In this document: positions 1-64,000 of the stretch, piece after piece
Layout: each line of letters begins with the position of its first letter
Position numbering within the stretch: position 1 is the stretch's first letter
Assembly (NCBI RefSeq): GCF_000025345.1
Contig: NC_013757.1
Location: 5,022,001 to 5,086,000 of the forward strand
DNA: 64,000 nucleotides
DNA from: Geodermatophilus obscurus DSM 43160
Lineage (GTDB): Bacteria; Actinomycetota; Actinomycetes; Mycobacteriales; Geodermatophilaceae
Direction of reading: 5' to 3'
The notes under the pieces: model-generated
Told to the model about the DNA's origin: nothing
Database searches by the model: none
Seen by the model: only the letters and a program-made list of their open reading frames with translations
Position numbers and translations under genes: made by a program

Positions 1-637
1 TCCGCAGCCGCCCGAGCGTCTCGAGCGGCGACTCGGCGCGCCCGTCCGCGAGCCCCGCCGCCCGGGCGGCGTCGCCGATGCCCACCCAGTGGGTCTGGTC
101 GAGGACTGCCGCCTGCAACGCAGCCGGCGTGAGCAGTTCCGCGTTGAGAGCCGCGTCCATCGCGACGACGGCGTCCTCGAGGGTCCACTCCCTGGCGCAG
201 TCGACCAGCGTGCGGGCCGGCGCGGTCGCACGGAACGCGCCCAGCGGCACCACGTGGGACGGCGGCAACGAGGCGGCGGCGACCTCGTACCCGCGGCCAC
301 GGCGCCACTGGGCTTCGTCGGTGAGCCGGATTCGCCCGTCCCACGTGGCCGGCACGACCATCCCCTGCACCCGCGCCGCCGACGCGTGACTGACCGCAGG
401 CCGCCCACCCAGCCGCACCAGCACCGCGGCGCAGGCCAGCCGGTGCGCCGCCACCGCGTCGTCGGCCACGGCCTCGACCACCTCTCGGGCCGCGTAGACG
501 CCACGCCTGACCCGCATCCAGCGCCGGCGGGCAACGGCACCCTGCACCTCGTCGGGTGCGTAGCCGGCCGCCACAGCGTCACGGGCGGTGAAGACGCCGA
601 ACTGACGATCAGCGACGAGGCGGAGTGCGGGGTGCAT
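1..637 (-). CDS. AbiEi-like / DUF559-type hypothetical protein, 3' end beyond window
   Basis: This open frame reads leftward from ATG at 635-637 and leaves the window without a stop, so only the first ~212 residues are visible. The start (MHPALRLVADRQFGVFTARD) followed by a basic RRRWMRVRRGVYA stretch is the winged-helix layout of AbiEi-type antitoxin N-termini. Later segments such as SHASAARVQG and TARTLVDCAR-like text (ARTLVDCAREW) match the middle of actinobacterial proteins that end in a DUF559 endonuclease-like fold. The C-terminal domain that would confirm this lies off the edge. No toxin partner is visible upstream, so a role as a classic AbiE antitoxin is not supported; solitary paralogues of this kind are common in Geodermatophilaceae (recall). 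It diverges from the Fe-S reductase gene. Confidence 0.7.
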   Translation of the reverse strand, partial: MHPALRLVADRQFGVFTARDAVAAGYAPDEVQGAVARRRWMRVRRGVYAAREVVEAVADDAVAAHRLACAAVLVRLGGRPAVSHASAARVQGMVVPATWDGRIRLTDEAQWRRGRGYEVAAASLPPSHVVPLGAFRATAPARTLVDCAREWTLEDAVVAMDAALNAELLTPAALQAAVLDQTHWVGIGDAARAAGLADGRAESPLETLGRLR

Positions 638-1026
638 GTGGGCACGGTCGGCGTCCACGACACCCACCAGGCGGCCGAGCCGGGATCTGTGGACAGCGCA
701 CACTCGGGGAGCCGTCCATGCAAGAAGGCGCCGCCGGATCGGGTGCGGGTCCGCGGCCGCGTCGTCCTCCCTCACGTTCCCGGCTCGGACCTCACGACCG
801 GTGGTGAGGAAGGAACCCCGACGATCAGGTGACCTGATCATCACAGCACGCCGTCCGCACTGCAGCGATGTGGTTACCGACGAGTAGCCTGTGCGCCGGA
901 CAGCTATCGTCCGACACGCGCGGGCGCAGGTGCCCACGCGTGGTCCGCTCGACGGCGGCGAGTCCACCCGCCGTCGTGGCGGGCGGGGGATCAACCGACG
1001 CCTCCGGGCGTCCGGGAGGGATTTCG
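638..1026. other. Divergent intergenic region, no gene seen
   Basis: This 389-bp gap separates two divergently transcribed genes. Short open frames on both strands here lack ribosome-binding sites and have shadow-like composition. The sequence around 826-840 contains a small AT-containing palindrome (TGATCA), a plausible promoter or operator position, but nothing stronger is recognisable. Confidence 0.5.
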
Positions 1027-3315
1027 ATGGGCCCCTTGCAGGTCGTCCTCGGGACGATCAGCGTCATCTTCCTGATCGTCTCGGTGGTGTTCGCCTACCG
1101 GGCGGTCCGGGCCATGGTCCGCATCATCAGGACCGGGCAGCCGGACAGCACCCGCAACGGCCCGGTGGGCCCGCGGCTCAAGACGCTGCTCGTGGAGTCG
1201 CTCGGCCACACCCGGATGCTCAAGTGGTCGTCGATCGGCGTCGCCCACTGGTTCGTGTTCCTGGGCTTCTACGGCCTGTTCCTCACCCTGGTCGAGGCCT
1301 TCGGCGAGGTCTGGAACCCGGCCTTCCACCTGCCGCTCGTCGGCGAGCTGGGCGTGTGGAACCTCTTCGCCGACATCATCGGCACCGGCACGGTCCTCGG
1401 GATCCTCTACCTGATCTACCGACGCCAGAAGGACCACCCGCGCCGGCAGGGCCGCACCAGCCGTTTCGCCGGCTCCAACGAGGGCCGCGGCTACTTCGTC
1501 GAGGCCGTCGTCCTGATCGTCGGCGTCTGCATCCTGCTGATCCGCGGGCTCAAGGTCTCCTCGGACCTCACCGACGCCCCGGCCTGGTCGCATCCGGTCT
1601 CCGGCCTGCTGGCGACCGTCCTGCCGAACAGCCCGGACCTGCTGAGCGTCGTCGCGTTCGTCAAGATCGTCATATCGCTGGTCTGGGTCGTGGTCCTCAG
1701 TCGCACCCTGAACATGGGCGTCGCCTGGCACCGGTTCAGCGCCTTCCCGAACATCTACTTCAAGCGCCACGACGACGGCAGCGTCGCCCTCGGCCCGCTG
1801 CAGGCGATGACCTCCGGCGGCAAGCCGATCGACTTCGAGGACCCCGACGAGGACGCGATCTTCGGCCGCGGCAAGATCGAGGACTTCACCTGGAAGGGGA
1901 TGCTCGACTTCACCACCTGCACCGAGTGCGGGCGGTGCCAGAGCCAGTGCCCGGCGTGGAACACGGGCAAGCCGCTCAGCCCCAAGATGGTGGTGATGGA
2001 CCTGCGGGACCACCTGTACGCCAAGGCCCCGTACCTGCTCGGTGAGAAGACCGCGAGCGAGACCGCACCGGACTACGACGTCCTCAAGCCGAGCGACGAG
2101 CAGGTCTGGGCCTCGGGCTACGCCCGCATCGAGGGCACCAACGACGCGCAGGCCCACCGCCCGCTCGTCGGCACCCTCGAGGAGGGCGGGGTCATCGACC
2201 CCGACGTGCTGTGGAGCTGCACCAACTGCGGCGCCTGCGTGGAGCAGTGCCCGGTCGACATCGAGCACATCGACCACATCGAGGACATGCGCCGTTACCA
2301 GGTGCTCATCGAGTCCAACTTCCCCTCCGAGGCCGGCGTGATGCTGCGCAACCTGGAGAACCGCGGCAACCCGTGGGGCGTCCAGGCCAGCACCCGCGAG
2401 GACTGGATGAAGGACCTGGACTTCGAGGTCCGGCAGGCCGACGGCCCACTGCCCCTCGACGTCGAGTACCTGTTCTGGGTCGGCTGCGCCGGCGCCATCG
2501 ACGACCGGGCCAAGAAGGTCACCAAGGCCGTCGCGGAGCTGCTGCACACCGCCGGTGTCGAGTTCGCCGTCCTGGGCTCGGGCGAGACCTGCTCGGGCGA
2601 CCCGGCCCGCCGCATGGGCAACGAGTTCGTCTTCCAGATGCTCGCCCAGGAGAACGTCGAGACGCTCAACGGCGTCTTCGAGGGCCGCGTGCCGGGCATG
2701 CGCAAGATCGTCACCACCTGCCCGCACTGCTTCAACTCGCTGGGCCGGGAGTACCCACAGGTCGGCGGCGACTACGAGGTGGTCCACCACACCCAGCTGC
2801 TCAACCAGCTGGTGGCCGACGGCCGGCTGACCCCGGTCACGCCGGTCGACCGCAAGGTCACCTACCACGACCCGTGCTTCCTCGGCCGGCACAACAAGGT
2901 CTACACACCGCCGCGGGAGATCCTCGAGTCCGTCCAGGGGCTCTCCACCCAGGAGATGCACCGCTGCAAGGACCGCGGCTTCTGCTGCGGCGCCGGCGGC
3001 GCCCGGATGTGGATGGAGGAGAAGATCGGCAAGCGGATCAACATGGAGCGCACCGAGGAGGCGCTCGACCTCGATCCGGACGTCATCTCCACCGCGTGCC
3101 CGTTCTGCATCACGATGCTCAGCGACGCGCTGACGACCAAGAAGCAGAACGGCGAGGCCGGCGAGCACGTCGAGGTGCTCGACGTCAGCCAGATCCTGCT
3201 CCGTTCGCTGGCCCCGGTCGGCACGCCCGGCACCGAGCACGGCGCGGAGGTCGGGACCGAGACCGACGACGTGGCCGGCACCGGCTCGGCGGCGACGGAG
3301 CACGGCGCGCAGTAG
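1027..3315 (+). CDS. Membrane-bound (Fe-S)-binding reductase, HdrD/GlpC-like (Rv0338c type)
   Basis: A 762-residue protein with an N-terminal membrane part (about five hydrophobic segments in residues 1-235, resembling a cytochrome-b/NarI-like anchor) followed by a soluble electron-transfer part. Two 4Fe-4S ferredoxin motifs are plain: CTECGRCQSQCP with cysteines 298, 301, 304 and 308, and CTNCGACVEQCP starting at 398. Two CCG domains follow, including TTCPHC, the CCGAGGARMW motif at 653-654 and STACPFC. This order matches the actinobacterial Fe-S reductase family that includes M. tuberculosis Rv0338c; its physiological partner is not settled, and a quinone- or thiol-linked redox role is inferred from HdrD/GlpC relatives. 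The ATG at 1027 was chosen because GGGAGGG lies six bases upstream; the frame stays open further upstream without a better start. It appears monocistronic. Confidence 0.88.
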   Translation: MGPLQVVLGTISVIFLIVSVVFAYRAVRAMVRIIRTGQPDSTRNGPVGPRLKTLLVESLGHTRMLKWSSIGVAHWFVFLGFYGLFLTLVEAFGEVWNPAFHLPLVGELGVWNLFADIIGTGTVLGILYLIYRRQKDHPRRQGRTSRFAGSNEGRGYFVEAVVLIVGVCILLIRGLKVSSDLTDAPAWSHPVSGLLATVLPNSPDLLSVVAFVKIVISLVWVVVLSRTLNMGVAWHRFSAFPNIYFKRHDDGSVALGPLQAMTSGGKPIDFEDPDEDAIFGRGKIEDFTWKGMLDFTTCTECGRCQSQCPAWNTGKPLSPKMVVMDLRDHLYAKAPYLLGEKTASETAPDYDVLKPSDEQVWASGYARIEGTNDAQAHRPLVGTLEEGGVIDPDVLWSCTNCGACVEQCPVDIEHIDHIEDMRRYQVLIESNFPSEAGVMLRNLENRGNPWGVQASTREDWMKDLDFEVRQADGPLPLDVEYLFWVGCAGAIDDRAKKVTKAVAELLHTAGVEFAVLGSGETCSGDPARRMGNEFVFQMLAQENVETLNGVFEGRVPGMRKIVTTCPHCFNSLGREYPQVGGDYEVVHHTQLLNQLVADGRLTPVTPVDRKVTYHDPCFLGRHNKVYTPPREILESVQGLSTQEMHRCKDRGFCCGAGGARMWMEEKIGKRINMERTEEALDLDPDVISTACPFCITMLSDALTTKKQNGEAGEHVEVLDVSQILLRSLAPVGTPGTEHGAEVGTETDDVAGTGSAATEHGAQ

Positions 3316-3348
3316 CAGAAGGACCCCCCTGCCCCCCACCACTCGGAG

Positions 3349-3404
3349 AAGGACCCCGTCCTCCTCACCGTTCGCAGGCTCACGGTGAGCGCCTGGACGG
3401 GGCC
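3349..3404 (+). repeat. Hairpin repeat, copy A
   Basis: A 56-bp imperfect inverted repeat beginning AAGGACCCCGTCC and ending GGACGGGGCC, with an inner near-palindrome around CACCG/CGGTG. It follows the Fe-S reductase stop codon. A half-copy (GAAGGACCCCCC and onward) precedes it at about 3318-3346. The same layout recurs six more times in the window. In this position it could act as a transcription terminator. Confidence 0.85.
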
Positions 3405-3532
3405 GGCGGGCCCCGGAGCGGGCCGGACCACCGCGACGGCGCGTACCCCCGCCCGGGGCACGCGCCGTCGTCGTCGGAGGGGGGACGGCCCCCGCCGCCG
3501 GACGGCCCGGACCGGGGCGGGACCATCGTCGG

Positions 3533-4786
3533 GTGACCCGGACCGCCGCCCCCGCCTCCTCCCGCCGGGGACTGCTCCTCGTCGGGACGGCGATCGTGCT
3601 GACGGGGCTGAACCTGCGGACGGCGGTCAACAGCGTCGGCCCGGTGCTGCAGGAACTCGAGCACGGGCTGGGCATCTCCAGCGGCCTGACCGGGCTGGTG
3701 ACCAGCCTGCCGGTCATCTGCTTCGCCGTCATCGGGTTCGCCGGGCCGCCGCTGGCCGCCCGCTTCCGCGACGGGCACGTGCTGGCCGGCGCACTGCTGG
3801 CGATGGCCGCCGGCCTGGTGCTGCGGGCCGCGGCCGGGGGGTTCTGGCTCTTCGTCGCCGGCACCGTGCTGGCCATGGTCGGCGGCGCCCTGGGCAACGT
3901 GCTCCTGCCGAGCCTGGTGAAGCGGTGGTTCCCGGCGCGCACCGGCCTGCTCGTGGGCGCCTACAGCACGGCCATGGCCGCCGGCGGGGCGGTCGCCTCG
4001 GTGTCCGCCGCGCCCATCGCGCGGGCCGCCGGGGACGCCGGCTGGCGCTGGGCGCTCGCGGTGTGGGCGGTGCCCGCGCTGCTCGCCGCACTGCCGTGGC
4101 TGGCGGTGCCACGGCGGCCCGGTGCCTCCCGGACGGCGCACACCGCGGTGTCGCTGCGCTCGCTGGCGCGCAGCCCCACGGCCGTGGCGCTGGCGGCCTT
4201 CTTCGGCTTCCAGGCGATGCAGGCCTACATCATCATCGGCTGGACGGCGCAGTACCTGCGGGACTCCGGGCTGGACGCCGCGACGGCCGGGCTGCTGCTC
4301 GGCGTCAACACGGTGGTCGTCATCCCGCTCAACGCCGTCGTCCCGCCGCTCGCTGTGCGCCCGCGGCTGCAGCGGCCGCTGCTGCTGGTCTTCGTCGCCT
4401 GCTACGTCGCCGGCTACGTGGGCCTCATGGCCGCGCCGCGGACCGTGCCCTGGCTGTGGATGACCCTGCTCGCCATCGGGATGAGCACCTTCGCGATGGT
4501 GCTCGCGCTCATCGGCCTGCGGGCCCGGACGCCGGAGACCACCGCGGCCCTGTCCACCGTCGTCCAGGGGTGGGGTTACGTGCTCGCCGGCGCCGGACCG
4601 CTGCTGGCCGGGGTCCTGCTGGGCGCGACCGGCAGCTACGCCGGCATGTTCGCCGTCGCGCTCACCGCCGTCGCCGCGCTGCTGGCCACCGGCTGGCTGG
4701 CCACCCGGGAGCGGTTCGTGGACGACGAGGTGGCCGCCCGGGTGCCGGCGGTCAGGGCGCCGGACGCCGCGTCTCGGCCCGGGTGA
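3533..4786 (+). CDS. MFS transporter, CynX/NimT family
   Basis: A 417-residue integral membrane protein with about twelve hydrophobic segments and the early [13 protein letters not shown] signature that corresponds to the family motif near the first membrane helix of CynX/NimT (cyanate/2-nitroimidazole) carriers. The protein would sit in the plasma membrane; its substrate cannot be read from sequence, and no cyanase or other catabolic gene lies beside it. The GTG at 3533 is the first start in frame with the membrane-embedded N-terminus; the Shine-Dalgarno signal is weak. Its 3' end overlaps the convergent dcd gene by about 35 bases. Confidence 0.82.
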
Positions 4787-5342
4787 AGTTCCGGAAGGAC
4801 CGCGACGGCGTCGGGCCGCGCTGGTCCTGGTAGCGGGAGCCGTAGACGGCCGAGCCGTACGGGTGCTCGGCCGGGGTGGTCAACCGGAACAGGCAGAGCT
4901 GGCCGATCTTCATGCCGGGCCAGAGCGTGATCGGCAGGTTGGCCACGTTGGACAGCTCCAGGGTGATGTGCCCGGAGAAGCCCGGGTCCACGAAGCCGGC
5001 CGTGGAGTGGGTGAGCAGGCCCAGCCGGCCGAGCGAGCTCTTCCCCTCCAGGCGGGCGGCCACGTCGTCGGGGATGGTCACGATCTCCAGCGTGGAGCCG
5101 AGCACGAACTCACCCGGGTGCAGCACGAACGGCTCGTCGCCGTCGGGCTCGACCAGGGTGGTCAGGTCGTCCTGCTGCTGGGCGGGGTCGATGTGGGTGT
5201 ACCGCGCGTTGTTGAAGACCCGGAAGAAGCGGTCCAGCCGGACGTCGATGCTCGAGGGCTGCACCAGCGCCTTGTCATAGGGCTCGATGCCCAGGCGGCC
5301 CTCGGAGATCGCGGCCGTGATGTCGCGGTCGGACAGCAGCAT
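4752..5342 (-). CDS. dcd: dCTP deaminase (probably dUMP-forming)
   Basis: A 196-residue, cytoplasmic trimeric nucleotide deaminase. It starts [12 protein letters not shown] and carries the family core [20 protein letters not shown] followed by the catalytic-glutamate stretch HITLELSN. The C-terminus includes [20 protein letters not shown], the lid that closes over the nucleotide. Actinobacterial homologues, including the mycobacterial enzyme, are bifunctional and go from dCTP straight to dUMP; this protein shares that layout, but the bifunctionality is inferred. It supplies dUMP for thymidylate synthesis and keeps dUTP low. The gene converges on the MFS transporter and overlaps its last 35 bases, so antisense interference is possible. 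Confidence 0.96.
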
Positions 5343-5497
5343 GCGGCGGAGTCTAGGGACCGTCCCTGCTCACCACTCCGGGCGAATCCGGCCGGCGGGC
5401 CCTCAACCGCGCGGCCGAGCACGCCGATCCCCTCCCGCTGGCCCCCTCCCGGGCCGGCTCTGACCCGGGGCCGTGACCCCGGTGGAGTGGAGGGTCC

Positions 5498-8236
5498 GTG
5501 TCCCAGTCCCGAGGAGCGCCGCTGCGTCGCGGCGTCCTGGCAGTCGTGCTCGTCTCCGCCTCGGTCGCCGGTTACGCCGGAGCCGCGGCGTACAGCGCAC
5601 TCGCGCTCGCCGCCGTGCCGGTCGTCTCCGACTTCGGCCCTGGCGACGGGCTGACCCGCTACGTGATCACCGCTGACGAGGGCGTCGCGCCGGCCGACCT
5701 GGTCCGAGCGGTCGCCCTCGCCGACGGCGTCGTCAACGCCCAGCCGGTCGGGACCGACCGCGCCCTGGTGGCGACCGAGGGCCTGGCGCCACACCACGTG
5801 GAGGCGCTGCCCGGTGTCGCCGACGCCGAGTACTCGCCGGCGGTCCCCGTGGCTGCCGGGACGGTCGCCGACCCCTACTGGCCGCAGTACGGCTGGAACC
5901 TGGAGAACACCGGCACCAACGCCTACAACCAGCCGGCGCGGGTCGACGCGGACGACGACGTCACCACCGGCTGGGAGGCCGGCACGGGCGAGGGCGTGGT
6001 CGTCGCCGTCGTCGACACCGGCTACGACTCCGACCACCCCGACCTGGCCGGCGCGCTGTGGACCAATCCCGCCGAGCCGTGCGGCCCCACCGACCGGGAC
6101 GGCAACGGCAAGGCCGGCGACTGCCACGGCTGGAACTTCACGACCAACAGCGCCGACGTCGACAACGGGGCGGGCGGCACCCACGGTGCGAGCGTCGCCG
6201 GTGCCGTCGGCGCCCGCGCCGGCAACGGCCTGGGCACCGCGGGCGTGGCGCCCGGCGTGACGATCATGCCGCTGGTCATCGGCAGCGGCGGTGGGGTGGA
6301 CGTCGTCCTGGGCGCCGAGGCGATCCGGTACGCGGCCGACCACGGCGCCGACGTGGTCAACGCATCCTGGGGTGGGGCCGTAGGCGGGTGGGCGCTCGAC
6401 AACCTGCGCTCGGCCGTCGCCTACGCCGAGTCCAAGGGCGTGGTCGTCGTGGTCGCGGCCGGCAACGACGCCATGGACCGGGACGCCGCCCCGCTCTACC
6501 CAGCCAGCCTGACCGAGACCAACGTCGTGACGGTCGGCTCCTCGACGGCGTCCGACACCCGCAGCGACTTCTCCGCATGGGGCGCCTACTCCGTCGACCT
6601 CTTCGCGCCGGGCACGATCGTCTTCACCACGTGGAACGACGGCGGCTACCGGCTGATCAACGGGACGTCGATCGCCTCCCCGCAGGTGGCCGGCGCGGTG
6701 GCGCTCTACCGGCAGGCGATGCCGGACGCGACGCCGCGGCAGCTGCGCCAGGCCCTGCTCGAGGACGTCGACCCGGTGGCCGCGTTCGCCGGGCGGTCGG
6801 TCACCGGTGGCCGGCTGTCGCTGAGCCGTCTGCCGGCCCGCGCCGCGGACACCGTCTCGTACACCTTCACCTCGATGACCGCGCCGGCCGGCGTCGTCAC
6901 CCCGCGCGTGGCCGCGGCCGGCCCGGCCGCAGCAGGCGACTACGGCGTCACGCTGGGCCTGGGCATGGAGCACGAGGGCGAGGTCTGGGCCGTCTCCGGC
7001 GCCGAGCTCACCGTCGGCGGCACCACGCTGGCGACCGACGACACCGGGACGGCGCGTTTCCCGCTCGGCCGCGCGGCGGGCCCGGCCGAACTCGCCCTCT
7101 CCCCCTCCCTGGAGCTCGGCGACGGCCGCTACGTGCTCACCGTCCAGCTCGACCGCGACGGCACGGCCGTCGGGCGCACCTACGCCGCTCCGCTGGTCGT
7201 CGGGACGACGGCGGCTCCCGCGCCGGGCGGGAGCGGGAACACCCCGGGCAGCGGCCCGTCGGGCTCGTCCGGCTCCGGCTCGTCGGGTTCGCCCGGCCCC
7301 GGCTCGGGGAGCTCCGGGTCCGGCTCGGGCGACCCGGGCTCGGGGAGCTCCGGGACCGGCGGGACGGACCGGTCCACCTCCGGTGGCAGCGGCTCGAACG
7401 GCTCCGGGACCGGCGGCTCCGGCTCGGGCGGCAGCGGCTCCGAGGGCAGCGACTCCGAGGGCAGCGACTCCGAGGGCAGTGGGGCCAGTGGCTCCGGCGG
7501 CAGCGGGTCCGGGGGGTCGGGTCCGGCCGGCTCGGGGTCGGGCGGTGCCGGCAGCGGCCGCTCCGGCAACCCGGATGCGCCGTCCGGCCGCACGGCGCCC
7601 GTCGTGCCGGACGTGCCCTCGGGCACCCGGACGCCGACGTCCCCGGACACCCCCAGCGGGTCCGGCGACTCGGGCGGCTCCGGCAGCCCGACCCCGGGCG
7701 GCCAGAACGTCTACCCGTCGGTCGGTCCGTTCGGGATCACCTCGCTGAGCCCGGCCCGGGTCGGCACGGCGGGCGGCACCCTGGTGACCATCACCGGCGC
7801 GGCCCTGCCGTCGGGCCCGCGGGTCCGCATCGGGGACAGCGCGGCGGCGACCGTGGTCCGCTCGTCGGCGACCCAGGTCGTCGTTCGGGTGCCCGCCCGG
7901 GCCGCGGGCGTGTACGACGTGCACGTCTTCGCCCCCGACGGCCGGCACTCGGTGCTGACCGCGGCGCTGACCTACACCGCCCCCACCGGCGGCACGGCGC
8001 CCGGCGGCAGCACGCCGGGCGGCTCCGGCGGCGGTTCCGGCACGGGTGGCGGCGCGCCCGGCACAGGCGGCGGTGGCGGTGCCGGCAGCGGCTCCGCGGG
8101 CGCCGGCGGCGGCTCCTCGTCCGACGTGCGCACCGGCCCCGGCGGGCTGCGACTCGTCCGGAGCGCGGTCTTCGCCGGACTGCGGACGGTCTGGTCGACC
8201 GACTGCTCGGTGTCCTGCCGCGGGATCCGCGTCTGA
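5498..8236 (+). CDS. Secreted S8 family serine protease (subtilase) with TIG domain
   Basis: A 912-residue protein opening with a basic stretch and hydrophobic segment (residues 10-40) that acts as a signal peptide or anchor. A propeptide-like region follows, then the subtilisin domain with catalytic Asp173 (AVVDTGYDSDHPDL), His229 (GGTHGASVAG) and Ser391 (NGTSIASPQVAG). After residue ~560 comes a long Gly/Ser/Glu-rich linker, then an IPT/TIG immunoglobulin-like domain (about 745-830, FGITSLSPARVGTAGG), a second Gly-rich linker and a short cysteine-containing tail. The design suggests a protease held off the cell surface by flexible linkers. GTG at 5498 is preceded by GGAGTGGAGGG. The start lies 155 bp from the divergent dcd gene. 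Confidence 0.9.
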   Translation: MSQSRGAPLRRGVLAVVLVSASVAGYAGAAAYSALALAAVPVVSDFGPGDGLTRYVITADEGVAPADLVRAVALADGVVNAQPVGTDRALVATEGLAPHHVEALPGVADAEYSPAVPVAAGTVADPYWPQYGWNLENTGTNAYNQPARVDADDDVTTGWEAGTGEGVVVAVVDTGYDSDHPDLAGALWTNPAEPCGPTDRDGNGKAGDCHGWNFTTNSADVDNGAGGTHGASVAGAVGARAGNGLGTAGVAPGVTIMPLVIGSGGGVDVVLGAEAIRYAADHGADVVNASWGGAVGGWALDNLRSAVAYAESKGVVVVVAAGNDAMDRDAAPLYPASLTETNVVTVGSSTASDTRSDFSAWGAYSVDLFAPGTIVFTTWNDGGYRLINGTSIASPQVAGAVALYRQAMPDATPRQLRQALLEDVDPVAAFAGRSVTGGRLSLSRLPARAADTVSYTFTSMTAPAGVVTPRVAAAGPAAAGDYGVTLGLGMEHEGEVWAVSGAELTVGGTTLATDDTGTARFPLGRAAGPAELALSPSLELGDGRYVLTVQLDRDGTAVGRTYAAPLVVGTTAAPAPGGSGNTPGSGPSGSSGSGSSGSPGPGSGSSGSGSGDPGSGSSGTGGTDRSTSGGSGSNGSGTGGSGSGGSGSEGSDSEGSDSEGSGASGSGGSGSGGSGPAGSGSGGAGSGRSGNPDAPSGRTAPVVPDVPSGTRTPTSPDTPSGSGDSGGSGSPTPGGQNVYPSVGPFGITSLSPARVGTAGGTLVTITGAALPSGPRVRIGDSAAATVVRSSATQVVVRVPARAAGVYDVHVFAPDGRHSVLTAALTYTAPTGGTAPGGSTPGGSGGGSGTGGGAPGTGGGGGAGSGSAGAGGGSSSDVRTGPGGLRLVRSAVFAGLRTVWSTDCSVSCRGIRV

Positions 8237-8254
8237 CGCGAGGGCTCTCCCACC

Positions 8255-8290
8255 GGGCCACCGGCCGGACACCCGTCCGGCCGGTGGCCC
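8255..8290 (+). terminator. Strong hairpin after the S8 protease
   Basis: Two perfect 16-base complementary arms (8255-8270 and 8275-8290) enclose a four-base loop, 19 bases after the protease stop codon. There is no U-tract, as is usual for terminators in very GC-rich actinobacteria. Confidence 0.75.
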
Positions 8291-8389
8291 GATCGCTCCC
8301 CGGAGCGACGTGCCCACTGGATCACCCCGCCGTCCTGCCGATGGACAGGGGGACGACTGCGTCCACACCCGCGGGAGGACCCTGCTCGG

Positions 8390-8848
8390 GACACGGGGGC
8401 GACCGGCGGCACGGGGGCGAGCCGTGGCACCCGCCCCACCGGGGAGGCACGCACCTTCGCCCCCGACGAGCTGATCGTCTCCAGGACCGACCTCCGCGGC
8501 GTCGTCACCTACGCCAAGCCCCGCGCCGTCTCAGCGCTGCTGTGGCAGACCCTCGCGGAGGGCCGCGAGCTGTTCGCCGACATCGACAACCTGGCCTCCG
8601 ACGGCGCGCACTACTGGGTGCTCGCCCACGTCGCGCCGTCGTACGGACCCGACGGCGGGATCGTCGGCTACCACTCGAACCGGCGCCGCCCCCCCGGCGC
8701 GATCCGCACGGTCGCCCCGCTGTACGAACAGCTGCTGGCCGAGGAACGGCGGCACCCGACGGCCAGGGCCGCCGTCACCGGCCTGTCCCAGCTGGCCGAG
8801 CGGCTGCGCTCGGAGGCGACCGGCTTCCTGGCGGCGATGCGCCGCTGA
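8390..8848 (+). pseudogene. PAS-domain (Aer-like) sensor gene with internal deletion
   Basis: The frame ending at 8848 encodes FAPDELIVSRTDLRGVVTYA, then jumps to VSALLWQTLAEGRELF, then DGAHYWVLAHVAPSYGPDG and YHSNRRRP. These are the beginning and end of the Aer-type PAS domain found in many actinobacterial sensors, but the roughly 30 residues that normally lie between (the NDVF...RHPDMP region, recalled from relatives) are missing. No ATG or GTG start is visible in this frame between the previous stop and 8618, so translation of the full PAS remnant is doubtful. I call it a decayed gene; a shortened but expressed domain starting at an unusual codon cannot be excluded. It lies just upstream of a large hybrid sensor kinase. 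Confidence 0.65.
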
Positions 8849-8865
8849 CCCCGGGGTACCGTTCC

Positions 8866-8900
8866 GTCCCGGTACCCGGCCATGGCCGGGGTACCGGGAC
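8866..8900 (+). terminator. Hairpin after the PAS remnant
   Basis: Arms at 8866-8881 and 8884-8900 are complementary apart from one bulged base, with a two-base loop. It lies between the PAS remnant and the next gene and probably terminates read-through. Confidence 0.55.
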
Positions 8901-8961
8901 CGACGCGCGTCCGGGGCCGCGTCGGGGGTCCGAGGAGCAGCACGCGGAGGTGGGCCGGCAC

Positions 8962-11721
8962 GTGAGCGCAGGGCCCTCCCCGTCCCCGGCCCCGGGGGAC
9001 GACGAGCTCTTCCGCGACGGCGGCGGGAACGGCCGGCTGATGGCCGTCTTCGACTGGTCCACCACGCCGGTGGGACCGGTCGGGGGCTGGCCGGCCAGCC
9101 TGCGGCACGCGGTGCGCACCGTGCTGGTGTCGCGGTTCCCGATGATCCTGGCCTGGGGCCCCGGCTACACCCAGTTCTACAACGACGCGTACGCGACGCT
9201 GATCGGCACCAAGCACCCCGGCGCCATCGGCGACGACCTCCGGGTGACCCTTGCCGAGGGCTGGGCGGCGCTGCAGGAGCCGGTGGAGCACGCCATGGCC
9301 GCCCGCGAGGCGTCCTGGATCCCGCAGTTGCTGCTGCTCCTCGAGCGCGCCGGCTACCGCGAGGAGACCTACTTCACCGTCTCCCACGCCCCCGCCTACG
9401 GCGACGACGGCCGGGTCGCGGGCATGCACGCGGTGTGCACCGAGGTCACCCGGCAGGTGTTGGCCGAGCGCCGGCAGCGGCTCCTGCACGACGTCGCGAC
9501 CTCGACCGGTGAGCTGGTCGACGAGACGGCGACGGTGACGGCGATGACCGCCGCGCTGGCCGGCGACCCCCTCGACGCGCCGTTCGCCGCCGTCTACCTC
9601 CACACCCCCGGCACCGGGCTGCGCCGCGCGGCCACGGTCGGCTGCGACCCCGGGCTGCTCCCGGAGGTGGCCGCCTCGCCCGGCGAGCTGCTGCCTCCGG
9701 CGGTGGCCGCCCTGGGCCTCACCGGCGGGCCGTTCGGCGACCCGGTCACCGAGGCCGCCGTGCTGCCCCTGGGCGTCCCGGACGGCGACGGCGTGGGTGC
9801 GCTCGTCGTCGGCCTGAACCCCAACCGGGCGCTGGACGACGAGTACCGCTCCTTCCACGAGCTGCTGGCCGGCCAGTTCACCGCCGCGGTCCGCAACGCG
9901 CGCGCCTACGCCGAGGAGCGCGCCCGGGCGGAGGCGCTGGCCGAGCTGGACCAGGCCAAGACGGCGTTCTTCGCCAACGTCAGCCACGAGCTGCGCACGC
10001 CGCTCACCCTGCTGCTCGGCCCGATCGCCGACACGCTCGCCGAGAACGGGCCGGTGCTGCCGGGCGACGTCCGCGAGTCGCTCACCCTGGCGCTGCGCAA
10101 CGGGCAGCGCCTGCAGCGGCTGGTCAACGACCTGCTGGAGTTCGTGAGCATCGAGGCCGGCCGGGCGTCGGCGGTGCGGGTGCAGACCGATGTGGCCGCC
10201 TACACCGCCGAGCTGGCCGGGGTGCTGCGGGCCGCGGCCGAGCGCGCCGGCCTGCGGCTCACCGTCGACTGCCCGCCGCTGGGGCGGCCGGCGTACGTCG
10301 ACCCGCGGATGTGGGAGAAGGTGGTCCTCAACCTGGTCGCCAACGCGGTGAAGTACACCTTCGTCGGCGGCATCGACGTCACCCTGCGGGCCGACGGCGA
10401 TGACCTGGTGCTGCAGGTGTGCGACACCGGGGTCGGGATCCCCGCCGCCGAGCTGCCGCGCCTGTTCGAGCGGTTCCACCGCGGCGTCGGCACCGCCGCG
10501 CGCAGCCGGGAGGGCAGCGGGCTGGGCCTGGCCCTCGTGCGCGAGCTGGTCGCCCTGCACGGCGGCGAGGTGAGCGCCACCAGCGAGCCCGGCGCCGGCA
10601 GCACCTTCACGGTCCGGGTCCCCTTCGGGGAACCCGACGCCCCGGCCGGCGCGCCGGCCGTCCCCTCCGCCTCCTCGCGCGGCGGCGTGGTGACCCCGTG
10701 GGACGACGTCGCGGACGGCACGGGCCCGCGGACGCCGGCCAGCACCCCCGGCACCAGCGTCCTGGTCGTGGACGACAACGCCGACATGCGCGCCTACCTG
10801 ACGCGGCTGCTCTCGCCGGTGTGGACCGTCCGGACGGCGACCAACGGCCAGGAGGCACTCGACGCCGTGCGAGCCGCGCGGCCCCACGTCGTCGTGACCG
10901 ACGTGATGATGCCCGGGCTGGACGGCTTCGACCTGCTGCGCGCCCTGCGGGCCGACCCCGCCCTGCGCGACGTCCCGGTGGTCATGCTCACCGCCCGCGC
11001 CGGCCAGGAGGCCGCCGTGGAGGGGTTCGACGCCGGGGTGGACGACTATCTGGCCAAGCCGTTCGAGTCCGCCGAGCTGATCGGACGGCTGCGCGCCGTC
11101 GTGGAGCGCGCCGCCGGGCGCGCGACCGGTCCCCGGCCCGCCGACCGCGGCGCGGAGCTCCCGGCCGCCGCGGCCACGGCCGCCGCCGTGGCACTCTCGG
11201 TGCCGCCCCGCCCGCGTCCGCCGATGACCCCGTCGGCGGCCGCGCCTGCCGCGGGGGACCCGGCCGCGCAGCCGGGCGCCGGAGCCCCCGCGCAGGTCGC
11301 TCTCCGCCGGCGCTGGCGCTTCCCGGCCACCGCGTCATCCGTCCCGGCGCTGCGCCGGCGGCTGTGGGCGGTGTTCGCCGACGCCGGCCTCGACGAGGAC
11401 CTCGCCTACGACCTCGTGCTGGCGGCGTGCGAGGCGGCCACGAACGCGATCGAGCACGCCCAGGACCCCACCGAGCCGGTCATCGACGTCGGGGCCGAGG
11501 TCGCCGGCGACCGGGTGGAGGTCGCCGTCCGCGACTACGGCCGGTGGCGGGAGCGGGTACCGAGCATGGACCGGGGCCGGGGCTCGATGCTGATGAGCGC
11601 CGTCGGGGAGATCACGGCGACGCCCAGTCCGGCCGGCACCACCGTCGTCATCCGCGCCGGCGGCCCCCGCTCCCCTCCGACCGGGCGCTCAGGTAGTCTC
11701 GGCGGGACCCCGCGGGTGTAG
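8962..11721 (+). CDS. Hybrid sensor kinase: PAS-GAF-HisKA-ATPase-REC plus RsbW-like ATPase
   Basis: A 919-residue cytoplasmic protein with no membrane segments. An N-terminal PAS-like module (residues ~20-170, FDWSTTPVGPVGGWP) and a GAF-like module precede a classic histidine kinase: H-box FFANVSHELRTPL with His342, N-box VLNLVANAVKY, and G-boxes DTGVGIP and GSGLGLAL. A receiver domain follows (VLVVDDNADMR, phospho-acceptor Asp647 in VVVTDVMMPG, VVMLTARAG, KPFESAEL). After an Ala/Pro linker, residues ~775-905 form a second GHKL ATPase of the RsbW/anti-sigma type (LAACEAATNAIEHA, GRGSMLMSAV). This joins a two-component relay to a partner-switching kinase in one chain. GTG 8962 follows a weak GGAGGTGGG. 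The stop codon lies inside the tRNA-Gly gene. Confidence 0.9.
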   Translation: MSAGPSPSPAPGDDELFRDGGGNGRLMAVFDWSTTPVGPVGGWPASLRHAVRTVLVSRFPMILAWGPGYTQFYNDAYATLIGTKHPGAIGDDLRVTLAEGWAALQEPVEHAMAAREASWIPQLLLLLERAGYREETYFTVSHAPAYGDDGRVAGMHAVCTEVTRQVLAERRQRLLHDVATSTGELVDETATVTAMTAALAGDPLDAPFAAVYLHTPGTGLRRAATVGCDPGLLPEVAASPGELLPPAVAALGLTGGPFGDPVTEAAVLPLGVPDGDGVGALVVGLNPNRALDDEYRSFHELLAGQFTAAVRNARAYAEERARAEALAELDQAKTAFFANVSHELRTPLTLLLGPIADTLAENGPVLPGDVRESLTLALRNGQRLQRLVNDLLEFVSIEAGRASAVRVQTDVAAYTAELAGVLRAAAERAGLRLTVDCPPLGRPAYVDPRMWEKVVLNLVANAVKYTFVGGIDVTLRADGDDLVLQVCDTGVGIPAAELPRLFERFHRGVGTAARSREGSGLGLALVRELVALHGGEVSATSEPGAGSTFTVRVPFGEPDAPAGAPAVPSASSRGGVVTPWDDVADGTGPRTPASTPGTSVLVVDDNADMRAYLTRLLSPVWTVRTATNGQEALDAVRAARPHVVVTDVMMPGLDGFDLLRALRADPALRDVPVVMLTARAGQEAAVEGFDAGVDDYLAKPFESAELIGRLRAVVERAAGRATGPRPADRGAELPAAAATAAAVALSVPPRPRPPMTPSAAAPAAGDPAAQPGAGAPAQVALRRRWRFPATASSVPALRRRLWAVFADAGLDEDLAYDLVLAACEAATNAIEHAQDPTEPVIDVGAEVAGDRVEVAVRDYGRWRERVPSMDRGRGSMLMSAVGEITATPSPAGTTVVIRAGGPRSPPTGRSGSLGGTPRV

Positions 11722-11782
11722 TTCAATGGCAGAACATCAGCTTCCCAAGCTGACAGTGCGAGTTCGATTCTCGTCACCCGCT
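11712..11782 (+). tRNA. tRNA-Gly (anticodon CCC)
   Basis: A complete cloverleaf. The acceptor stem pairs GCGGGTG (11712-11718) with CACCCGC (11775-11781), followed by discriminator T at 11782. The anticodon stem TCAGC/GCTGA encloses the loop TTCCCAA, giving anticodon CCC, which reads GGG. The T-arm contains GTTCGATTC. CCA is not encoded. The first ten bases overlap the end of the upstream kinase gene, and a -10-like TAGTCT lies at about 11695 inside that coding region. Confidence 0.95.
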
Positions 11783-11990
11783 CTCCGCCTCCGGGCTGCC
11801 TGACCGGTCGACCAGCCGGCGTCCCCGCTCATCGGTCGGCACGCGCGGACCGAGGAGCTCCGGCCGCTCCCTACCCCCTCGCGTCGACGTCCGCCCAGGT
11901 CGGTCCGTCACCCGATCCGGTCACGACCCGTTTGCCGGGGGGACGACCGGGCACCGCTGCCGGGCCCTGTGTCGTCCACGAGGAGACGTG

Positions 11991-12638
11991 ATGACCGAGC
12001 CCGACCGCACCCGCACCGACCTCCACGCCCGGACCGCTCCGGCCGCTCCCACCGGCGCGGCGGCGGAGGGCGCGCACGCCACCCGCGGTGCCGCCCGGGA
12101 CGCCGTCGACGCCCAGCACGCGCGCTACGGCGGCATCAAGTGGGGCGCCGCGTTCTTCGGCTGGCTGTCGGCCAACGGCCTGGCCGTGCTGCTGCTGGCG
12201 ATCCTCTCGGCGGCGGGGGTTGCCTTCGGTCTGACCCAGGTGGACACCGCGGACGAGGCGGCCCGGGAGGCCGCCGCCATCGGCCTCACCGGCGGCATCG
12301 CCCTGCTGGTGGTGCTGTTCCTGGCCTACCTCGCCGGCGGCTACGTGGCCGGCCGGATGGCCCGCTTCGACGGCGCCCGCCAGGGCCTGGCCGTGTGGGT
12401 CATCGGCCTCGTGGTCGTCGTCGCCCTCGCCCTGCTCGGCGTGGTCCTGGGTGCGCAGTACAACGTGCTGTCGCAGCTGAACCTGCCGAGCATCCCGGTC
12501 AGCGGCAGCACCGCCACCACGGCCGGGGTCGTCGCCGGGGTCGCCGCTGCGGTCGTCTCCCTGCTCGGCGCGCTCCTCGGCGGCGGGCTCGGCACCCGCT
12601 ACCACCGCAAGATCGACCGCATCGGTTTCACCGCCTGA
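11991..12638 (+). CDS. Four-helix membrane protein, function unknown
   Basis: A 215-residue protein with a hydrophilic N-terminus (~45 residues) and four strongly hydrophobic segments: around WGAAFFGWLSANGLAVLL, GGIALLVVLFLAYLAGGYVAG, VWVIGLVVVVALALLGVV and VVAGVAAAVVSLLGALLGG. Glycine-zipper-like spacing is evident in the last helix. It ends with a basic tail. It resembles widespread actinobacterial membrane proteins annotated as hypothetical (YrzE/TIGR04086-like layout), but I cannot assign a job. ATG 11991 has AGGAGA seven bases upstream; an adjacent GTG at 11988 would fit less well. Confidence 0.8.
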   Translation: MTEPDRTRTDLHARTAPAAPTGAAAEGAHATRGAARDAVDAQHARYGGIKWGAAFFGWLSANGLAVLLLAILSAAGVAFGLTQVDTADEAAREAAAIGLTGGIALLVVLFLAYLAGGYVAGRMARFDGARQGLAVWVIGLVVVVALALLGVVLGAQYNVLSQLNLPSIPVSGSTATTAGVVAGVAAAVVSLLGALLGGGLGTRYHRKIDRIGFTA

Positions 12639-12714
12639 CGTCACCGCCGGCCGGAGCCCCGGGCGACCGCCTCAGGACGGCCCGCCGGGCTCCGGCGCGT
12701 CCGCAGCGGGCCGG

Positions 12715-12951
12715 CTACGGCCGGTCGACCTGCGGGGCGACCTGCTCGACGACCGGTGGGCCGCCGGCGGCGGACCCGTTGTCCTGCACCGCCTGGCTGC
12801 AGCGCGGGACGAGCAGCAGGACCCCCAGCACGATCGCCAGTCCGGCGAGGAAGGTGCCGGCGACGACGGCCCTGCCCCGGCGCCCCCGCGCGCTCGGCCG
12901 CTCCCCGCCGGAGCGGTCCTCGCCGGGAGGTCGTGGGTCGGATGTCGGCAT
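12715..12951 (-). CDS. Small single-pass membrane protein
   Basis: A 78-residue protein: a Pro/Gly/Arg-rich N-terminus, one transmembrane helix (AVVAGTFLAGLAIVLGVLLL) and a short external tail. The ATG lies behind a GGGAG motif. Positive residues just before the helix predict an inside N-terminus. It lies between two plus-strand genes on the opposite strand, and no function is recognisable. Confidence 0.6.
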   Translation of the reverse strand: MPTSDPRPPGEDRSGGERPSARGRRGRAVVAGTFLAGLAIVLGVLLLVPRCSQAVQDNGSAAGGPPVVEQVAPQVDRP

Positions 12952-13082
12952 GGTCGGCTCCCCTGTCGGCGGTCGCGCACTGCTCACGCACGACGGACCT
13001 GCCCCGCAGGCACGGTGCTCATGCACGTCCCGTCCGCCCGTACCCTTCCCGGCAGCCGGAGTCGGAGGGGGGCGAGCGGCCC

Positions 13083-13946
13083 GTGCGACCGTCCCCGGGC
13101 GTTCCGCAGGACCCCGCACCGGTGGTCGCGCGGCTGCGCGCGGCGGGTTGCGTCTTCGCCGAGGAGGAGGCCGCCGAGCTGCTGGCGGCCGCGACCGGCC
13201 CCGCGCACCTCGCGTCGCTGCTGGACCGGCGGGTCGCCGGCGAGCCGCTGGAGCTGGTGCTCGGCTGGACGGCGTTCTGCGGCCTGCGTGTCGCGGTGGA
13301 GCCCGGCGTCTTCGTGCCCCGTCAGCGGACCGCCCTGCTGGTCGAGCGGGCGGTCGCACTGCTCCGGGACGCCCCCCGGACACCGCTGGTGGTCGACCTG
13401 TGCTGCGGGTCCGGCGCGGTCGGCCTGGCGGTGGCCACCGCCCTCGGCCCGGTCGAGCTGCACGCCGCCGACGTCGACCCGGCCGCCGTCCGCTGCGCCC
13501 GACGCAACCTCGCAGGGGTCGGCGGCCGGGTGCACCAGGGCGACCTCTACGCCGCCCTGCCGGCGGGGCTGCGGGGGCGGGTCGACCTGCTGGCGGTCAA
13601 CGCGCCCTACGTACCCAGCGCCGCCCTGGCGCTGATGCCGCCCGAGGCGCGCGACCACGAGCCGCGCACCGCACTGGACGGCGGCCCCGACGGCACCGGC
13701 CTGCAGCGCCGGGTCGCGGCCGAGGCGCGGGACTGGCTGGCACCGGGCGGATCGCTGATCGTGGAGACCAGCGTGCGCCAGGCACCGCACACCGCCGCCG
13801 CGGTCGAGGGCGCGGGGTTGCGCGCGGTGGTGGTGCGGGACGACGAACGGGACGCGACGGTCGTCGTCGGGAACCGCGTGTCGGGACCATCACTCTGCGC
13901 TGTGACACACCCAGTCACCAATCGGAACGGATCAGTAACGCGTTGA
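13083..13946 (+). CDS. Putative protein N5-glutamine methyltransferase (PrmC/HemK-related)
   Basis: A 287-residue class I SAM-dependent methyltransferase. An N-terminal helical substrate-recognition part (to residue ~85) precedes the SAM-binding motif VVDLCCGSGAVGLAVA. Where PrmC has NPPY, this protein has NAPYVP, the variant typical of the PrmC-related family (TIGR03704, by recall). PrmC methylates the GGQ glutamine of release factors; the substrate of this relative is not established, so release-factor modification is a hypothesis. GTG at 13083 was chosen because a GGAGGGGGG run precedes it; the frame is open further upstream but enters poorly supported sequence. Confidence 0.82.
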   Translation: MRPSPGVPQDPAPVVARLRAAGCVFAEEEAAELLAAATGPAHLASLLDRRVAGEPLELVLGWTAFCGLRVAVEPGVFVPRQRTALLVERAVALLRDAPRTPLVVDLCCGSGAVGLAVATALGPVELHAADVDPAAVRCARRNLAGVGGRVHQGDLYAALPAGLRGRVDLLAVNAPYVPSAALALMPPEARDHEPRTALDGGPDGTGLQRRVAAEARDWLAPGGSLIVETSVRQAPHTAAAVEGAGLRAVVVRDDERDATVVVGNRVSGPSLCAVTHPVTNRNGSVTR

Positions 13947-14008
13947 CCTGCGTGGACGCGGGCCCTTGGTCCCTGCCGCCCCGCAACGGGGGGGTACACG
14001 ATCGCCGC

Positions 14009-14545
14009 ATGGACGATGCGCACCGGTTCAGCAACGGGCCGGAGGGGGAGCGACCGGATGCACCCACGACAGGAGACACGTCGGCGGACGCCGCGCACGA
14101 CCGACGCCGGGTGGAGCCGATGCGACTCACCCCGCTGCTGCCGCGGCGCCAGAACCCCTGGCTGCTCGTCGACGTCGACGGCTCGCCCGCCTCGCAGGGC
14201 GCCCTGGTGTGGGCGCTGCGGGAGGCCGCCCGCCGGGAGGCCACCGTGGTCGCCGTCTGCGTCCTCGACGACGAGGGCGACGACGGGCTGACCGGCCTGG
14301 GCCGACCGGGCCGGCGCACGGGCACCGTCGCCTTGGAACGGCTGGAGGCCCAGGTGCTGCGGGCCATCGCCGAGACCGGCGTCTCCGGCCGGGTCCGCAC
14401 CGCCGTGCTCGAGCGCCCGGTCTTCGAGGCGCTGAGCAGCGCCGCCCGCGGCGCCGACCTGGTGGTGGTCAGCGGCCAGGGCAAGACCCTGCTGCGCCCC
14501 GCCGTCCCCCGGCAGCCGCCCCGCCGCCTGGCCCGCGGCGCCTGA
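14009..14545 (+). CDS. Universal stress protein (UspA) family protein
   Basis: A 178-residue protein with a ~45-residue hydrophilic lead followed by one Usp domain: the beta-strand WLLVDVDGSPASQGALVWALREA contains the first nucleotide-contact region, and the end ADLVVVSGQGKTLLRP resembles a shortened G-2x-G-9x-G ATP motif. It immediately precedes a DosS-like kinase, whose likely start overlaps this gene's stop, so the two are probably translated together. In mycobacteria many Usp genes belong to the DosR regulon, which supports a dormancy or hypoxia link (inference). An internal ATG at 14121 behind GGTGGAG is an alternative start that would remove the lead. Confidence 0.8.
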   Translation: MDDAHRFSNGPEGERPDAPTTGDTSADAAHDRRRVEPMRLTPLLPRRQNPWLLVDVDGSPASQGALVWALREAARREATVVAVCVLDDEGDDGLTGLGRPGRRTGTVALERLEAQVLRAIAETGVSGRVRTAVLERPVFEALSSAARGADLVVVSGQGKTLLRPAVPRQPPRRLARGA

Positions 14546-16257
14546 CGGAGGCCCACATCGCCGCGACCTCGCCGCTCTCCCCGGAGCACTCCGACCACCG
14601 GGCCCTGACCCCGCCCGGCGCCGGGGTGGCCGGTCTGCCCACGGCCGAGGTGACCGTCCCCGGCAGCCGCACCACGGCACACAGCGAGCAGGTCGACGGC
14701 ACCGTGCACGGGCTCGTGCAGGCAGCCGTCGAGACCACCGCCGCGACCTACGGCGCGCTCGGCATCGTCGACGAGACCGGCACCCGCTTCGAGCGCTTCG
14801 TCGTCGTCGGCATGGACGCCGCCGCCCGGGAGAGGATCGGCCGGCTGCCCGTCGGGACCGGCGTCGTCGGCCTGCTGCTGGACCGGGCGGCACCGTTGCG
14901 GCTGGCCGACCTCACCGCGCACCCCGAGGCGGTCGGCTTCCCACCCGGCCACCCGCCGATGCGCTCCTTCCTCGGGGTCCCCGTCCGGGTGCGCGGCGCG
15001 GTGTTCGGCCACCTGTTCCTGACCGCCGAGCGCGTCGACGCGTTCACCGAGGCCGACGAGGCAACGGCGGTCGCGCTGGCGGGCGCCGGCGGCCTGGCGA
15101 TCGCCAACGCCGAGCTGGTCGAGCGCGCCGAGCACCGCCGGGCCTGGGCCCAGGCCGGCACCGACATCGCGACCGCGCTGCTGTCCGGCGCCGACCCGGG
15201 CACCGTGCTGCGCTCCATCGGCGAGCAGGTCGCCGGCCTCGCCTCCGCCGACGCCGCCGGCGTGCTGGTGCCCAGTCCGGACGACGAGAACGTGCTCACC
15301 GTGGGGGTGGCCGTCGGCGCGCCCTACGAGTACGCCGAGGGCGTGCGACTCCCGCTGACCGACACGCAGCTGGGGACGGCGCACCGCACCGGCACGCCGG
15401 TGCTCGTCCCCGACGTCAGCGCCGCCGCGGTCGGGGGTCAGCGCGCTCCAGTGCTCGGCGAGCTGACCGAGCGCTTCGGCCCCACGCTGATGATCCCGCT
15501 GGGCGGTCGTCCGGCGCTGGGGACCGTCGTCGCCATGCGGCGGCGCGGGCGGGAGCCCTTCGAGCCGGACACCCTGGAACTGGCCTCGGCCTTCGCCGCG
15601 CAGGCCTCCGTGGCGCTGGAGCTGGCCCGCAGCCAGCAGCGCGAGCGGCGGCTGCAGGTGCAGGCCGACCGGGACCGGATCGCCCGGGACCTGCACGACC
15701 ACGTCGTCCAGCGGATCTTCGCCACCGGCCTGGCGCTCGACCGGGTCAGCCGCTCGCTGGAAGAGACCCTCCCCGAGACGGCGGCGGCGCTGGCCGAGCG
15801 GGTCGACGAGCTCGACGGCACCATCGCCCGCATCCGCTCCGCGATCTTCGAGCTGCACGAGGCCGACGACGCCTCCCACGACGCCGTCCGCACCCGCATC
15901 GTCGACGTCGTCCGCTCCATCACCGGGGGGCAGGGACTGCGGCCGGACGTACGGCTGCGCGGGGACGACGACCTGCCACCGGCGCTGCTGCCCGACGTCG
16001 TCGCCGTCGTCCGCGAGCTGGTGACCAACGTGGTGCGGCACGCCTCGGCGACCCGGGTGACGGTCACGGTCACGGTGGACTCCGAGGTGCGCGTCGTCGT
16101 CACCGACAACGGTGTCGGCCTGCCCGCGGTCGCCGTGCGCAGCGGGCTGACCAACCTGGCCGACCGCGCGGAGCGACACGGCGGGCGGCTGACGACCTCG
16201 ACCGGCCCCAAGGGCACGCAGATCCGGTGGTCCGTGCCGATGCCGCGCCGGGACTGA
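14542..16257 (+). CDS. DevS/DosS-type sensor histidine kinase (GAF-GAF-HisKA_3)
   Basis: A ~571-residue cytoplasmic kinase. The first GAF domain contains GFPPGHPPMRSFLGVPV; by recall its histidine (residue 137 here) aligns with the heme-binding histidine region of mycobacterial DevS. A second GAF domain is followed by the HisKA_3 H-box ARDLHDHVVQRIF (His385) and a GHKL ATPase with ELVTNVVRHA and TDNGVGLP. No membrane segment is present. There is no ATG or GTG near the expected N-terminus; a CTG at 14542 overlaps the upstream stop as CTGA, giving LTEAHIAATSP. GTG 14626 is the fallback start. The cognate-looking regulator is encoded convergently downstream. Confidence 0.85.
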   Translation: MTEAHIAATSPLSPEHSDHRALTPPGAGVAGLPTAEVTVPGSRTTAHSEQVDGTVHGLVQAAVETTAATYGALGIVDETGTRFERFVVVGMDAAARERIGRLPVGTGVVGLLLDRAAPLRLADLTAHPEAVGFPPGHPPMRSFLGVPVRVRGAVFGHLFLTAERVDAFTEADEATAVALAGAGGLAIANAELVERAEHRRAWAQAGTDIATALLSGADPGTVLRSIGEQVAGLASADAAGVLVPSPDDENVLTVGVAVGAPYEYAEGVRLPLTDTQLGTAHRTGTPVLVPDVSAAAVGGQRAPVLGELTERFGPTLMIPLGGRPALGTVVAMRRRGREPFEPDTLELASAFAAQASVALELARSQQRERRLQVQADRDRIARDLHDHVVQRIFATGLALDRVSRSLEETLPETAAALAERVDELDGTIARIRSAIFELHEADDASHDAVRTRIVDVVRSITGGQGLRPDVRLRGDDDLPPALLPDVVAVVRELVTNVVRHASATRVTVTVTVDSEVRVVVTDNGVGLPAVAVRSGLTNLADRAERHGGRLTTSTGPKGTQIRWSVPMPRRD

Positions 16258-16258
16258 A

Positions 16259-16338
16259 AAGGACCCCGTCCTCCCCACCCCTCGCACGCTCGGGGCGGGA
16301 CCCGGAACGGGGCCGGCGGCGAGCCTCTGGACGGGGCC
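16259..16338 (+). repeat. Hairpin repeat, copy B, with a second right end
   Basis: The best-preserved copy (16259-16314) begins two bases after a stop codon: AAGGACCCCGTCC at the left, CTCGGGGCGGG in the middle, ending AACGGGGCC. A second right-end half (TCTGGACGGGGCC) follows at 16326-16338. It lies between the convergent DosS-like and DosR-like genes and could terminate both. Confidence 0.9.
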
Positions 16339-16365
16339 TGGCGCGAGTCCCCGAGTGGCCGGGGG

Positions 16366-17022
16366 TCAGTCGCCGCGGTCGCGCAGCTCGGTGGCGAGGA
16401 TCGCGGCCTGCGTGCGCCGCTCGAGCCCCAGCTTGGCCAGCAGGTGGCTGGTGTAGTTCTTCACCGTCTTCTCGGCCAGCCCCATCCGGGCGCCGATCTG
16501 GCGGTTGGTCAGGCCCTCGCCGATCAGCCGCAGCACCGTGCGCTCCTGCTCGGTGAGCACGGCCAGCCGGCGGTCCCGCTCGGCGGGTCGGCGGCGCGCC
16601 GCCGAGGCCGGGACCCCGGTGTCCCGGTCGAACAACGTCCCGCCCCCGGCGACGGTGTGCACGGCGGACACCAGCGCCGAGCCACGGACCTGCTTGAGGA
16701 CGTAACCCGAGGCGCCGGCGGCGACCGCGGCGGCGACGGCGTCCTCGTCGGGGAAGCTGGTCAGGACCAGGCAGCGCAGCCCGGGCACCCGTTCGCGCAG
16801 CTTGCGGCAGACCTCCGCGCCGTCCCCGTCGGGCAGGCGCATGTCGACGACGGTGACGTCCGGCCGCACCGCGGGCACCCGCGCGAGGGCCTCGGCGACC
16901 GACCCGGCCTCGCCCACGACGCTGATGACCGGATCCTCCTCCAGGACCTCGGCGACGCCGCGCCGGACGACCTCGTGGTCGTCGACGAGGAACACGCGCA
17001 CGGGAGTGTCACTGGACCCCAC
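16366..17022 (-). CDS. NarL/FixJ response regulator, DevR/DosR type
   Basis: A 218-residue regulator: receiver domain ([13 protein letters not shown], phospho-acceptor in [21 protein letters not shown], lysine in GYVLKQV) and a C-terminal LuxR-type HTH ([20 protein letters not shown], then [20 protein letters not shown]). The recognition helix and the [13 protein letters not shown] tail match mycobacterial DosR closely, by recall. It would receive phosphate from the adjacent DosS-like kinase and control genes for low-oxygen or redox stress, with the neighbouring Usp gene as a plausible target. GTG 17022 is set by GGAGAGGG five bases upstream. It is transcribed toward the kinase gene. Confidence 0.92.
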
Positions 17023-17098
17023 GGGCTGCCCTCTCCGGAGAGTGACCTAGCTCACGCAGGGTAGCCGACCGGGAAGCGCGGTCACCACCCTGACCGGC

Positions 17099-18133
17099 TC
17101 AGGCCGGGAGCAGCAGCGCCGCGTAGAGCGTGAGCCCCGGGCCGAACGCCATCGCCACGACCGGGCCGTCGGCGTCGGCGAGCTCCTCGAGCACGAGCAG
17201 CACCGTCGCCGACGAGCAGTTGCCGTGCTCGGCCAGCACGTGGCGCGAGGCGGCCAGCTGCTCCTCGGCCAGCCCGAGCCGGTCGCGGACGACGTCGAGG
17301 ATGCGCGGGCCCCCCGGGTGCACGGCCCAGCCGGCGACGTCCTCGATCCGCAGCCCGGCGCCGGTCAGCAGCTCGTCGACGACGTCGCCGACGTGCCGGG
17401 AGAGCACGTCGGGCACCCGCGGCGACAGGCCCATGCGGAAGCCGAGGTCGGTGACGTCCCAGGTCATGTGGTCGGCGGTCGAGGGGTCGGTCCGGGCCAC
17501 CACGCCGGCCAGCCGGCGCCGCTGCCCCCGCCCCGCCCACCTGGGCTCCAGGACGACGGCCGTCGCCGCGTCGGAGAACAGCGCGTGTGCGACCACCTGG
17601 TCGAGCTCCCGCACCGGCGGCTGCACGTGCAGGCTGGTCAGCTCGCAGCACAGCAGCACGGCCGGGCGGGACCGGGCCTCCACGTAGTCACCGACCGCGG
17701 CGAGGCCGGGGATGGCGGCGTAGCAGCCCATGTGGCCGACCAGCAGCCGCTGCAGCCCCGGCGGCATGCCGAGGTCGCTGGCCAGCCGGATGTCCAGGCC
17801 GGGGGTGGCGTACCCGGTGCAGGTGGCGACGGCGAACAGGCCGACGTCCCCCGGCGCGAGGCCGGCGTCGTCGAGGGCGGCGGCCACCGCCTGCTTGCCC
17901 AGCGGCAGCGCCTCCTGGACGTAGCGCTGCATCCGCGCGCCGGTGCTCCAGCCGCTGATGTCCTCGTCGAGCGGGTTGGCCACCGCGTGCCGGCGCCGCA
18001 CCCCGGCGCTGGCGAACACCCGCCGAGCTGCGCGGACGTCGGCGTAGTGGCCGGCGAAGAAGCCCTCCCAGACCGCGTCCTGCTCGATCGTCGTCGGCAG
18101 GGCGCGACCGGCGCCGGTCAGGACGGCGCTCAT
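17099..18133 (-). CDS. Type III polyketide synthase (chalcone/stilbene synthase-like)
   Basis: A 344-residue ketosynthase. The catalytic triad is readable: Cys137 in VGHMGCYAAIPGL, His272 in WAVHPGGPRI and Asn305 in HGNCSSATVL; the C-terminal GFGPG-like loop is present as AFGPGLTLYA. These homodimeric enzymes extend an acyl-CoA starter with malonyl-CoA and cyclise the product, yielding pyrones, resorcinols or phloroglucinols; the starter cannot be predicted from sequence alone. The gene lies 73 bp behind a methyltransferase gene on the same strand, and together they look like a very small biosynthetic cluster. No oxidase, cyclase or transporter is next to them. Confidence 0.92.
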   Translation of the reverse strand: MSAVLTGAGRALPTTIEQDAVWEGFFAGHYADVRAARRVFASAGVRRRHAVANPLDEDISGWSTGARMQRYVQEALPLGKQAVAAALDDAGLAPGDVGLFAVATCTGYATPGLDIRLASDLGMPPGLQRLLVGHMGCYAAIPGLAAVGDYVEARSRPAVLLCCELTSLHVQPPVRELDQVVAHALFSDAATAVVLEPRWAGRGQRRRLAGVVARTDPSTADHMTWDVTDLGFRMGLSPRVPDVLSRHVGDVVDELLTGAGLRIEDVAGWAVHPGGPRILDVVRDRLGLAEEQLAASRHVLAEHGNCSSATVLLVLEELADADGPVVAMAFGPGLTLYAALLLPA

Positions 18134-18206
18134 CGGCGCAGCTCACGGGCGCTCATGACCCCGACCCTATGGGCGGCCGATGGGTCGCGCCGCTCCGTCG
18201 GCGCCC

Positions 18207-18908
18207 TCACCGGCGGCTTCCGTAGCCGGCGAACACCACGGCCGTGGATCGGACCGGCTTCATCCGCACCGTGTCCCGCCGGCCCAGCCGCCAGGCCAGC
18301 GCCTCGCGGAACGAGGGCCGCAGCCCGACCAGCCGCAGGTCCAGTCCGAGCCGGTCGGCGGCGGCGAGCAGGCGGGCGCGGTCGACGAACAGGGCGGGGT
18401 CGTGGATGCCGGGTGGCGGGCCGCCGGGCAGCCGCTCGGCCACGGTCACCATGAGGAAGCGCCCGATCCGGGTGTCGGCCAGCGCGTCGATGACCAGCGT
18501 GCCGCCGGGGCGCAGCAGCCGGGCGCACTCGGCGAGCACCCCGACGTCGTCCTCGACGTGCTCGAGGATCTCGCCGGCCACGACGACGTCGGCGCACCCG
18601 TCGGCGAGCGGGACGGCGAGCACCGATCCCCGCACGGCCAGGACGCCGTGCTCGCGGGCCACCCGCAGGCCCTGCGCGCCGAGGTCGACGCCCACGTGGC
18701 GGTAGCCGAGCCGGGCGGCGTGCGGCGCCATCAGCCCCCCGCCGCAGGCCAGGTCGACCAGCACCGCGTCCGGCCCCGGCGCCGGCGGGATGTGCTCGGC
18801 CCGCGAGGCGGCCAGCCAGTGCAGTGCCGCGAACCCGCCGGAGGCCTCCCACCACTGGTCGGCGAGCTGGTCGTACTGGGCGAGGTCGTTGCGGCGCAGG
18901 TCGGGCAT
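18207..18908 (-). CDS. Class I SAM-dependent methyltransferase (UbiG-like)
   Basis: A 233-residue methyltransferase. Motif I is LVDLACGGGLMAPHA, followed by the acidic residue in VGVDLGAQG and the post-motif region VVVAGEILEHVEDD. The start MPDLRRNDLAQYDQLADQWW, with its DLADQWW-like stretch, is characteristic of UbiG/3-demethylubiquinone methyltransferase relatives. Located directly before the type III polyketide synthase and eight bases after the DUF3140 gene, it probably O- or C-methylates the polyketide product (inference). It may alternatively act in quinone metabolism. Confidence 0.85.
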   Translation of the reverse strand: MPDLRRNDLAQYDQLADQWWEASGGFAALHWLAASRAEHIPPAPGPDAVLVDLACGGGLMAPHAARLGYRHVGVDLGAQGLRVAREHGVLAVRGSVLAVPLADGCADVVVAGEILEHVEDDVGVLAECARLLRPGGTLVIDALADTRIGRFLMVTVAERLPGGPPPGIHDPALFVDRARLLAAADRLGLDLRLVGLRPSFREALAWRLGRRDTVRMKPVRSTAVVFAGYGSRR

Positions 18909-18915
18909 CCGGGGA

Positions 18916-19263
18916 CTAGTTCTCCTTCAGCGGGTCGTGGCCCCAGTTCATCAGCGAGTAGCGCCACTTGGAGGTCTCGACGTCCTCCTTGGCCGGCTGC
19001 TGCGCCAGGTGGCGGGCCACGTAGCCGTGCACCTTGCGCATGTGGGCGTAGTCGTCGTCGGACAGGTCGCCCTTCTTCTTCCGCAGCAGCTCGACGATGC
19101 GGCGCCCCTCGGCGTGGCCGGTGGACTCACCGTCGCCGTCCTTCTTCTGCCCCACCGACTGCGACTCGTCGGTGGCCAGCCACTCCTGCAGCTCCGAGGG
19201 GCTCATGTTGACCGCGTCGCCGAACTCGCGGCGGATGGTGTCCGGGTCCTCGTCGTGTGCCAT
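18916..19263 (-). CDS. DUF3140 domain protein
   Basis: A 115-residue soluble protein, rich in charged residues, with the family layout: an N-terminal FGDAVNMSPSELQEWLATDES stretch in pieces, a middle GRRIVELLRKKKGDL and a C-terminal SKWRYSLMNWGHDPLK. Homologues are small conserved actinobacterial and fungal proteins of unknown function; the first half resembles a DNA- or RNA-binding helix pair. It ends seven bases before the methyltransferase gene, so the three minus-strand genes could share a transcript. It diverges from the DUF6328 gene. Confidence 0.8.
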   Translation of the reverse strand: MAHDEDPDTIRREFGDAVNMSPSELQEWLATDESQSVGQKKDGDGESTGHAEGRRIVELLRKKKGDLSDDDYAHMRKVHGYVARHLAQQPAKEDVETSKWRYSLMNWGHDPLKEN

Positions 19264-19344
19264 GGCTGCTCCCGCGGTGTCTGCCCGTGTCGGGGCGCGT
19301 GTCGGGGTGGGTTGGGGTCGGTTCCCCGGCGTTACCGCAGGTGG

Positions 19345-19842
19345 GTGGCGCGGAAACGGACCGACGCGGCCGGGGCCGCGGTCGCCCGCGGGCAGACGCT
19401 CGAGGAGGTGCTCGACCGCAACCTCGCCGAGCTGCTGCAGGAGATGCGCGTGGCGATCACCGGCGTGCAGATCCTGTTCGTCTTCCTGCTCACCCTGCCG
19501 TTCAGCGCCCGCTTCGAGGAGCTCGGCACCTTCGGGACGACGGTCGACGCGGTCACCCTGCTCAGCACCGCGAGCGCGACGCTGGTGCTCATCGCGCCGG
19601 TCTCCTTCCACCGCACCCTGTTCCGGCAGCGGCGCAAGCAGCAGCTGGTCGCCTTCGCCGACGCCGCGCTGGTCGTCGGGCTGGCGCTGCTGCTCCTGGG
19701 CATCGCGGCGGCGGTCCTGCTGGTGCTCGACGTCGTCCTCGGCCGGTGGCCGGCGGTCGCCTGCTGCGCCTTCGTGGTGGTGCTCGGCGCAGTGGCCTGG
19801 TACCTGCTGCCGCTGCGCCAGCGCCGGCCGTCCGACGGCTGA
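19345..19842 (+). CDS. DUF6328 family membrane protein
   Basis: A 165-residue protein. An amphipathic N-terminus with NLAELLQEMRVAITGVQILF leads into the first of about four membrane helices; others are around TLLSTASATLVLIAPVSF, AALVVGLALLLLGIAAAVL and VVVLGAVAWYLLPL. This composition matches the DUF6328 family of actinobacterial membrane proteins (recall); no biochemical role is known. GTG 19345 is the in-frame start nearest the conserved region; the SD signal is weak. The next gene, rbsK, starts 27 bases later. Confidence 0.72.
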   Translation: MARKRTDAAGAAVARGQTLEEVLDRNLAELLQEMRVAITGVQILFVFLLTLPFSARFEELGTFGTTVDAVTLLSTASATLVLIAPVSFHRTLFRQRRKQQLVAFADAALVVGLALLLLGIAAAVLLVLDVVLGRWPAVACCAFVVVLGAVAWYLLPLRQRRPSDG

Positions 19843-19868
19843 GGACCGGTTCTGGTAGAGCTGCCCGG

Positions 19869-20801
19869 GTGAGCGTCACCGTCGTCGGCAGCCTCAACGA
19901 GGACGTGCTGGTCCGCGTGCACCGCCTGCCCGGCCGCGGCGAGACCGTCGTCGGCCGCGGGACCGTGCTGGCGCCCGGAGGCAAGGGCGCGAACCAGGCG
20001 GCGGCCGCCGGGCGGCTCGGCGGCGGGGTGGCGATGGTCGGCCGGGTCGGCGACGACCCGGCCGCCGACCGCCAGCTGGCGGCGCTGACCGCTGCAGGGG
20101 TCGACGTCACGGCCGTGGCGCGGACGCCGGGAGTGCTCACCGGCAGTGCGACCATCCCGGTCGAGGAGGGGAGCGGTGAGAACCTGATCGTCGTCGTCCC
20201 CGGCGCCAACGCCGAGCTGCGACCGGGGGACGTCGACGTCGCGGCGGTGCGCGACGCGCGGGTGGTGCTGCTGCAGCTGGAGGTGCCGCTGGAGACCGTG
20301 CAGGCGGCGACCGCGGTGGCCGCGGGCACCGTCGTCCTCACCCCGGCGCCGCCGCAGCCGCTGGCGGCGGACCTGCTCGCGCGGGTCGACGTCCTGGTGC
20401 CCAACGAGCATGAGCTGGTGCAGCTGGCCGAGGCGGCCCCCGGGGACCGGACACCCGGCGAGCTGGCGGCGCTGGCGCGCACCCTGACGGGCGGCACGGT
20501 CGTGGTCACCCTCGGCGGGCGCGGCGCGCTGCTGGTGCCGGACGACGGCCCGGCGCTGCTGCAGCCTCCGCTCCCGGTGCGGGCCGTCGACACCACCGGT
20601 GCCGGCGACGCCTTCTGCGGGGCGCTCGCGGTCGCCCTCGCCGCCGGCACGGCACCGGCCGAGGCGGTGGCGACGGCGGTCACGGCGGCCGCGATGTCGA
20701 CGACCCGACCCGGCGCCCGGGACGCGCTGCCCGACGCCGCAGCGGTCGCCGCGGCGCGGTCCGGGCTGCCGCCCGCCGTCCCGGTGGACCAGGGCGGTTG
20801 A
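19869..20801 (+). CDS. rbsK: Ribokinase (PfkB family)
   Basis: A 310-residue sugar kinase. The N-terminal substrate signature GGKGANQAAAAGRLGG and the C-terminal DTTGAGDAFCGAL motif (catalytic aspartate and anion hole) are intact. The start VSVTVVGSLNEDVLV and the length are those of RbsK, which phosphorylates D-ribose to ribose-5-phosphate. No ribose transporter or rbsD is adjacent, so the enzyme may serve nucleoside salvage. A related kinase such as deoxyribokinase cannot be ruled out. Confidence 0.88.
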   Translation: MSVTVVGSLNEDVLVRVHRLPGRGETVVGRGTVLAPGGKGANQAAAAGRLGGGVAMVGRVGDDPAADRQLAALTAAGVDVTAVARTPGVLTGSATIPVEEGSGENLIVVVPGANAELRPGDVDVAAVRDARVVLLQLEVPLETVQAATAVAAGTVVLTPAPPQPLAADLLARVDVLVPNEHELVQLAEAAPGDRTPGELAALARTLTGGTVVVTLGGRGALLVPDDGPALLQPPLPVRAVDTTGAGDAFCGALAVALAAGTAPAEAVATAVTAAAMSTTRPGARDALPDAAAVAAARSGLPPAVPVDQGG

Positions 20802-20856
20802 CCCGGCTGCCCGCCGGGCACAGGCTCGGCCAGCCGACGAACGAGGAGGCAGTCCC

Positions 20857-21003
20857 GTGAGCGAACCCGACCAGCCCGCACACACCACCGAACCCGCCGA
20901 GGGCGGGGACCCGCCCGGCGAGCAGGCCGGTGGCCAGACGCCGCACCCGGAGCAGCCCGCCGAGGGCGGCGACGTGCCCGGGGACGGCGCCGACACCCCC
21001 TGA
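20857..21003 (+). CDS. Tiny acidic Pro/Gly-rich protein
   Basis: A 48-residue protein starting at GTG behind an excellent GAGGAGG site. It is built from Pro, Gly, Glu and Asp with an internal near-repeat (PAEGGDPPGEQ and PAEGGDVPGDG). It has no aromatic residue and would be intrinsically disordered. Function unknown; it is one of several such proteins in this window. Confidence 0.6.
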   Translation: MSEPDQPAHTTEPAEGGDPPGEQAGGQTPHPEQPAEGGDVPGDGADTP

Positions 21004-21154
21004 CCCGAGCGCGGAGCGCGGGCCGGGCGGCGTGTCCGGTCCGCGCGCGGTCGGGCCCGACGGCACCCGGGAGTGACGCATCTCTCCGTGATGTCGACTC
21101 AACTCACCGTTGCGGGTCTGTTTCGTCCCCGGTCGAGCAGGGGAGGCTGGGGCC

Positions 21155-21295
21155 ATGGAGGACACCCAGAACCAGCCCCGAGTAGGTACCGAGACCTCTG
21201 AGGAGCGCCCGGCCGACGAGTCGCAGGCCCGGCAGGCCTCGACCGCGCCCCTGGCCCGCCTGCTGGCCAATCCGCGCCGGACTCGCAGGGCCTGA
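21155..21295 (+). CDS. Tiny hydrophilic protein with basic tail
   Basis: A 46-residue protein from an ATG preceded by GGGGAGG. An acidic Gln/Glu-rich first half is followed by a basic end (LLANPRRTRRA). It is not recognisable by family. Its stop codon is immediately followed by a hairpin repeat. Confidence 0.5.
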   Translation: MEDTQNQPRVGTETSEERPADESQARQASTAPLARLLANPRRTRRA

Positions 21296-21296
21296 A

Positions 21297-21353
21297 AGAG
21301 GACCCCGTCCTCCCCACCCCTCGCACGCTCGGGGCGGTGCCCTGGACGGGGCC
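21297..21353 (+). repeat. Hairpin repeat, copy C
   Basis: A 57-bp copy (AAGAGGACCCCGTCC through GGACGGGGCC) directly after a stop codon. Its core CCCCACCCCTCGCACGCTCG is identical to copy B. Further right-end-like and CCTGCAGG palindromic fragments fill 21354-21430, so this spot looks like a site of repeated insertion or duplication. Nothing gene-like is seen between 21296 and 21575. Confidence 0.88.
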
Positions 21354-21575
21354 ACCCCTGCCCAACCGCTCGCGGGTCCGCGGTAGGGCCCTGCAAGGGG
21401 GGCCTGCAGGGGCCGGGACGGGGCCACCCCGGGGCCACGGACGGTCACACCCGCCCCACCGATCCCCCGGGCCCCGGTCAGCCCGGGAGTACCTCGTCAC
21501 TCACTGCAACCACCTGTCGGCCCTCCCCGGCGTGCCGCGAACCGCTCCGTCACGCACTCGGGCAGCATCCCCGGC

Positions 21576-22199
21576 GTGACCGCAGCCGCCATCCCCCTCG
21601 CCGCCGACGACGCCTCGGCCCCCGTCCGCCGGAGCCGGGCCGAGCGGCAGGCCATCGTGCTGGACACCGCCGAGCGGCTCTTCGCGACCCGCAGCTCGCG
21701 CAGCGTCGGGATGGACGAGCTGGTCCGCGAGACCGGGCTGGGCAAGATGACCGTCTACCGGCTCTTCAAGAGCAAGGACGACCTGGTCGGCGCCTACCTC
21801 GCCCGCAAGGCGGCCACCGTGCTGGCCCGCATCGACGCCGAGCTCGCCCGCCTCGAGGGCGACCCCCGGGCCGCGCTGCTGTCGGTCGTCGACACCGTCG
21901 AGGCCGACGTCACCCGGGCCGGCTTCCGCGGCTGCCCGTTCACCAACGTCAGCAGCGAGTACGACGACCCGCAGCACCCCGCGCGCAGCGCCGCCGCCGA
22001 CTACAAGTTCGAGCTGCACGCCCGGCTGGAGCGCCTCGCCGAGCAGGTCGCCCCGGGCGCCGGTGAGGACCTCGCCGCGCAGGTCCACCTGATCATCGAC
22101 GGGATGTACCTCTCCGGCGGGCTGCTGGGCCCCGACGGCCCCGCCTCCCACGGCCGCGAGCTGGCCGAGCGGCTCGTCGACATCGCCGGCACCCGCTGA
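21576..22199 (+). CDS. TetR/AcrR family transcriptional regulator
   Basis: A 207-residue regulator. The N-terminal HTH is clear: ILDTAERLF-like text (IVLDTAERLFATRSSRS), then VGMDELVRETGLGKMTVYRLF, with the recognition helix ending TVYRLFKSKDDLV. The C-terminal ligand domain includes the segment GFRGCPFTNVSSEYDD, common to TetR proteins of the YcdC/C-terminal type 'TetR_C'. The ligand is unknown. It stands alone; the neighbouring genes downstream are unrelated small proteins, so it may be autoregulated or act in trans. Confidence 0.9.
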   Translation: MTAAAIPLAADDASAPVRRSRAERQAIVLDTAERLFATRSSRSVGMDELVRETGLGKMTVYRLFKSKDDLVGAYLARKAATVLARIDAELARLEGDPRAALLSVVDTVEADVTRAGFRGCPFTNVSSEYDDPQHPARSAAADYKFELHARLERLAEQVAPGAGEDLAAQVHLIIDGMYLSGGLLGPDGPASHGRELAERLVDIAGTR

Positions 22200-22236
22200 G
22201 CCTGCGGCGCCGTACCGGGCACCCCAGGATGAGTCG

Positions 22237-22662
22237 GTGAGCACCGACCGCAGCCGGCCCGACCTCGACGACACCACCGTGGAGGGCCTCGGCAAGCTCT
22301 CCGAGGCCCTCGAGACGATCGAGCAGGCGCGCGGCCAGCTCTACGGCTTCCACCAGCACTCCGGCAAGGCCGATCTGCTGCTCCAGGACGCCGTCGAGCT
22401 GCTGCGGAAGGCCGGCCACACCCAGCTCGCCGACGACCTCGACCGCGACCTCGTCGGCCGCAACGTCATCGCCGACCGCTGGACCTTCCAGATCGTCGAG
22501 GACTACGACGCCACCTACTGGTCGGTCTTCCGCGCCCTCGACGAGCGCGCCCGCACCGAGCTGGCCGACGGCGACCGGCACGTCTACGAGGCGCGGATGA
22601 AGCAGCGCGAGCGCACGAAGGGCCACCCCCACCACGAGGCGGGCCCGGTCCTGGAGGAGTAG
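22237..22662 (+). CDS. Conserved hypothetical protein
   Basis: A 141-residue soluble protein, mostly alpha-helical by composition. Recognisable landmarks are GKLSEALETIEQARGQLYGFHQ, split as GKLSEALETIEQ and ARGQLYGFHQHSGKAD, and later NVIADRWTFQIVEDYD and YWSVFRALDERART. I recall similar unnamed proteins in Mycobacteriales and Geodermatophilaceae but know of no function. GTG 22237 follows AGGATGAG. Confidence 0.7.
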   Translation: MSTDRSRPDLDDTTVEGLGKLSEALETIEQARGQLYGFHQHSGKADLLLQDAVELLRKAGHTQLADDLDRDLVGRNVIADRWTFQIVEDYDATYWSVFRALDERARTELADGDRHVYEARMKQRERTKGHPHHEAGPVLEE

Positions 22663-22743
22663 GGGCAGGCGTGGCCCGGCGGGCCGACCGGGCAGCACGT
22701 CCCCGGAGTCGCCGTCCGGAGGGCGCCGACGCACACTCGGGCC

Positions 22744-22908
22744 ATGACCATGCCGGAGCCCGACGAGCCGCGCGACGTCCAACCCCTCGGTGGCGAGGTC
22801 GCCCCGCCCGGCGACCCCGAGTCCCAGGGCGGGACCCCCGGCCCGGCCGACGGGATCGCGGGCCCGAGCTACCCGCCCGCCGAGACGGAGCCCGACGCGC
22901 ACCGCTGA
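22744..22908 (+). CDS. Tiny Pro-rich acidic protein
   Basis: A 54-residue frame (MTMPEPDEPRDVQPLGG start, PPAETEPDAHR end). It is low-complexity, disordered and acidic, like those at 20857 and 26345. No strong ribosome site is seen, so it is less certain than those. Confidence 0.4.
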   Translation: MTMPEPDEPRDVQPLGGEVAPPGDPESQGGTPGPADGIAGPSYPPAETEPDAHR

Positions 22909-22945
22909 CCGTGCGCGGAGCAGCGGCGGGCACCAGACTCGCACC

Positions 22946-23287
22946 GTGACCACCCCCGGCTCCGACCCCCTGCGCACCTCGACCGGCACACCCGGGACGA
23001 CCACGGGTCCGGCCACCGCCGGCCCGGCCACCACCGGCGGGACGGCGAGGCCCGAGCGTCACCCCGTCCGCAACGCCGGCCGGACGCTCGCCCTGGCGCT
23101 GCTGCTGTTCGTCACCGTGCTGCTGGTGCTGTTCGTCGTCTACAACACCCAGACCGTCGAGATCAGCCTGGTCTTCGCCGACGTGCAGGCCCCGCTGGTG
23201 CTGGCCCTGGTCATCGCCGCGGCGCTCGGCGGCCTGCTGGTCGGGCTGGCCGGCCTCGTGCTGCGGGCCCGCCGCCGCAGCAGCTGA
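22946..23287 (+). CDS. LapA-like (DUF1049) membrane protein
   Basis: A 113-residue protein: a Thr/Pro/Gly-rich N-terminus (~45 residues), a first membrane helix (LALALLLFVTVLLVLFVVYN), the signature NTQTVEISLVFADVQAPL, then a second helix (VLALVIAAALGGLLVGLAG) and a basic tail. The NxxxVxxxFxxxxxxxPL segment between two helices is diagnostic of the LapA/YciS family, which in E. coli helps lipopolysaccharide assembly; the role in actinobacteria is unknown. Confidence 0.8.
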   Translation: MTTPGSDPLRTSTGTPGTTTGPATAGPATTGGTARPERHPVRNAGRTLALALLLFVTVLLVLFVVYNTQTVEISLVFADVQAPLVLALVIAAALGGLLVGLAGLVLRARRRSS

Positions 23288-23291
23288 GCGG

Positions 23292-24130
23292 TCACCGCCC
23301 GGCCCCGGCGTAGGCCGGGCGAGGGAGGACGGCGGCCGGCCCCAGGTGGGCGGGGACCGACGCGGCCGGCATGGGACGGGCGATGAGGAAGCCCTGCGAG
23401 GCGTCGCAGCCGATGACGGCCAGCGCCGCCAGCTGCTCGGCGGTCTCCACGCCCTCGGCGACCACCGTCAGGCCCATCGTGTGCGAGAGCTCGACGATGG
23501 CGCGGACGACGGCGTCGGCCTCCGGGTCGGCGGAGAGGTCCTCCAGGAACGACCGGTCGATCTTGAGCACGTCGACGGGAGCCGCCGCAGGTAGTTCAGC
23601 GACGAGTACCCGGTGCCGAAGTCGTCGACCGCCAGCCGCACGCCGAGCGCGGGCAGCCGACGGGCCACCTCCACCGAGGCCAGGTCGAGGAACGCGTTCT
23701 CGGTGAGCTCCAGCCGGATCCGGTCGGGGTCGGTGCCGGTGCCGCGCAGGACGCGGGCCACGTCGTCGGGGAAGCCTCCAGGTGCAGCTGCTGGGCGTCG
23801 ATGTCCACCGACACCCAGGGGCGCGACCGGCCGAGGGTGTCCCAGACGGCGAGGTCGCGGCAGGCCAGCTCGAGCACCCGCCGGCCGAGCGGCACGAACA
23901 GCCCCGTCTCCAGCGCCACCTCGATGAAGGCCCCGGGGGCGAGGACGCCGCGGGTCGGGTGCTCCCAGCGCACCAGCGCCTCGAGGCCCAGCACCTCGCC
24001 GGTCGTCGTGCTGACCACCGGCTGGTAGTACGGCACAGCTCGTCGCGCTCGAGCGCCCGGCGCAGCTCCTGCTCGGTCTGCAGGCGGGCGTCGGCGCGCG
24101 GCGCAGCTCCTCGTCGAACAGCTTGTGTCC
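23292..24130 (-). pseudogene. EAL-domain phosphodiesterase relic with four frameshifts
   Basis: Read from 24125 leftward, three frames together spell a standard EAL domain: LFDEELRRA, ADARLQTEQELRRALERDEL, VPYYQPVVSTTTGEVLGLEAL, TENAFLDL, LAVDDFGTGYSSLNYLRRL, VDVLKIDRSFL and VVAEGVETAEQLAAL. Four single-base losses (near 24100, 24040, 23775 and 23590) break the frame. The GGDEF domain that normally precedes LFDEELR is absent. The catalytic EAL signature itself survives. Once a c-di-GMP phosphodiesterase, it is now non-functional unless the indels are sequencing errors. Confidence 0.85.
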
Positions 24131-24198
24131 ACGTCACCCTCCCGAGGGGGAGCCCTGCGGCGGCACGACCGTCGCCGGGTCGCGGTGCTTGCTCCCGG

Positions 24199-24234
24199 TT
24201 ACCGGCCGGTAATACGGTTTGTTACCGGCGGGTA
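24199..24234 (+). promoter_or_regulatory. Paired palindromic operators before the fadE5-like gene
   Basis: TTACCGGCCGGTAA (24199-24212) is a perfect 14-base palindrome, and TTACCGGCGGGTA (24222-24234) repeats it 23 bases on. They lie 40-80 bp before the acyl-CoA dehydrogenase start. The shape fits a TetR-family fatty-acid regulator site (inference). Confidence 0.65.
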
Positions 24235-24275
24235 CGGACCCGTCGACGGGCACGGAGCACCGGGAGCCACGCGCG

Positions 24276-26120
24276 ATGAGCCACTACACCGCGAACCTGC
24301 GGGACCTCGAGTTCAACCTCTTCGAGTTCCTGGACACCAAGGACCGGTTCGGCACCGGGCCCTTCGCCCAGATGGACACCGAGACCGCGCGCGGCGTGCT
24401 GGCCGAGGTCCGCCGGCTGGCCGAGGGCCCGATCGCCGCCTCCTTCGCCGACGCCGACCGCAACCCGCCGGTGTTCGACCCGGCCACGAACTCCGTGACC
24501 CTGCCCGAGAGCTTCAAGGGGTCGGTGCGCGCCATCGAGGACGGCGAGTGGTTCTCCCTCGACCTGCCCGAGCACCTCGGCGGCTTCGGCGCCCCGCACG
24601 CCCTGACCTGGGCGGCCTTCGAGATGGTGCTCGGCGCCAACCCCGCCGTCTTCATGTACGGCTCCTGGGCCGCCTTCGCCGCGATCCTCGACGAGCTCGG
24701 CACCCCGGACCAGAAGCGGCTCGCCCGGCTCATGCTCCAGCACAAGTGGGGCGCCACCATGGTGCTCACCGAGCCCGACGCGGGCTCGGACGTCGGCGCC
24801 GGCCGGACGAGGGCCGTGCGGCAGGACGACGGCTCGTGGCACCTCACCGGCGTCAAGCGGTTCATCACCTCGGCCGAGCACGACCTGAGCGACAACATCG
24901 TCCACCTGGTGCTGGCCCGCCCCGAGGGTGCGGGGCCGGGCACCAAGGGGCTGTCGCTGTTCGTCGTCCCCAAGTTCCACGTCGACCTCTTGACCGGCGC
25001 GCTCGGCGAGCGCAACGGCGTGTACGTCACCAACGTCGAGAGGAAGATGGGCCTCAAGGTCTCCACGACCTGCGAGCTGACCTTCGGCGACGGGCCGGTG
25101 CCGGCCAAGGGGTGGCTGGTCGGCGAGGTGCACGACGGCATCGCGCAGATGTTCGAGGTCATCGAGCACGCCCGGATGTTCGTGGGCGCCAAGGCGATCG
25201 CCACGCTGTCGGCCGGCTACCAGGTGGCCCTCGACTACGCCAAGAACCGCATCCAGGGCGCCGACCTGACCGCGACCGGCAAGGACGCCCCGCGGGTCCC
25301 CATCACGAGGCACCCCGACGTCCGCCGCTCGTTGATGCTGCAGAAGTCCTACGCCGAGGGCATGCGGGCGCTGTACCTCTACACCGCGACCTTCCGCGAC
25401 CAGGTCACCGAGGCCGAGGCCGCCGGCACGGCCGACAGCGAGGAGGCCCGGCTCGCCGCCCGCGTCAACGACCTGCTGCTGCCGCTGGTCAAGGGCTTCG
25501 GCTCCGAGCGGGCCACCCAGCTGCTCACCGCCGAGTCGCTGCAGACCCTGGGCGGCTCGGGCTACCTGCAGGACTACCCGATCGAGCAGTACATCCGCGA
25601 TTCCAAGATCGACACCCTCTACGAGGGAACGACGGCAATCCAGGGCCAGGACTTCTTCTTCCGCAAGATCGTCAAGGACGGCGGCGTCGCGCTGACCTGG
25701 CTGGCCGGCCGGATCCAGGACACGATCGACGCCGAGGTGGGCAACGGCCGGCTCAAGGAGGAGCGCGCGGCCCTGGCCACCGCCCTCGGCGACGTGCAGG
25801 CCATGCTCGCCGCGCTGTTCGGCCACCTCACCGCAGCCCAGGAGGACGTCACCAGCCTCTACAAGGTCGGCCAGAACACCTCGCGGCTGCTGCTGGCGGC
25901 CGGCGACCTGATCACCGCGTGGCTTCTCGTGCGGCAGGCGGAGGTGGCGCTGGGCGCGCTGGCCGGCGAGGTGACGAGCGCGGACCGGCACTTCTACGAG
26001 GGCAAGCTCGCCGCCGTCCGCTTCTTCACCACCCAGGTGCTGCCCCGGCTGTCCTCGGAGCGGGTGATCGTCGAGAACACCGACAACGCGCTCATGGAGG
26101 TCGACGAGGCCGCGCTGTGA
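24276..26120 (+). CDS. fadE5: Acyl-CoA dehydrogenase, FadE5 type
   Basis: A 614-residue flavoenzyme that introduces the trans-2 double bond in the first step of fatty-acid beta-oxidation. The sequence follows M. tuberculosis FadE5 (about 611 residues) closely from [17 protein letters not shown] to the end, by recall. Landmarks are [17 protein letters not shown] (FAD/acyl binding), [30 protein letters not shown] and [13 protein letters not shown], which carries the catalytic glutamate. The extra C-terminal helical domain typical of this large subgroup is present. FadE5 in mycobacteria accepts a wide range of chain lengths. ATG 24276 is set by the family start and a GGGAG motif. It is transcribed alone, behind paired operators. 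Confidence 0.93.
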
Positions 26121-26155
26121 TCTGTCGTCCTCCCGGACGACACCGCGGCCACGTG

Positions 26156-26201
26156 CTCCTCCCCACCCCTCGCATGCTCGGGGCGGTGCCCTGGAGGGGG
26201 C
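26156..26201 (+). repeat. Hairpin repeat, copy D (left end degraded)
   Basis: The core TCCCCACCCCTCGCATGCTCG and the right half ending CTGGAGGGGGCCT match the family, but the left GGACCCCG end is missing. It sits 35 bp after the fadE5-like stop. The rest of 26121-26344 shows no gene. Confidence 0.7.
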
Positions 26202-26344
26202 CTCCGGGTCCCGCGACCGGTCCAACCCGGCCAGGTGCCGTCCCCAGCGGCCGTCGTCCCCTCGGGGGCGGCGGCCGCCGGTCGTTTCAGGGCGACGACG
26301 GCGGGCATGCCCCGGGGGACAGCGCCGTCGGACAGGAGGCTCCC

Positions 26345-26596
26345 GTGAGCGACCCCCAGGGCAGCGACCGGATCCAGCAGGACATCCCGACCGCGTCGGG
26401 CACCGGCGACAACAGCAGCACCGGGTCCGGCTTCGACGACGTCCCCCTCACCGCCGACGAGGCGATCGAGCGGGACGCCGCCGCGGGCGACGACCTGCCG
26501 GCCCGCGCCGACTCCGACATCGCCCGGGCCCGGACGGACGGAGCGTCCGGCGAGGTCTCGGGACCGACTCCCCGATCCGGAGGAAGGGACATCTGA
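26345..26596 (+). CDS. Small acidic disordered protein
   Basis: An 83-residue protein from GTG with AGGAGG six bases upstream. It is rich in Asp, Ser, Gly and Thr, with a PLTADEAIERDAAAGDD segment that resembles the small 'hydrophilin-like' actinobacterial proteins. Its stop overlaps the next start (TGATG), so the two small genes form an operon. It shares the phrase TADEA/TTDEDAQRD with its neighbour, which suggests a common origin. Confidence 0.65.
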   Translation: MSDPQGSDRIQQDIPTASGTGDNSSTGSGFDDVPLTADEAIERDAAAGDDLPARADSDIARARTDGASGEVSGPTPRSGGRDI

Positions 26597-26790
26597 TGAG
26601 CAACTCCGACGACACCGGCTACCGGGAGTCCCCGGACACCACCGACGGGCCGACGAACGCGAACATGGTCGACGGCGTGCCCGGTGAGGACCGCTCGGAC
26701 GGCGGCGAGCACGACGAGGTCGCCCTGACCACCGACGAGGACGCCCAGCGCGACGACGGCCTGATCCGCCCGGGCAACCTGCCGGACTGA
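26596..26790 (+). CDS. Small acidic disordered protein, paired with upstream gene
   Basis: A 64-residue protein (MSNSDDTGYRESPDTTDGP start) with ALTTDEDAQRDDGLIRPG near the end, echoing the upstream neighbour's LTADEAIERDAAAGDDLP. It is translationally coupled by a one-base stop/start overlap, and a GGAGGAAGGG site lies upstream. The stop is followed within two bases by a hairpin repeat. Confidence 0.65.
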   Translation: MSNSDDTGYRESPDTTDGPTNANMVDGVPGEDRSDGGEHDEVALTTDEDAQRDDGLIRPGNLPD

Positions 26791-26791
26791 A

Positions 26792-26848
26792 GAAGGACCC
26801 CGTCCTCCCCACCTCTCACAGGCTCAGGGTGGGACCCGGGACGGGGCC
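26792..26848 (+). repeat. Hairpin repeat, copy E
   Basis: A 57-bp copy (AAGGACCCCGTCCTCCCCAC through GGACGGGGCC), two bases after one stop codon and 17 bases before the stop of the convergent response regulator. The core differs from copies B and C (CTCACAGGCTCAGGGTGGG), with changes on both arms that preserve pairing. Confidence 0.88.
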
Positions 26849-26864
26849 GCCCTGCAGGGGGCCG

Positions 26865-27470
26865 CTAGATCCAGCCGTGCCGGCGGGCCGCCTCCACGGC
26901 GGCGTGCCGGTTCGGCGCGCCCAGCTTCACCGCCGCGGCCGACAGGTGGTTGCGCACCGTCCCCGGGGACAGGTGGGCGCGGGCCGCGATCTCCTCGACC
27001 GGCGCACCGCCGGCCGCCAGCTCCAGGACGTCCGCCTCCCGCGGGGTCAGCGGGCTGTCCCCGGCGCTGATCGCCTCCGCGGCGAGCTCCGGGTCCACGT
27101 ACCGGCCCCCGCGGTGCACGGTGCGGACGACGTCGGTGAGCACCGGCGCGCCCACGGTCTTGGGCAGGAACCCGCGCACGCCGGCCTCGAGCGCGCGCTT
27201 GAGGTGCCCGGCCCGGCCGTGCCCGGTGACGATCACGACTGCGCAGCCGGGCAGCACGGTGGCCAGCTCGCCGGCGACGGATATGCCGTCGCGGTCGGGC
27301 ATCTGCAGGTCCAGGACGGCGACGTCGGGGATGTGCGCCCGCGCCATCGCCAGCGCCTCCGCGCCGGAGGCCGCCTGGGCCACGACCTCGAGGTCCTCCT
27401 CCAGCGCGAGCAGCGCCGCGAGCGCCGAGCGGATCAGGTTCTCGTCGTCGGCCAGCAGCACCCGGATCAC
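26865..27470 (-). CDS. NarL/FixJ response regulator, DesR-like
   Basis: A 201-residue regulator. The receiver domain has VLLADDENLIRSAL, phospho-acceptor in VAVLDLQMPDRDG, VIVTGHGRAGH and lysine in GFLPKTVG; the LuxR-type HTH is LTPREADVLELAA then SPGTVRNHLSAAAVKLG. It overlaps the kinase gene upstream by four bases and must be its partner. In the DesKR layout such pairs commonly control an adjacent ABC-2 exporter, which is what precedes this pair on the same strand. Confidence 0.92.
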   Translation of the reverse strand: MIRVLLADDENLIRSALAALLALEEDLEVVAQAASGAEALAMARAHIPDVAVLDLQMPDRDGISVAGELATVLPGCAVVIVTGHGRAGHLKRALEAGVRGFLPKTVGAPVLTDVVRTVHRGGRYVDPELAAEAISAGDSPLTPREADVLELAAGGAPVEEIAARAHLSPGTVRNHLSAAAVKLGAPNRHAAVEAARRHGWI

Positions 27471-28669
27471 GCCGGCACCCCCACCGGGACGGTCGCGGCG
27501 AGCACGAACCGGTCGCCGTCCGGCCCTGCCGACAGCCGGCCGCCGGCCGCCGCCAGCCGCTCGGCCAGGCCGGTGAGCCCGTTGCCCCAGGTCGTCTCCG
27601 TGCCGCGGGCGCCGTCGTTGGCCACCCGCAGCTCCGCCTCTCCGCCGACCGCATGCAGCTCGACGCTGCACCAGCTCGCCCGGCTGTGCCGCAGCACGTT
27701 GGTCACCGCCTCCCGCACCACCCAGCCCAGCGCCGCCTGCACCGGCTCGGGCAGCGCCACGGCGTCCTCCTCGCCGGTCACCGTGACGCCCACCCCGGCC
27801 GCGCGCAGCACCGACCGGGCGCCGGCCAGCTCGCCGGGCAGGTCGGTGCGCCGGTAACCGCGGACGACGTCGCGCACCTCCCGCAGTGACTCCTCGGCGA
27901 CCCGGCTGATGTCCGCCAGCTCCTCGGCCGCGCCGTCCCTCCCCCGACGGACCAGCTCGGCCGCCAGCTGGCTCTTCACCGCGATCGCCGAGAGGTTGCG
28001 GCCCATGACGTCGTGCAGGTCGCGGGCGAAGCGCAGCCGCTCCTCGGCGACGGCGAGCTGCGCCTGCACCGCGCGGCTGCGCTCCATCTCCAGGACCACG
28101 TCGAGGATCCAGACGCTGAATCGGAAGGCCGTGACGAAGAACCCGACCGCCACGCCGATCGAGGCGCCGACGACGACGGCGGTGGCCGGCGGACCGCCCT
28201 CGGCGGCCGTCACCGCACCGGCCAGCACACCGGTGACCGCGGCACCGGCGACCAGTGGCCGGGTCGGGACGGTGACCGACAGCGCCAGCAGCACCGCGGC
28301 CGACACCAGGCCGGCCACCCACGGTGCAGCGGGCGCCGGCCCCGCTCCCGTGGCGGCCAGCGCCGCCAGGACGGTGACCAGGCCGGCGACGAGGGCGACC
28401 AGCAGAGCCGGCCGGTCGGGGCCTGCGGTGCGGTCGCGGAACCCGCGCCGGGTGAGCACGAGGCACGCCGCCGTCGTGACCACCGAGGAGCCGAGGAGCA
28501 CCAGCGGCTGCCACGTGGAGGAGGTCGCCCAGTCCGGGGACACCGAGAAGAGCAGCAGGACCGGGACGAACACCAGCGTCGAGTAGTACGAGGAGCGGGT
28601 GTAGAGGTCGATGCGCTGCGGGTCGGTGCGACTGCTCCACCAGCGAGCGACGGTCGGCACGGCGCCCAT
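27467..28669 (-). CDS. Sensor histidine kinase, DesK-like (HisKA_3)
   Basis: A 400-residue membrane kinase. About six hydrophobic segments fill residues 25-185, then come the H-box ARDLHDVMGRNLSAIA, the N-box EAVTNVLRHS and a short ATP lid WGNGLTGLAERL. The membrane part has no extracellular domain of size, so it probably senses the membrane or a bound lipid or peptide. ATG 28669 was chosen because it starts just before the first membrane region; the frame is open a further ~40 codons upstream into basic shadow sequence. It overlaps the regulator gene by four bases. Confidence 0.9.
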   Translation of the reverse strand: MGAVPTVARWWSSRTDPQRIDLYTRSSYYSTLVFVPVLLLFSVSPDWATSSTWQPLVLLGSSVVTTAACLVLTRRGFRDRTAGPDRPALLVALVAGLVTVLAALAATGAGPAPAAPWVAGLVSAAVLLALSVTVPTRPLVAGAAVTGVLAGAVTAAEGGPPATAVVVGASIGVAVGFFVTAFRFSVWILDVVLEMERSRAVQAQLAVAEERLRFARDLHDVMGRNLSAIAVKSQLAAELVRRGRDGAAEELADISRVAEESLREVRDVVRGYRRTDLPGELAGARSVLRAAGVGVTVTGEEDAVALPEPVQAALGWVVREAVTNVLRHSRASWCSVELHAVGGEAELRVANDGARGTETTWGNGLTGLAERLAAAGGRLSAGPDGDRFVLAATVPVGVPA

Positions 28670-28701
28670 GCTGCCGTACCGACCGTCGCTCGCCGGGCGG
28701 G

Positions 28702-29502
28702 TCAGCGCCGCGGGGCCCAGCGGAACCACCGCACGGTGGCCGCTGCCGCGAGCGCGGTCCACGCCAGCGTGACGCCCAGCGGGACCAGCGCGGCGCCCCA
28801 CAGCTCGACACCGGCGACGACCTCGCCGTCCCAGGTCCGACCCGCGAGGCCCAGCTGCACCAGCTCGACGACCGGCGTCAGCGGCAGCAGGCGGGCGACC
28901 GTGGCGAGCTCCTCAGGGAGCACGCTCAGCGGGAAGAACAGCCCGGAGAGCGCGGTCGCCCCGAGGACGACGGGCAGCGTGGTGATCTGCGCCGACTCCG
29001 GCGTCCGGGTGAACACCGTGCTCGCGGTGGCCAGCACGACCATCAGCGCCGCGCCGAGCAGCACCGCCAGGACCGGCAGGACGGCGTCCACCGGCGCGGT
29101 CCACAGGCCGAGCACGGCCACGCCCACGGCGACCAGGACGAGCTGGCCGACCGTGACCAGCAGGGTGGGGACGGCGGTGGCGGCGAGCACCTCGCCGTCG
29201 CTCAGCTCGCCGGTGCGCATCCGCTGCAGCACCAGGTCCTCGCGCCGGGCGACGTAGGTGGTGACCAGGTTGTAGTAAGTCAGGAAGACCAGCGTGAAGC
29301 CGGCGGCCATGGTGAGCAGGCCGGGCCCGGTCGCCCGGTCGTCGAGGCCCATCCCGGGCACGAGGGCCACCAGCAGCAGCGGCATGAGCACGGAGTTGAC
29401 GACGGCGGTGCGGTTGCGCAACAGCAGGCGGGTCTCCGCGGCGGCGAGGGACCCGACGCGGCGCAGGCGGGAGGGGGCGACGGGAACGGCGATCGTGGTC
29501 AT
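28702..29502 (-). CDS. ABC-2 type transporter permease
   Basis: A 266-residue membrane protein with six hydrophobic segments, including VVNSVLMPLLLVALVPGMGL, LLTMAAGFTLVFLTYYNLVT, VLPVLAVLLGAALMVVLA and TLPVVLGATALSGLFFPLSVL. The last contains the LSGLFFPLSVLP motif characteristic of ABC-2 exporters of the drug/lantibiotic type. The ATG is placed by GAGGAG six bases upstream. It partners with the ATPase encoded 26 bp upstream; the likely substrate is a drug, lipid or antimicrobial peptide (inference). Confidence 0.9.
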   Translation of the reverse strand: MTTIAVPVAPSRLRRVGSLAAAETRLLLRNRTAVVNSVLMPLLLVALVPGMGLDDRATGPGLLTMAAGFTLVFLTYYNLVTTYVARREDLVLQRMRTGELSDGEVLAATAVPTLLVTVGQLVLVAVGVAVLGLWTAPVDAVLPVLAVLLGAALMVVLATASTVFTRTPESAQITTLPVVLGATALSGLFFPLSVLPEELATVARLLPLTPVVELVQLGLAGRTWDGEVVAGVELWGAALVPLGVTLAWTALAAAATVRWFRWAPRR

Positions 29503-29528
29503 GGGAACTCCTCGAGGGGTCGGCGGGG

Positions 29529-30473
29529 TCACTCGGCGTCGACGTCGGCGACGGCGAGGAAGGCCTGCTCCAGCGAGGCGGCGCGGGCCTGCAACCCCCG
29601 CAGCACCACGCCGTACGCGGCGGCCCACGCCAGCAGCTGGGCGAGCGCCGGCTGCAGCGCGCGGGTGTGCCACTCGACCCGCGGGCCGGCGCTGACCACC
29701 TCGACCCCCGAGGGCACCGGCGGCTGCGGGTCGCCCGGGGCGAGGGTGAAGCGGATGGTGGCCGGCTGGGTCTCGGCGATCTCCTCGCGGGTGCCGGCGA
29801 GCACGATCCGGCCGGCGCGCATGACCGCGATCCGGTCGGCCAGCTCCTCGGCCTCCTCCAGGTGGTGCGTGGTGAGCACCACCGCGGCACCGTCGTCCAC
29901 CAGGCCGCGGACGAGGCCCCACACGGTGCGCCGGCTCTCCGGGTCCAGGCCGGTGGTGGGCTCGTCGAGCACCAGCACCCGCGGGTGGCCGAGCAGGGCC
30001 AGGGCGAGGTCGAGCCGGCGGCGCTCCCCGCCGGAGAGGCTGCGCACGCGGACGTCGGCCCGGCCGGTGAGGTCCACCTGCGCCAGCGCCTCGTCGACCG
30101 GGCGCGGCGTGGTGAGGGTGCCGGCCCAGGTCCGGACGGTCTCGGCGACGGTCAGGTCGCCCGGCAGGCCGCTCGTCTGCAGCAGCACCCCCAGGTGCGG
30201 GCGGACGGCGGCCCGCTCGCGCCGCGGGTCGGCACCGAGGACCCGCACGGTCCCGCCCGACGCGGGCGCCAGCCCCTCGAGCACCTCCAGCGCGGAGGTC
30301 TTGCCGGCGCCGTTCACGCCGAGCAGCGCGAAGACCTCCCCGGGCCGGACGTCGAAGGAGACGCCCCGGACGGCCGCGAAGTCGCCGTAGCGGCGGTGCA
30401 GGTCGACGACCTCGACGACCGGCGGGGCAGCTGTCGCCGGAGACGGCGGGGCGGGTGCGACGGACGGGTGCAC
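29529..30473 (-). CDS. ABC transporter ATP-binding protein
   Basis: A 314-residue ATPase. Walker A LLGVNGAGKTS, Q-loop GVLLQTSGLP, signature SLSGGERRRLDLA, Walker B VLVLDEPTTGLD and H-loop VVLTTHHLEEAEEL are all intact. A C-terminal extension of ~80 residues follows, as in DrrA/CcmA-type exporter ATPases. It is the first gene of a four-gene operon ATPase-permease-kinase-regulator, all on the minus strand with short gaps or overlaps. GTG 30473 is the only good start near the conserved region. Confidence 0.93.
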   Translation of the reverse strand: MHPSVAPAPPSPATAAPPVVEVVDLHRRYGDFAAVRGVSFDVRPGEVFALLGVNGAGKTSALEVLEGLAPASGGTVRVLGADPRRERAAVRPHLGVLLQTSGLPGDLTVAETVRTWAGTLTTPRPVDEALAQVDLTGRADVRVRSLSGGERRRLDLALALLGHPRVLVLDEPTTGLDPESRRTVWGLVRGLVDDGAAVVLTTHHLEEAEELADRIAVMRAGRIVLAGTREEIAETQPATIRFTLAPGDPQPPVPSGVEVVSAGPRVEWHTRALQPALAQLLAWAAAYGVVLRGLQARAASLEQAFLAVADVDAE

Positions 30474-30592
30474 GGCGACCTCCTCGGTGCGCCCGCCGGC
30501 CGGGGTCCGGCCGTTCCTCCGGGGCGCACCCCTGACGCTGCCGTCGTCCCGGCGCCGGCACAGGTGCCGTCCCTCACGACTTCTCCCCGCGA

Positions 30593-30636
30593 CGCCACGG
30601 GCCCCCCATGACGTGCGTCATGGGGGGCCCGTGGCG
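30593..30636 (-). terminator. Perfect 44-base hairpin
   Basis: Positions 30593-30613 and 30616-30636 are perfectly complementary over 21 bases, with a two-base loop (TG). It follows the stop of the truncated MHS transporter (minus strand) and precedes the ABC operon, so it probably isolates the operon from read-through. It is the longest perfect hairpin I found in the window. Confidence 0.8.
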
Positions 30637-30652
30637 GCGGGGTCGGGGTCCG

Positions 30653-31090
30653 CTACACGCGGGTCGCCGACCGGCCCCGCTTCGTCACGATGGCCTTGTC
30701 CTCGGCGAGGTCGCGGGTCCGCGTCTCGCCGTAGGAGAGCACCGCCACCAGCGTGATGACGGCGCAGACGGCGAGGTAGATCGACACCCGCATCGGGTTG
30801 GGATCGGTGAGGCTGCCCAGCAGCGCCACCGCGATCAGAGGCGCGGGAGCACCGGCGACCACCGAGGCGAGCTGGTAGCCGACCGACACGCCCGAGTAGC
30901 GGGCCTTGGTGCCGAACAGCTCCGAGAGGAAGGCGGCCTGTGGGCCGTACATCGCGCCGTGGAAGAGCAGGCCGACGGTGACCGCCACCACCACGAGCGC
31001 GAAGCTCTGCGTGTCGAGCAGGCCGAAGAACACGAAGCCCCACACGCAGACACCGACGGCGCCGAACAGGTAGACCGGTCGGCGGGCCCC
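30653..31090 (-). pseudogene. 3' remnant of an MHS-family MFS transporter
   Basis: The frame encodes only the last ~140 residues of a metabolite:proton symporter: RRPVYLFGAVGVCVWGF, GLLFHGAMYGPQAAFLSELF, TKARYSGVSVGYQLASVVAG and the terminal helix. The motif MYGPQAAFLSELFGTKARYSG (here split for quoting) is a hallmark of the MHS/ShiA-like group. Full members have about 440 residues; the first ~300 are gone, and the match ends abruptly near 31090. The relic lies divergent to 3-hydroxybutyrate dehydrogenase, so it may once have been the transporter for that pathway (inference). Confidence 0.8.
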
Positions 31091-31218
31091 GCAGTTGTGA
31101 CGGCGGACGTGTGGTCGATCTCCATGTGGAGCCGCGCCGTCCACCGTGCGCGTGTGGCGTCCCGCGGCCCTGACCGACGGTGGGGTGGTGTGACCGAGCA
31201 CCACCGCGCCGCACCGAG

Positions 31219-31234
31219 GTGTGTGGCCGCACAC
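31219..31234 (+). promoter_or_regulatory. Operator-like palindrome before the SDR gene
   Basis: GTGTGTGGCCGCACAC is a 16-base palindrome with one mismatched pair, 40 bp before the start codon, followed by a partial repeat GTGTGGCC. A site for the neighbouring GAF/PucR regulator is possible. Confidence 0.45.
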
Positions 31235-31273
31235 CGTGTGGCCGGACGACGGAACGGCCTAGCGTTCGGCCCC

Positions 31274-32029
31274 ATGGCGGACTCAGGAACCCTCAGCGGC
31301 CGGCGGGCCCTCGTCACCGGCGGCGCCTCGGGCATCGGCCGGGCGTGCGCGGTGCGACTGGCCGAGGCCGGCGCGGACGTGGTCGTCGTCGACCGTGACG
31401 CCGACGCGGCGAAGGCGGTGGCCGAAGCGGTCGGGGGGACGGCGGTCGCCGTCGACCTCTCCGACCTCGACGCGGTCGACGGCCTGGACCTCGACGTCGA
31501 CGTGCTGGTCAACAACGCCGGGCTGCAGCACGTGGCACCGCTGCACGAGTTCCCGGTCGACCGCTTCTCGCTGATCCTGCGGCTGATGCTGGAGACCCCG
31601 TTCCGGCTGGTCCGGAGCGCGCTGCCGCACATGTACGAGCGCGGCTGGGGCCGGGTGGTCAACGTCAGCTCCGTGCACGGGCTGCGCGCCTCGGCGTACA
31701 AGAGCGCCTACGTCACCGCCAAGCACGGCCTGGAGGGGCTGTCGAAGGTGATCGCACTGGAGGGCGCCCCGCACGGGGTCACCTCGAACTGCGTCAACCC
31801 GGCCTACGTGCGCACGCCCCTCGTGGAGAACCAGATCGCCGACCAGGCCAAGGCGCACGGCCTGTCCGAGGACCAGGTCGTGGAGCAGATCATGCTCGCC
31901 CCGGCGGCGGTCAAGCGGCTGATCGAGCCGGCGGAGGTCGCCGAGGCGGTCGCCTACCTGTGCTCGCCGGCGGCGGCGTCCATCACCGGCAGCTCCCTGG
32001 TGATGGACGGCGGGTGGACCGCCCACTGA
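31274..32029 (+). CDS. 3-hydroxybutyrate dehydrogenase (SDR family)
   Basis: A 251-residue short-chain dehydrogenase. The cofactor motif is TGGASGIG (residues 15-22), NNAG lies at 80-83, and the catalytic Ser133, Tyr146 and Lys150 are in place (VSSVHG, YKSAYVTAK). The stretches AGLQHVAPLHEFP and NPAYVRTPLVENQI are typical of D-3-hydroxybutyrate dehydrogenase, which oxidises 3-hydroxybutyrate to acetoacetate with NAD and allows use of ketone bodies or PHB. The next gene, a GAF/PucR regulator, starts 17 bp downstream, and a truncated organic-acid transporter lies upstream. Confidence 0.87.
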   Translation: MADSGTLSGRRALVTGGASGIGRACAVRLAEAGADVVVVDRDADAAKAVAEAVGGTAVAVDLSDLDAVDGLDLDVDVLVNNAGLQHVAPLHEFPVDRFSLILRLMLETPFRLVRSALPHMYERGWGRVVNVSSVHGLRASAYKSAYVTAKHGLEGLSKVIALEGAPHGVTSNCVNPAYVRTPLVENQIADQAKAHGLSEDQVVEQIMLAPAAVKRLIEPAEVAEAVAYLCSPAAASITGSSLVMDGGWTAH

Positions 32030-32046
32030 TCGCACGACCGGCGAGA

Positions 32047-33984
32047 ATGCCGGTCGTGACCCGGCCCACTCCGCCGTCCGCCGAGCCGGCCGCGGCGTCC
32101 GGCGAGCTGGCCGCCGCGGAGTACTTCGCGCTGCTGCTCGAGGAGGCCGCGGCGATCGAGTTCGAGGGGCCGGTCGTGCGCGCCCGGACCGCCGGGGCCG
32201 ACAGCGCCACGGTCGCCGGGCTGGAGCGGGTGAAGCTGCTGGCCCTGCAGGTGCGCGACGCGTTCGCCGCGCGCCGCCGCCGGGAGTCCGAGCTGGCCGC
32301 GCTGTTCGACACCGCCGGCGACCTCGCCGCGCTGCGCAGCGTCGACGACGTGCTGACGGCGATCGTGCGGCGGGCCCGGCAGCTGCTGGGCACCGACGTC
32401 TCCTACCTGACCCTGCACGACGACGCCCGGGGCGACACCTACATGCGGGTGACGGACGGCTCCGTCTCGGCCCGGTTCCAGTCGCTGCGGCTGCCGATGG
32501 GGGCAGGCCTCGGCGGCCTGGTCGCGCAGACCGCTGCGCCGTACGCCACCGCCCGCTACTTCGCCGACCCGCGGTTCCAGCACACCGACGACATCAACGG
32601 CGGCGTCGCCGAGGAGGGCCTGGTCGCCATCCTCGGCGTGCCGCTGGTGCGCGGCTCGCGGGTGATCGGGGTGCTCTTCGCCGCCGACCGCAACGAGCGG
32701 CTCTACGACCGCTCCGAGGTCTCGCTGCTGGGCTCGCTGGCCGCGCACGCGGCGATCGCGCTGGACAACGCCCGCCTGCTCGAGGAGACCCGCACGGCGC
32801 TGGAGGAGCTCTCGACGGCCACCCGCGAGCTGCGCGCGCACACCACCTCGGTGGAGCGGGCCGCCGGCGCGCACGACCGGTTCATCGACATCGTGCTGCG
32901 CGGCGGTGGCGTGGAGGACGTCGCGGCGGCGGTCACCGAGGCGCTCGGCGGGCGGATCACCATCCTCGACGAGCACGGCCGCGGCACGCCGTCCCCCGCC
33001 TCGGACGACGACCTGCCGCCCGACCCCGCCGCCGCGCTCACGCTCGCCCGCTCGACCGGCCGGACGGTCCGCGACGGCAGCTGGTGGACCGCGGCGGTGA
33101 CCGTGGGCGCCGAGCTGCTCGGCGGCCTGGTGCTGCACCGGGACGACGAGCTGTCCGACTCCGACCAGCGCATCCTCGAGCGCGCCGCACTGGTGACCTC
33201 CCTGCTGCTGCTCATCCGGCGCACCGCCAGCGAGGCCGAGAGCCGGGTGCGCGGCGAGCTGCTGGAGGAGCTGCTCGGGCCGGCCCTGCGCGACCCCGAC
33301 GGGCTGCGTGAGCGCGCCCGCCGGCTGGGCGCCGACCTCGACCGGCCGCACGCCGTCGTCGTCGTCCTGGTCGAGGAGCGCTCTCGGAGCCGGGCGCTGG
33401 CCGCCGCCACCCACCTGGCCGCCGTCCGCGGTGGGCTGGCCGGCCTGAACGACGGCCGGGTGGTGCTGTGCCTGCCGGGTCAGGAGCCCGGTGCCGCGGC
33501 GGCGCAGGTGTGCCGGGAGCTGGGCACGGCCGTGGGCCGGCCGGTGACCGCCGGCGGCGCCGGACCGGCGCAGGGGCCGGCCGCGGTCGCCCCCGCCCAC
33601 GTCGAGGCCCAGCGCTGCGCCTCGACGCTGGTCGCCCTCGGCCGGGCCGGCCAGGCGGCCAGCGCCGACGAGCTGGGCTTCGTCGGGCTGCTGGTCGGCG
33701 AGGGGCGGGACGTGCGCGGCTTCGTCACCGTCACGCTCGGCCCGGTGCTGGACTACGACGAGCGGCGCGGCACCGACCTGGTCGGGACGCTGCGCGCCTG
33801 GTTCGACGCCGGCGGTTCACCGGCGCGGGCGGCCGAGGCGCTGCAGGTGCACGTCAACACCGTGACCCAGCGCCTGGAACGGGTGGGGCGGCTGCTCGGC
33901 CGCGGGTGGTCGGCGCCGGAGCGCGCCCTGGAGGTCCACCTGGCGCTCCGGCTGCACCGGCTCACCGGCCCCGCCACCGGCTGA
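32047..33984 (+). CDS. GAF and PucR-type HTH transcriptional regulator
   Basis: A 645-residue regulator. A helical N-terminus precedes a GAF domain (residues ~95-240; LLGTDVSYLTLHDD, MGAGLGGLVAQT, ILGVPLVRGSRVIGVLF). A middle region with a second sensor-like part (250-400) and a GGDEF-like CdaR segment follow. The C-terminal HTH has DLVGTLRAWFDAGGSPARAA then LQVHVNTVTQRLERVGRLLG, the PucR/CdaR-type helix pair. Regulators of this architecture sit beside hydroxybutyrate dehydrogenase genes in several actinobacteria (recall) and presumably activate them in response to substrate. ATG 32047 is weakly supported; GTG 32056 is an alternative. Confidence 0.85.
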   Translation: MPVVTRPTPPSAEPAAASGELAAAEYFALLLEEAAAIEFEGPVVRARTAGADSATVAGLERVKLLALQVRDAFAARRRRESELAALFDTAGDLAALRSVDDVLTAIVRRARQLLGTDVSYLTLHDDARGDTYMRVTDGSVSARFQSLRLPMGAGLGGLVAQTAAPYATARYFADPRFQHTDDINGGVAEEGLVAILGVPLVRGSRVIGVLFAADRNERLYDRSEVSLLGSLAAHAAIALDNARLLEETRTALEELSTATRELRAHTTSVERAAGAHDRFIDIVLRGGGVEDVAAAVTEALGGRITILDEHGRGTPSPASDDDLPPDPAAALTLARSTGRTVRDGSWWTAAVTVGAELLGGLVLHRDDELSDSDQRILERAALVTSLLLLIRRTASEAESRVRGELLEELLGPALRDPDGLRERARRLGADLDRPHAVVVVLVEERSRSRALAAATHLAAVRGGLAGLNDGRVVLCLPGQEPGAAAAQVCRELGTAVGRPVTAGGAGPAQGPAAVAPAHVEAQRCASTLVALGRAGQAASADELGFVGLLVGEGRDVRGFVTVTLGPVLDYDERRGTDLVGTLRAWFDAGGSPARAAEALQVHVNTVTQRLERVGRLLGRGWSAPERALEVHLALRLHRLTGPATG

Positions 33985-34074
33985 CCGAGGGCAGCGCCGC
34001 CCCTTGTGCGCCGCCGTCCGTGGGAGGACCTTCGCTCCGCACGGGGACCACCAGCGGCGCAGGGGTCGATGCCC

Positions 34075-35006
34075 ATGTCCACCACCGGCACGAGGGCCTC
34101 CCGAGGGGGGGACCCCGAGGAGACGCCCGCCCCGGGGGACGGCGGGATGACGGACCCGCGAGGCCCCGAGTCCGACCTGCTGTGGCGGAACAGCCGGGAG
34201 TACGCGGACCTGTTCCCGCCCGAGGACGCCTCCCGCTGGGAGTGGCAGCACCGGGCCACCGTCCCCGTGGCGCTGCGGTACGCCTTCGTCCTCGCGCTCG
34301 TCACCGCGCTCCTCCAGTGGCTGCTACCCACACAGGGGCCGGCCTCGACGGTGCGCTGCGCACCGCCGTCCGGATCGCCCAGACCCTGACGCTGGCCTCC
34401 GGCCTGTTCTTCCTGGGCGTGGTCTGGATCCGCCACGCCGGCGCCCGGCGGGCCTTCCACGACCGGGTGCACGCCGCCCGCGCGGACCAGGTCGCGCAGG
34501 CCACGCGCGACCTGCACCCCGACCTCCGGCTGGACCAGCTGTTCCGCCTGAACCGCCTCCAGCTCGACGAGTACCACGCCCTCAGCGTGCGACAGGCGTC
34601 GGTCGCGCTCCGCAACGCCATCACCGCCGCCGCGGCCGCGTGCCTCTTCCTCGCCGTCGGCGTCGTCGTCGCGCTCCAGCCCGCCCAGGACGAGTCCAGC
34701 CGGTACGTCGCGGGCGGCCTCTGCGCGCTCGGCGCCGTCCTGTCGGCGGCCCTGTCGGGCGTCTTCGCCCTGTCGTACAAGGAGACGGCCAGGCAGCTCC
34801 GGGAGCACTACCAGGAGCCCGCGCGGACCCGGCGCCTCCTCGCGCTGGAGCGCCTGGCAGCCGACCCCCGGCAGAGGGGCACCCTGCAGCTCGACCTGCA
34901 GAAGATGCTGGTCAAGCAGCTGATCGAGGACCTCCGCCACAACGGGTCCGCCACACCTCCGGGAACGGAGCGGACCGACGCCGGCGCCCGGGGCAGGGAA
35001 CCCTAG
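34075..35006 (+). pseudogene. TRADD-N-associated-type membrane protein gene with a frameshift
   Basis: The first frame gives SDLLWRNSREYADLFPPED, WEWQHRATVPVALRYAFVL and a membrane helix, then loses sense near 34335. The next frame continues at once with GLDGALRTAVRIAQTLTL, a second helix, then RLNRLQLDEYHALSVRQAS, a helix hairpin and SYKETARQLREHYQEP to a stop at 35006. The LDEYH...QA motif, paired helices and ETARQL...Y end resemble the cyanobacterial TRADD-N-associated two-helix domain (PF20712 by recall). One base gained or lost separates the halves; it is either a pseudogene or a sequencing indel. The intact protein would have ~300 residues with two helix pairs. The start (34075 or 34147) is uncertain. 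Confidence 0.6.
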
Positions 35007-35023
35007 TCACCTACCCTGGTCGG

Positions 35024-35902
35024 GTGCCCGCCCCACCCCCCTCCCTGCCGGCGGCCGAGTGGACGGCGCTGGCGCAGGCCCACGCGGAGCGGGCCGACGC
35101 GCTGACCGCGGGACACCGGGCCCGCCGGGCGACCGGCACCCGCCACCCCGTCGAGGACTTCCTCCACGAGTACTACAGCGCCCGCCCGGCACAGCTGCGC
35201 CGCTGGCACCCCGGCGCCGGGGTGGTGCTCGCACCCGGCGCGGACGGCCCCGCACCGCACGCGGCCTGGCACTGGTACGCCACCGCCGACGACGGCGCGG
35301 TCGCCCTCGACCTCGACGCCTTCCTCGCCGACCGTGGGGACACCGTCGCCTTCGTCGCCCGGTTGCTGGCCGCGACCGCGGCGCGGCCGGCGCACACCGG
35401 GTGCTTCGGGCTGCACGAGTGGGCGATGGTCTACCGGGACGACGAGCACCGGCACCCGCTGCCGCTGCGGCTGGGCCAGGCCGGTACCGACGCCGTCGTC
35501 GAGGCCCACCCGATCCGCTGCTCGCACTTCGACGCGTTCCGGTTCTTCACGCCCGCCGCCGTCGGCCGCAACCGGCTGCAGCCCACCCGGGCCACCCAGG
35601 TCGAGCTGGAGCAGCCGGGCTGCCTGCACGCGACCATGGACCTCTACAAGTGGGCGTACAAGCTCGGCCCGGCCGTTCCCGGCGAGCTGCTGCTGGACTG
35701 CTTCGTGCTGGCGGCCGACGTCCGGGAGCTCGACATGCGCGCCTCGCCGTACGACCTGCACGAGGCCGGCTACGAGCCGGTGCCGATCGAGACCCCGGAG
35801 GGCAAGGCGCAGTACGTCGCCGCCCAGCGGGAGTTCGCCCGCCGCGGCGCCGAGCTGCGGTCCCGGCTGCTCGAGGTGTGCGACCGGCTCCTCGGGGTCT
35901 GA
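35024..35902 (+). CDS. Conserved protein of the '3-methyladenine DNA glycosylase' annotation family
   Basis: A 292-residue soluble protein. Landmarks: HPVEDFLHEYYSARPAQLRRWHPG, split as HPVEDFLHEYYS and ARPAQLRRWHPG, then CFGLHEWAMVY, CSHFDAFRFFTPAA, QPGCLHATMDLYKW and LDMRASPYDL. Homologues in actinobacteria are often labelled 3-methyladenine DNA glycosylase, but I see no helix-hairpin-helix or other recognised glycosylase motif, so the enzymatic label should be treated with caution. The conserved His, Cys and Glu residues suggest a metal or nucleic-acid site. It begins 17 bp after the frameshifted membrane gene. Confidence 0.7.
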   Translation: MPAPPPSLPAAEWTALAQAHAERADALTAGHRARRATGTRHPVEDFLHEYYSARPAQLRRWHPGAGVVLAPGADGPAPHAAWHWYATADDGAVALDLDAFLADRGDTVAFVARLLAATAARPAHTGCFGLHEWAMVYRDDEHRHPLPLRLGQAGTDAVVEAHPIRCSHFDAFRFFTPAAVGRNRLQPTRATQVELEQPGCLHATMDLYKWAYKLGPAVPGELLLDCFVLAADVRELDMRASPYDLHEAGYEPVPIETPEGKAQYVAAQREFARRGAELRSRLLEVCDRLLGV

Positions 35903-35991
35903 CCGACCGCAGGCGGGCGCCGCGACGCCGCCGTCCGCCGGTGCCTCCGCGGTGCGTCGACCACGTGGGCACCGGCGGCGCCTGACCTCGG

Positions 35992-37650
35992 CTATCCCGT
36001 TCCGCAGTCGAAGCTGGCCGCATCGTCAGGACTCCCCGTGCCGTCGTACCGGGGGTGGGCCGGGTACTCGCACAGCGGCCGCGTGCGGGTGGCCCCGGGG
36101 TTGGTGTCCCGGACCACGGGGTCCGCCGGCGCCGCGCCGGTCGTGACCCAGCGGTCCAGGGCGGTCAGGGAGTCCCAGCCGGCGGCGAAGGCGGCGGCGA
36201 GGTTGGCGTGGTTGGCACCCGGGACCAGGTAGAAGCGGGCGAACGCGTCGACCTTGCGCTGCCCCATGGTCTGCACCATCCCCTCGTAGTACTCCACCGT
36301 CGCCCGGTGGCTGACCAGCTCGTCCGCCGTGCCGTGCAGCAGCAGGAGCTTCCCGCCCCTGCCTGCGAACGGCCGCAGGTCGGTGTCGTTCACGTCCTGC
36401 AGCGCGGTGAGCTCGGAGATGCGGTCCTCCCACGGGCCGGGCGCCAGCGGGTCCAGGGACAGCGAATCGAAGCCGGGGTCCCGGGTCACCGCGTACTCGA
36501 CCCAGGCGTCCCAGAACTGCATGCCGTAGCCGGCGGTCTTCGGCATGGGGTCGGCCGGCGCGGTCGTCCCCAGGCCGAGCAGCGGTGTGGACATGTCCGC
36601 GCCCGAGAGGAACGGGAAGCCCGGGTACCCGGTCTCGCCACTGGCCAGGGGGTACGGGAACGTGACCGCGCTGGAGACGGCGCGGATCGCGGTGATCTGC
36701 GGGTCCGACAGGCAGGCGTCACCGGCGTCCTGCCCCTCCGGGCAGCGGAGGACGGCGGGGTCGAAGTCGCAGGCCGGCTCGTTGCTGATGACGCCGTCGG
36801 TCAGCCCGTCGAGGCCGTCGCAGGCCGTGATGACGGCGTTGTAGAGCAGCACCTGCTGCGCGGGACGGGGGAAGGCGCCCGGCGCGGCGAGCTGACGGGT
36901 CATGTGGCCGAAGTACAGGTCGAGGGTGGCGGCGTTGAACGCGGGATAGACGCTGATGACCCCGTCGAAGTCGCGCTCCCAGCGCTGGGCGACGGCGAGT
37001 GCCTCGCGGCCGCCGGTGGAGCCACCGGCGAAGTAGGTCTGCTCGGGCTCCTCCCTGTCGTAGTACCGGTCGATGACGAACACGGCGGCGTCCCGGGTCT
37101 TCTTCAGGGCGTCGCCGGAGAAGTTGCGCAGCGCCTCGTCGTTGGCGAGGAACTCGCCGTAGAGCGAGGCGGTCGGCAGGAAGCCGGCGGGTGCCTGGTG
37201 CCCGGAGTCGCTGGCGAAGGTCGCGTACCCGCGGCCGAGCGGCCTGGGGGCGTCGCTCGGCCCGAAGGGGACGTTCCCGTCGAGCGCCGGGATGGTCCCG
37301 TTGTAGCCACCCCCGCCGAACATCAGCGCCTTCTGGTTCCACGTGGTGGGCAGCGCCACCTGCAGGCGGATGTCCGGGGCAGCTGGGTCCACGGGGTGCA
37401 ACGCGGCGGTGACCTCGCAGTGCTCCCCGATCGCGGAGGTGCCGCTCCCGGACGGCGCCACGAGGGCGGCGTCGGTCACCTCCCCGCCCGTCGTCGGCAA
37501 CCCGATGACGCGTGCGGGGATGTCGACCCCGGCGAGCGCTGCGCACCGGGCGGCGGCGTCGACGGCGCCCGCGGGCGTCGTCCACCCGAGTGAGGCGACG
37601 ACGGCGAGGGCCACCCCCGCCACGACCGTCCTGGCTCTGATCGGGCCCAT
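35992..37650 (-). CDS. Secreted tannase / feruloyl esterase family hydrolase
   Basis: A 552-residue protein with a Sec signal peptide (RTVVAGVALAVVASLGWTTPAGA). The alpha/beta-hydrolase core carries the nucleophile Ser211 in YFAGGSTGGREAL, the acid in LLLHGTADELVSH and the histidine in VPGANHANL. GGGGYNGTIPAL near residue 112 forms the oxyanion region. Six or more cysteines are spread as in tannases, including the pair that brackets the triad. The enzyme would release phenolic acids from plant or soil polyphenols outside the cell. AGGAG precedes the ATG. It is monocistronic and divergent from the phosphatase gene. Confidence 0.87.
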   Translation of the reverse strand: MGPIRARTVVAGVALAVVASLGWTTPAGAVDAAARCAALAGVDIPARVIGLPTTGGEVTDAALVAPSGSGTSAIGEHCEVTAALHPVDPAAPDIRLQVALPTTWNQKALMFGGGGYNGTIPALDGNVPFGPSDAPRPLGRGYATFASDSGHQAPAGFLPTASLYGEFLANDEALRNFSGDALKKTRDAAVFVIDRYYDREEPEQTYFAGGSTGGREALAVAQRWERDFDGVISVYPAFNAATLDLYFGHMTRQLAAPGAFPRPAQQVLLYNAVITACDGLDGLTDGVISNEPACDFDPAVLRCPEGQDAGDACLSDPQITAIRAVSSAVTFPYPLASGETGYPGFPFLSGADMSTPLLGLGTTAPADPMPKTAGYGMQFWDAWVEYAVTRDPGFDSLSLDPLAPGPWEDRISELTALQDVNDTDLRPFAGRGGKLLLLHGTADELVSHRATVEYYEGMVQTMGQRKVDAFARFYLVPGANHANLAAAFAAGWDSLTALDRWVTTGAAPADPVVRDTNPGATRTRPLCEYPAHPRYDGTGSPDDAASFDCGTG

Positions 37651-37746
37651 GGGACTCCTGTCGTTCGACGGACCCCAGCGCCCCGTGGACGCCGAGTGAG
37701 GCGGGTGACACGATAGGGAGCGGCACACGGGGGCTCCACGTGAGGC

Positions 37747-37778
37747 GACCCCACAGTCGCGACACCGGCTGTGGGGTC
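37747..37778. terminator. Hairpin between divergent genes
   Basis: GACCCCACAG (37747-37756) and CTGTGGGGTC (37769-37778) are perfectly complementary around a 12-base loop. As it lies in a divergent promoter region, an operator or 5'-leader hairpin is as likely as a terminator. Confidence 0.4.
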
Positions 37779-37824
37779 CGGGCCCACACCGAACGGGCAT
37801 CCCGGGGGTCGTACCGTCGTGCGC

Positions 37825-38670
37825 GTGACCTCCGGAGCCTCCGACCGTCTGCGGACCGACCGCTGGCTGCGCCTCGACGGGACGACGAACACCCGCGACC
37901 TCGGCGGCCTGCCCACCTCCGACGGCGGGAGCACGGTCCCCGGCCGGGTGCTGCGCAGCGACAACCTGCAGACCCTGAGCGAGGCCGACGTCCGCCGGCT
38001 CGTCGACGAGGTGCGGCTGCGCGAGGTCGTCGACCTGCGCACCACCGCCGAGGTGCTGCTGGAGGGGCGCGGCCCGCTGCGCGCGGTGCCCGAGGTGACG
38101 CACCGGCACTTCACCCTGCTGCCCGAGCGCGGCCACCACACCGACGTGTTCGCCGTCGAGGAGGACGCCCTGCCGGAGCTGCCGGCCGACTGGGCCGAGT
38201 CCATCCTGCCGCGGCAGGTGACCGAGGGCGATCAGGGCGAGCCTCCCGCGGTGCGCTCCTACCTGGGCTACCTCGCGCACCGGCCCGAGAACGTCATCGC
38301 CGCGCTGCGCGCCCTCGCCGCTCCGGCCGACGGCGCCACGGTCGTGCACTGCGCCGCGGGCAAGGACCGCACCGGGGTCGTGGTGGCCTTCGCGCTCGCC
38401 GTGGCCGGCGTGCCGCACGAGGAGATCGTCGCCGACTACGCGCTGACCGCCGAGGTCATCGACGACCTGGTGGCCAAGCTCGCCGCCTCACCGACCTACG
38501 CCGAGGACATGGTGCGCCGCGACGTCGCCAGCCACACGCCGCGGGCGGAGACCATGCGGCGGGTGCTCGAGCTGCTGGACGAGCGGCACGGGGGGCCGCT
38601 GGGCTGGCTCACCGAGCACGGCTTCGGCCCCGAGGAACAGGCCGCCCTCCGCGCGCGCCTCCGCGAGTAG
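37825..38670 (+). CDS. Tyrosine-protein phosphatase (PtpB-like)
   Basis: A 281-residue protein. The P-loop HCAAGKDRTG carries the catalytic Cys176 and Arg182. The N-terminal TTNTRDLGGLPTSDGG motif and VLRSDNLQTLSEADV are those of the Y_phosphatase3 (PtpB/LptP) family, which can dephosphorylate phosphotyrosine, serine or phosphoinositides. Residues 110-150 form the lid. The protein lacks a signal peptide. Two GTG codons (37819 and 37825) are possible starts. It lies alone between the tannase and a repeat. Confidence 0.9.
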   Translation: MTSGASDRLRTDRWLRLDGTTNTRDLGGLPTSDGGSTVPGRVLRSDNLQTLSEADVRRLVDEVRLREVVDLRTTAEVLLEGRGPLRAVPEVTHRHFTLLPERGHHTDVFAVEEDALPELPADWAESILPRQVTEGDQGEPPAVRSYLGYLAHRPENVIAALRALAAPADGATVVHCAAGKDRTGVVVAFALAVAGVPHEEIVADYALTAEVIDDLVAKLAASPTYAEDMVRRDVASHTPRAETMRRVLELLDERHGGPLGWLTEHGFGPEEQAALRARLRE

Positions 38671-38716
38671 CGGCCCGGCTGAGCGGCACTGCCGGCATTC
38701 CTCGTGCACTGCCGCC

Positions 38717-38772
38717 GGCCCCCTGCAGGGTCCCGCCCCGAGCGTGCGAGTGGCGGGGGGCAGGGGGTCCTT
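38717..38772 (-). repeat. Hairpin repeat, copy F (reverse orientation)
   Basis: The reverse complement starts AAGGACCCCCTGCCCCCC, keeps the GCACGCTCGGGGCGGGAC core, and ends CAGGGGGCC. The left end is the AGGACCCCCCTGC variant seen before copy A. It lies three bases after the stop of the GGDEF gene on the same strand. Confidence 0.85.
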
Positions 38773-38774
38773 CC

Positions 38775-40835
38775 TCAGGCGCCGGCGGCCCCGTGCCCGT
38801 CGCGGCCGGCGTGCTTGTGGCGGTACATGTCGGCGTCGGAGGCGCGCAGCAGTGCGTCGGCGCTGCCCGATCCGCCGCCGTGGACGGCGACGCCCACGCT
38901 GGTGCCGACGGCGACGCCGGTGCCCTCGAGGCGGAAGGGCTCGTCGAAGCAGCCCAGCACACGGGCGACGACGCGGTCGGCGTCCTCGGGCCGGGTGAGG
39001 ACGGGCAGCAGGACGGCGAACTCGTCGCCGCTGAGCCGGCCCACCAGGTCGCCGGGGCGGATCGCGGCCCGCAGCCGGGCGGCCACCTGGCGCAGCAGCT
39101 CGTCACCGGCGGCGTGGCCGAGCGAGTCGTTGACCGCCTTGAAGCGGTCGAGGTCGCAGAAGAGCACGCCGACGTGCTGGTCGGCGGGCGTGGTGGCCAG
39201 CGCCTCGCCGAGCCGCTCGAGGAAGAGCACCCGGTTGGGCAACCCGGTGAGCGCGTCGTGGGTGGCCTGGTGCCGCACGGTCTCGAGCAGGCGAGCCCGC
39301 TGGAGTGCGGTGGCGGCCTGGTCGCCGACACCGTGCAGGCGCTGCAGGACGTCGCCGGCGAGGACCTCGGGGGCCCGCCCGGCCGGCCAGCTCGCGGTGG
39401 CGACGCCGAGGAAGGTGCGCCCGGCCACGACCGGGACGGCGACGACGTCGGTGAGCTGCAGGGCCGTGAGCAATTTCTCCAGGACGGGGCTGCTCGACTC
39501 GGGCCGCAGGAAGCGCGGTTCCCGGTCCGTCAGCATCCCGACCAGCTCCGGGACGTCCTCGGCGTGGAGGGGCGTCCCGTACATGATCTCCTGGTGCTCC
39601 GGCACGGGGTCCACGTGGGCGGCCGTGCGCAGGCAGCCCTCCGCCGGGTCCCAGAGCAGCACCGCGGCGCTGTCGCAGCCGACGACGCGGGGCAGCGCCT
39701 CGACGACCACCGTGCACACGTCATCGGCGTCGGTGGCCCCGGCGAGCTCGTGGGCCAGGGTGAGCAGCGTCCCGGCGCGGTCGGCCTCCTGCCGGGAGCT
39801 CTCCAGCGCCATGAGCAGGTCGAGGGCGGCCGCGGCGTAGCCGGCGTAGGCGGCGAGCATCTGGCGCTCGTGCTGGAGGCCCCCCTCACCGGGACGGTAG
39901 ACCGTGGCCAGCCGGCCGTGCACCCGGCGGGCCGACGCGACGTCGACCGCGACGACGTTCGGGCCCGGGTCGGCACCGGCCAGCAGCGTGGCCGCGAGGC
40001 TGTCGACCTGGTGCTGCGGCAGGCCGGCGCCGTGCACCAGCGCGGGACCGCCCGCGGGGTCGGCCACGGCGAGCACCCAGCCCGGGGCGAGCACCGCTTC
40101 GGCGGCCTTCTCGATGATGCGCTGCAGGACGGTCTCGACGTCCTCGCTGGCGACCAGGTCGGCGGCCGCCGACTGCAGGATGCGCAGCTGCTCGCGCAGG
40201 GCGAGCAGCTCGGGGACGTCGTCGTCGGTGCGGCGGCGCCCGCCCAACCTCCGGCGGCGCTCCCACGTCAGGTGGTAGACGCAGGCGGGGTGGCCGTCGG
40301 ACTCGCACTCCATGTGCACCAGCTGCGCCTGCGGCAGCCCGAAGACCGTCGGCACCATGCCGATGAGGCCCTGGGCGTACTCGCAGTCCAGCCGGGAGTG
40401 CCGGTAGCCCTCGTGCAGCCGGTAGCTGAGCGTCGCGTGGGTGGCACCGGACTCGAGGACCCGCATCGTCGAGGTGGTGGAGAACTTGGCCACGGCGCGT
40501 GGCAGCTGGCGGTACACCTGGCGCGGTGAGCCCATCGCGCGGATGAGCAGGACCAGGGCCGGGGTCAGGCCGAGCCCGAGGGCCTCGCGGCCGACGCGGA
40601 ACATGGTCTGCGGGTCGCCGAGCACCTTGCTGGCGGCGGTGAACAGCTTGATCCGGGTGTCGTAGCTGGTCCAGTGCGAGGGCAGCTCGAGCTCGGCGGC
40701 GCTGAACGGCACACCGGCACGGCGCAGCACCTCGGCGACCGCGTCGTCCCCGCCGTGCTGGCGCACGTAGCTCAGCAGCAGCCCCGTGGTGGCGCCGGAT
40801 GTCTCCCGGGCCTCGGACACCGCAGGGCCGCTCAC
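38775..40835 (-). CDS. Diguanylate cyclase-like protein with N-terminal sensor and GAF domains
   Basis: A 686-residue cytoplasmic protein. Residues 1-175 form a sensor domain ending in CESDGHPACVYHLTW, reminiscent of V4R/HNOBA-type regulatory domains. Two GAF-like domains follow (about 200-340 and 360-510), then a GGDEF domain: ATHDALTGLPNRVLFLERL, FCDLDRFKAVNDSLGH, and the active-site loop as GRLSGDEFAVLLP. The first Gly of GGDEF is Ser, a change often tolerated. No EAL domain follows. It should make c-di-GMP in response to a cytoplasmic signal. GTG 40835 was chosen at the beginning of the conserved region; the upstream extension is Arg/Pro-rich shadow. Confidence 0.87.
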   Translation of the reverse strand: MSGPAVSEARETSGATTGLLLSYVRQHGGDDAVAEVLRRAGVPFSAAELELPSHWTSYDTRIKLFTAASKVLGDPQTMFRVGREALGLGLTPALVLLIRAMGSPRQVYRQLPRAVAKFSTTSTMRVLESGATHATLSYRLHEGYRHSRLDCEYAQGLIGMVPTVFGLPQAQLVHMECESDGHPACVYHLTWERRRRLGGRRRTDDDVPELLALREQLRILQSAAADLVASEDVETVLQRIIEKAAEAVLAPGWVLAVADPAGGPALVHGAGLPQHQVDSLAATLLAGADPGPNVVAVDVASARRVHGRLATVYRPGEGGLQHERQMLAAYAGYAAAALDLLMALESSRQEADRAGTLLTLAHELAGATDADDVCTVVVEALPRVVGCDSAAVLLWDPAEGCLRTAAHVDPVPEHQEIMYGTPLHAEDVPELVGMLTDREPRFLRPESSSPVLEKLLTALQLTDVVAVPVVAGRTFLGVATASWPAGRAPEVLAGDVLQRLHGVGDQAATALQRARLLETVRHQATHDALTGLPNRVLFLERLGEALATTPADQHVGVLFCDLDRFKAVNDSLGHAAGDELLRQVAARLRAAIRPGDLVGRLSGDEFAVLLPVLTRPEDADRVVARVLGCFDEPFRLEGTGVAVGTSVGVAVHGGGSGSADALLRASDADMYRHKHAGRDGHGAAGA

Positions 40836-41084
40836 CTGGGGCCACCCGTTCTGCTCACGCTCGTCCCATCGGCAGGACGGGGCCCGGGGTTGAACGGGCA
40901 CCCCCCAAGGGGGGACGGCGCACCGCGGTGGTGCTCGTGCCCAGGAGGGGTGTGGTTGCCGCCGTCGGGGACGTGTGGGGCACCCGTCGGGACACGGCCC
41001 CGCCATCAACCGCTGGATGACCAGCCGCGGCCCGGGGCACGCCGTCGTCCACGGCCTGCACGGCTGACGGACGCCGGACAGCAA
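40836..41084. other. Intergenic stretch without a gene
   Basis: No coding region is supported in this part of the 301-bp gap. It holds a short CCCCCCAAGGGGGG palindrome (about 40903-40916) and the presumed promoter of the GGDEF gene. Confidence 0.5.
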
Positions 41085-41119
41085 GCGACCCCGGTCTCCA
41101 CGAGGGAGGCCGGGGTCGC
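41085..41119 (-). terminator. Hairpin terminator after the 48-residue gene
   Basis: GCGACCCCGG (41085-41094) and CCGGGGTCGC (41110-41119) pair perfectly, extended by TCTCC/GGAGG-like pairing around a short loop. It lies 17 bp after the minus-strand small gene. Confidence 0.75.
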
Positions 41120-41136
41120 GCGTCGTCGGGAACGGC

Positions 41137-41283
41137 TCAGAGGGTGAACCCGCTGCTGTTCGCCATCGTCAGCAGCTCGTCGCGCATCGCCGGGCTGCTG
41201 GTGCGCGCGAGAGCGCGGTCGAGCGCGCGCCGCGTCCGCGCCGCCTGCCGACGCCGCCGCCAGCTGGAGGTCACGCTGTTCAT
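41137..41283 (-). CDS. Tiny basic protein, 48 residues
   Basis: It begins MNSVTSSWRRRRQAARTRRA, is strongly basic in the first half, and continues RALARTSSPAMRDELLTMAN to the end. It has an AGCAGGAC ribosome-site-like motif and its own terminator. Composition differs from the acidic small proteins. A nucleic-acid-binding or ribosome-associated role is possible but unproven. Its upstream region (41284-41415) is unusually AT-rich for this window, consistent with a real promoter. Confidence 0.6.
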   Translation of the reverse strand: MNSVTSSWRRRRQAARTRRALDRALARTSSPAMRDELLTMANSSGFTL

Positions 41284-41415
41284 GTCCTGCTGCCTTCTTC
41301 CGGTCTCGTGGTGTGCACCCAGAACAATGCAGGTGCACGCCGGAGTATTCCGAAGAAATCCAGGCAGACGCCGCTACACGGCAATGATCCGTCACCGCGG
41401 AGGGTGACGTCGGCC

Positions 41416-43128
41416 TCAGCTGGTGACGCCGAGCTCGCGGCGCGCCGCCGCCCGCGCCTCGTGCGGGTCGTCGGTCAGCAGCGCCGCCTCGGCCGCCCGC
41501 CGGCAGGCGTCGGTGTCGACGACGGCCAGGCGGGCGCCGACCCCGGCGATCGACGACGCGGCACAGGACAGCGAGGTGACACCGAGGCCGATGAGGACGC
41601 AGGCCAGCAGCGGGTCGGCGGCGGCCTCCCCGCAGACCCCGACCGACCTCCCGGTGCGGCGGCCGGCCTCTGCGGTCAGCTGCACCAGCGCCAGCAGGGC
41701 CGGCTGCCACGGGTCGGTGAGGTCGGCGAGGTCGGCCGAGAGCCGGTCGGCGGCCAGCGTGTACTGCGACAGGTCGTTGGTGCCGATCGACAGGAAGTCG
41801 ACGTGCCGCAGCAGCCGCTCGGCCATCAGCGCCGCCGAGGGCACCTCGATCATCACGCCGGGGGTGAGCCCGCGGGCGCGCACCCGGGCGCCGAAGTCCG
41901 CGGCCTCCCCGACGGTGGCCACCATCGGCGCCATCACCCAGGGCGAGGCGCCGGTCCGGCGGGCGGCCTCGGCGATCGCGTCGAGCTGCCGCTCCAGCAG
42001 GCCGGGGTCGCGCCGGGCCACCCGCAGGCCACGGACGCCGAGGGCCGGGTTGTCCTCGTCGGGCATCGTGGCGAAGGCCAGCGGCTTGTCCGACCCGGCG
42101 TCCAGCGTGCGGACGACGACCCGCTGACCGGGGAAGGCCTCGAAGACCTCGGCGTAGCCGCGGGCCTGCTCCTCCACCGAGGGCTCCTCGGCCCGGCTGA
42201 GGAAGGCCAGCTCGGTGCGCAGCAACCCGACCCCCTCGGCGTGGGCGGCGGCGGCGGCCCGCGCCCCCGCGCCGTCCTGCACGTTGGCCAGCACCTTCAC
42301 CTCGAGCCCGTCCCGGGTGCGGCCCGGGCCGCGGTAGCCGGCCAGCGCCGCGGCGGCGGCCTGCGACGCCGCCAGCCGGGCGCGCGCCTCCTCCGGGTCG
42401 GGGTCGACGGTGACCGTGCCGCGCTCGCCGTCGAGCAGCACGGTGGCGCCCTCCGGGACGTCGGCCAGGCCGCCGACGGCCACCACGCACGGCAGCCCCA
42501 GCTGGCGGGCGATGATCGCGGTGTGGCTGGTCGTGCCGCCCAGCCGGGTGGCCAGGCCGGTGATGCGCCGGGGGTCGAGCCCCGCCGTGTCGGCCGGCGC
42601 CAGGTCGTCGGCCAGCAGCACCGACGGCTCGTCCGGGCTCGGCACGCCGGGCTCCCCCTGCCCGGTCAGCTGGGCGACGATCCGGTCGCGGACGTCGCGG
42701 ACGTCGGTCACCCGCTCGGCCATGAGCCCGCCGAGGCTCGTGAACAGGTCGACGAACTGCTGGGCGGCCTGCACGGTCGCGACGGCGGCGGGCGTGCCGG
42801 CGTCGATCCGCTGCTCGACCGACGACAGCAGGCCGCGGTCGCGGGCCAGTCCGGCGGTCGTGGCCAGCACCTCCGCGCTCACCCCGGTCGCCGCACCCGC
42901 GCGCTCGGCGAGCCGGTCGGCCACCACGCCGGCGGCCGCCGCGAAGCGCTCCTTCTCCCCCGCGCGCTCCTCCTCGGCGACCACGGCGCCGTCATCGGAC
43001 GGCAGCAGGACCGTGCCCGACGGGCGGACGACCGGGCCCCAGGCCACACCGGGGACGACGGGCGTCCCGGGCAGCACCACCGGACCGGCGGTCGTCGGGG
43101 CGGCGGTTCCGGGAGCGTGGGTGGTCAT
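41416..43128 (-). CDS. ptsI: PTS enzyme I (phosphoenolpyruvate-protein phosphotransferase)
   Basis: A 570-residue cytoplasmic enzyme that moves phosphate from PEP to HPr. The phospho-histidine is His202 in GGTTSHTAIIARQLGLP. PEP-binding residues lie in GLLRTELAFL, VVRTLDAGSDKPL and SIGTNDLSQYTLAADR; the active-site cysteine is in VGVCGEAAAD. An Ala/Pro/Thr-rich lead of ~20 residues precedes the conserved start. ATG 43128 has GCGAGG seven bases upstream. It is divergent from deoR-fruK-fruA-ptsH, so the whole fructose PTS is controlled from one intergenic region. Confidence 0.94.
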   Translation of the reverse strand: MTTHAPGTAAPTTAGPVVLPGTPVVPGVAWGPVVRPSGTVLLPSDDGAVVAEEERAGEKERFAAAAGVVADRLAERAGAATGVSAEVLATTAGLARDRGLLSSVEQRIDAGTPAAVATVQAAQQFVDLFTSLGGLMAERVTDVRDVRDRIVAQLTGQGEPGVPSPDEPSVLLADDLAPADTAGLDPRRITGLATRLGGTTSHTAIIARQLGLPCVVAVGGLADVPEGATVLLDGERGTVTVDPDPEEARARLAASQAAAAALAGYRGPGRTRDGLEVKVLANVQDGAGARAAAAAHAEGVGLLRTELAFLSRAEEPSVEEQARGYAEVFEAFPGQRVVVRTLDAGSDKPLAFATMPDEDNPALGVRGLRVARRDPGLLERQLDAIAEAARRTGASPWVMAPMVATVGEAADFGARVRARGLTPGVMIEVPSAALMAERLLRHVDFLSIGTNDLSQYTLAADRLSADLADLTDPWQPALLALVQLTAEAGRRTGRSVGVCGEAAADPLLACVLIGLGVTSLSCAASSIAGVGARLAVVDTDACRRAAEAALLTDDPHEARAAARRELGVTS

Positions 43129-43190
43129 GGCTACCTCGCACGGGTCAGGGTGGGACGCGACTTCGGCTATGACCAGAGTCACGAAGAGGT

Positions 43191-43250
43191 GTTGACTTGT
43201 CAACGGATCACACGTAGAACAACAGCAACACAACACCAAGCCAACACAAA
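43191..43250. promoter_or_regulatory. Fructose PTS operator region
   Basis: GTTGACTTGTCAAC (43191-43204) is a perfect inverted repeat of six-base arms. Immediately after it, CAACA occurs four times (43220, 43226, 43231 and 43242); on the other strand this reads as TGTTG repeats, the type of direct repeat bound by DeoR-family fructose regulators in actinobacteria. It is also the most AT-rich stretch of the window, as expected for a divergent promoter. Confidence 0.7.
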
Positions 43251-43288
43251 CGGGCACGCCGTGTGTGCTACAGGCAGGGAGGTGGGAC

Positions 43289-44056
43289 GTGTACGCCGAG
43301 GAACGTCAGCAGACGATCGCCGGGCTGGTCGCCGACCGCGGCCGGGTCTCGGTGACCGCCCTCGCCGAGGAGTTCGGGGTCACCACCGAGACGGTGCGCC
43401 GCGACCTCGCCCTCCTCGAGCGTGCCGGGATGCTGCGCCGCGTGCACGGCGGCGCCGTGCCGGCCGGCGCGCTCACCTACGTGGAGACCGCGCTCGGCGA
43501 GCGGCACGGCACCCGCAGCGAGCAGAAGCGCAAGATCGCCGCCACCGCGCTGGACCTGCTGCCCGGCTCCGACGGCAGCCTGCTGCTCGACGGCGGCAGC
43601 TCCGTCGCCGCGCTGGCCGAGGTCCTCCCCGGGGACCGGCGGCTGCTGATCGCCACGCACTCGGTGCCCATCGCCGCCCGGCTGGCCGCCGCCCCGGGCG
43701 TCGACCTGCACGTGCTCGGCGGCCGGGTCCGCGGGATCACCCAGTGCGCCGTCGGCGAGCGGACCGTCGCCACCCTCGCCGACCTGCGGGTCGACGTGGC
43801 CTTCCTCGGTACCAACGGCATCACCGCCGAGCACGGCTTCACCACCCCCGACGAGGCGGAGGCCGCGGTGAAGCGGGCGATGATCCGCGCCGGGCAGAAG
43901 GTGGTCGTGCTCGCCGACAGCAGCAAGCTCGGCCGCGAGCACCTGGTCCGCTTCGCGACGTCGGCCGACGTCGACGTCCTGGTCACCGACGCCGAGGCCG
44001 CACCGGCCGACCTCGCCCGTCTCGAGGACGCCGGGATCGAGGTCGTGGTCGCATGA
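43289..44056 (+). CDS. fruR: DeoR/GlpR family transcriptional regulator (FruR-like)
   Basis: A 255-residue repressor. The N-terminal DeoR HTH is ERQQTIAGLVADRGRVSVTA followed by LAEEFGVTTETVRRDLALLE, then the hallmark RRVHGGAV. The sugar-phosphate sensing domain has LLDGGSSVAALAEVL, THSVPIA, LGGRVRG and LADSSKLG. GTG 43289 was chosen because GGGAGG lies upstream, seven bases away; the open frame begins eight codons earlier without support. It is the first gene of deoR-fruK-fruA-ptsH, overlapping fruK by four bases, and probably represses both directions until fructose-1-phosphate accumulates. Confidence 0.92.
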   Translation: MYAEERQQTIAGLVADRGRVSVTALAEEFGVTTETVRRDLALLERAGMLRRVHGGAVPAGALTYVETALGERHGTRSEQKRKIAATALDLLPGSDGSLLLDGGSSVAALAEVLPGDRRLLIATHSVPIAARLAAAPGVDLHVLGGRVRGITQCAVGERTVATLADLRVDVAFLGTNGITAEHGFTTPDEAEAAVKRAMIRAGQKVVVLADSSKLGREHLVRFATSADVDVLVTDAEAAPADLARLEDAGIEVVVA

Positions 44057-45087
44057 CTGCACGCGTCGTCACGCTCACCGCCAACCCCAGCCTGGACCGG
44101 ACGCTCTCGCTGCCCGGCCCGCTGGTGCGTGGGGGCGTGGCCCGCCTGGCGCCGAGCTCCACCGAGCCGGGCGGGAAGGGCGTCAACGTCGCCCGCGCGG
44201 TCGCCGCCGCCGGCGGGGACGTCGTCACCGTGCTGCCCGCAGCCGACGACGACCCGATCGTCCGGGCGCTGCGGGCGCTGGACCTGCCGATGGCCACGGT
44301 CCCGATCGCCACGCCGGTGCGCACCAACTACACGCTGGCCGAGCCCGACGGCACCACCACCAAGCTCAACGAGCCCGGCGCCCCGCTGGACGACGAGGCC
44401 CGCGGAGCGCTGACGATCGCGATGCACCAGCACGCCGAGGGCGCCCGCTGGGTGGTGCTCTCCGGCTCGCTGCCGCCCGGCACGCCGCTGGACTGGTACG
44501 CCGACCTGGTCCGCTCGCTGCGTGACACCGGCGCGAAGATCGCCGTGGACACCTCCGAGGCCCCGCTGCTGGCGCTGCTGGACGCCGGCCCCGACGCCGC
44601 GCCGGACCTGCTCAAGCCCAACTCCGAGGAGCTCGCCCAGCTCTCCGGGGTGCCCGAGGCCCACCTCACCGCCAACCGCGCCACCGCGCTGGCCGCCGTC
44701 GACACGCTGCACGCGCGCGGCGTGACCGAGGTGCTGCTGACCCTCGGTGCCGAGGGTGCGCTGCTGTCCAGCGCCGAGGGCGTCTGGGCGGCCACGCCCC
44801 CGCGGATCGCGGTCCGCAGCACGGTCGGCGCGGGCGACTGCAGCCTGGCCGGCCACGTGCTGGCCGACCTGGCCGGTGCCGGGCCGGCCGAGCGGCTGCG
44901 CAGCGCCGTCGGGTACGGCGCGGCCAGCGCGTCGCTGCCCGGTTCCGCCGTCCCCACGCCCGAACAGGTGGCCGCCCTCGACGTCGAGGTCACCACCGTC
45001 CGGACCGAGGGCCTGCCCAGCAGCACCACCGCACCGCCCGTCACATGGAGCACCACCGTCCCGGCCGCCGGCCGCGACGTCCGCTGA
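44053..45087 (+). CDS. fruK: 1-phosphofructokinase
   Basis: A 344-residue PfkB-family kinase converting fructose-1-phosphate to fructose-1,6-bisphosphate. Signatures: LTANPSLDRTLSL at the start, GGKGVNVARAVAAAGG, LSGSLPPGTPLDWYADL, and the catalytic STVGAGDCSLAGHV near residue 258. The NPSxD start and LSGSLP motif separate it from ribokinases and mark it as FruK. ATGA overlap with deoR indicates translational coupling. A ~30-residue Thr/Ala-rich tail is longer than usual. Confidence 0.93.
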   Translation: MTARVVTLTANPSLDRTLSLPGPLVRGGVARLAPSSTEPGGKGVNVARAVAAAGGDVVTVLPAADDDPIVRALRALDLPMATVPIATPVRTNYTLAEPDGTTTKLNEPGAPLDDEARGALTIAMHQHAEGARWVVLSGSLPPGTPLDWYADLVRSLRDTGAKIAVDTSEAPLLALLDAGPDAAPDLLKPNSEELAQLSGVPEAHLTANRATALAAVDTLHARGVTEVLLTLGAEGALLSSAEGVWAATPPRIAVRSTVGAGDCSLAGHVLADLAGAGPAERLRSAVGYGAASASLPGSAVPTPEQVAALDVEVTTVRTEGLPSSTTAPPVTWSTTVPAAGRDVR

Positions 45088-45107
45088 CACCTCCGGAGAG
45101 GTGGGCC

Positions 45108-47240
45108 ATGCCCGACCTGATCACCCCAGACCTGGTGGCGCTCGACGCCGACCTGGGTTCCGACAAGACCACGGTGGTGCGCCGTCTCGCCGGCCTCGTC
45201 GCCGGCACGGGGCGGGCCACCGGGGCCGACGCCCTCGCCGACGACGCCCTGGCCCGCGAGGCGCAGGCCGCCACCGGCCTGCCCGGCGGCATCGCGATCC
45301 CGCACTGCCGCTCCGCCGCGGTCACCGAGGCCTCGCTCGCCTTCGCCCGGCTGGACCCCAAGGTCGACTTCGGCGCCCCCGACGGCCCGGCCGACCTGGC
45401 GTTCCTCATCGCCGCGCCGGCCCACGGCGACGCCGACCACCTCACCCTGCTGACCGCGCTGGCCCGGGCGCTGGTGCGGCCGGAGTTCGTGGCCTCGCTG
45501 CGCGCCGCCGGCTCCGCCGACGAGGTCGTGCGGCTGGTGCAGGAGGTCGTCGCCCCCGAGCCGGCGCCCGCCGGGGCCCCCGCGGCGTCCGGCTCCTCGA
45601 GCGCCGCGACCGCCGCGACCCCCGCCGCCGCACCGGCCGCCGGCACCGGCACGGCCGGCGCCCGCCGCAGCCTGGTCGTGGTCAGCGCCTGCCCGACCGG
45701 CATCGCGCACACCTACATGGCCGCCGACAAGCTCACCGCCGCCGCCGAGGCGGCCGGGGTCGACGTGCACGTGGAGACCCAGGGCTCCTCGGGCTCCACC
45801 CCGCTCGACCCGGCCGTCATCCGGGCCGCGGACGCGGTCATCTTCGCCGTCGACGTCGGCGTCCGGGACCGCGACCGGTTCGCCGGCAAGCCGCTCGTCC
45901 AGTCCGGCACCAAGCGGGCCATCAACGAGCCGGACGTGATGGTCCGCGAGGCGCTGGCCGCCGCCGACGACCCGAACGCGCGCCGGGTGCCGGGGAGCGC
46001 CGGTGGCGCCGACGAGCCCGCCGCCGCGGGCGGCCGACCGGGCACCGCCACGGAGATCCGCCGCTGGCTGCTCACCGGCGTCAGCTACATGATCCCGTTC
46101 GTCGCCGCGGGTGGTCTGCTCATCGCCCTGGGCTTCCTCTTCGGCGGCTACCAGATCGTCAACCCCGACCCGTCCTCGGCCGACGGCAACAGCTACGCCC
46201 TGAACTGGGCGTTGAACAACACCTTCCTCAACCTGCCCGACGTCGCGCCCCTCGAGGGCCTCAACGACGGGTTCTGGGGCTACCTCGGCGCGGTCTGCAC
46301 CGTGCTCGGCCAGGCGGCCTTCGGGTTCCTGGTCCCGGCGCTGGCCGGCTACATCGCCTACGCGATCGCCGACCGGCCAGGCATCGTCCCCGGCTTCGTC
46401 GTCGGCTTCGTCTCCGTCCAGGTGGGCGCCGGCTTCATCGGCGGCCTGATCGGCGGCATCATCGCCGGCTTCGCCGCGCTGTGGATCAGCCGCTGGAAGC
46501 TGCCGGTCGGGGTCCGGGGCCTGCAGCCGGTCGTCATCATCCCGCTGCTCGCCACGCTGATCTCCAGCGGGCTCATGGTCGTCGTCCTCGGCCGCCCGCT
46601 GGCCGCCGCCCTCACCGGCCTGGGCAACTGGCTCAACGGCCTGACCGGCACCTCGGCGGTCCTGCTCGGGATCATCCTCGGCCTGATGATGTGCTTCGAC
46701 CTCGGCGGCCCGGTCAACAAGGCGGCCTACGTCTTCGCCACCACCGGGCTGGCCGCCGGCTCCGGCGCCCCGCTGGTCATCATGGCCACGGTCATGGCGG
46801 CCGGCATGGTGCCCCCGCTGGCGATGGCCCTGAGCACCGCCATCCGGCCGAAGCTCTACACCCCTGCCGAGCGGGACAACGGCAAGGCGGCCTGGCTGCT
46901 GGGTCTGTCCTTCATCTCCGAGGGCGCGATCCCGTTCGCCGCGGCCGACCCGCTGCGGGTCATCCCCTCGATGATGCTGGGCGGCGCGACCACCGGCGCC
47001 ATCGTGGCGTCCAGCGGTGTGGAGCTGCGGGCCCCGCACGGCGGCATCTTCGTCTTCTTCGCGATGACCAACGTGCTGATGTTCCTCGTCGCCCTCGTCA
47101 TCGGGACGATCGTCGGCGCCATCGCGGTGACCATCGCGAAGAGCATCGGCCGCCCGAAGGCCGACGCCGTCCCGGAGGACGCCGTGGACATGGCCCACGC
47201 GCACACCGCCGCCCCGGTCACCCAGCCGGCTCGGGCCTGA
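45108..47240 (+). CDS. fruA: Fructose-specific PTS permease, fused IIA-IIB-IIC
   Basis: A 710-residue multidomain transporter. EIIA occupies residues 1-150 with phospho-His66 in GGIAIPHCRS. After an Ala/Pro linker comes EIIB with Cys195 in VVSACPTGIAHTYMAADKL. The EIIC membrane part spans ~345-680 with eight or more helices, including SYMIPFVAAGGLLIALGFLF and the loop GVELRAPHGGIFVFF. It takes up fructose and delivers fructose-1-phosphate to FruK. GGAGAGG precedes the ATG at good spacing. The gene sits 20 bp after fruK and 51 bp before ptsH. Confidence 0.95.
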   Translation: MPDLITPDLVALDADLGSDKTTVVRRLAGLVAGTGRATGADALADDALAREAQAATGLPGGIAIPHCRSAAVTEASLAFARLDPKVDFGAPDGPADLAFLIAAPAHGDADHLTLLTALARALVRPEFVASLRAAGSADEVVRLVQEVVAPEPAPAGAPAASGSSSAATAATPAAAPAAGTGTAGARRSLVVVSACPTGIAHTYMAADKLTAAAEAAGVDVHVETQGSSGSTPLDPAVIRAADAVIFAVDVGVRDRDRFAGKPLVQSGTKRAINEPDVMVREALAAADDPNARRVPGSAGGADEPAAAGGRPGTATEIRRWLLTGVSYMIPFVAAGGLLIALGFLFGGYQIVNPDPSSADGNSYALNWALNNTFLNLPDVAPLEGLNDGFWGYLGAVCTVLGQAAFGFLVPALAGYIAYAIADRPGIVPGFVVGFVSVQVGAGFIGGLIGGIIAGFAALWISRWKLPVGVRGLQPVVIIPLLATLISSGLMVVVLGRPLAAALTGLGNWLNGLTGTSAVLLGIILGLMMCFDLGGPVNKAAYVFATTGLAAGSGAPLVIMATVMAAGMVPPLAMALSTAIRPKLYTPAERDNGKAAWLLGLSFISEGAIPFAAADPLRVIPSMMLGGATTGAIVASSGVELRAPHGGIFVFFAMTNVLMFLVALVIGTIVGAIAVTIAKSIGRPKADAVPEDAVDMAHAHTAAPVTQPARA

Positions 47241-47291
47241 ACCCGCAGGCTGTAGCCGACCGTCCGTCTCCGAAGCGAGGGAGAAACCCCC

Positions 47292-47552
47292 ATGCCCAGT
47301 CAGACCGTCACCGTCGGCTCCCGGGTCGGGCTGCACGCCCGACCGGCGGCCCTGATCGCCGAGGCCGTCGGCAAGGCCGGGGTACCGGTCACGCTGGCCA
47401 CGCCCGGGGGCAACGCGGTGGACGCCGGGTCGCCGCTGATGATCATGACGCTCGGCGCGAAGCAGGGGACGGAGGTCGTCGTCAGCAGCGACGACCCCGC
47501 CGTCCTCGAGCAGATCGCGGGCCTGGTCGCCCAGGACCTCGACGCCGAGTAG
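47292..47552 (+). CDS. ptsH: PTS phosphocarrier protein HPr
   Basis: An 86-residue carrier with His15 in SRVGLHARPA, the residue phosphorylated by enzyme I. A serine lies near the usual regulatory position in DAGSPLMIMTLGAKQG, but the surrounding sequence differs from Firmicutes, and actinobacteria generally lack HPr kinase. It receives phosphate from ptsI across the divergent promoter and passes it to FruA. An excellent GCGAGGGAGA site precedes the ATG. It is the last gene of the operon. Confidence 0.95.
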   Translation: MPSQTVTVGSRVGLHARPAALIAEAVGKAGVPVTLATPGGNAVDAGSPLMIMTLGAKQGTEVVVSSDDPAVLEQIAGLVAQDLDAE

Positions 47553-47570
47553 CGGCGAGCCGCCACAGAC

Positions 47571-47609
47571 GACGGCGCCCGTCCCCTGCAGAAGGGGGCG
47601 GGCGCCGTC
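47571..47609 (+). terminator. Terminator of the fructose operon
   Basis: GACGGCGCCCG (47571-47581) pairs with CGGGCGCCGTC (47599-47609), extended by CCCC/GGGG, 18 bp after the ptsH stop. It also faces the convergent SRPBCC gene, so it may work in both directions. Confidence 0.85.
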
Positions 47610-47657
47610 CTGGTGTGGAGCCCTGCCGGCGGTGCTCGCCGTCCGGCAGGGGTCCGC

Positions 47658-48125
47658 CTACTGCTGGTCCGGCCGCGGGACGTCGCCGCGCCAGGCGCCG
47701 GTCTCGGTGCCGCGGCTCTCGATGAACTCCTTGAACCGCTTGGCGTCCGCCTTGACCTGCCGGTCGTCGAAGCCCAGCACCGCGCCGGCCTTCTCGACGA
47801 TGCCGTGCGGCTCCCAGTCGATCTGGATCATCACCCGGGTCTTGTCGTCGGCGAGGCGGTGGAAGGTGACCACCCCGGCGTGCTTGGCGTCGCCGCCGGT
47901 GCTGGTCCAGGCCACCCGCTCCTCGGGGTGCTGCTCGGTGATCTCCGCGTCGAACTCCCGCTTGACGCCGTCGATGTTGGTCACCCAGTGGGTGCGCGTC
48001 TCGTCGATCTGGGTGATCCGCTCGACCCCGCCCATGAACTGCGGGAAGGACTCGAACTGCGTCCACTGGTCGTAGGCGACCCGGATCGGGACGTCGACGT
48101 CGACGGATTCCTGCACGCTGGCCAC
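47658..48125 (-). CDS. SRPBCC (cyclase/dehydrase-like) family protein
   Basis: A 155-residue START-like fold protein: SVDVDVPIRVAYDQWTQFE, FPQFMGGVERITQID, THWVTNIDGVKREFDAEI and FHRLADDKTRVMIQIDWE follow the strand order of polyketide-cyclase/dehydrase relatives. Such proteins bind hydrophobic ligands in a deep pocket. The tail KEFIESRGTETGAWRG is shared with a widespread actinobacterial subgroup of unknown function. No biosynthetic neighbours point to a substrate. Confidence 0.87.
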   Translation of the reverse strand: MASVQESVDVDVPIRVAYDQWTQFESFPQFMGGVERITQIDETRTHWVTNIDGVKREFDAEITEQHPEERVAWTSTGGDAKHAGVVTFHRLADDKTRVMIQIDWEPHGIVEKAGAVLGFDDRQVKADAKRFKEFIESRGTETGAWRGDVPRPDQQ

Positions 48126-48205
48126 GCTGGCCTCCTCTGCTCGGGGTCCTCGGATGGAGTCGCTCTACCCGGCGTCCCCGCACAGGACACCTGCCTCGCC
48201 CCGGG

Positions 48206-49375
48206 TCACCGCAGCGCGGCCGCCACGCTCCCGCGCACCGGGCGGCCGGACAGCAGCAGCACCTGCGCGAGGTGGTAGGCGTCGGGCTGGCCCACCCAGG
48301 TGTCCGTGGCGACCGCACCCTCGGGTGTCAGTTCGTGGTGCCAGCTGCCGGTCGCCGGGTCGGCGAAGCGGGCCTCGCCGTGCGCCCACCAGTGGTCGGC
48401 GAGCGAGCGGTAGGCGGCGTCGCCGGTGACGGTCGCGAGCGCCCGCCCCGCGGCGACCGCCTCGCACAGCACCCAGTGCATGCGCTGCCCGACCACCGGC
48501 CGGTCGTCCCAGTCCAGCGTGTACGGAAAGCCGGCGTGCCCGTCGGCGGCCCAGCCGCGCGAGGCCGCCGCGGTGAAGAGGCCCGTGGCGTCCTCGAGCA
48601 GCCAGGCGGGCGGGTCGGGGGTCACCGCGCGGGCGTGCAGGGCGAGCCGGGCCCACTCGAACTGGTGCCCGACCGTGACGCCGTACGGGCGGAAGGGGTG
48701 GGCCGGCTCGTCGCGGTTGTGGTCCGGCAGCGGCTGCCACTCGGCGGTGAAGTGCTCGGGCAGCCGCCAGTCCCGCTCCCGCGCCCAACCGTGCACCACC
48801 CGCTCGACGGTGCGCAGCGCCTGCGCCCGCAACCGCGCCGCGCGCGGGTCGCCGTCCCCGAGGGCGTCGGCTGCGGCGAGGGAGGCCTCGACGCCGTGCA
48901 TGTTGGCGTTGGCGCCGCGGTAGTCCGACAGCGCCGCCCAGCCGGCGTCCCACTCCTCCACCGCCAGGCCCTCGGCGTCGTCCCAGAACCGGGTCTGCCA
49001 GACGTCGAGCGCCTCGTCGAGCAGCTCGCGCCCGCCCGGTGCGCCGGCGGCGGCGGCCGTGGCCCCGGCCAGGACGACGAAGGCGTGCACGTACGCGGCC
49101 TTGGTGTCGTCGGCCGTCGAGGCGTACCAGCCGCCGCGCGCACCGTCGTGCAGCGGCCCGGCGGCCAGCGCCTCCACCCCGCGCCGGACCAGTTCGTTCC
49201 AGCCGCTCCGACCGGTGAGCTGCGCCAGGCCGAAGACGTGCGTCATGCGGGCGACGATCCAGGTCTCCTGACCGCGGTCGGGGAGCACCCGCCCGTCGGC
49301 GCCGAGGTAGCCGAAGCCGCCCTCCGGCAGCCAGGAGCGGGCCGCGAAGTCCAGCAGCCGGTCGAGGTCGGTCAC
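48206..49375 (-). CDS. AGE-family epimerase/isomerase
   Basis: A 389-residue alpha/alpha-barrel enzyme. Family landmarks: GGFGYLGADG, QETWIVARMTHVFGLA, GGWYASTADDTKAAYVHAFV, DYRGANANMHGVEASLAA, GVTVGHQFEWARLAL and QRMHWVLCEAVAA, with the conserved His in HAFV and NMHGVEA and the RxxH/E pairs. Members epimerise N-acylglucosamine or isomerise mannose or sulfoquinovose; the exact sugar is not clear here. GTG 49375 is preferred to GTG 49381 because GAGGGGAG lies seven bases upstream of the former. Confidence 0.87.
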   Translation of the reverse strand: MTDLDRLLDFAARSWLPEGGFGYLGADGRVLPDRGQETWIVARMTHVFGLAQLTGRSGWNELVRRGVEALAAGPLHDGARGGWYASTADDTKAAYVHAFVVLAGATAAAAGAPGGRELLDEALDVWQTRFWDDAEGLAVEEWDAGWAALSDYRGANANMHGVEASLAAADALGDGDPRAARLRAQALRTVERVVHGWARERDWRLPEHFTAEWQPLPDHNRDEPAHPFRPYGVTVGHQFEWARLALHARAVTPDPPAWLLEDATGLFTAAASRGWAADGHAGFPYTLDWDDRPVVGQRMHWVLCEAVAAGRALATVTGDAAYRSLADHWWAHGEARFADPATGSWHHELTPEGAVATDTWVGQPDAYHLAQVLLLSGRPVRGSVAAALR

Positions 49376-49391
49376 GTCCACGCTCCCCTCG

Positions 49392-49455
49392 CGACGATCA
49401 TGGCGTCGCGCCCACATCCTGAACCGGATCGGTGGTCACGGCGCCATGATCGTCG
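49392..49455. repeat. Inverted repeat with 14-base arms
   Basis: CGACGATCATGGCG (49392-49405) and CGCCATGATCGTCG (49442-49455) are perfectly complementary around a 36-base centre. It lies between the epimerase start and the E2 stop. The GATCAT centre of the arms resembles the repeat at 57884-57948, so both may belong to one family. Confidence 0.7.
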
Positions 49456-49466
49456 GCGGCGGAGGC

Positions 49467-50924
49467 TCAGAACGCCAGCGCCGTACCGGGGTCGGCGAGC
49501 AGCGCGCCGACGTCGGCGAGGAACCGGCTGCCCAGCTCCCCGTCGATGATCCGGTGGTCGAACGACAGCGCCAGCTGGGTCACCTGCCGGGGCCTGACCT
49601 TCCCCTTGTGCACCCAGGGCATCTCGCGGATCGCCCCGAAGGCCAGGATCGCCGACTCGCCGGGGTTGAGGATCGGCGTCCCGGTGTCGACGCCGAAGAC
49701 CCCGACGTTGGTGATGGTCATCGTGCCGCCGGTCATGTCCTCCGGCGCGGTCCGCCCGGCCCGCGCCGTCTCCGTGAGCTGCGCGAGCGCGCCGGCCAGC
49801 TCGGCCAGCGACAGCCGGCCGGCGTCCTTGACGTTGGGGACGACGAGCCCGCGCGGGGTGGCCGCGGCGATGCCGAGGTTGACCTGCCCGTGGACGACGA
49901 TCTCCTGCGCCGCCTCGTCCCAGGAGCTGTTGACCATCGGGTGTCTCGCGGCGGCCAGCAGCAGCGCCTTGGCGACGAAGAGCAGCGGGCTGACCTTGAC
50001 GCCCGCGAACTCCGGCCGCGCGGCGATCCGCGACCGCAGCTTGACCATCCGCGTGACGTCGACGGTGAGGAACTCGGTGACGTGCGGGGCGGTGAACGCG
50101 CTGGCCACCATCGCCGCGGCGGTGTGCTTGCGCACCCCCTTGACGGGGATCCGCTGCTCCCCCGCCGTCGCGGCGGCGGGAGCCGGCCGCAGTTCGGTCA
50201 CCGACGCCGGGGCCCCGGCCGCCTGCTGCACGTCGGCCCGGGTGATCACCCCGCCGTCCCCGCTGCCGGTGAGCGCGGTCAGGTCGACGCCGAGGTCCTT
50301 GGCCAGCTTGCGCACCGGCGGCTTGGCCAGCGGCCGGGGCCGGCGCCGCCCCGCCTCGGCCGCGCGGGAGGGCGCGGCCTCGACCGACGCGGCGTGCGCC
50401 TCCGCCTGGCGGCCCACCTCGAGGCCGCCGTGCCGCACCGGCTTGGTGGTCACGTCCGGCGCGGTGGCCAGCAGCGGCGGGCGCTGGGAGACGCCGGCCG
50501 CCGGGGAGTGGCCGGCGTCCGCGGGGACGGCCGCCCGGCGCGGACGGCGGCGGGCCTCCGTCGTCCGCGGCCCGTAGCCGACGAGCACCGCCGTCCGCCC
50601 GCCGGGCGCCGCACCGCCGATCAGCCCGGCGGCCGGTTCAGCGGCGCCGTCGCCCGCGCCGTCCCCCGCTGCGTCCGGCCCGCCGACGTCGATGGTGATG
50701 ATCGGTGTCCCGACGTCCACGGTGTCCCCGGCCTCGTGCAGCAGCGCGGTGACGGTCCCCGCGTACGGCGAGGGCAGCTCGACGGCGGCCTTCGCCGTCT
50801 CCACCTCGCACAGCGGCTGGTTGACGGTGACCGTGTCGCCCACGGCGACCAGCCACTGCAGGATCTCCCCCTCGGTCAGCCCCTCGCCGACGTCGGGCAG
50901 CCTGAACTGCTTGAGCGTCCCCAT
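49467..50924 (-). CDS. bkdC: Dihydrolipoamide acyltransferase E2 (branched-chain 2-oxoacid dehydrogenase)
   Basis: A 485-residue E2. The lipoyl domain has the attachment Lys45 in VETAKAAVELPSPY. An Ala/Pro/Arg-rich linker leads to the peripheral-subunit-binding domain (residues ~200-240: AKPPVRKLAKDLGVDL and GGVITRADV). The catalytic domain includes GVRKHTAAAMVASAF, a MTGGTMTITNVG stretch and the active-site SFDHRIIDGE near the C-terminus. It transfers branched acyl groups to CoA, making starters for iso- and anteiso-fatty acids. It is the last gene of the E1alpha-E1beta-E2 operon. An E3 gene is not in this window. Confidence 0.93.
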   Translation of the reverse strand: MGTLKQFRLPDVGEGLTEGEILQWLVAVGDTVTVNQPLCEVETAKAAVELPSPYAGTVTALLHEAGDTVDVGTPIITIDVGGPDAAGDGAGDGAAEPAAGLIGGAAPGGRTAVLVGYGPRTTEARRRPRRAAVPADAGHSPAAGVSQRPPLLATAPDVTTKPVRHGGLEVGRQAEAHAASVEAAPSRAAEAGRRRPRPLAKPPVRKLAKDLGVDLTALTGSGDGGVITRADVQQAAGAPASVTELRPAPAAATAGEQRIPVKGVRKHTAAAMVASAFTAPHVTEFLTVDVTRMVKLRSRIAARPEFAGVKVSPLLFVAKALLLAAARHPMVNSSWDEAAQEIVVHGQVNLGIAAATPRGLVVPNVKDAGRLSLAELAGALAQLTETARAGRTAPEDMTGGTMTITNVGVFGVDTGTPILNPGESAILAFGAIREMPWVHKGKVRPRQVTQLALSFDHRIIDGELGSRFLADVGALLADPGTALAF

Positions 50925-50927
50925 CGG

Positions 50928-51908
50928 TCAGAACCCCATCACGCGGTCGACGGTGTCGAGCACCCGGTCGAGGTCGGGGAGGTACTCCTCCTCGAGCTTC
51001 GACGGCGGGTAGGGCGTGTCGTAGCCACCCACCCGCAGCACGGGCGCCTCCAGCGAGTGGAAGCACTGCTCGGTGACCCGCGTGGCGATCTCCGCGCCCA
51101 GGCCGAGGGTCACCGGCGCCTCGTGGACCACGACGCAGCGCCCGGTGCGCCGCACCGAGTCGAACACGGGGTCGAGGTCCAGCGGGCTGATCGCCCGCAG
51201 GTCGACGACCTCCAGCGAGCGGCCCTCCTCCGCGGCCGCCTCGGCCGCCTGCAGCGCCGTCTTCACCATCGGGCCGTAGGCCAGCACGGTGACGTCGTCG
51301 CCGCCGCGGACCACGCGGGAGGCGAACAGCGGGTCGGGCGTGGCCGCGGTGTCGACCTCGGCCTTGTCCCAGTACCGGCGCTTGGGCTCGAGGAAGACGA
51401 TCGGGTCGGGGTGGGCGATCGCCTGCTGGATGCCCCAGTAGGCGTCGACCGGGTTGCTGACGGCGACCACCTTAAGCCCCGGCGTGTGCGCGAAGTAGGC
51501 CTCGGGGCTCTCGCTGTGGTGCTCGACCGCGCCGATGCCCCCGCCGAACGGGATCCGGATGACGACCGGCATGGCCAGCCGGCCGCGCGAGCGGGCGTGG
51601 ATCTTGGCGACCTGGGTGACGATCTGGTTGTAGGCGGGGAAGACGAACCCGTCGAACTGGATCTCGCAGACCGGCCGGTAGCCGCGCATGGCCAGCCCGA
51701 CGGCGGTGCCGAGGATGCCGGCCTCGGCCAGCGGGGTGTCGACGACGCGGTCCTCGCCGAAGTCCTTCTGCAGGCCGTCGGTGATGCGGAAGACCCCGCC
51801 GAGGCGGCCGATGTCCTCCCCCATGAGCACGACCTTGGCGTCGTCCTCCATGGCCCGGCGCAGGCCGAGGTTGAGCGCCTTGCCGATGGTCAGCGTCTCG
51901 GTGCTCAC
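50928..51908 (-). CDS. bkdB: 2-oxoacid dehydrogenase E1 beta subunit
   Basis: A 326-residue subunit. VVLMGEDIGRLGGVFRIT, DTPLAEAGILGTAVGLAM, EIQFDGFVFPAYNQIV, RIPFGGGIGAVEHHSESPE and VVVHEAPVTLGLGAEIA are the standard E1 beta signatures. The EHHSESPE segment contains the histidine pair at the active-site channel. GTG 51908 overlaps the E1 alpha stop by four bases and GGGAGGAG precedes it. Together with E1 alpha it decarboxylates branched-chain 2-oxoacids from valine, leucine and isoleucine. Confidence 0.94.
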   Translation of the reverse strand: MSTETLTIGKALNLGLRRAMEDDAKVVLMGEDIGRLGGVFRITDGLQKDFGEDRVVDTPLAEAGILGTAVGLAMRGYRPVCEIQFDGFVFPAYNQIVTQVAKIHARSRGRLAMPVVIRIPFGGGIGAVEHHSESPEAYFAHTPGLKVVAVSNPVDAYWGIQQAIAHPDPIVFLEPKRRYWDKAEVDTAATPDPLFASRVVRGGDDVTVLAYGPMVKTALQAAEAAAEEGRSLEVVDLRAISPLDLDPVFDSVRRTGRCVVVHEAPVTLGLGAEIATRVTEQCFHSLEAPVLRVGGYDTPYPPSKLEEEYLPDLDRVLDTVDRVMGF

Positions 51909-53044
51909 GACTCGGCTCCTCCCTCGAAGCTCGCCTGGTAGGCCTCGAACTCCGCCTGCTGCGCGGCCAGGTGCGGCGTCTGCTCGGCGTAGACCTGGTC
52001 GAACATCGCCGTCCCCGGCGGATCGGGCATCTCGGTCGTGCCGCGGCGGATGCGCGCCGCGAGCTCGTCGGCCTCGGCCTCCACGGCGGCGAAGAAGTCG
52101 GCGTCGGCGACGCCGGAGCGCGACAGGTACGCCTTGACCCGGGCGATCGGGTCGCGCAGCTTCCACTCCTCGAGCTCGCTGGCCAGCCGGTAGCGGGTCG
52201 GGTCGTCGGAGGTGGTGTGCGCGCCCATCCGGTAGGTGAACGCCTCGACGAAGGTCGGGCCCTGGCCCTCCCGCGCGGCGGCGAGCGCCGCCCGCGTCAC
52301 CGCCAGGACGGCGAGGACGTCGTTGCCGTCGACGCGGACGCCGGGGAAGCCGAAGCCCGCGGCGCGCTGGTACAGCGGCACCCGGGACTGCCGCTCCAGC
52401 GGGACGCTGATCGCGTACTGGTTGTTCTGGCAGAAGAAGACGACCGGCGCGGAGAAGCTGGCCGCCCAGATCATCGCCTCGTTGACCTCGCCCTGGCTGG
52501 TCGCGCCGTCGCCGAGGAAGGCCAGCACGGCGGTCTCGGCGCCGTCCCGCTGGACGCCCATGGCGTAGCCGGTGGCGTGCAGGGTCTGGGCGCCGATGAC
52601 GACGGTGTAGAGGTTGAACGCGGTGGCGACCGGGTCCCAGCCGCCGTTGTCGACGCCGCGGAACAGGCTCATGACGTGCAGCGGGTCGACCCCGCGGGTC
52701 CAGGCCACGCCGTGCTCGCGGTAGGTGGGGAAGGCCATGTCTCCGGGCTGCAGCGCGCGGCCGGCGCCGACCTGGGCGGCCTCCTGGCCGAGCAGCGAGG
52801 CCCAGATGCCCAGCTCGCCCTGGCGCTGCAGGGCGGTGGCCTCGACGTCCCACCGGCGGACCAGCACCAGGTCGCGGTAGAGGTCGCGCAGCCCCTCGGC
52901 GTCGAGGTCGAGGGAGTACTGCGGGTGCTCGACCCGCTCGCCCTCAGGGGTGAGCAGCTGCACCAGGTCGGGTTGCCGGGGCAGGTGCGGCGCCCCCGCC
53001 CCCGGTACCGGGTCGACCACCTCGGTGGCACTGGACACGCTCAC
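51905..53044 (-). CDS. bkdA: 2-oxoacid dehydrogenase E1 alpha subunit
   Basis: A 379-residue TPP-dependent subunit. The TPP motif is GDGATSQGEVNEAMIWAA...NN (GDGATSQGE, then FFCQNNQYAIS). TYREHGVAWTRG, GAHTTSDDPTRYR (phosphorylation-loop region) and the N-terminal LLTPEGERV match BkdA rather than pyruvate E1 alpha. GTG 53044 follows GAGGAGGAG. The gene heads the operon and diverges from an Lrp/AsnC regulator 219 bp away, as in known bkd loci. Confidence 0.93.
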   Translation of the reverse strand: MSVSSATEVVDPVPGAGAPHLPRQPDLVQLLTPEGERVEHPQYSLDLDAEGLRDLYRDLVLVRRWDVEATALQRQGELGIWASLLGQEAAQVGAGRALQPGDMAFPTYREHGVAWTRGVDPLHVMSLFRGVDNGGWDPVATAFNLYTVVIGAQTLHATGYAMGVQRDGAETAVLAFLGDGATSQGEVNEAMIWAASFSAPVVFFCQNNQYAISVPLERQSRVPLYQRAAGFGFPGVRVDGNDVLAVLAVTRAALAAAREGQGPTFVEAFTYRMGAHTTSDDPTRYRLASELEEWKLRDPIARVKAYLSRSGVADADFFAAVEAEADELAARIRRGTTEMPDPPGTAMFDQVYAEQTPHLAAQQAEFEAYQASFEGGAES

Positions 53045-53190
53045 GTGCTCCTCCTCGCCGTCGGCCGCCGCTGCCGGGGTCGCCGGCTCGAAGCGCGCGG
53101 TGTGGACGTCCCGTGGCGCCCGGGTGTGGCACCACTCACACATCGTGGCACGACGCGGCCGCTCGTGGAGCAGACACCTCCCCATCGATC

Positions 53191-53219
53191 TGCGCAAGAT
53201 CCCTCGGACGGATTGCGCA
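53191..53219. promoter_or_regulatory. Lrp-type inverted repeat between bkdA and asnC
   Basis: TGCGCAA (53191-53197) and TTGCGCA (53213-53219) form a perfect inverted repeat with a 15-base spacer, in the divergent promoter region 45 bp before the AsnC-family start. This is the expected place and form for an Lrp/AsnC operator. Confidence 0.65.
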
Positions 53220-53263
53220 CGATGACCCGTCGACGGGGTGGTCGGCCTGTCAGACTGAGCGGT

Positions 53264-53731
53264 GTGCCGGCCATCGACGCCACCGACGCCCGCCTGCTGC
53301 AGGCCCTGGGCGAGGACCCGCGCGCGACGGTGATGGCGCTGTCGCAGCGGCTCGGGCTCGCGCGCAACACCGTGCAGGCGCGGCTGGCCCGGCTGGAGTC
53401 CAGCGGCGCGCTGGCGCCCTTCGACCACCGCGTCCGCCCCGAGGCGCTGGGCTACCGGCTCGGCGCGTACGTGACCGTGCAGGTGGTGCAGCGCAGCCTG
53501 GCCGACGTGGGCGAGGCGCTCGGGCAGATCCCCGAGGTGCTCGAGGTGACCGCGCTCTCGGGCGTCGCCGACCTGCTGGTGCAGGTGGTCGCCGTCGACG
53601 CGGACGACCTTTGGCGGATCACCGAGCGGGTGCTGGCCATCCCCGGCGTCCAGCGCACCGACACCGCGCTGGCGCTGCGCCGGCTGGTCGACCACCGCAT
53701 GGGGCCGCTGCTGTCACGGGCCGCCGAGTGA
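53264..53731 (+). CDS. Lrp/AsnC family regulator (BkdR-like)
   Basis: A 155-residue regulator: N-terminal HTH AIDATDARLLQALGEDPRAT then LSQRLGLARNTVQARLARLE, followed by the RAM ligand domain (GYRLGAYVTVQVVQRSLADV, VSGVADLLVQVVA-like text and IPGVQRTDTALALRRL). Position opposite a branched-chain oxoacid dehydrogenase operon suggests it senses a branched-chain amino acid or 2-oxoacid and activates or represses bkd. GTG 53264 is fixed by the family start PAIDATDARLL. Its end overlaps the convergent DUF3253 gene by 18 bases. Confidence 0.92.
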   Translation: MPAIDATDARLLQALGEDPRATVMALSQRLGLARNTVQARLARLESSGALAPFDHRVRPEALGYRLGAYVTVQVVQRSLADVGEALGQIPEVLEVTALSGVADLLVQVVAVDADDLWRITERVLAIPGVQRTDTALALRRLVDHRMGPLLSRAAE

Positions 53732-54004
53732 GGACCCCCCTGCAGGGGGACCTCCATGACGTCGGCGCACCCGCACCGGGCCGCGCGCGGTGGCGACGTC
53801 GACGACCTCGCCGCGCTGGGTGACCTCCACCCGACCGGCCGCGGCCAGCCGCCCGGCCGCCGCGCGGGCCGCCGGCACGAGCCCCCGCCAGCCCTGCGGG
53901 TCGACCGCGCGGGCGGCCTCCGAGGGGCAGATCGTCGCGCCGGCCCGCCGGTCGTCGAGCAGCGCGCCGATCGCCCGCTCGAGCCGCGCGTCGACGTCGT
54001 CCAC
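53714..54004 (-). CDS. DUF3253 domain protein
   Basis: A 96-residue protein, essentially the DUF3253 winged-helix-like domain alone: ARLERAIGALLDDR, GATICPSEAARAVDPQGWR, AAGRLAAAGRVEVTQRGEVV and ARGPVRVRR. A Gly/Pro-rich tail is encoded by a palindromic CCCCCTGCAGGGGG element (53731-53753), implying the repeat was captured as coding sequence. GTG 54004 is the best start. Function unknown; small size and HTH-like fold suggest a DNA-related role. Confidence 0.82.
   Translation of the reverse strand: MDDVDARLERAIGALLDDRRAGATICPSEAARAVDPQGWRGLVPAARAAAGRLAAAGRVEVTQRGEVVDVATARGPVRVRRRHGGPPAGGSSLGGP
53731..53753. repeat. CCCCCTGCAGGGGG palindrome at two convergent gene ends
   Basis: A near-perfect palindrome centred on CTGCAG that contains the AsnC stop codon's last base and codes the tail of the DUF3253 protein. 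Similar CTGCAG-centred palindromes accompany hairpin repeat copies C, E and F. Confidence 0.6.
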
Positions 54005-54217
54005 GCCGCCCAGGGTGGGCGGTGTGCCGCCGCTGCGCCACGGGACTCGGCTCCCGGCCGCCGACCCCGTGCTGCACCGCGAGGACGGCGACCGTCCGGC
54101 GAGGTCGGCGAGCCGTCGGTCCGCGCCGGACCGTCCACGCCGGAGCGGGTCACGCCGTCCACGGACGCTCGCGGCACGCTCCCGGCGCGGGGACGCCGGT
54201 CGCGGGATGCTGGGCGG

Positions 54218-54760
54218 GTGCGCCGCTGGACGACCGGGCTGCTCGCCGGCCTGCTGCTCGTGCTCGCCGGCTGGGTGCTGGCCCCGGCCGCCTCGGCGTG
54301 CGGCTGCACCGGGGGGACGACGTCCGAGCAGGCCCTGCGCGCCGACGCGGTGTTCTCCGGGCGGCTGGTCGGCCGCGAGGTGATCGGCGGGACCGCCCTG
54401 CACGTCTTCGCCGTCGACACCGTCTACACGGGCGCGGTGTCCGCCCGCCAGGGCGTGCTGTCGCCCGCGTCCGGCGCATCGTGCGGCCTGGAGCTCACCG
54501 GGGAGGGGCCGTTCCTCGTGTTCGCCGGCCGCGAGGACGGCCGGCTGGCCGCCGACCTGTGCGGCGGGACGACGACGTGGACCCCCGAGGCCGCGGCGGA
54601 GGTGCAGATGCTGACCGGCGCGAGCGCTCCCGAGGCCGGGGCGGCCGGTACCGAGCTGCCCGGGGGCCTGTCCGGCACGACCCTGGAGGCGGCGGTCGCC
54701 GTCCTGCTCGTGGCGGTGTTCGCAGGCGGGCTGCTCCTCCGGCGGCGGGCGGCCGGGTAG
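54218..54760 (+). CDS. Secreted or membrane-anchored protein with NTR/TIMP-like domain
   Basis: A 180-residue protein. A signal peptide (TTGLLAGLLLVLAGWVLAPAASA) is followed immediately by CGCTGGTTSEQALRADAVFSG, the CxC start at the mature N-terminus that typifies TIMP/NTR-like domains, then further cysteines in GASCGLEL and DLCGGTTTW that can pair with it. A C-terminal membrane helix and basic tail (VAVLLVAVFAGGLLLRRR) anchor it outward. TIMP relatives inhibit metalloproteases in animals; bacterial members have no proven role. Confidence 0.78.
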   Translation: MRRWTTGLLAGLLLVLAGWVLAPAASACGCTGGTTSEQALRADAVFSGRLVGREVIGGTALHVFAVDTVYTGAVSARQGVLSPASGASCGLELTGEGPFLVFAGREDGRLAADLCGGTTTWTPEAAAEVQMLTGASAPEAGAAGTELPGGLSGTTLEAAVAVLLVAVFAGGLLLRRRAAG

Positions 54761-54851
54761 GCCAGGCGACGCTTGGTCGCCGTGTTCCTGTGCCCCCGGT
54801 GCCGCGCTGAGCAGGGTGTACCCCGTCGGACCACCGGGGTAGACCGGGCGG

Positions 54852-55370
54852 ATGGCGAAGCGCACCCCGCTGGGGACCATCGGCAAGGGACGACGCGGCA
54901 TCAGCGTGGCGGGCTGGGCGCTGCGCGGCGCGGCGGCCGGCGCGGCAGGCAGCACCGCGCTCAACGCCGTCACCTACCTCGACATGACCGTCCGCGGCCG
55001 CCCGACGAGCTCCACCCCCGAGCAGACCGTCGAGAAGCTGGCTGAGAAGGCGCACGTGCCGATCCCGGGCGAGGGCGAGACGCGGTGGAACCGCATCCAG
55101 GGGCTGGGCCCGATCACCGGGCTGGTCGCCGGCGTGGGGGTCGGGGTCGTCGTCGGGCTGGTGCGCGCGGCCGGCTACCGGTCGCAGCCACTGGTCGGCA
55201 CGCTGCTGACCACGCTGGGCGTGCTGGTCGTCGCCAACGGGCCGATGACCGTCCTCGGCGTCACCGACCCGCGCACCTGGTCGGCGACCGACTGGGCCAG
55301 CGACATCGTCCCGCACCTGGCCTACGGCGCGGTCGTCAAGACGACGATGGACGCCTTCGACCGCCTCTGA
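54852..55370 (+). CDS. Conserved hypothetical membrane protein
   Basis: A 172-residue protein with hydrophobic segments near GWALRGAAAGAAGSTALNAV, GLVAGVGVGVVVGLVRAAGY and LVGTLLTTLGVLVVANGPMTV, and a final DIVPHLAYGAVVKTTMDAF. The central soluble loop has EQTVEKLAEKAHVPIPGEGE. It matches unnamed actinobacterial membrane proteins (recall). No ribosome site is strong; ATG 54852 is the family-like start. Confidence 0.72.
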   Translation: MAKRTPLGTIGKGRRGISVAGWALRGAAAGAAGSTALNAVTYLDMTVRGRPTSSTPEQTVEKLAEKAHVPIPGEGETRWNRIQGLGPITGLVAGVGVGVVVGLVRAAGYRSQPLVGTLLTTLGVLVVANGPMTVLGVTDPRTWSATDWASDIVPHLAYGAVVKTTMDAFDRL

Positions 55371-55383
55371 TGCCACACCGAGG

Positions 55384-55430
55384 GCGACGAACCCGTGGTG
55401 ATCAGCCGCCGATGGCCACGCGTTCGTCGC
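55384..55430. repeat. Inverted repeat, 15-base arms
   Basis: GCGACGAACCCGTGG (55384-55398) and CCACGCGTTCGTCGC (55416-55430) are complementary at 14 of 15 positions around a 17-base loop. It lies between convergent genes and can act as a terminator. Confidence 0.6.
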
Positions 55431-55518
55431 ACCCGCCGCCCGGCAGACTGCGGGGCGAGCGCGACTACGGCGAGCAGTACTCCGCGGGGCTCCCCCCCGG
55501 CGACCTGACGAGAAGACC

Positions 55519-55552
55519 GGCGATCTCGCACCCGCACCCGTGCGAGACCGCC
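55519..55552. repeat. Second inverted repeat between convergent genes
   Basis: GGCGATCTCGCAC (55519-55531) and GTGCGAGACCGCC (55540-55552) form a hairpin with one mismatch and an eight-base loop, 23 bp from the serine hydrolase stop. No gene is seen in 55371-55575. Confidence 0.6.
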
Positions 55553-55575
55553 GATCCCGCCGGGAAGGCCCGGGA

Positions 55576-56901
55576 TCAGGCCCGCCAGCCACCCTCGTCG
55601 ACGCCGCCGGGCACCGGGGCGTCGGGGTCGTAGGGCGTGCGGGTGAAGATGAAGGTGCCCAGGTCCAGGTGGTCGTCGGCGATGCGCAGCGGCTCGCCGG
55701 CGTAGTAGCCGTCCAGGCCGACCCACGTGCCGTCGTCCCGCCGGGCGAAGCGGCTGGCCCGCCCGGCGCGACCGGGCAGCGGACCGAGGTGCAGCAGGCC
55801 GCCCGCCAGCGCCCGCAGCGCGTGCGGTCCGGGGCCCCAGAACCAGATGCCGAGGGCCTCCAGCGGGACCGGCGGCGGTGCGGGCACCCACTGCTCGACC
55901 ACGCGCGGCTCGGCGGTGCGCAAGTCGGCGAGCAGACCGGGGACGAGCGGGTCCAGGCCGGCGGTGGTGTTGGCCAGCGAGACGGCGCCGATCCCCTCCT
56001 CGCGGTCGACGAGGACGCCGGCCAGGAAGCCGGGCATCGAGCCGCCGTGGCCGGTCAGCGTGCGCCCGTCGACGCGCATCACCTGCAGGCCCAGCCCGTA
56101 CGCCGACCAGCCCGGCGCCGAGGCGTCCACGCCCGCCGGCACGGCCATCTCCTCCAGCGTCGCGGGGTCGAGGACGTCGCCTGTGTCACCGAGCAGGAAG
56201 GCAGCGAAGCGGCCGAGGTCGGCCAGCGTCGCCCACAGCTGCCCGGCGGCGGCCATGACACCCGCGTCGTGCTCGGGCTCGGGCAGCACGACGTCGGCCC
56301 ACGGGTGCACCGCGTGCCCCTCGGCGGCGGGGGCGACCGGGCGGGGCGTCGTCCGGGTCATGCCCAGCGGCTCGAGGACCTCGGTGCGGACGACGTCCTC
56401 CCACGGGCGCCCGCGCAGCCGGGCCACCAGCTCGCCGAGCAGGCCGAAGCCGAGGTTGGAGTAGTGGAACCGGCGCGCCGCCCCGAGGACGACGTGCTCC
56501 TCACCCAGGCCGAGGTCCTCCAGCGGGCCGCCGGGCGCCCGCTCCCACCACGCGCCCGGGCTCTCCGCGGCGGCACCGGCGACGTGGGCGAGCAGCTGGC
56601 CCACGGTGCGGTCGCCGAGCGGGGTGCCGGGCACGTGCCGGTCGAGCGGGTCGTCGAGGTGCACCCGCCCCTCGTCGCGCAGCCGCAGGACGGCGACCGC
56701 GGTGACCGTCTTGCTGATCGAGCCCAGCCGGTACTGGACGTCGGTGTGCGGTCCGGGGACGTCGCCGCGGCCGGCGGACCAGGCCAGCCCGCCGTCCCGG
56801 ACGACGCCGGCGACCAGGCTCGGCGCCCGGCCGTCGCGCTGGACCCGGGCGGTGCGGGCGAGCAGCAGTCGGGCGGTGGACGGCAGGACGGCGTCGGGCA
56901 C
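55576..56901 (-). CDS. Serine hydrolase, beta-lactamase/class C (EstB-like) family
   Basis: A 441-residue soluble hydrolase. The catalytic SxxK is Ser61-Ile-Ser-Lys64 in [14 protein letters not shown], the YxN motif is [14 protein letters not shown], and the third motif is [11 protein letters not shown] (HGG in place of KTG). These features and the absence of a signal peptide favour an esterase or peptidase over a secreted beta-lactamase. A ~100-residue C-terminal lipocalin-like part ([17 protein letters not shown]) follows, as in EstB and D-aminopeptidase relatives. GTG 56901 sits at the conserved start. Confidence 0.87.
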
Positions 56902-56927
56902 GGGCCCAGACGCTAGCGAGCCGTGAA

Positions 56928-57263
56928 TCAGGAGGTGGGTGCCGCCTCGGGCACGGGCAGCCGGCCGGTGCGGGTGGCCCAGCGGTCGAACCACAGGGTG
57001 GCCAGCGGGGGCACCGACGCGGCGAGGGCGAGCAGGGTGGGAACCGCGTTCCAGCGCAGCACCCGGGCGGCCACGACCGCGACCACCACGTAGGCGATGA
57101 AGACGCCGCCGTGGATCGGGCCGAAGATCTGCACCCCGCGCTCGGAGGTCGCCAGCACGTACTTCACGAACATCCCGGCCAGCAGCCCCACCCAGGAGCA
57201 CGCCTCGGCGAGGGCGACGGCACGGAAGGCGAGGGCGACGGCGCGCGGGGTCACGCGCCCCAT
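56928..57263 (-). CDS. DUF3817 membrane protein
   Basis: A 111-residue protein with three hydrophobic segments. It begins at [26 protein letters not shown] (quoted in part: [25 protein letters not shown]) and contains [15 protein letters not shown], the DUF3817 signature around a conserved His. In other bacteria this domain is the membrane-anchored part of YdzA/integral proteins of unknown role. It follows the serine hydrolase gene's 5' end on the same strand, 26 bp upstream, so they may be co-transcribed. Confidence 0.8.
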
Positions 57264-57347
57264 GGTCCCCGACGCCGGGGCGGGCCGACCGCGACGGTCG
57301 GGGTGACCCGCGCCACCCGTCGTACCCCCGTGGCAGGGTCGGGGCCC

Positions 57348-57889
57348 GTGCGGGGTCTGGCGCGGCGCGAGTTCTGCCTGGTGCTGCTGCACCGGATGGC
57401 CGACCTGCGCCCGGACCTGGTGGCCGAGGCGCTCCCCCGGCTGGGCGCCACCCGCGCGGAGGCGCACACGGCGCACACCCGCTGGCAGTGGAAGGACCCC
57501 GTCCCCCTCCCGCCTCGCAAGCTCGGCGCGAGCCTCCGGACGGGGCCGACGGACCGCCCGAGGAGACCGCGGACCGCCGCTTCGGCGACCTGGACCTGGA
57601 GGTGCGCCGCTGGCCGGTGCCGCTCTGGCCGCACCTGTACTGGGAGGTGCTCACCGGCCCGGGCGGCAGCGTGCTGCAGGAGCACCTGGTGCGGGCGCCG
57701 GGCTCGCCCGTGCCGCGGGCCACGCCGGGCCGGCTGCTGGTGTGGGAGCACACCCTGGACGACGTGGTCGGCCTGCGCGGGGCGCGGAGCGTGGACCCCG
57801 GCGTGGTCATCCGCTGGGAGGTGCACCTGCCCGGCGACGTCCGCACCCGCTTCGTCTGGGGCCTGCTCCAGGCCGTCGACCGGCCGTGA
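57348..57889 (+). pseudogene. Hypothetical gene split by a hairpin repeat
   Basis: The first part (frame of 57348) reads [38 protein letters not shown] and TAHTRWQ, then enters repeat copy G and derails. Directly after the repeat, the +2 frame carries on with [48 protein letters not shown] and FVWGLLQAV to the stop at 57889. Removing 56 or 59 bases at the repeat restores one open frame of about 160 residues. A GTG at 57488 could still start the second part, so a shortened C-terminal protein may be made. I recall unnamed Geodermatophilaceae proteins with this joined order. Confidence 0.7.
57491..57547 (+). repeat. Hairpin repeat, copy G, inside a reading frame
   Basis: GAAGGACCCCGTCC at the left, a core CCCGCCTCGCAAGCTCGGCG, and GGACGGGGCC at the right. 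It is the only copy within a coding region; all others follow stop codons. Flanking duplicated target bases are not obvious. Confidence 0.88.
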
Positions 57890-57948
57890 TCATCGGTGAG
57901 TGGCGCCCGCGGTCGTCGCGTCGGCCAGCCACCTGCCGATGATCACGG
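57884..57948. repeat. Inverted repeat with GATCATCGG arms
   Basis: CCGTGATCATCGG (57884-57896) and CCGATGATCACGG (57936-57948) are perfect 13-base arms; pairing extends inward with GAGTGGC/GCCAC. The left arm includes the stop codon of the upstream pseudogene. It lies 11 bp from the stop of the NlpC/P60 gene, so it can terminate both convergent genes. Confidence 0.75.
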
Positions 57949-57958
57949 CGGATCCCCT

Positions 57959-59011
57959 TCAGTTCGCGATGCGGTTGAACTTCGGCGTCGCGCCCATGTT
58001 GTCGACACCGGCGACCTTGACGACGTCGCCGGACGTCGGGGCGTGCACCATCTGCCCGTTGCCCAGGTAGATGCCGATGTGGCTGACCGGGCTGTAGAAG
58101 GCCACCAGGTCACCGGGGCGCGCGTCGGCCCGCGAGACCGGCGTCCCCATCGAGGACTGCATGCGGCTGGAGTGAGGCAGGTTGATCCCGGCCGCCTGGA
58201 AGGCGTACTGCACCAGGCCGGAGCAGTCGAAGGAGTTCGGGCCGCCCGCGGCCCACACGTAGGGCTTGCCGCGCTGGGCCAGCGCGCGGTCGACGACCGC
58301 CTGGATCGAACCGCTGGTGGCCACCACGGGGGCCGAGGACGCCGCGGCCGGCTCCTCCCGCCCGGTGCGGCTGGCCCGGCCGCCCTCGCCGGCACCGTGC
58401 GCGGCCGCGGCAGCCTCGAGGGCAGCCCGACGCTCATCGGTGGACAACCGGGCGTAGTCGGCCTGGTACCCGGCGATCTGGGCCTGCAGGTCGGCCTGCT
58501 GCCGGGCGACCGCGTCGTACTGCTGCTGCGCCTCGGCGGCGGCCCGGTCGGCCACGACCTGCGCCTGCGTGGCCACCTCGCCGGCGGCGGCCGCCGCATC
58601 GAGCAGCTCGCCCTGGTGGCCGGCGACCGCCTGCAGCAGGGTCACCCGGTTGACGAACTCCTCTGCGGAGTCGCTGGTCATCAGGGCCTGGAAGGAGCCC
58701 ATGGAATCGCCGGTGAAGGCGGTACGGGCGACGCCGACGACCGACTCGCGGGCCGTGGCGGCCGCCGCCTGCGCCTCGGTCACCGCCGCGGCCGCCGCCT
58801 GCGCCGCCGCCTGCTGGCCGGCCAGCATCTCGCGCGCCTCGTTGAAGTCCTCGGTGAGGACCTCCAGCTCGTGGCCGCGGGCGGCGACGAGGGCCGCGGC
58901 CTCCGCGGCGGTGGTCGGCTCCTCGGCGCCGGCGGGGGCCGGGGCGAACGCGAGACCGAGGGCGCCGACGAGGACCAGGGCGGCGCGGCGGGCGGTGCGA
59001 GGGGTCGCCAT
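57959..59011 (-). CDS. NlpC/P60 peptidoglycan hydrolase (RipA-like)
   Basis: A 350-residue secreted protein: signal peptide (ALVLVGALGLAFAPAPAGA), a long Ala/Gln-rich coiled coil (residues ~32-200) and a C-terminal NlpC/P60 domain. The catalytic residues are Cys263 in NSFDCSGLVQYAF, His311 in SPVSHIGIYLG and His323 in MVHAPTSG. It cleaves stem peptides of peptidoglycan for growth, separation or resuscitation. The coiled coil probably keeps the domain inactive until partner binding, as in RipA. Its leader contains a c-di-AMP riboswitch, so synthesis should respond to that nucleotide. Confidence 0.93.
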   Translation of the reverse strand: MATPRTARRAALVLVGALGLAFAPAPAGAEEPTTAAEAAALVAARGHELEVLTEDFNEAREMLAGQQAAAQAAAAAVTEAQAAAATARESVVGVARTAFTGDSMGSFQALMTSDSAEEFVNRVTLLQAVAGHQGELLDAAAAAGEVATQAQVVADRAAAEAQQQYDAVARQQADLQAQIAGYQADYARLSTDERRAALEAAAAAHGAGEGGRASRTGREEPAAASSAPVVATSGSIQAVVDRALAQRGKPYVWAAGGPNSFDCSGLVQYAFQAAGINLPHSSRMQSSMGTPVSRADARPGDLVAFYSPVSHIGIYLGNGQMVHAPTSGDVVKVAGVDNMGATPKFNRIAN

Positions 59012-59029
59012 GGTGCGGCGGCACTCCGT

Positions 59030-59185
59030 TCATCCACGGCCGCCTACCGGGTCAGCTGACGGGTTCGGGCCGGACGAGCCCGGCGCACGCCGGCCGCGGT
59101 GCCGGCGCGCGCTCCACCCCAGTGGTTCGGTGGGTCCCCGGCCCTGCGCCCTCGGGGAGGAGGACGCCGGCTCGGCGGCATCCGC
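59030..59185 (-). promoter_or_regulatory. ydaO-yuaA type c-di-AMP riboswitch
   Basis: On the minus strand, upstream of the NlpC/P60 gene, the leader contains the conserved blocks of this class in order: GCCGAGCC (about 59170-59178), GGGGACCCACCGAACC then GGGGTGGA in the middle, and CCGAACCCGTCAGCTGACCC followed by GGTAGGCGGC near 59040-59065. The spacing between the blocks and the location before a cell-wall hydrolase fit actinobacterial ydaO examples such as the rpfA leaders. Ligand-bound RNA normally switches expression off. The start codon lies ~20 bases after the 3' end. The rest of 59186-59375 holds the promoter and no gene. Confidence 0.85.
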
Positions 59186-59375
59186 GGGGTGTCACCCAGG
59201 CTGGTGACGGAACGCCCCGGCGGATGTACAGAACGTAGGGGCCGTGACACCGCCATGACAATCACCCGCATGTGATTTCGTCGACTCTCGACTCGACCCC
59301 GCAGGTCAGCGGCGACGTGCGGGGCCGGTGTGACCGGTGGGGTTCACCGGCGGCGCAGCGGGGCACGCAGCGGTC

Positions 59376-59585
59376 ATGGATCTCAAGCGACCCCTCGTCG
59401 TGCTGGCCCTCGTCGGCGCGCTGACCGGCTGCAGCAGCACGGGGACCGGGGGGAACACCGACCTGGACCGGGGCGAGGGCGAGTGCAACGCCGCCGAGGC
59501 CGGGTCGACCGACGAGGAGCTCTGCCAGGACACCGAGCAGGACAACGAGCAGCAGACCGACCAGGAGGACGACGGCGAGGGCTGA
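59376..59585 (+). CDS. Small acidic lipoprotein
   Basis: A 69-residue protein with a lipoprotein signal (LVVLALVGALTGC) and lipobox LTGC, giving a mature Cys-Ser-Ser start. The mature part is extremely acidic (DEELCQDTEQDNEQQTDQED) with two more cysteines that could pair. It would be membrane-tethered outside and disordered. Function unknown; metal binding is possible. Confidence 0.65.
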   Translation: MDLKRPLVVLALVGALTGCSSTGTGGNTDLDRGEGECNAAEAGSTDEELCQDTEQDNEQQTDQEDDGEG

Positions 59586-59643
59586 CCGCGCACCGGCCCC
59601 GCGACGGACGGCCCTCCGGCAGCGCACCGGTTACGGTCCGCCG

Positions 59644-61197
59644 GTGGGAGCACGCAGGTACGACGCCGTGGTCGTGGGAGCCGGGCACAACGGGCTGGTG
59701 GCCGCGGCCTACCTGGCCCGCGCCGGGTGGTCGGTGCTGGTGCTCGAGCGGCTCGCCGAGGTCGGCGGCGCCGCGGTCAGCCGACAGGTCTTCCCCGGGG
59801 TCGACGTCCGACTGTCGGCCTACTCGTACCTGGTGAGCCTGCTGCCCGACCGGATCGTCGCCGACCTCGGGCTGCAGGTGATGCTGGCCGACCGCGCGGT
59901 CGCCTCCTACACTGCCGTCCCCGGCGGCCCGGGTCTGCTCGTCGAGCGCGAGGAGGGCCCGGCCACCGCCGCGTCCTTCCGGGCCCTCACCGGCTCCGAC
60001 GCCGAGCTGGCGGCCTGGCAGCGGTTCTACGGCCGGGTCGCCACGCTCGCCGAGGACCTCGCGCCCACCCTCACCGAGCCGCTGCTGTCCCCCGCCGACC
60101 TGGCCGGCCGGCTGCGCGACCCGCAGCTGTGGCACGACCTGCGCGAGCGCCCGCTGGCCGACGTGGTCGCCGACGAGCTGTCGCACGACGTCGTCCGCGG
60201 GGTGGCGCTCACCGACGGGCTGATCGGCACGTACGCCGACGTCCACGCCGCCGACGGCCTGGCCGGGCGCTGCTTCCTCTACCACGTGGTCGGCAACGGC
60301 ACCGGACGCTGGCGGGTACCAGTCGGCGGGATGGGCGCGGTCAGCGGCGCGATGGCCGCCGCGGCGCGCGGTGCGGGCGCCGAGCTGGTCCCCCGGGCCG
60401 AGGTGACGGCGGTCGAGCCGCGGGGCGACGGCGCCACCGTGCACTGGACCGACGACGACGGCACCGAGCGGGCGGTGGACACCGGGTGGGTGGTCGGTGG
60501 CACCGCCCCGGCGGTGCTCGAGCGGCTGCTCGGCGAGACGCCCCGCCCCTCCGCGGACGGCGCCCAGCTCAAGGTCAACATGGTGCTGGCGCGGCTGCCC
60601 CGGCTGCGCTCCGGTGTGGACCCGGCGGTCGCCTTCGCCGGCACCTGCCACGTCGACGAGGCGGCGTCCCAGCTCGACGCCGCCCACGCGCAGGCCGCCG
60701 CCGGCCGGCTGCCCGACGTCGTCCCCTTCGAGGTCTACTGCCACTCGCTGACGGACCCGACGGTGCTGGGCCCGGCCGAGCGGGACGCGGGCCGGCACAC
60801 CCTCACCCTGTTCGGCCTGCACACCCCGGCGGCGCTGTTCCGCGACGACCCCGAGGGCAGCCGGGACGAGGCGGTGCGCCGGGTGGTGGCCCAGCTGGAC
60901 GCGCACCTGGCCGAGCCGCTGCTGGACTGCCTGGCCCGCGACGCCGAGGGCCGGCCGTGCCTGCAGGCGGCCTCGCCGCTGGACGTCGAGGCGTCCCTGG
61001 CGATGCCGGGCGGGCACATCTTCCACGGCGACCTCTCCTGGCCGGTCGCCGAGACGCCGGACGGGGTCGGCACCTGGGGCGTGGCGACGGCGCACCCGCG
61101 GGTGGTCGCCGCCTCCTCGGGCGGCACCGTGCGCGGCGGGGCGGTCAGCGGCCTCGGCGGCTACGCGGCGGCCCGCTCCCTGCTGGACCGGCGCTGA
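59644..61197 (+). CDS. FAD-dependent oxidoreductase, phytoene desaturase/PYROXD2-like
   Basis: A 517-residue flavoprotein. The dinucleotide fold is VVVGAGHNGLVAAAYLARAG with the ERLAEVGGAAVS second motif, and the C-terminus has GGHIFHGDLSW and GGAVSGLGGYAAA, the FAD-binding end typical of this family. The GHNGL variant and SAYSYLVSLLP separate it from carotenoid desaturases and point to the PYROXD2 group, whose substrates are unknown. GTG 59644 is the start at the conserved N-terminus. Its stop overlaps a CTG that may start the next gene. Confidence 0.87.
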   Translation: MGARRYDAVVVGAGHNGLVAAAYLARAGWSVLVLERLAEVGGAAVSRQVFPGVDVRLSAYSYLVSLLPDRIVADLGLQVMLADRAVASYTAVPGGPGLLVEREEGPATAASFRALTGSDAELAAWQRFYGRVATLAEDLAPTLTEPLLSPADLAGRLRDPQLWHDLRERPLADVVADELSHDVVRGVALTDGLIGTYADVHAADGLAGRCFLYHVVGNGTGRWRVPVGGMGAVSGAMAAAARGAGAELVPRAEVTAVEPRGDGATVHWTDDDGTERAVDTGWVVGGTAPAVLERLLGETPRPSADGAQLKVNMVLARLPRLRSGVDPAVAFAGTCHVDEAASQLDAAHAQAAAGRLPDVVPFEVYCHSLTDPTVLGPAERDAGRHTLTLFGLHTPAALFRDDPEGSRDEAVRRVVAQLDAHLAEPLLDCLARDAEGRPCLQAASPLDVEASLAMPGGHIFHGDLSWPVAETPDGVGTWGVATAHPRVVAASSGGTVRGGAVSGLGGYAAARSLLDRR

Positions 61198-62063
61198 GCC
61201 GGGCCTGGTCGGCGCGCCGGCTGCGCGCCGAGACGACGGCGCTGCTGCGCGGCGCCGGCGAGCAGCTGCGCGGCCGGGACGTCGCGCTGATCGCCGCCGG
61301 GCTGACCTTCTACGCCGGCATCGCCGTGGTGCCGCTGCTGCTGGTCGCCTTCTCGCTCACCGCGCTGCTCACCTCGGCCGAGCGGGTGCGTGAGCTGAGC
61401 GACCGGCTCGCCCAGCTGCTGCCGCCGGAGCTGGGCGCTCCCGGGGCGCTGCGGACGCTGGCCGAGGCCGGCACCGGCCTGGACCTGCTGGGCTTCGTCC
61501 TGGCACTGGTCCCGCTGTCGTTCTACGGCGAGGGGCTGCGCCGGGCGCTGCTGCGCTTCACCCCCCGCCAGGACCGGCTGACCGGCTGGCGCGGTCGGCT
61601 GCTGGCGCTGCCGCTGGTGCTGGCCACGCCGTTGCTGATGTACCCGCTGCTGCTGGCCGCGTCGGCGATGGTGGACCTCACCGAGCAGGGCAGCGCGCTG
61701 GGCACCGTCGCCGTCGGCTACTACTCGGTGCTGTTCGCACTGACCGTGCCGCTGCTGTGGGGTTTCGGCGTGGTCGCGGCCGGGGACCTGCGCTGGCCGG
61801 CACTGGTGTCCGGCGTGCTGTTCACCGCCGCCTGCCTGTCGGGCTTCCTGCAGGGCTTCGCGATCTTCCTGGCCCTGCCGCTGGCGCTGGGCGCGCCGTT
61901 CGGCGGGCTGACGGTGGTCGGCGCGGTCGTGGCGATCAGCCTGTGGCTGTTCCTGCTGCACCTGGTCGTGATCGCCGGCTGGCTGCTGACCCAGTCACTC
62001 GACGGCCGGCTGCGGCGAGGAGCTCAGTCGTCGTCCGGCGGGCCGGAGTCCGACCGGCCCTGA
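61194..62063 (+). CDS. YihY/BrkB-family membrane protein
   Basis: A ~289-residue protein with six hydrophobic segments; the family signature RDVALIAAGLTFYAGIAVVPL opens the first. Other landmarks are GFVLALVPLSFYGEGLRRAL, LLALPLVLATPLLMYPLLL and FLLHLVVIAGWLLTQS. Role unknown; often mislabelled ribonuclease BN. No ATG or GTG precedes the first helix, and CTG at 61194 overlaps the upstream stop as CTGA, giving LSRAWSARRLRAET. The 3' end overlaps the penicillin-binding protein gene by 40 bases. Confidence 0.82.
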   Translation: MSRAWSARRLRAETTALLRGAGEQLRGRDVALIAAGLTFYAGIAVVPLLLVAFSLTALLTSAERVRELSDRLAQLLPPELGAPGALRTLAEAGTGLDLLGFVLALVPLSFYGEGLRRALLRFTPRQDRLTGWRGRLLALPLVLATPLLMYPLLLAASAMVDLTEQGSALGTVAVGYYSVLFALTVPLLWGFGVVAAGDLRWPALVSGVLFTAACLSGFLQGFAIFLALPLALGAPFGGLTVVGAVVAISLWLFLLHLVVIAGWLLTQSLDGRLRRGAQSSSGGPESDRP

Positions 62064-64000
62064 CCGTCGCCCCAGTCCTGGCCCTCGTCCTGGCCATCGC
62101 CCTCGCCCGGGTCCTGTCCCTGGGCGGGCGCCTCCTGCGCCTGCTCGCGTTCGGGCTCGGGCGCCGGGGAGTCGGCCGGCGGCTCCGGGGCCTCCGGCTG
62201 CCGCTGGCGCTCCCACGACGGCTCGGGGTCCGGTTGCGGCCGTGGCTGGACGTAGTCCTCGCCGTTGCTGACCAGGATGGAGACGACCTGGCCCGGCACC
62301 GCCCGGCCGCCGCGCGGCGGGCTGGTGCCCAGGAAGGTGCCGGAGCGCCGGGCGCTGTCGGTCTCGACGGTCCGGTGCTCGAAGCCGGCCTCCTCGAGCG
62401 CCGCCCGGCAGGCCCGCACCGAGGTGCAGCCCGGCACCGGGCGGGTGTTGCCGTTCATCACGACCTCGTCGGCCGGCAGAAACTCCCCGCTGCCCCGCGC
62501 CTGCAGGATCGGTGCCATCGCGTCGCGCCAGACGGTGGCCGCCTTGCCGCCGCCGAACCCGCCGACGTTCTGCTTGCGCTTGGGGTTGAGCACCATGACG
62601 CTCGCGGCGATCTCCGGGGTGTACCCGACGAAGGCGATCGAGTCGTTGTCCTGCGACGTCCCGGTCTTGCCGGCGATCTGGTGGCCCGGCACGTACGCGC
62701 GGGTGCCGGTCGCGCCGGAGTTCCCCGGCTCGACGTCCTTGCGCAGCATCTGGTTGAGCGTGTTGGCCACGCCGGGCTTGATCGCCTCGGGGGTGCAGCG
62801 GTCGGCGATCGCCAACGGCTCGCCGTCCGGCCCGAGCGCGGGGTCGCCGTGCTGGTCGAGCACCGCGGTCACCGGGACGACGTCGCACTGGGTGCCACCG
62901 GCCGCCAGCGTCGAGTAGGCGCTGGCCAGGGCGAGCGGGCTGGTGGCCTCGGAGCCGAAGGTGAACGACCCCCGGTTCTCGTCGATGATCTGCTGCGGCA
63001 GCGCCGGGTCGCTGAACTGGAACAGCCCCATCCGCTCGGCCATCCGCACCGGCTCCTCGACGCTGCCGAGGGCGTCCTCGAGGGCCAGGAAGTAGGTGTT
63101 CGACGACTGGTAGAGCGCGGTGGTGAGGTCCAGCGTCGAGCGGAACGTGCCGGCGTTCTCGACGTCGTAGGGCCGGCTGCCGTCCCGGTAGACGCGGGAC
63201 ACGTAGGGGTCCGACGTCGTCAGCGTGTAGTAGCCGGAGTAGCCCCGGTCCAGGGCGGCCGCGGCGGTGAAGACCTTGTAGGTCGAGCCGGAGCCCTTGC
63301 TGGCGGCGAGGTTGAGGTTGAACGACTCCTGCGCGCGGTCGTTCCTGTCGTAGCCGAAGACCCGGTTGACGCTCATCGCCAGCAGGTGGCCGGTGCCCGG
63401 CTCGACGGCGGTGAACATGCCGGCCAGCGAGTTGCCCATGGCCAGCGTCTCCAGGACGGCGGCGTCCCCGGCGCGCTGCAGGTCGGCGTCCAGCGTGGTC
63501 TCTATGACGTAGCCGCCGTTGTCCAGCTCCTGCTGGGTCAGCCCCAGCTCCTGGATGAGGTAGCGCTGCACGAAGTCGCAGACGAAGGCTCCGACCGATG
63601 CCTGGGCGCAGCCGCGGGGCGGGGCCGGCGCGGGGGCGAGGCCCAGCGGTGCGGCCTGCGCCGCGGCGGCCTCCGCCTGACCGACCAGGCCCTGCTCGGC
63701 CATCCGGGAGAGGACCTCGTTGCGCCGCGTGGTGGCCGCCTCGGGGTCGGTGAACGGATCGTCCTCGGTCGGGCTCTGCGCCAGGCCGGCCAGCAGGGCG
63801 GCCTGCGGCAGGGTGAGGGCGGCGGCGTCGACGCCGAAGAAGGCCCGCGCGGCCGGCTGCACGCCGTAGGCGTTCTGCCCGAAGTAGACGATGTTGAGGT
63901 ACCGGGTGAGCAGCTCGTCCTTGGAGTAGGTGTCCTCGAGGGCCAGCGCCAGCCGGGCCTCCCGCAGCTTGCGGCCGAGCGTCTGCTCGGTGGCCGCGCT
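62024..64000 (-). CDS. Class A penicillin-binding protein (PonA-like), 5' end beyond window
   Basis: About 658 C-terminal residues are visible. The first are the end of the glycosyltransferase-51 domain (RKLREARLALALE, NIVYFGQNAYGVQPAARAFF). The transpeptidase domain has SxxK as GSTYKVFTAAAALD, SSN in YQSSNTYFLAL and KTGTS in HQIAGKTGTSQD. A PASTA-like repeat (PVPGCTSVRACRAALEEAGF) and a Pro/Glu/Asp-rich tail follow. The enzyme polymerises and cross-links peptidoglycan outside the membrane; its cytoplasmic start and membrane anchor lie off the right edge. It converges with the BrkB-like gene. Confidence 0.95.
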   Translation of the reverse strand, partial: SAATEQTLGRKLREARLALALEDTYSKDELLTRYLNIVYFGQNAYGVQPAARAFFGVDAAALTLPQAALLAGLAQSPTEDDPFTDPEAATTRRNEVLSRMAEQGLVGQAEAAAAQAAPLGLAPAPAPPRGCAQASVGAFVCDFVQRYLIQELGLTQQELDNGGYVIETTLDADLQRAGDAAVLETLAMGNSLAGMFTAVEPGTGHLLAMSVNRVFGYDRNDRAQESFNLNLAASKGSGSTYKVFTAAAALDRGYSGYYTLTTSDPYVSRVYRDGSRPYDVENAGTFRSTLDLTTALYQSSNTYFLALEDALGSVEEPVRMAERMGLFQFSDPALPQQIIDENRGSFTFGSEATSPLALASAYSTLAAGGTQCDVVPVTAVLDQHGDPALGPDGEPLAIADRCTPEAIKPGVANTLNQMLRKDVEPGNSGATGTRAYVPGHQIAGKTGTSQDNDSIAFVGYTPEIAASVMVLNPKRKQNVGGFGGGKAATVWRDAMAPILQARGSGEFLPADEVVMNGNTRPVPGCTSVRACRAALEEAGFEHRTVETDSARRSGTFLGTSPPRGGRAVPGQVVSILVSNGEDYVQPRPQPDPEPSWERQRQPEAPEPPADSPAPEPEREQAQEAPAQGQDPGEGDGQDEGQDWGDGQGRSDSGPPDDD

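Follow-up and report, generated by a model that had tools for sequence, protein, structure and literature searches.

For the spread of short palindromic repeats, RAYT transposases are the working answer. Rickettsia palindromic elements are palindromic repeats which enter protein genes, some of them in frame, and we know of no established mechanism for their entry. In Actinobacteria, terminators that lack a T run are a matter of debate. MITEs are short, non-autonomous elements with inverted ends. REPs that occur with RAYT (the GTAG REPs) are short, bulged, imperfect palindromes of 20-40 nt, present in hundreds of mostly extragenic copies, with a strand-specific foot and no gene of their own (PMC3733652, PMC8266576). 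CGTC REPs are palindromic and high-copy, carry CGTC at one end and have no known dedicated transposase, and no Actinobacteria are named among their hosts in the text of that paper (PMC3733652).

The repeat described here, from the family Geodermatophilaceae, shares the features listed above for GTAG REPs other than length, being 57 nt long. It differs from them in having no constant GTAG foot and no Y1 transposase (115 genomes), and in arriving with loss of target and nesting in its own loops. It resembles CGTC REPs in its palindromic form, its high copy number and the lack of a known dedicated transposase, whereas CGTC lies inside its stem, and length and stem differ. Like MITEs it is short, non-autonomous and bounded by inverted ends, but no target duplication was seen and no parent insertion sequence was found in the stretches compared. 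As with Rickettsia palindromic elements, copies can become part of proteins, antisense copies forming a CopA linker in two species; the sequences are unrelated as far as known, and the copies here are mostly extragenic and stop-anchored. The repeat works like REP or MITE elements yet is classed as neither, because defining features were looked for and not found.

The DNA analyzed (the window) is a stretch of 64,000 nt, G000:C1:5022001-5086000, from Geodermatophilus obscurus, whose genome is a single contig of 5,322,497 bp. Within it, a copy of the repeat lies between two pieces of one gene which stand in different frames. The features of this locus are as follows.

57348..57488, + strand: 5' piece of the broken gene, with a GTG start (MRGLARREF...AHTRWQ), matching the N-terminal region of the unbroken homologues from about 20 genomes
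57489..57550, + strand: 62-nt replacement segment, made up of 2 nt, the repeat and a further 3 nt, from alignments with relatives
57491..57547, + strand: core of the hairpin repeat, copy G, GAAGGACCCC...ACGGGGCC, from profile and covariance model hits and the fold
57551..57889, + strand: 3' piece of the broken gene in the other frame, ending in TGA at 57887-57889, 65-93% identical to homologues over 95 residues

When the downstream piece was used as a protein query, matches were obtained in 20 of the 26 genus genomes (one being G. obscurus itself, and two partial) and in eight named records, including G. africanus, G. siccatus, G. chilensis and Blastococcus. About 20 genomes of Geodermatophilus and Blastococcus have homologues that read through without a break, and in nearly all of them the frame continues back via AHTRWQALQHSPRAPRGLALRSAVLGPPEET. 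Because the homologues' frame runs through unbroken, the two halves form one protein of about 178 residues, as the sequence-only reading had supposed when it described a reading frame split by copy G and continuing in another frame. This protein had no match in Pfam. No match to a homologue was found in six genus genomes, and the gene therefore seems dispensable.

DNA alignment with five relatives, in all of which the site is unoccupied, placed the 62 nt of the window opposite 57 coding nt (19 residues), a net gain of 5 nt which breaks the frame of the gene. The event is an insertion with loss of target, a replacement rather than a clean insertion. It had been proposed that taking out 56 or 59 bases would rejoin the halves; this restores the frame, both numbers being 2 modulo 3, but not the protein, and the loss of 19 residues contradicts a clean insertion. 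The locus is a real case of gene disruption by a mobile palindromic repeat. Among the G. obscurus copies compared, those closest to the gene-borne copy agree with it at 52 of 56 positions. The stop codon of the broken gene is overlapped by an inverted repeat of another kind, CCGTGATCATCGG...CCGATGATCACGG, at 57884-57948; this inverted repeat is also present in G. africanus, while G011 and G017 have the hairpin family there instead.

Alignment of 29 copies was nearly gap-free over 57 positions, from GAAGGACC to GGGGCC. In the predicted fold, GG(A)CCCCGTCC/GGACGGGGCC forms the lower stem, while the upper stem carries a loop of 10 nt, TCGCANGCTC. Pairing was kept in 98.4% of cells and six pairs were altered on both sides, levels of pairing and compensatory change which none of 500 shuffles reached; the repeat is a hairpin of about 57 bases with compensatory changes. 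The 5' foot varies: what precedes AGGACC is mostly NAGA or NRGA, with GTAG occasional. A second subtype has CCCCTGC/GCAGGGG stems. A strict pattern was found at 40 exact places genome-wide in G. obscurus as against none for the reversed-pattern control, and the repeat is far beyond chance. Identical copies occur at 6, 5 and 3 separate places in this genome, as would be expected of recent spread. A profile search gave 118 copies in 860 kb of G. obscurus, which extrapolates to about 700 in the genome. A replichore bias of orientation was rejected, the 40 strict copies being split about evenly. The repeat carries no gene of its own, in keeping with its description in the sequence-only reading as a non-autonomous element without a transposase. 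Nothing in Rfam matched the region, a word search of the G. obscurus G-20T genome paper (PMC3035280) gave no description of the repeat, and no paper on MITEs in Geodermatophilaceae was found in the literature collection searched.

Covariance model matches were present in 105 of 115 Geodermatophilaceae genomes. A sample of 299 genomes of the order gave hits outside the family in just three, with 1-2 matches each, and the repeat is nearly confined to Geodermatophilaceae. Copy number differs sharply between close genomes, the per-genome counts being at least values. Genomes G026, G031, G033, G043, G055 and G076 were nearly repeat-free (0-5 matches) while relatives had dozens or hundreds, and such repeat-poor members provide a natural contrast for finding the mover. 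A tandem array of ~63-nt units, each a hairpin copy plus a short spacer (GACTGGAACGGCGCCCT...GGCGGGTGACG), was observed in G019 at 61290-61660 of the concatenated stretch (G019:C1).

The other copies in the window lie between genes, as had been stated earlier and as a simple gene caller agrees. They are listed here.

3348..3404, + strand: copy sitting inside what is left of an older hairpin (5' arm from near 3319)
16258..16314, + strand: copy immediately behind a stop codon; the right half of another copy comes next
21297..21353, + strand: copy after a stop codon
26157..26202, + strand: partial copy
26792..26848, + strand: copy 3 nt after a stop codon
38717..38773, - strand: copy located behind a stop codon and belonging to the second subtype (CCCCTGC/GCAGGGG stem)

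At the site of the copy at 16258..16314, relatives carry different copies.

Position counts were made with gene calls from a simple in-house caller. A stop codon stood on the 5' side of 163 of the 198 scored intergenic copies, and 102 of these 163 started 0-6 nt past it, compared with 18.7 expected under uniform placement in the same gaps, a pooled count which overstates independence because some sites are shared by descent. The 3' end had no such effect (7 observed, 14.2 expected), and in gaps between convergent genes 48 copies lay within 6 nt of the 5' stop as against 3 for the 3' stop. Post-stop anchoring was seen in every genome singly, with 28 copies in G. obscurus where 5.3 were expected. 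Of the 47 sites that could be tested, 36 had an unoccupied relative whose stop was at the same codon; therefore the element either reached a standing stop or was lost there. The anchoring may reflect target choice, selection for a role at transcript ends, or both, and copies placed after stops in sense orientation could act as transcript ends.

Further evidence of movement was obtained by comparing orthologous stretches of five relatives for unoccupied sites. In a GNAT acetyltransferase gene of G. obscurus near 4,953,702 (L123), 59 nt, with the repeat antisense to the gene, replace 63; the gene is intact in G001 and G023, and the G. obscurus product is split between frames. In an Oxidored_FMN gene of G. 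africanus (G001), which has further lesions, ~58 nt stand for ~65 in comparison with one relative only. The lengths lost and gained in the three genes (57/62, 63/59 and ~65/58) are near equal, which with three cases is only suggestive. Outside these genes, a copy in G011 lies inside the loop of a copy which stands alone in G017, with 9 loop nt lost, and similar loop-nested cases were found at G000:400341 and G000:361994 of the concatenated stretch. At G011:161840, compared with four relatives, 74 nt were gained for 5 lost, behind a stop that the relatives also have. At G011:180557-180606 of the concatenated stretch (G011:C18) the exchange was clean, 74 nt for 0, at the coding end of a gene; this copy has about 15 extra nt and adds about 25 codons in frame. 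Target loss per arrival thus ranged from 0 to ~65 nt, several arrivals losing just 0-5 nt, and no target-site duplication was visible at the resolved joints, where target bases were either lost or unchanged. Sister-site alignment, which the sequence-only reading had suggested, did find the unoccupied site of the broken gene, with 57 nt replaced rather than a clean gap.

The lost gene segments were also checked as special hairpins and were not unusual for coding DNA here. Flank complementarity as a count of nesting was dropped since it was little above the shuffled control, the controls sharing arms, and the nesting evidence therefore consists of the direct species comparisons only. An apparent intragenic copy at G000:55526 proved to be an artefact of a wrong start call in the relative. 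An antisense copy was also observed in the linker of a copper-transport ATPase gene (CopA) in species G010 and G058 (L075:1508-1560, L111:1505-1557); as read from the sequence, the frame in G010 is open through the copy, with about 20 residues added.

Taken at these sites, the comparisons support the appearance of the repeat at new places. The same observations bear on whether the copies are terminators that arose in place, the break in the gene being an assembly accident or independent decay. Post-stop position and a strong stem fit such an origin, but identical copies at many places, nested copies, unoccupied sites and two broken genes in one finished genome speak against it, as does the absence of any T run in the right flanks of the hairpins, and we consider it highly improbable. 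The element had earlier been set apart from terminators as one that enters new sites; the new sites are upheld by unoccupied relatives, while the contrast with terminators is not absolute, because most copies are sense-oriented just after stops.

If the repeat were a REP and a Y1 (HUH) tyrosine transposase moved it in trans, the short imperfect palindrome with a bulge, the high copy number, the mostly extragenic position and the asymmetric foot would all be accounted for. The Y1_Tnp domain (PF01797) of known RAYTs was however detected in none of the 115 Geodermatophilaceae genomes at Pfam sensitivity, with controls such as E. coli positive, and was absent also from the complete, 0.52%-contaminated G. 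obscurus genome. The GTAG foot, moreover, is not the rule. The proposed REP/RAYT pair is therefore refuted, at that sensitivity, for a resident enzyme, the RAYT-like gene for which a search had been advised was not found in the family, and what is left of this explanation is barely credible.

The repeat might instead be a MITE derived from an ordinary insertion sequence, of DDE or IS110 type, or the product of a reverse transcriptase encoded elsewhere in the genome. RVT_1 (PF00078) was present in 51 and IS110 (PF02371) in 76 of the 115 family genomes, and G. obscurus itself has seven IS110-type matches and one reverse transcriptase match. Repeat-rich G011, G013, G015 and G019, however, lack both, while IS110 is present in repeat-poor G026, G033 and G055; reverse transcriptase and IS110 were rejected as movers as their presence does not track the repeat. 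An autonomous element with the same ends was looked for in the stretches compared, as opposed to whole genomes, and scattered arm matches only were found. The earlier comparison with a MITE also fails on target duplication, and we regard this origin as improbable.

A serious rival, possible in our view if still unlikely, is that no dedicated enzyme is involved and that host replication or repair patches copies in, for example through a template switch in which a fork jumps to another hairpin and returns, or through a hairpin fragment being used to fill a double-strand break. Either route would give a copy together with a deletion and, in genes, a patch of about the length of the gap. Variable target loss without target duplication, the near-equal lengths in three genes and the failure of any tested transposase family to follow the repeat are all consistent with this. 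Host repair sits less well with constant ends (GAAGGACC...GGGGCC) at all sites and with arrivals that lost 0-5 nt, and the strong orientation, the 0-6 nt anchoring behind stops and the hundreds of copies point to a specific process.

The best reading is a mobile, REP-like hairpin family which either an enzyme moves or host repair copies, 0-65 target bases being lost. With a probability of roughly 0.6, copy G belongs to a mobile repeat, non-autonomous and hairpin-forming, which has several hundred copies, is nearly limited to Geodermatophilaceae and has a mover that is not a Y1 transposase. For the enzymatic form of this reading, a folded single strand of the element would be joined into exposed single-stranded DNA, such as hairpin loops, transcript ends or forks, the target between the two joints would be lost, and the mover would be an enzyme other than a Y1 transposase. 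The involvement of single strands is suggested solely by the preference for loops, and Y1_Tnp, RVT_1 and IS110 as tested do not follow the repeat, which counts against this explanation. So do the lack of an autonomous relative with matching ends in the stretches compared and the fact that the gene segments lost are ordinary as hairpins. That the hairpin is moved by a kind of enzyme not yet linked to such repeats, which joins it to single-stranded targets (loops, post-stop DNA) and replaces target rather than cutting or duplicating it, is a doubtful proposal that we make tentatively.

The interest of the repeat lies in mechanism, in a large family that lacks the known type of mover and whose joints show target replacement. 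The family is apparently recently active and spans more than 100 species with no Y1 transposase detected, and its unoccupied sites and nested arrivals record the joints; the question of spread can therefore be tested in culturable, sequenced bacteria. Such hairpins also disrupt genes and can supply proteins with in-frame linkers, and those that stand behind stop codons may set transcript ends.
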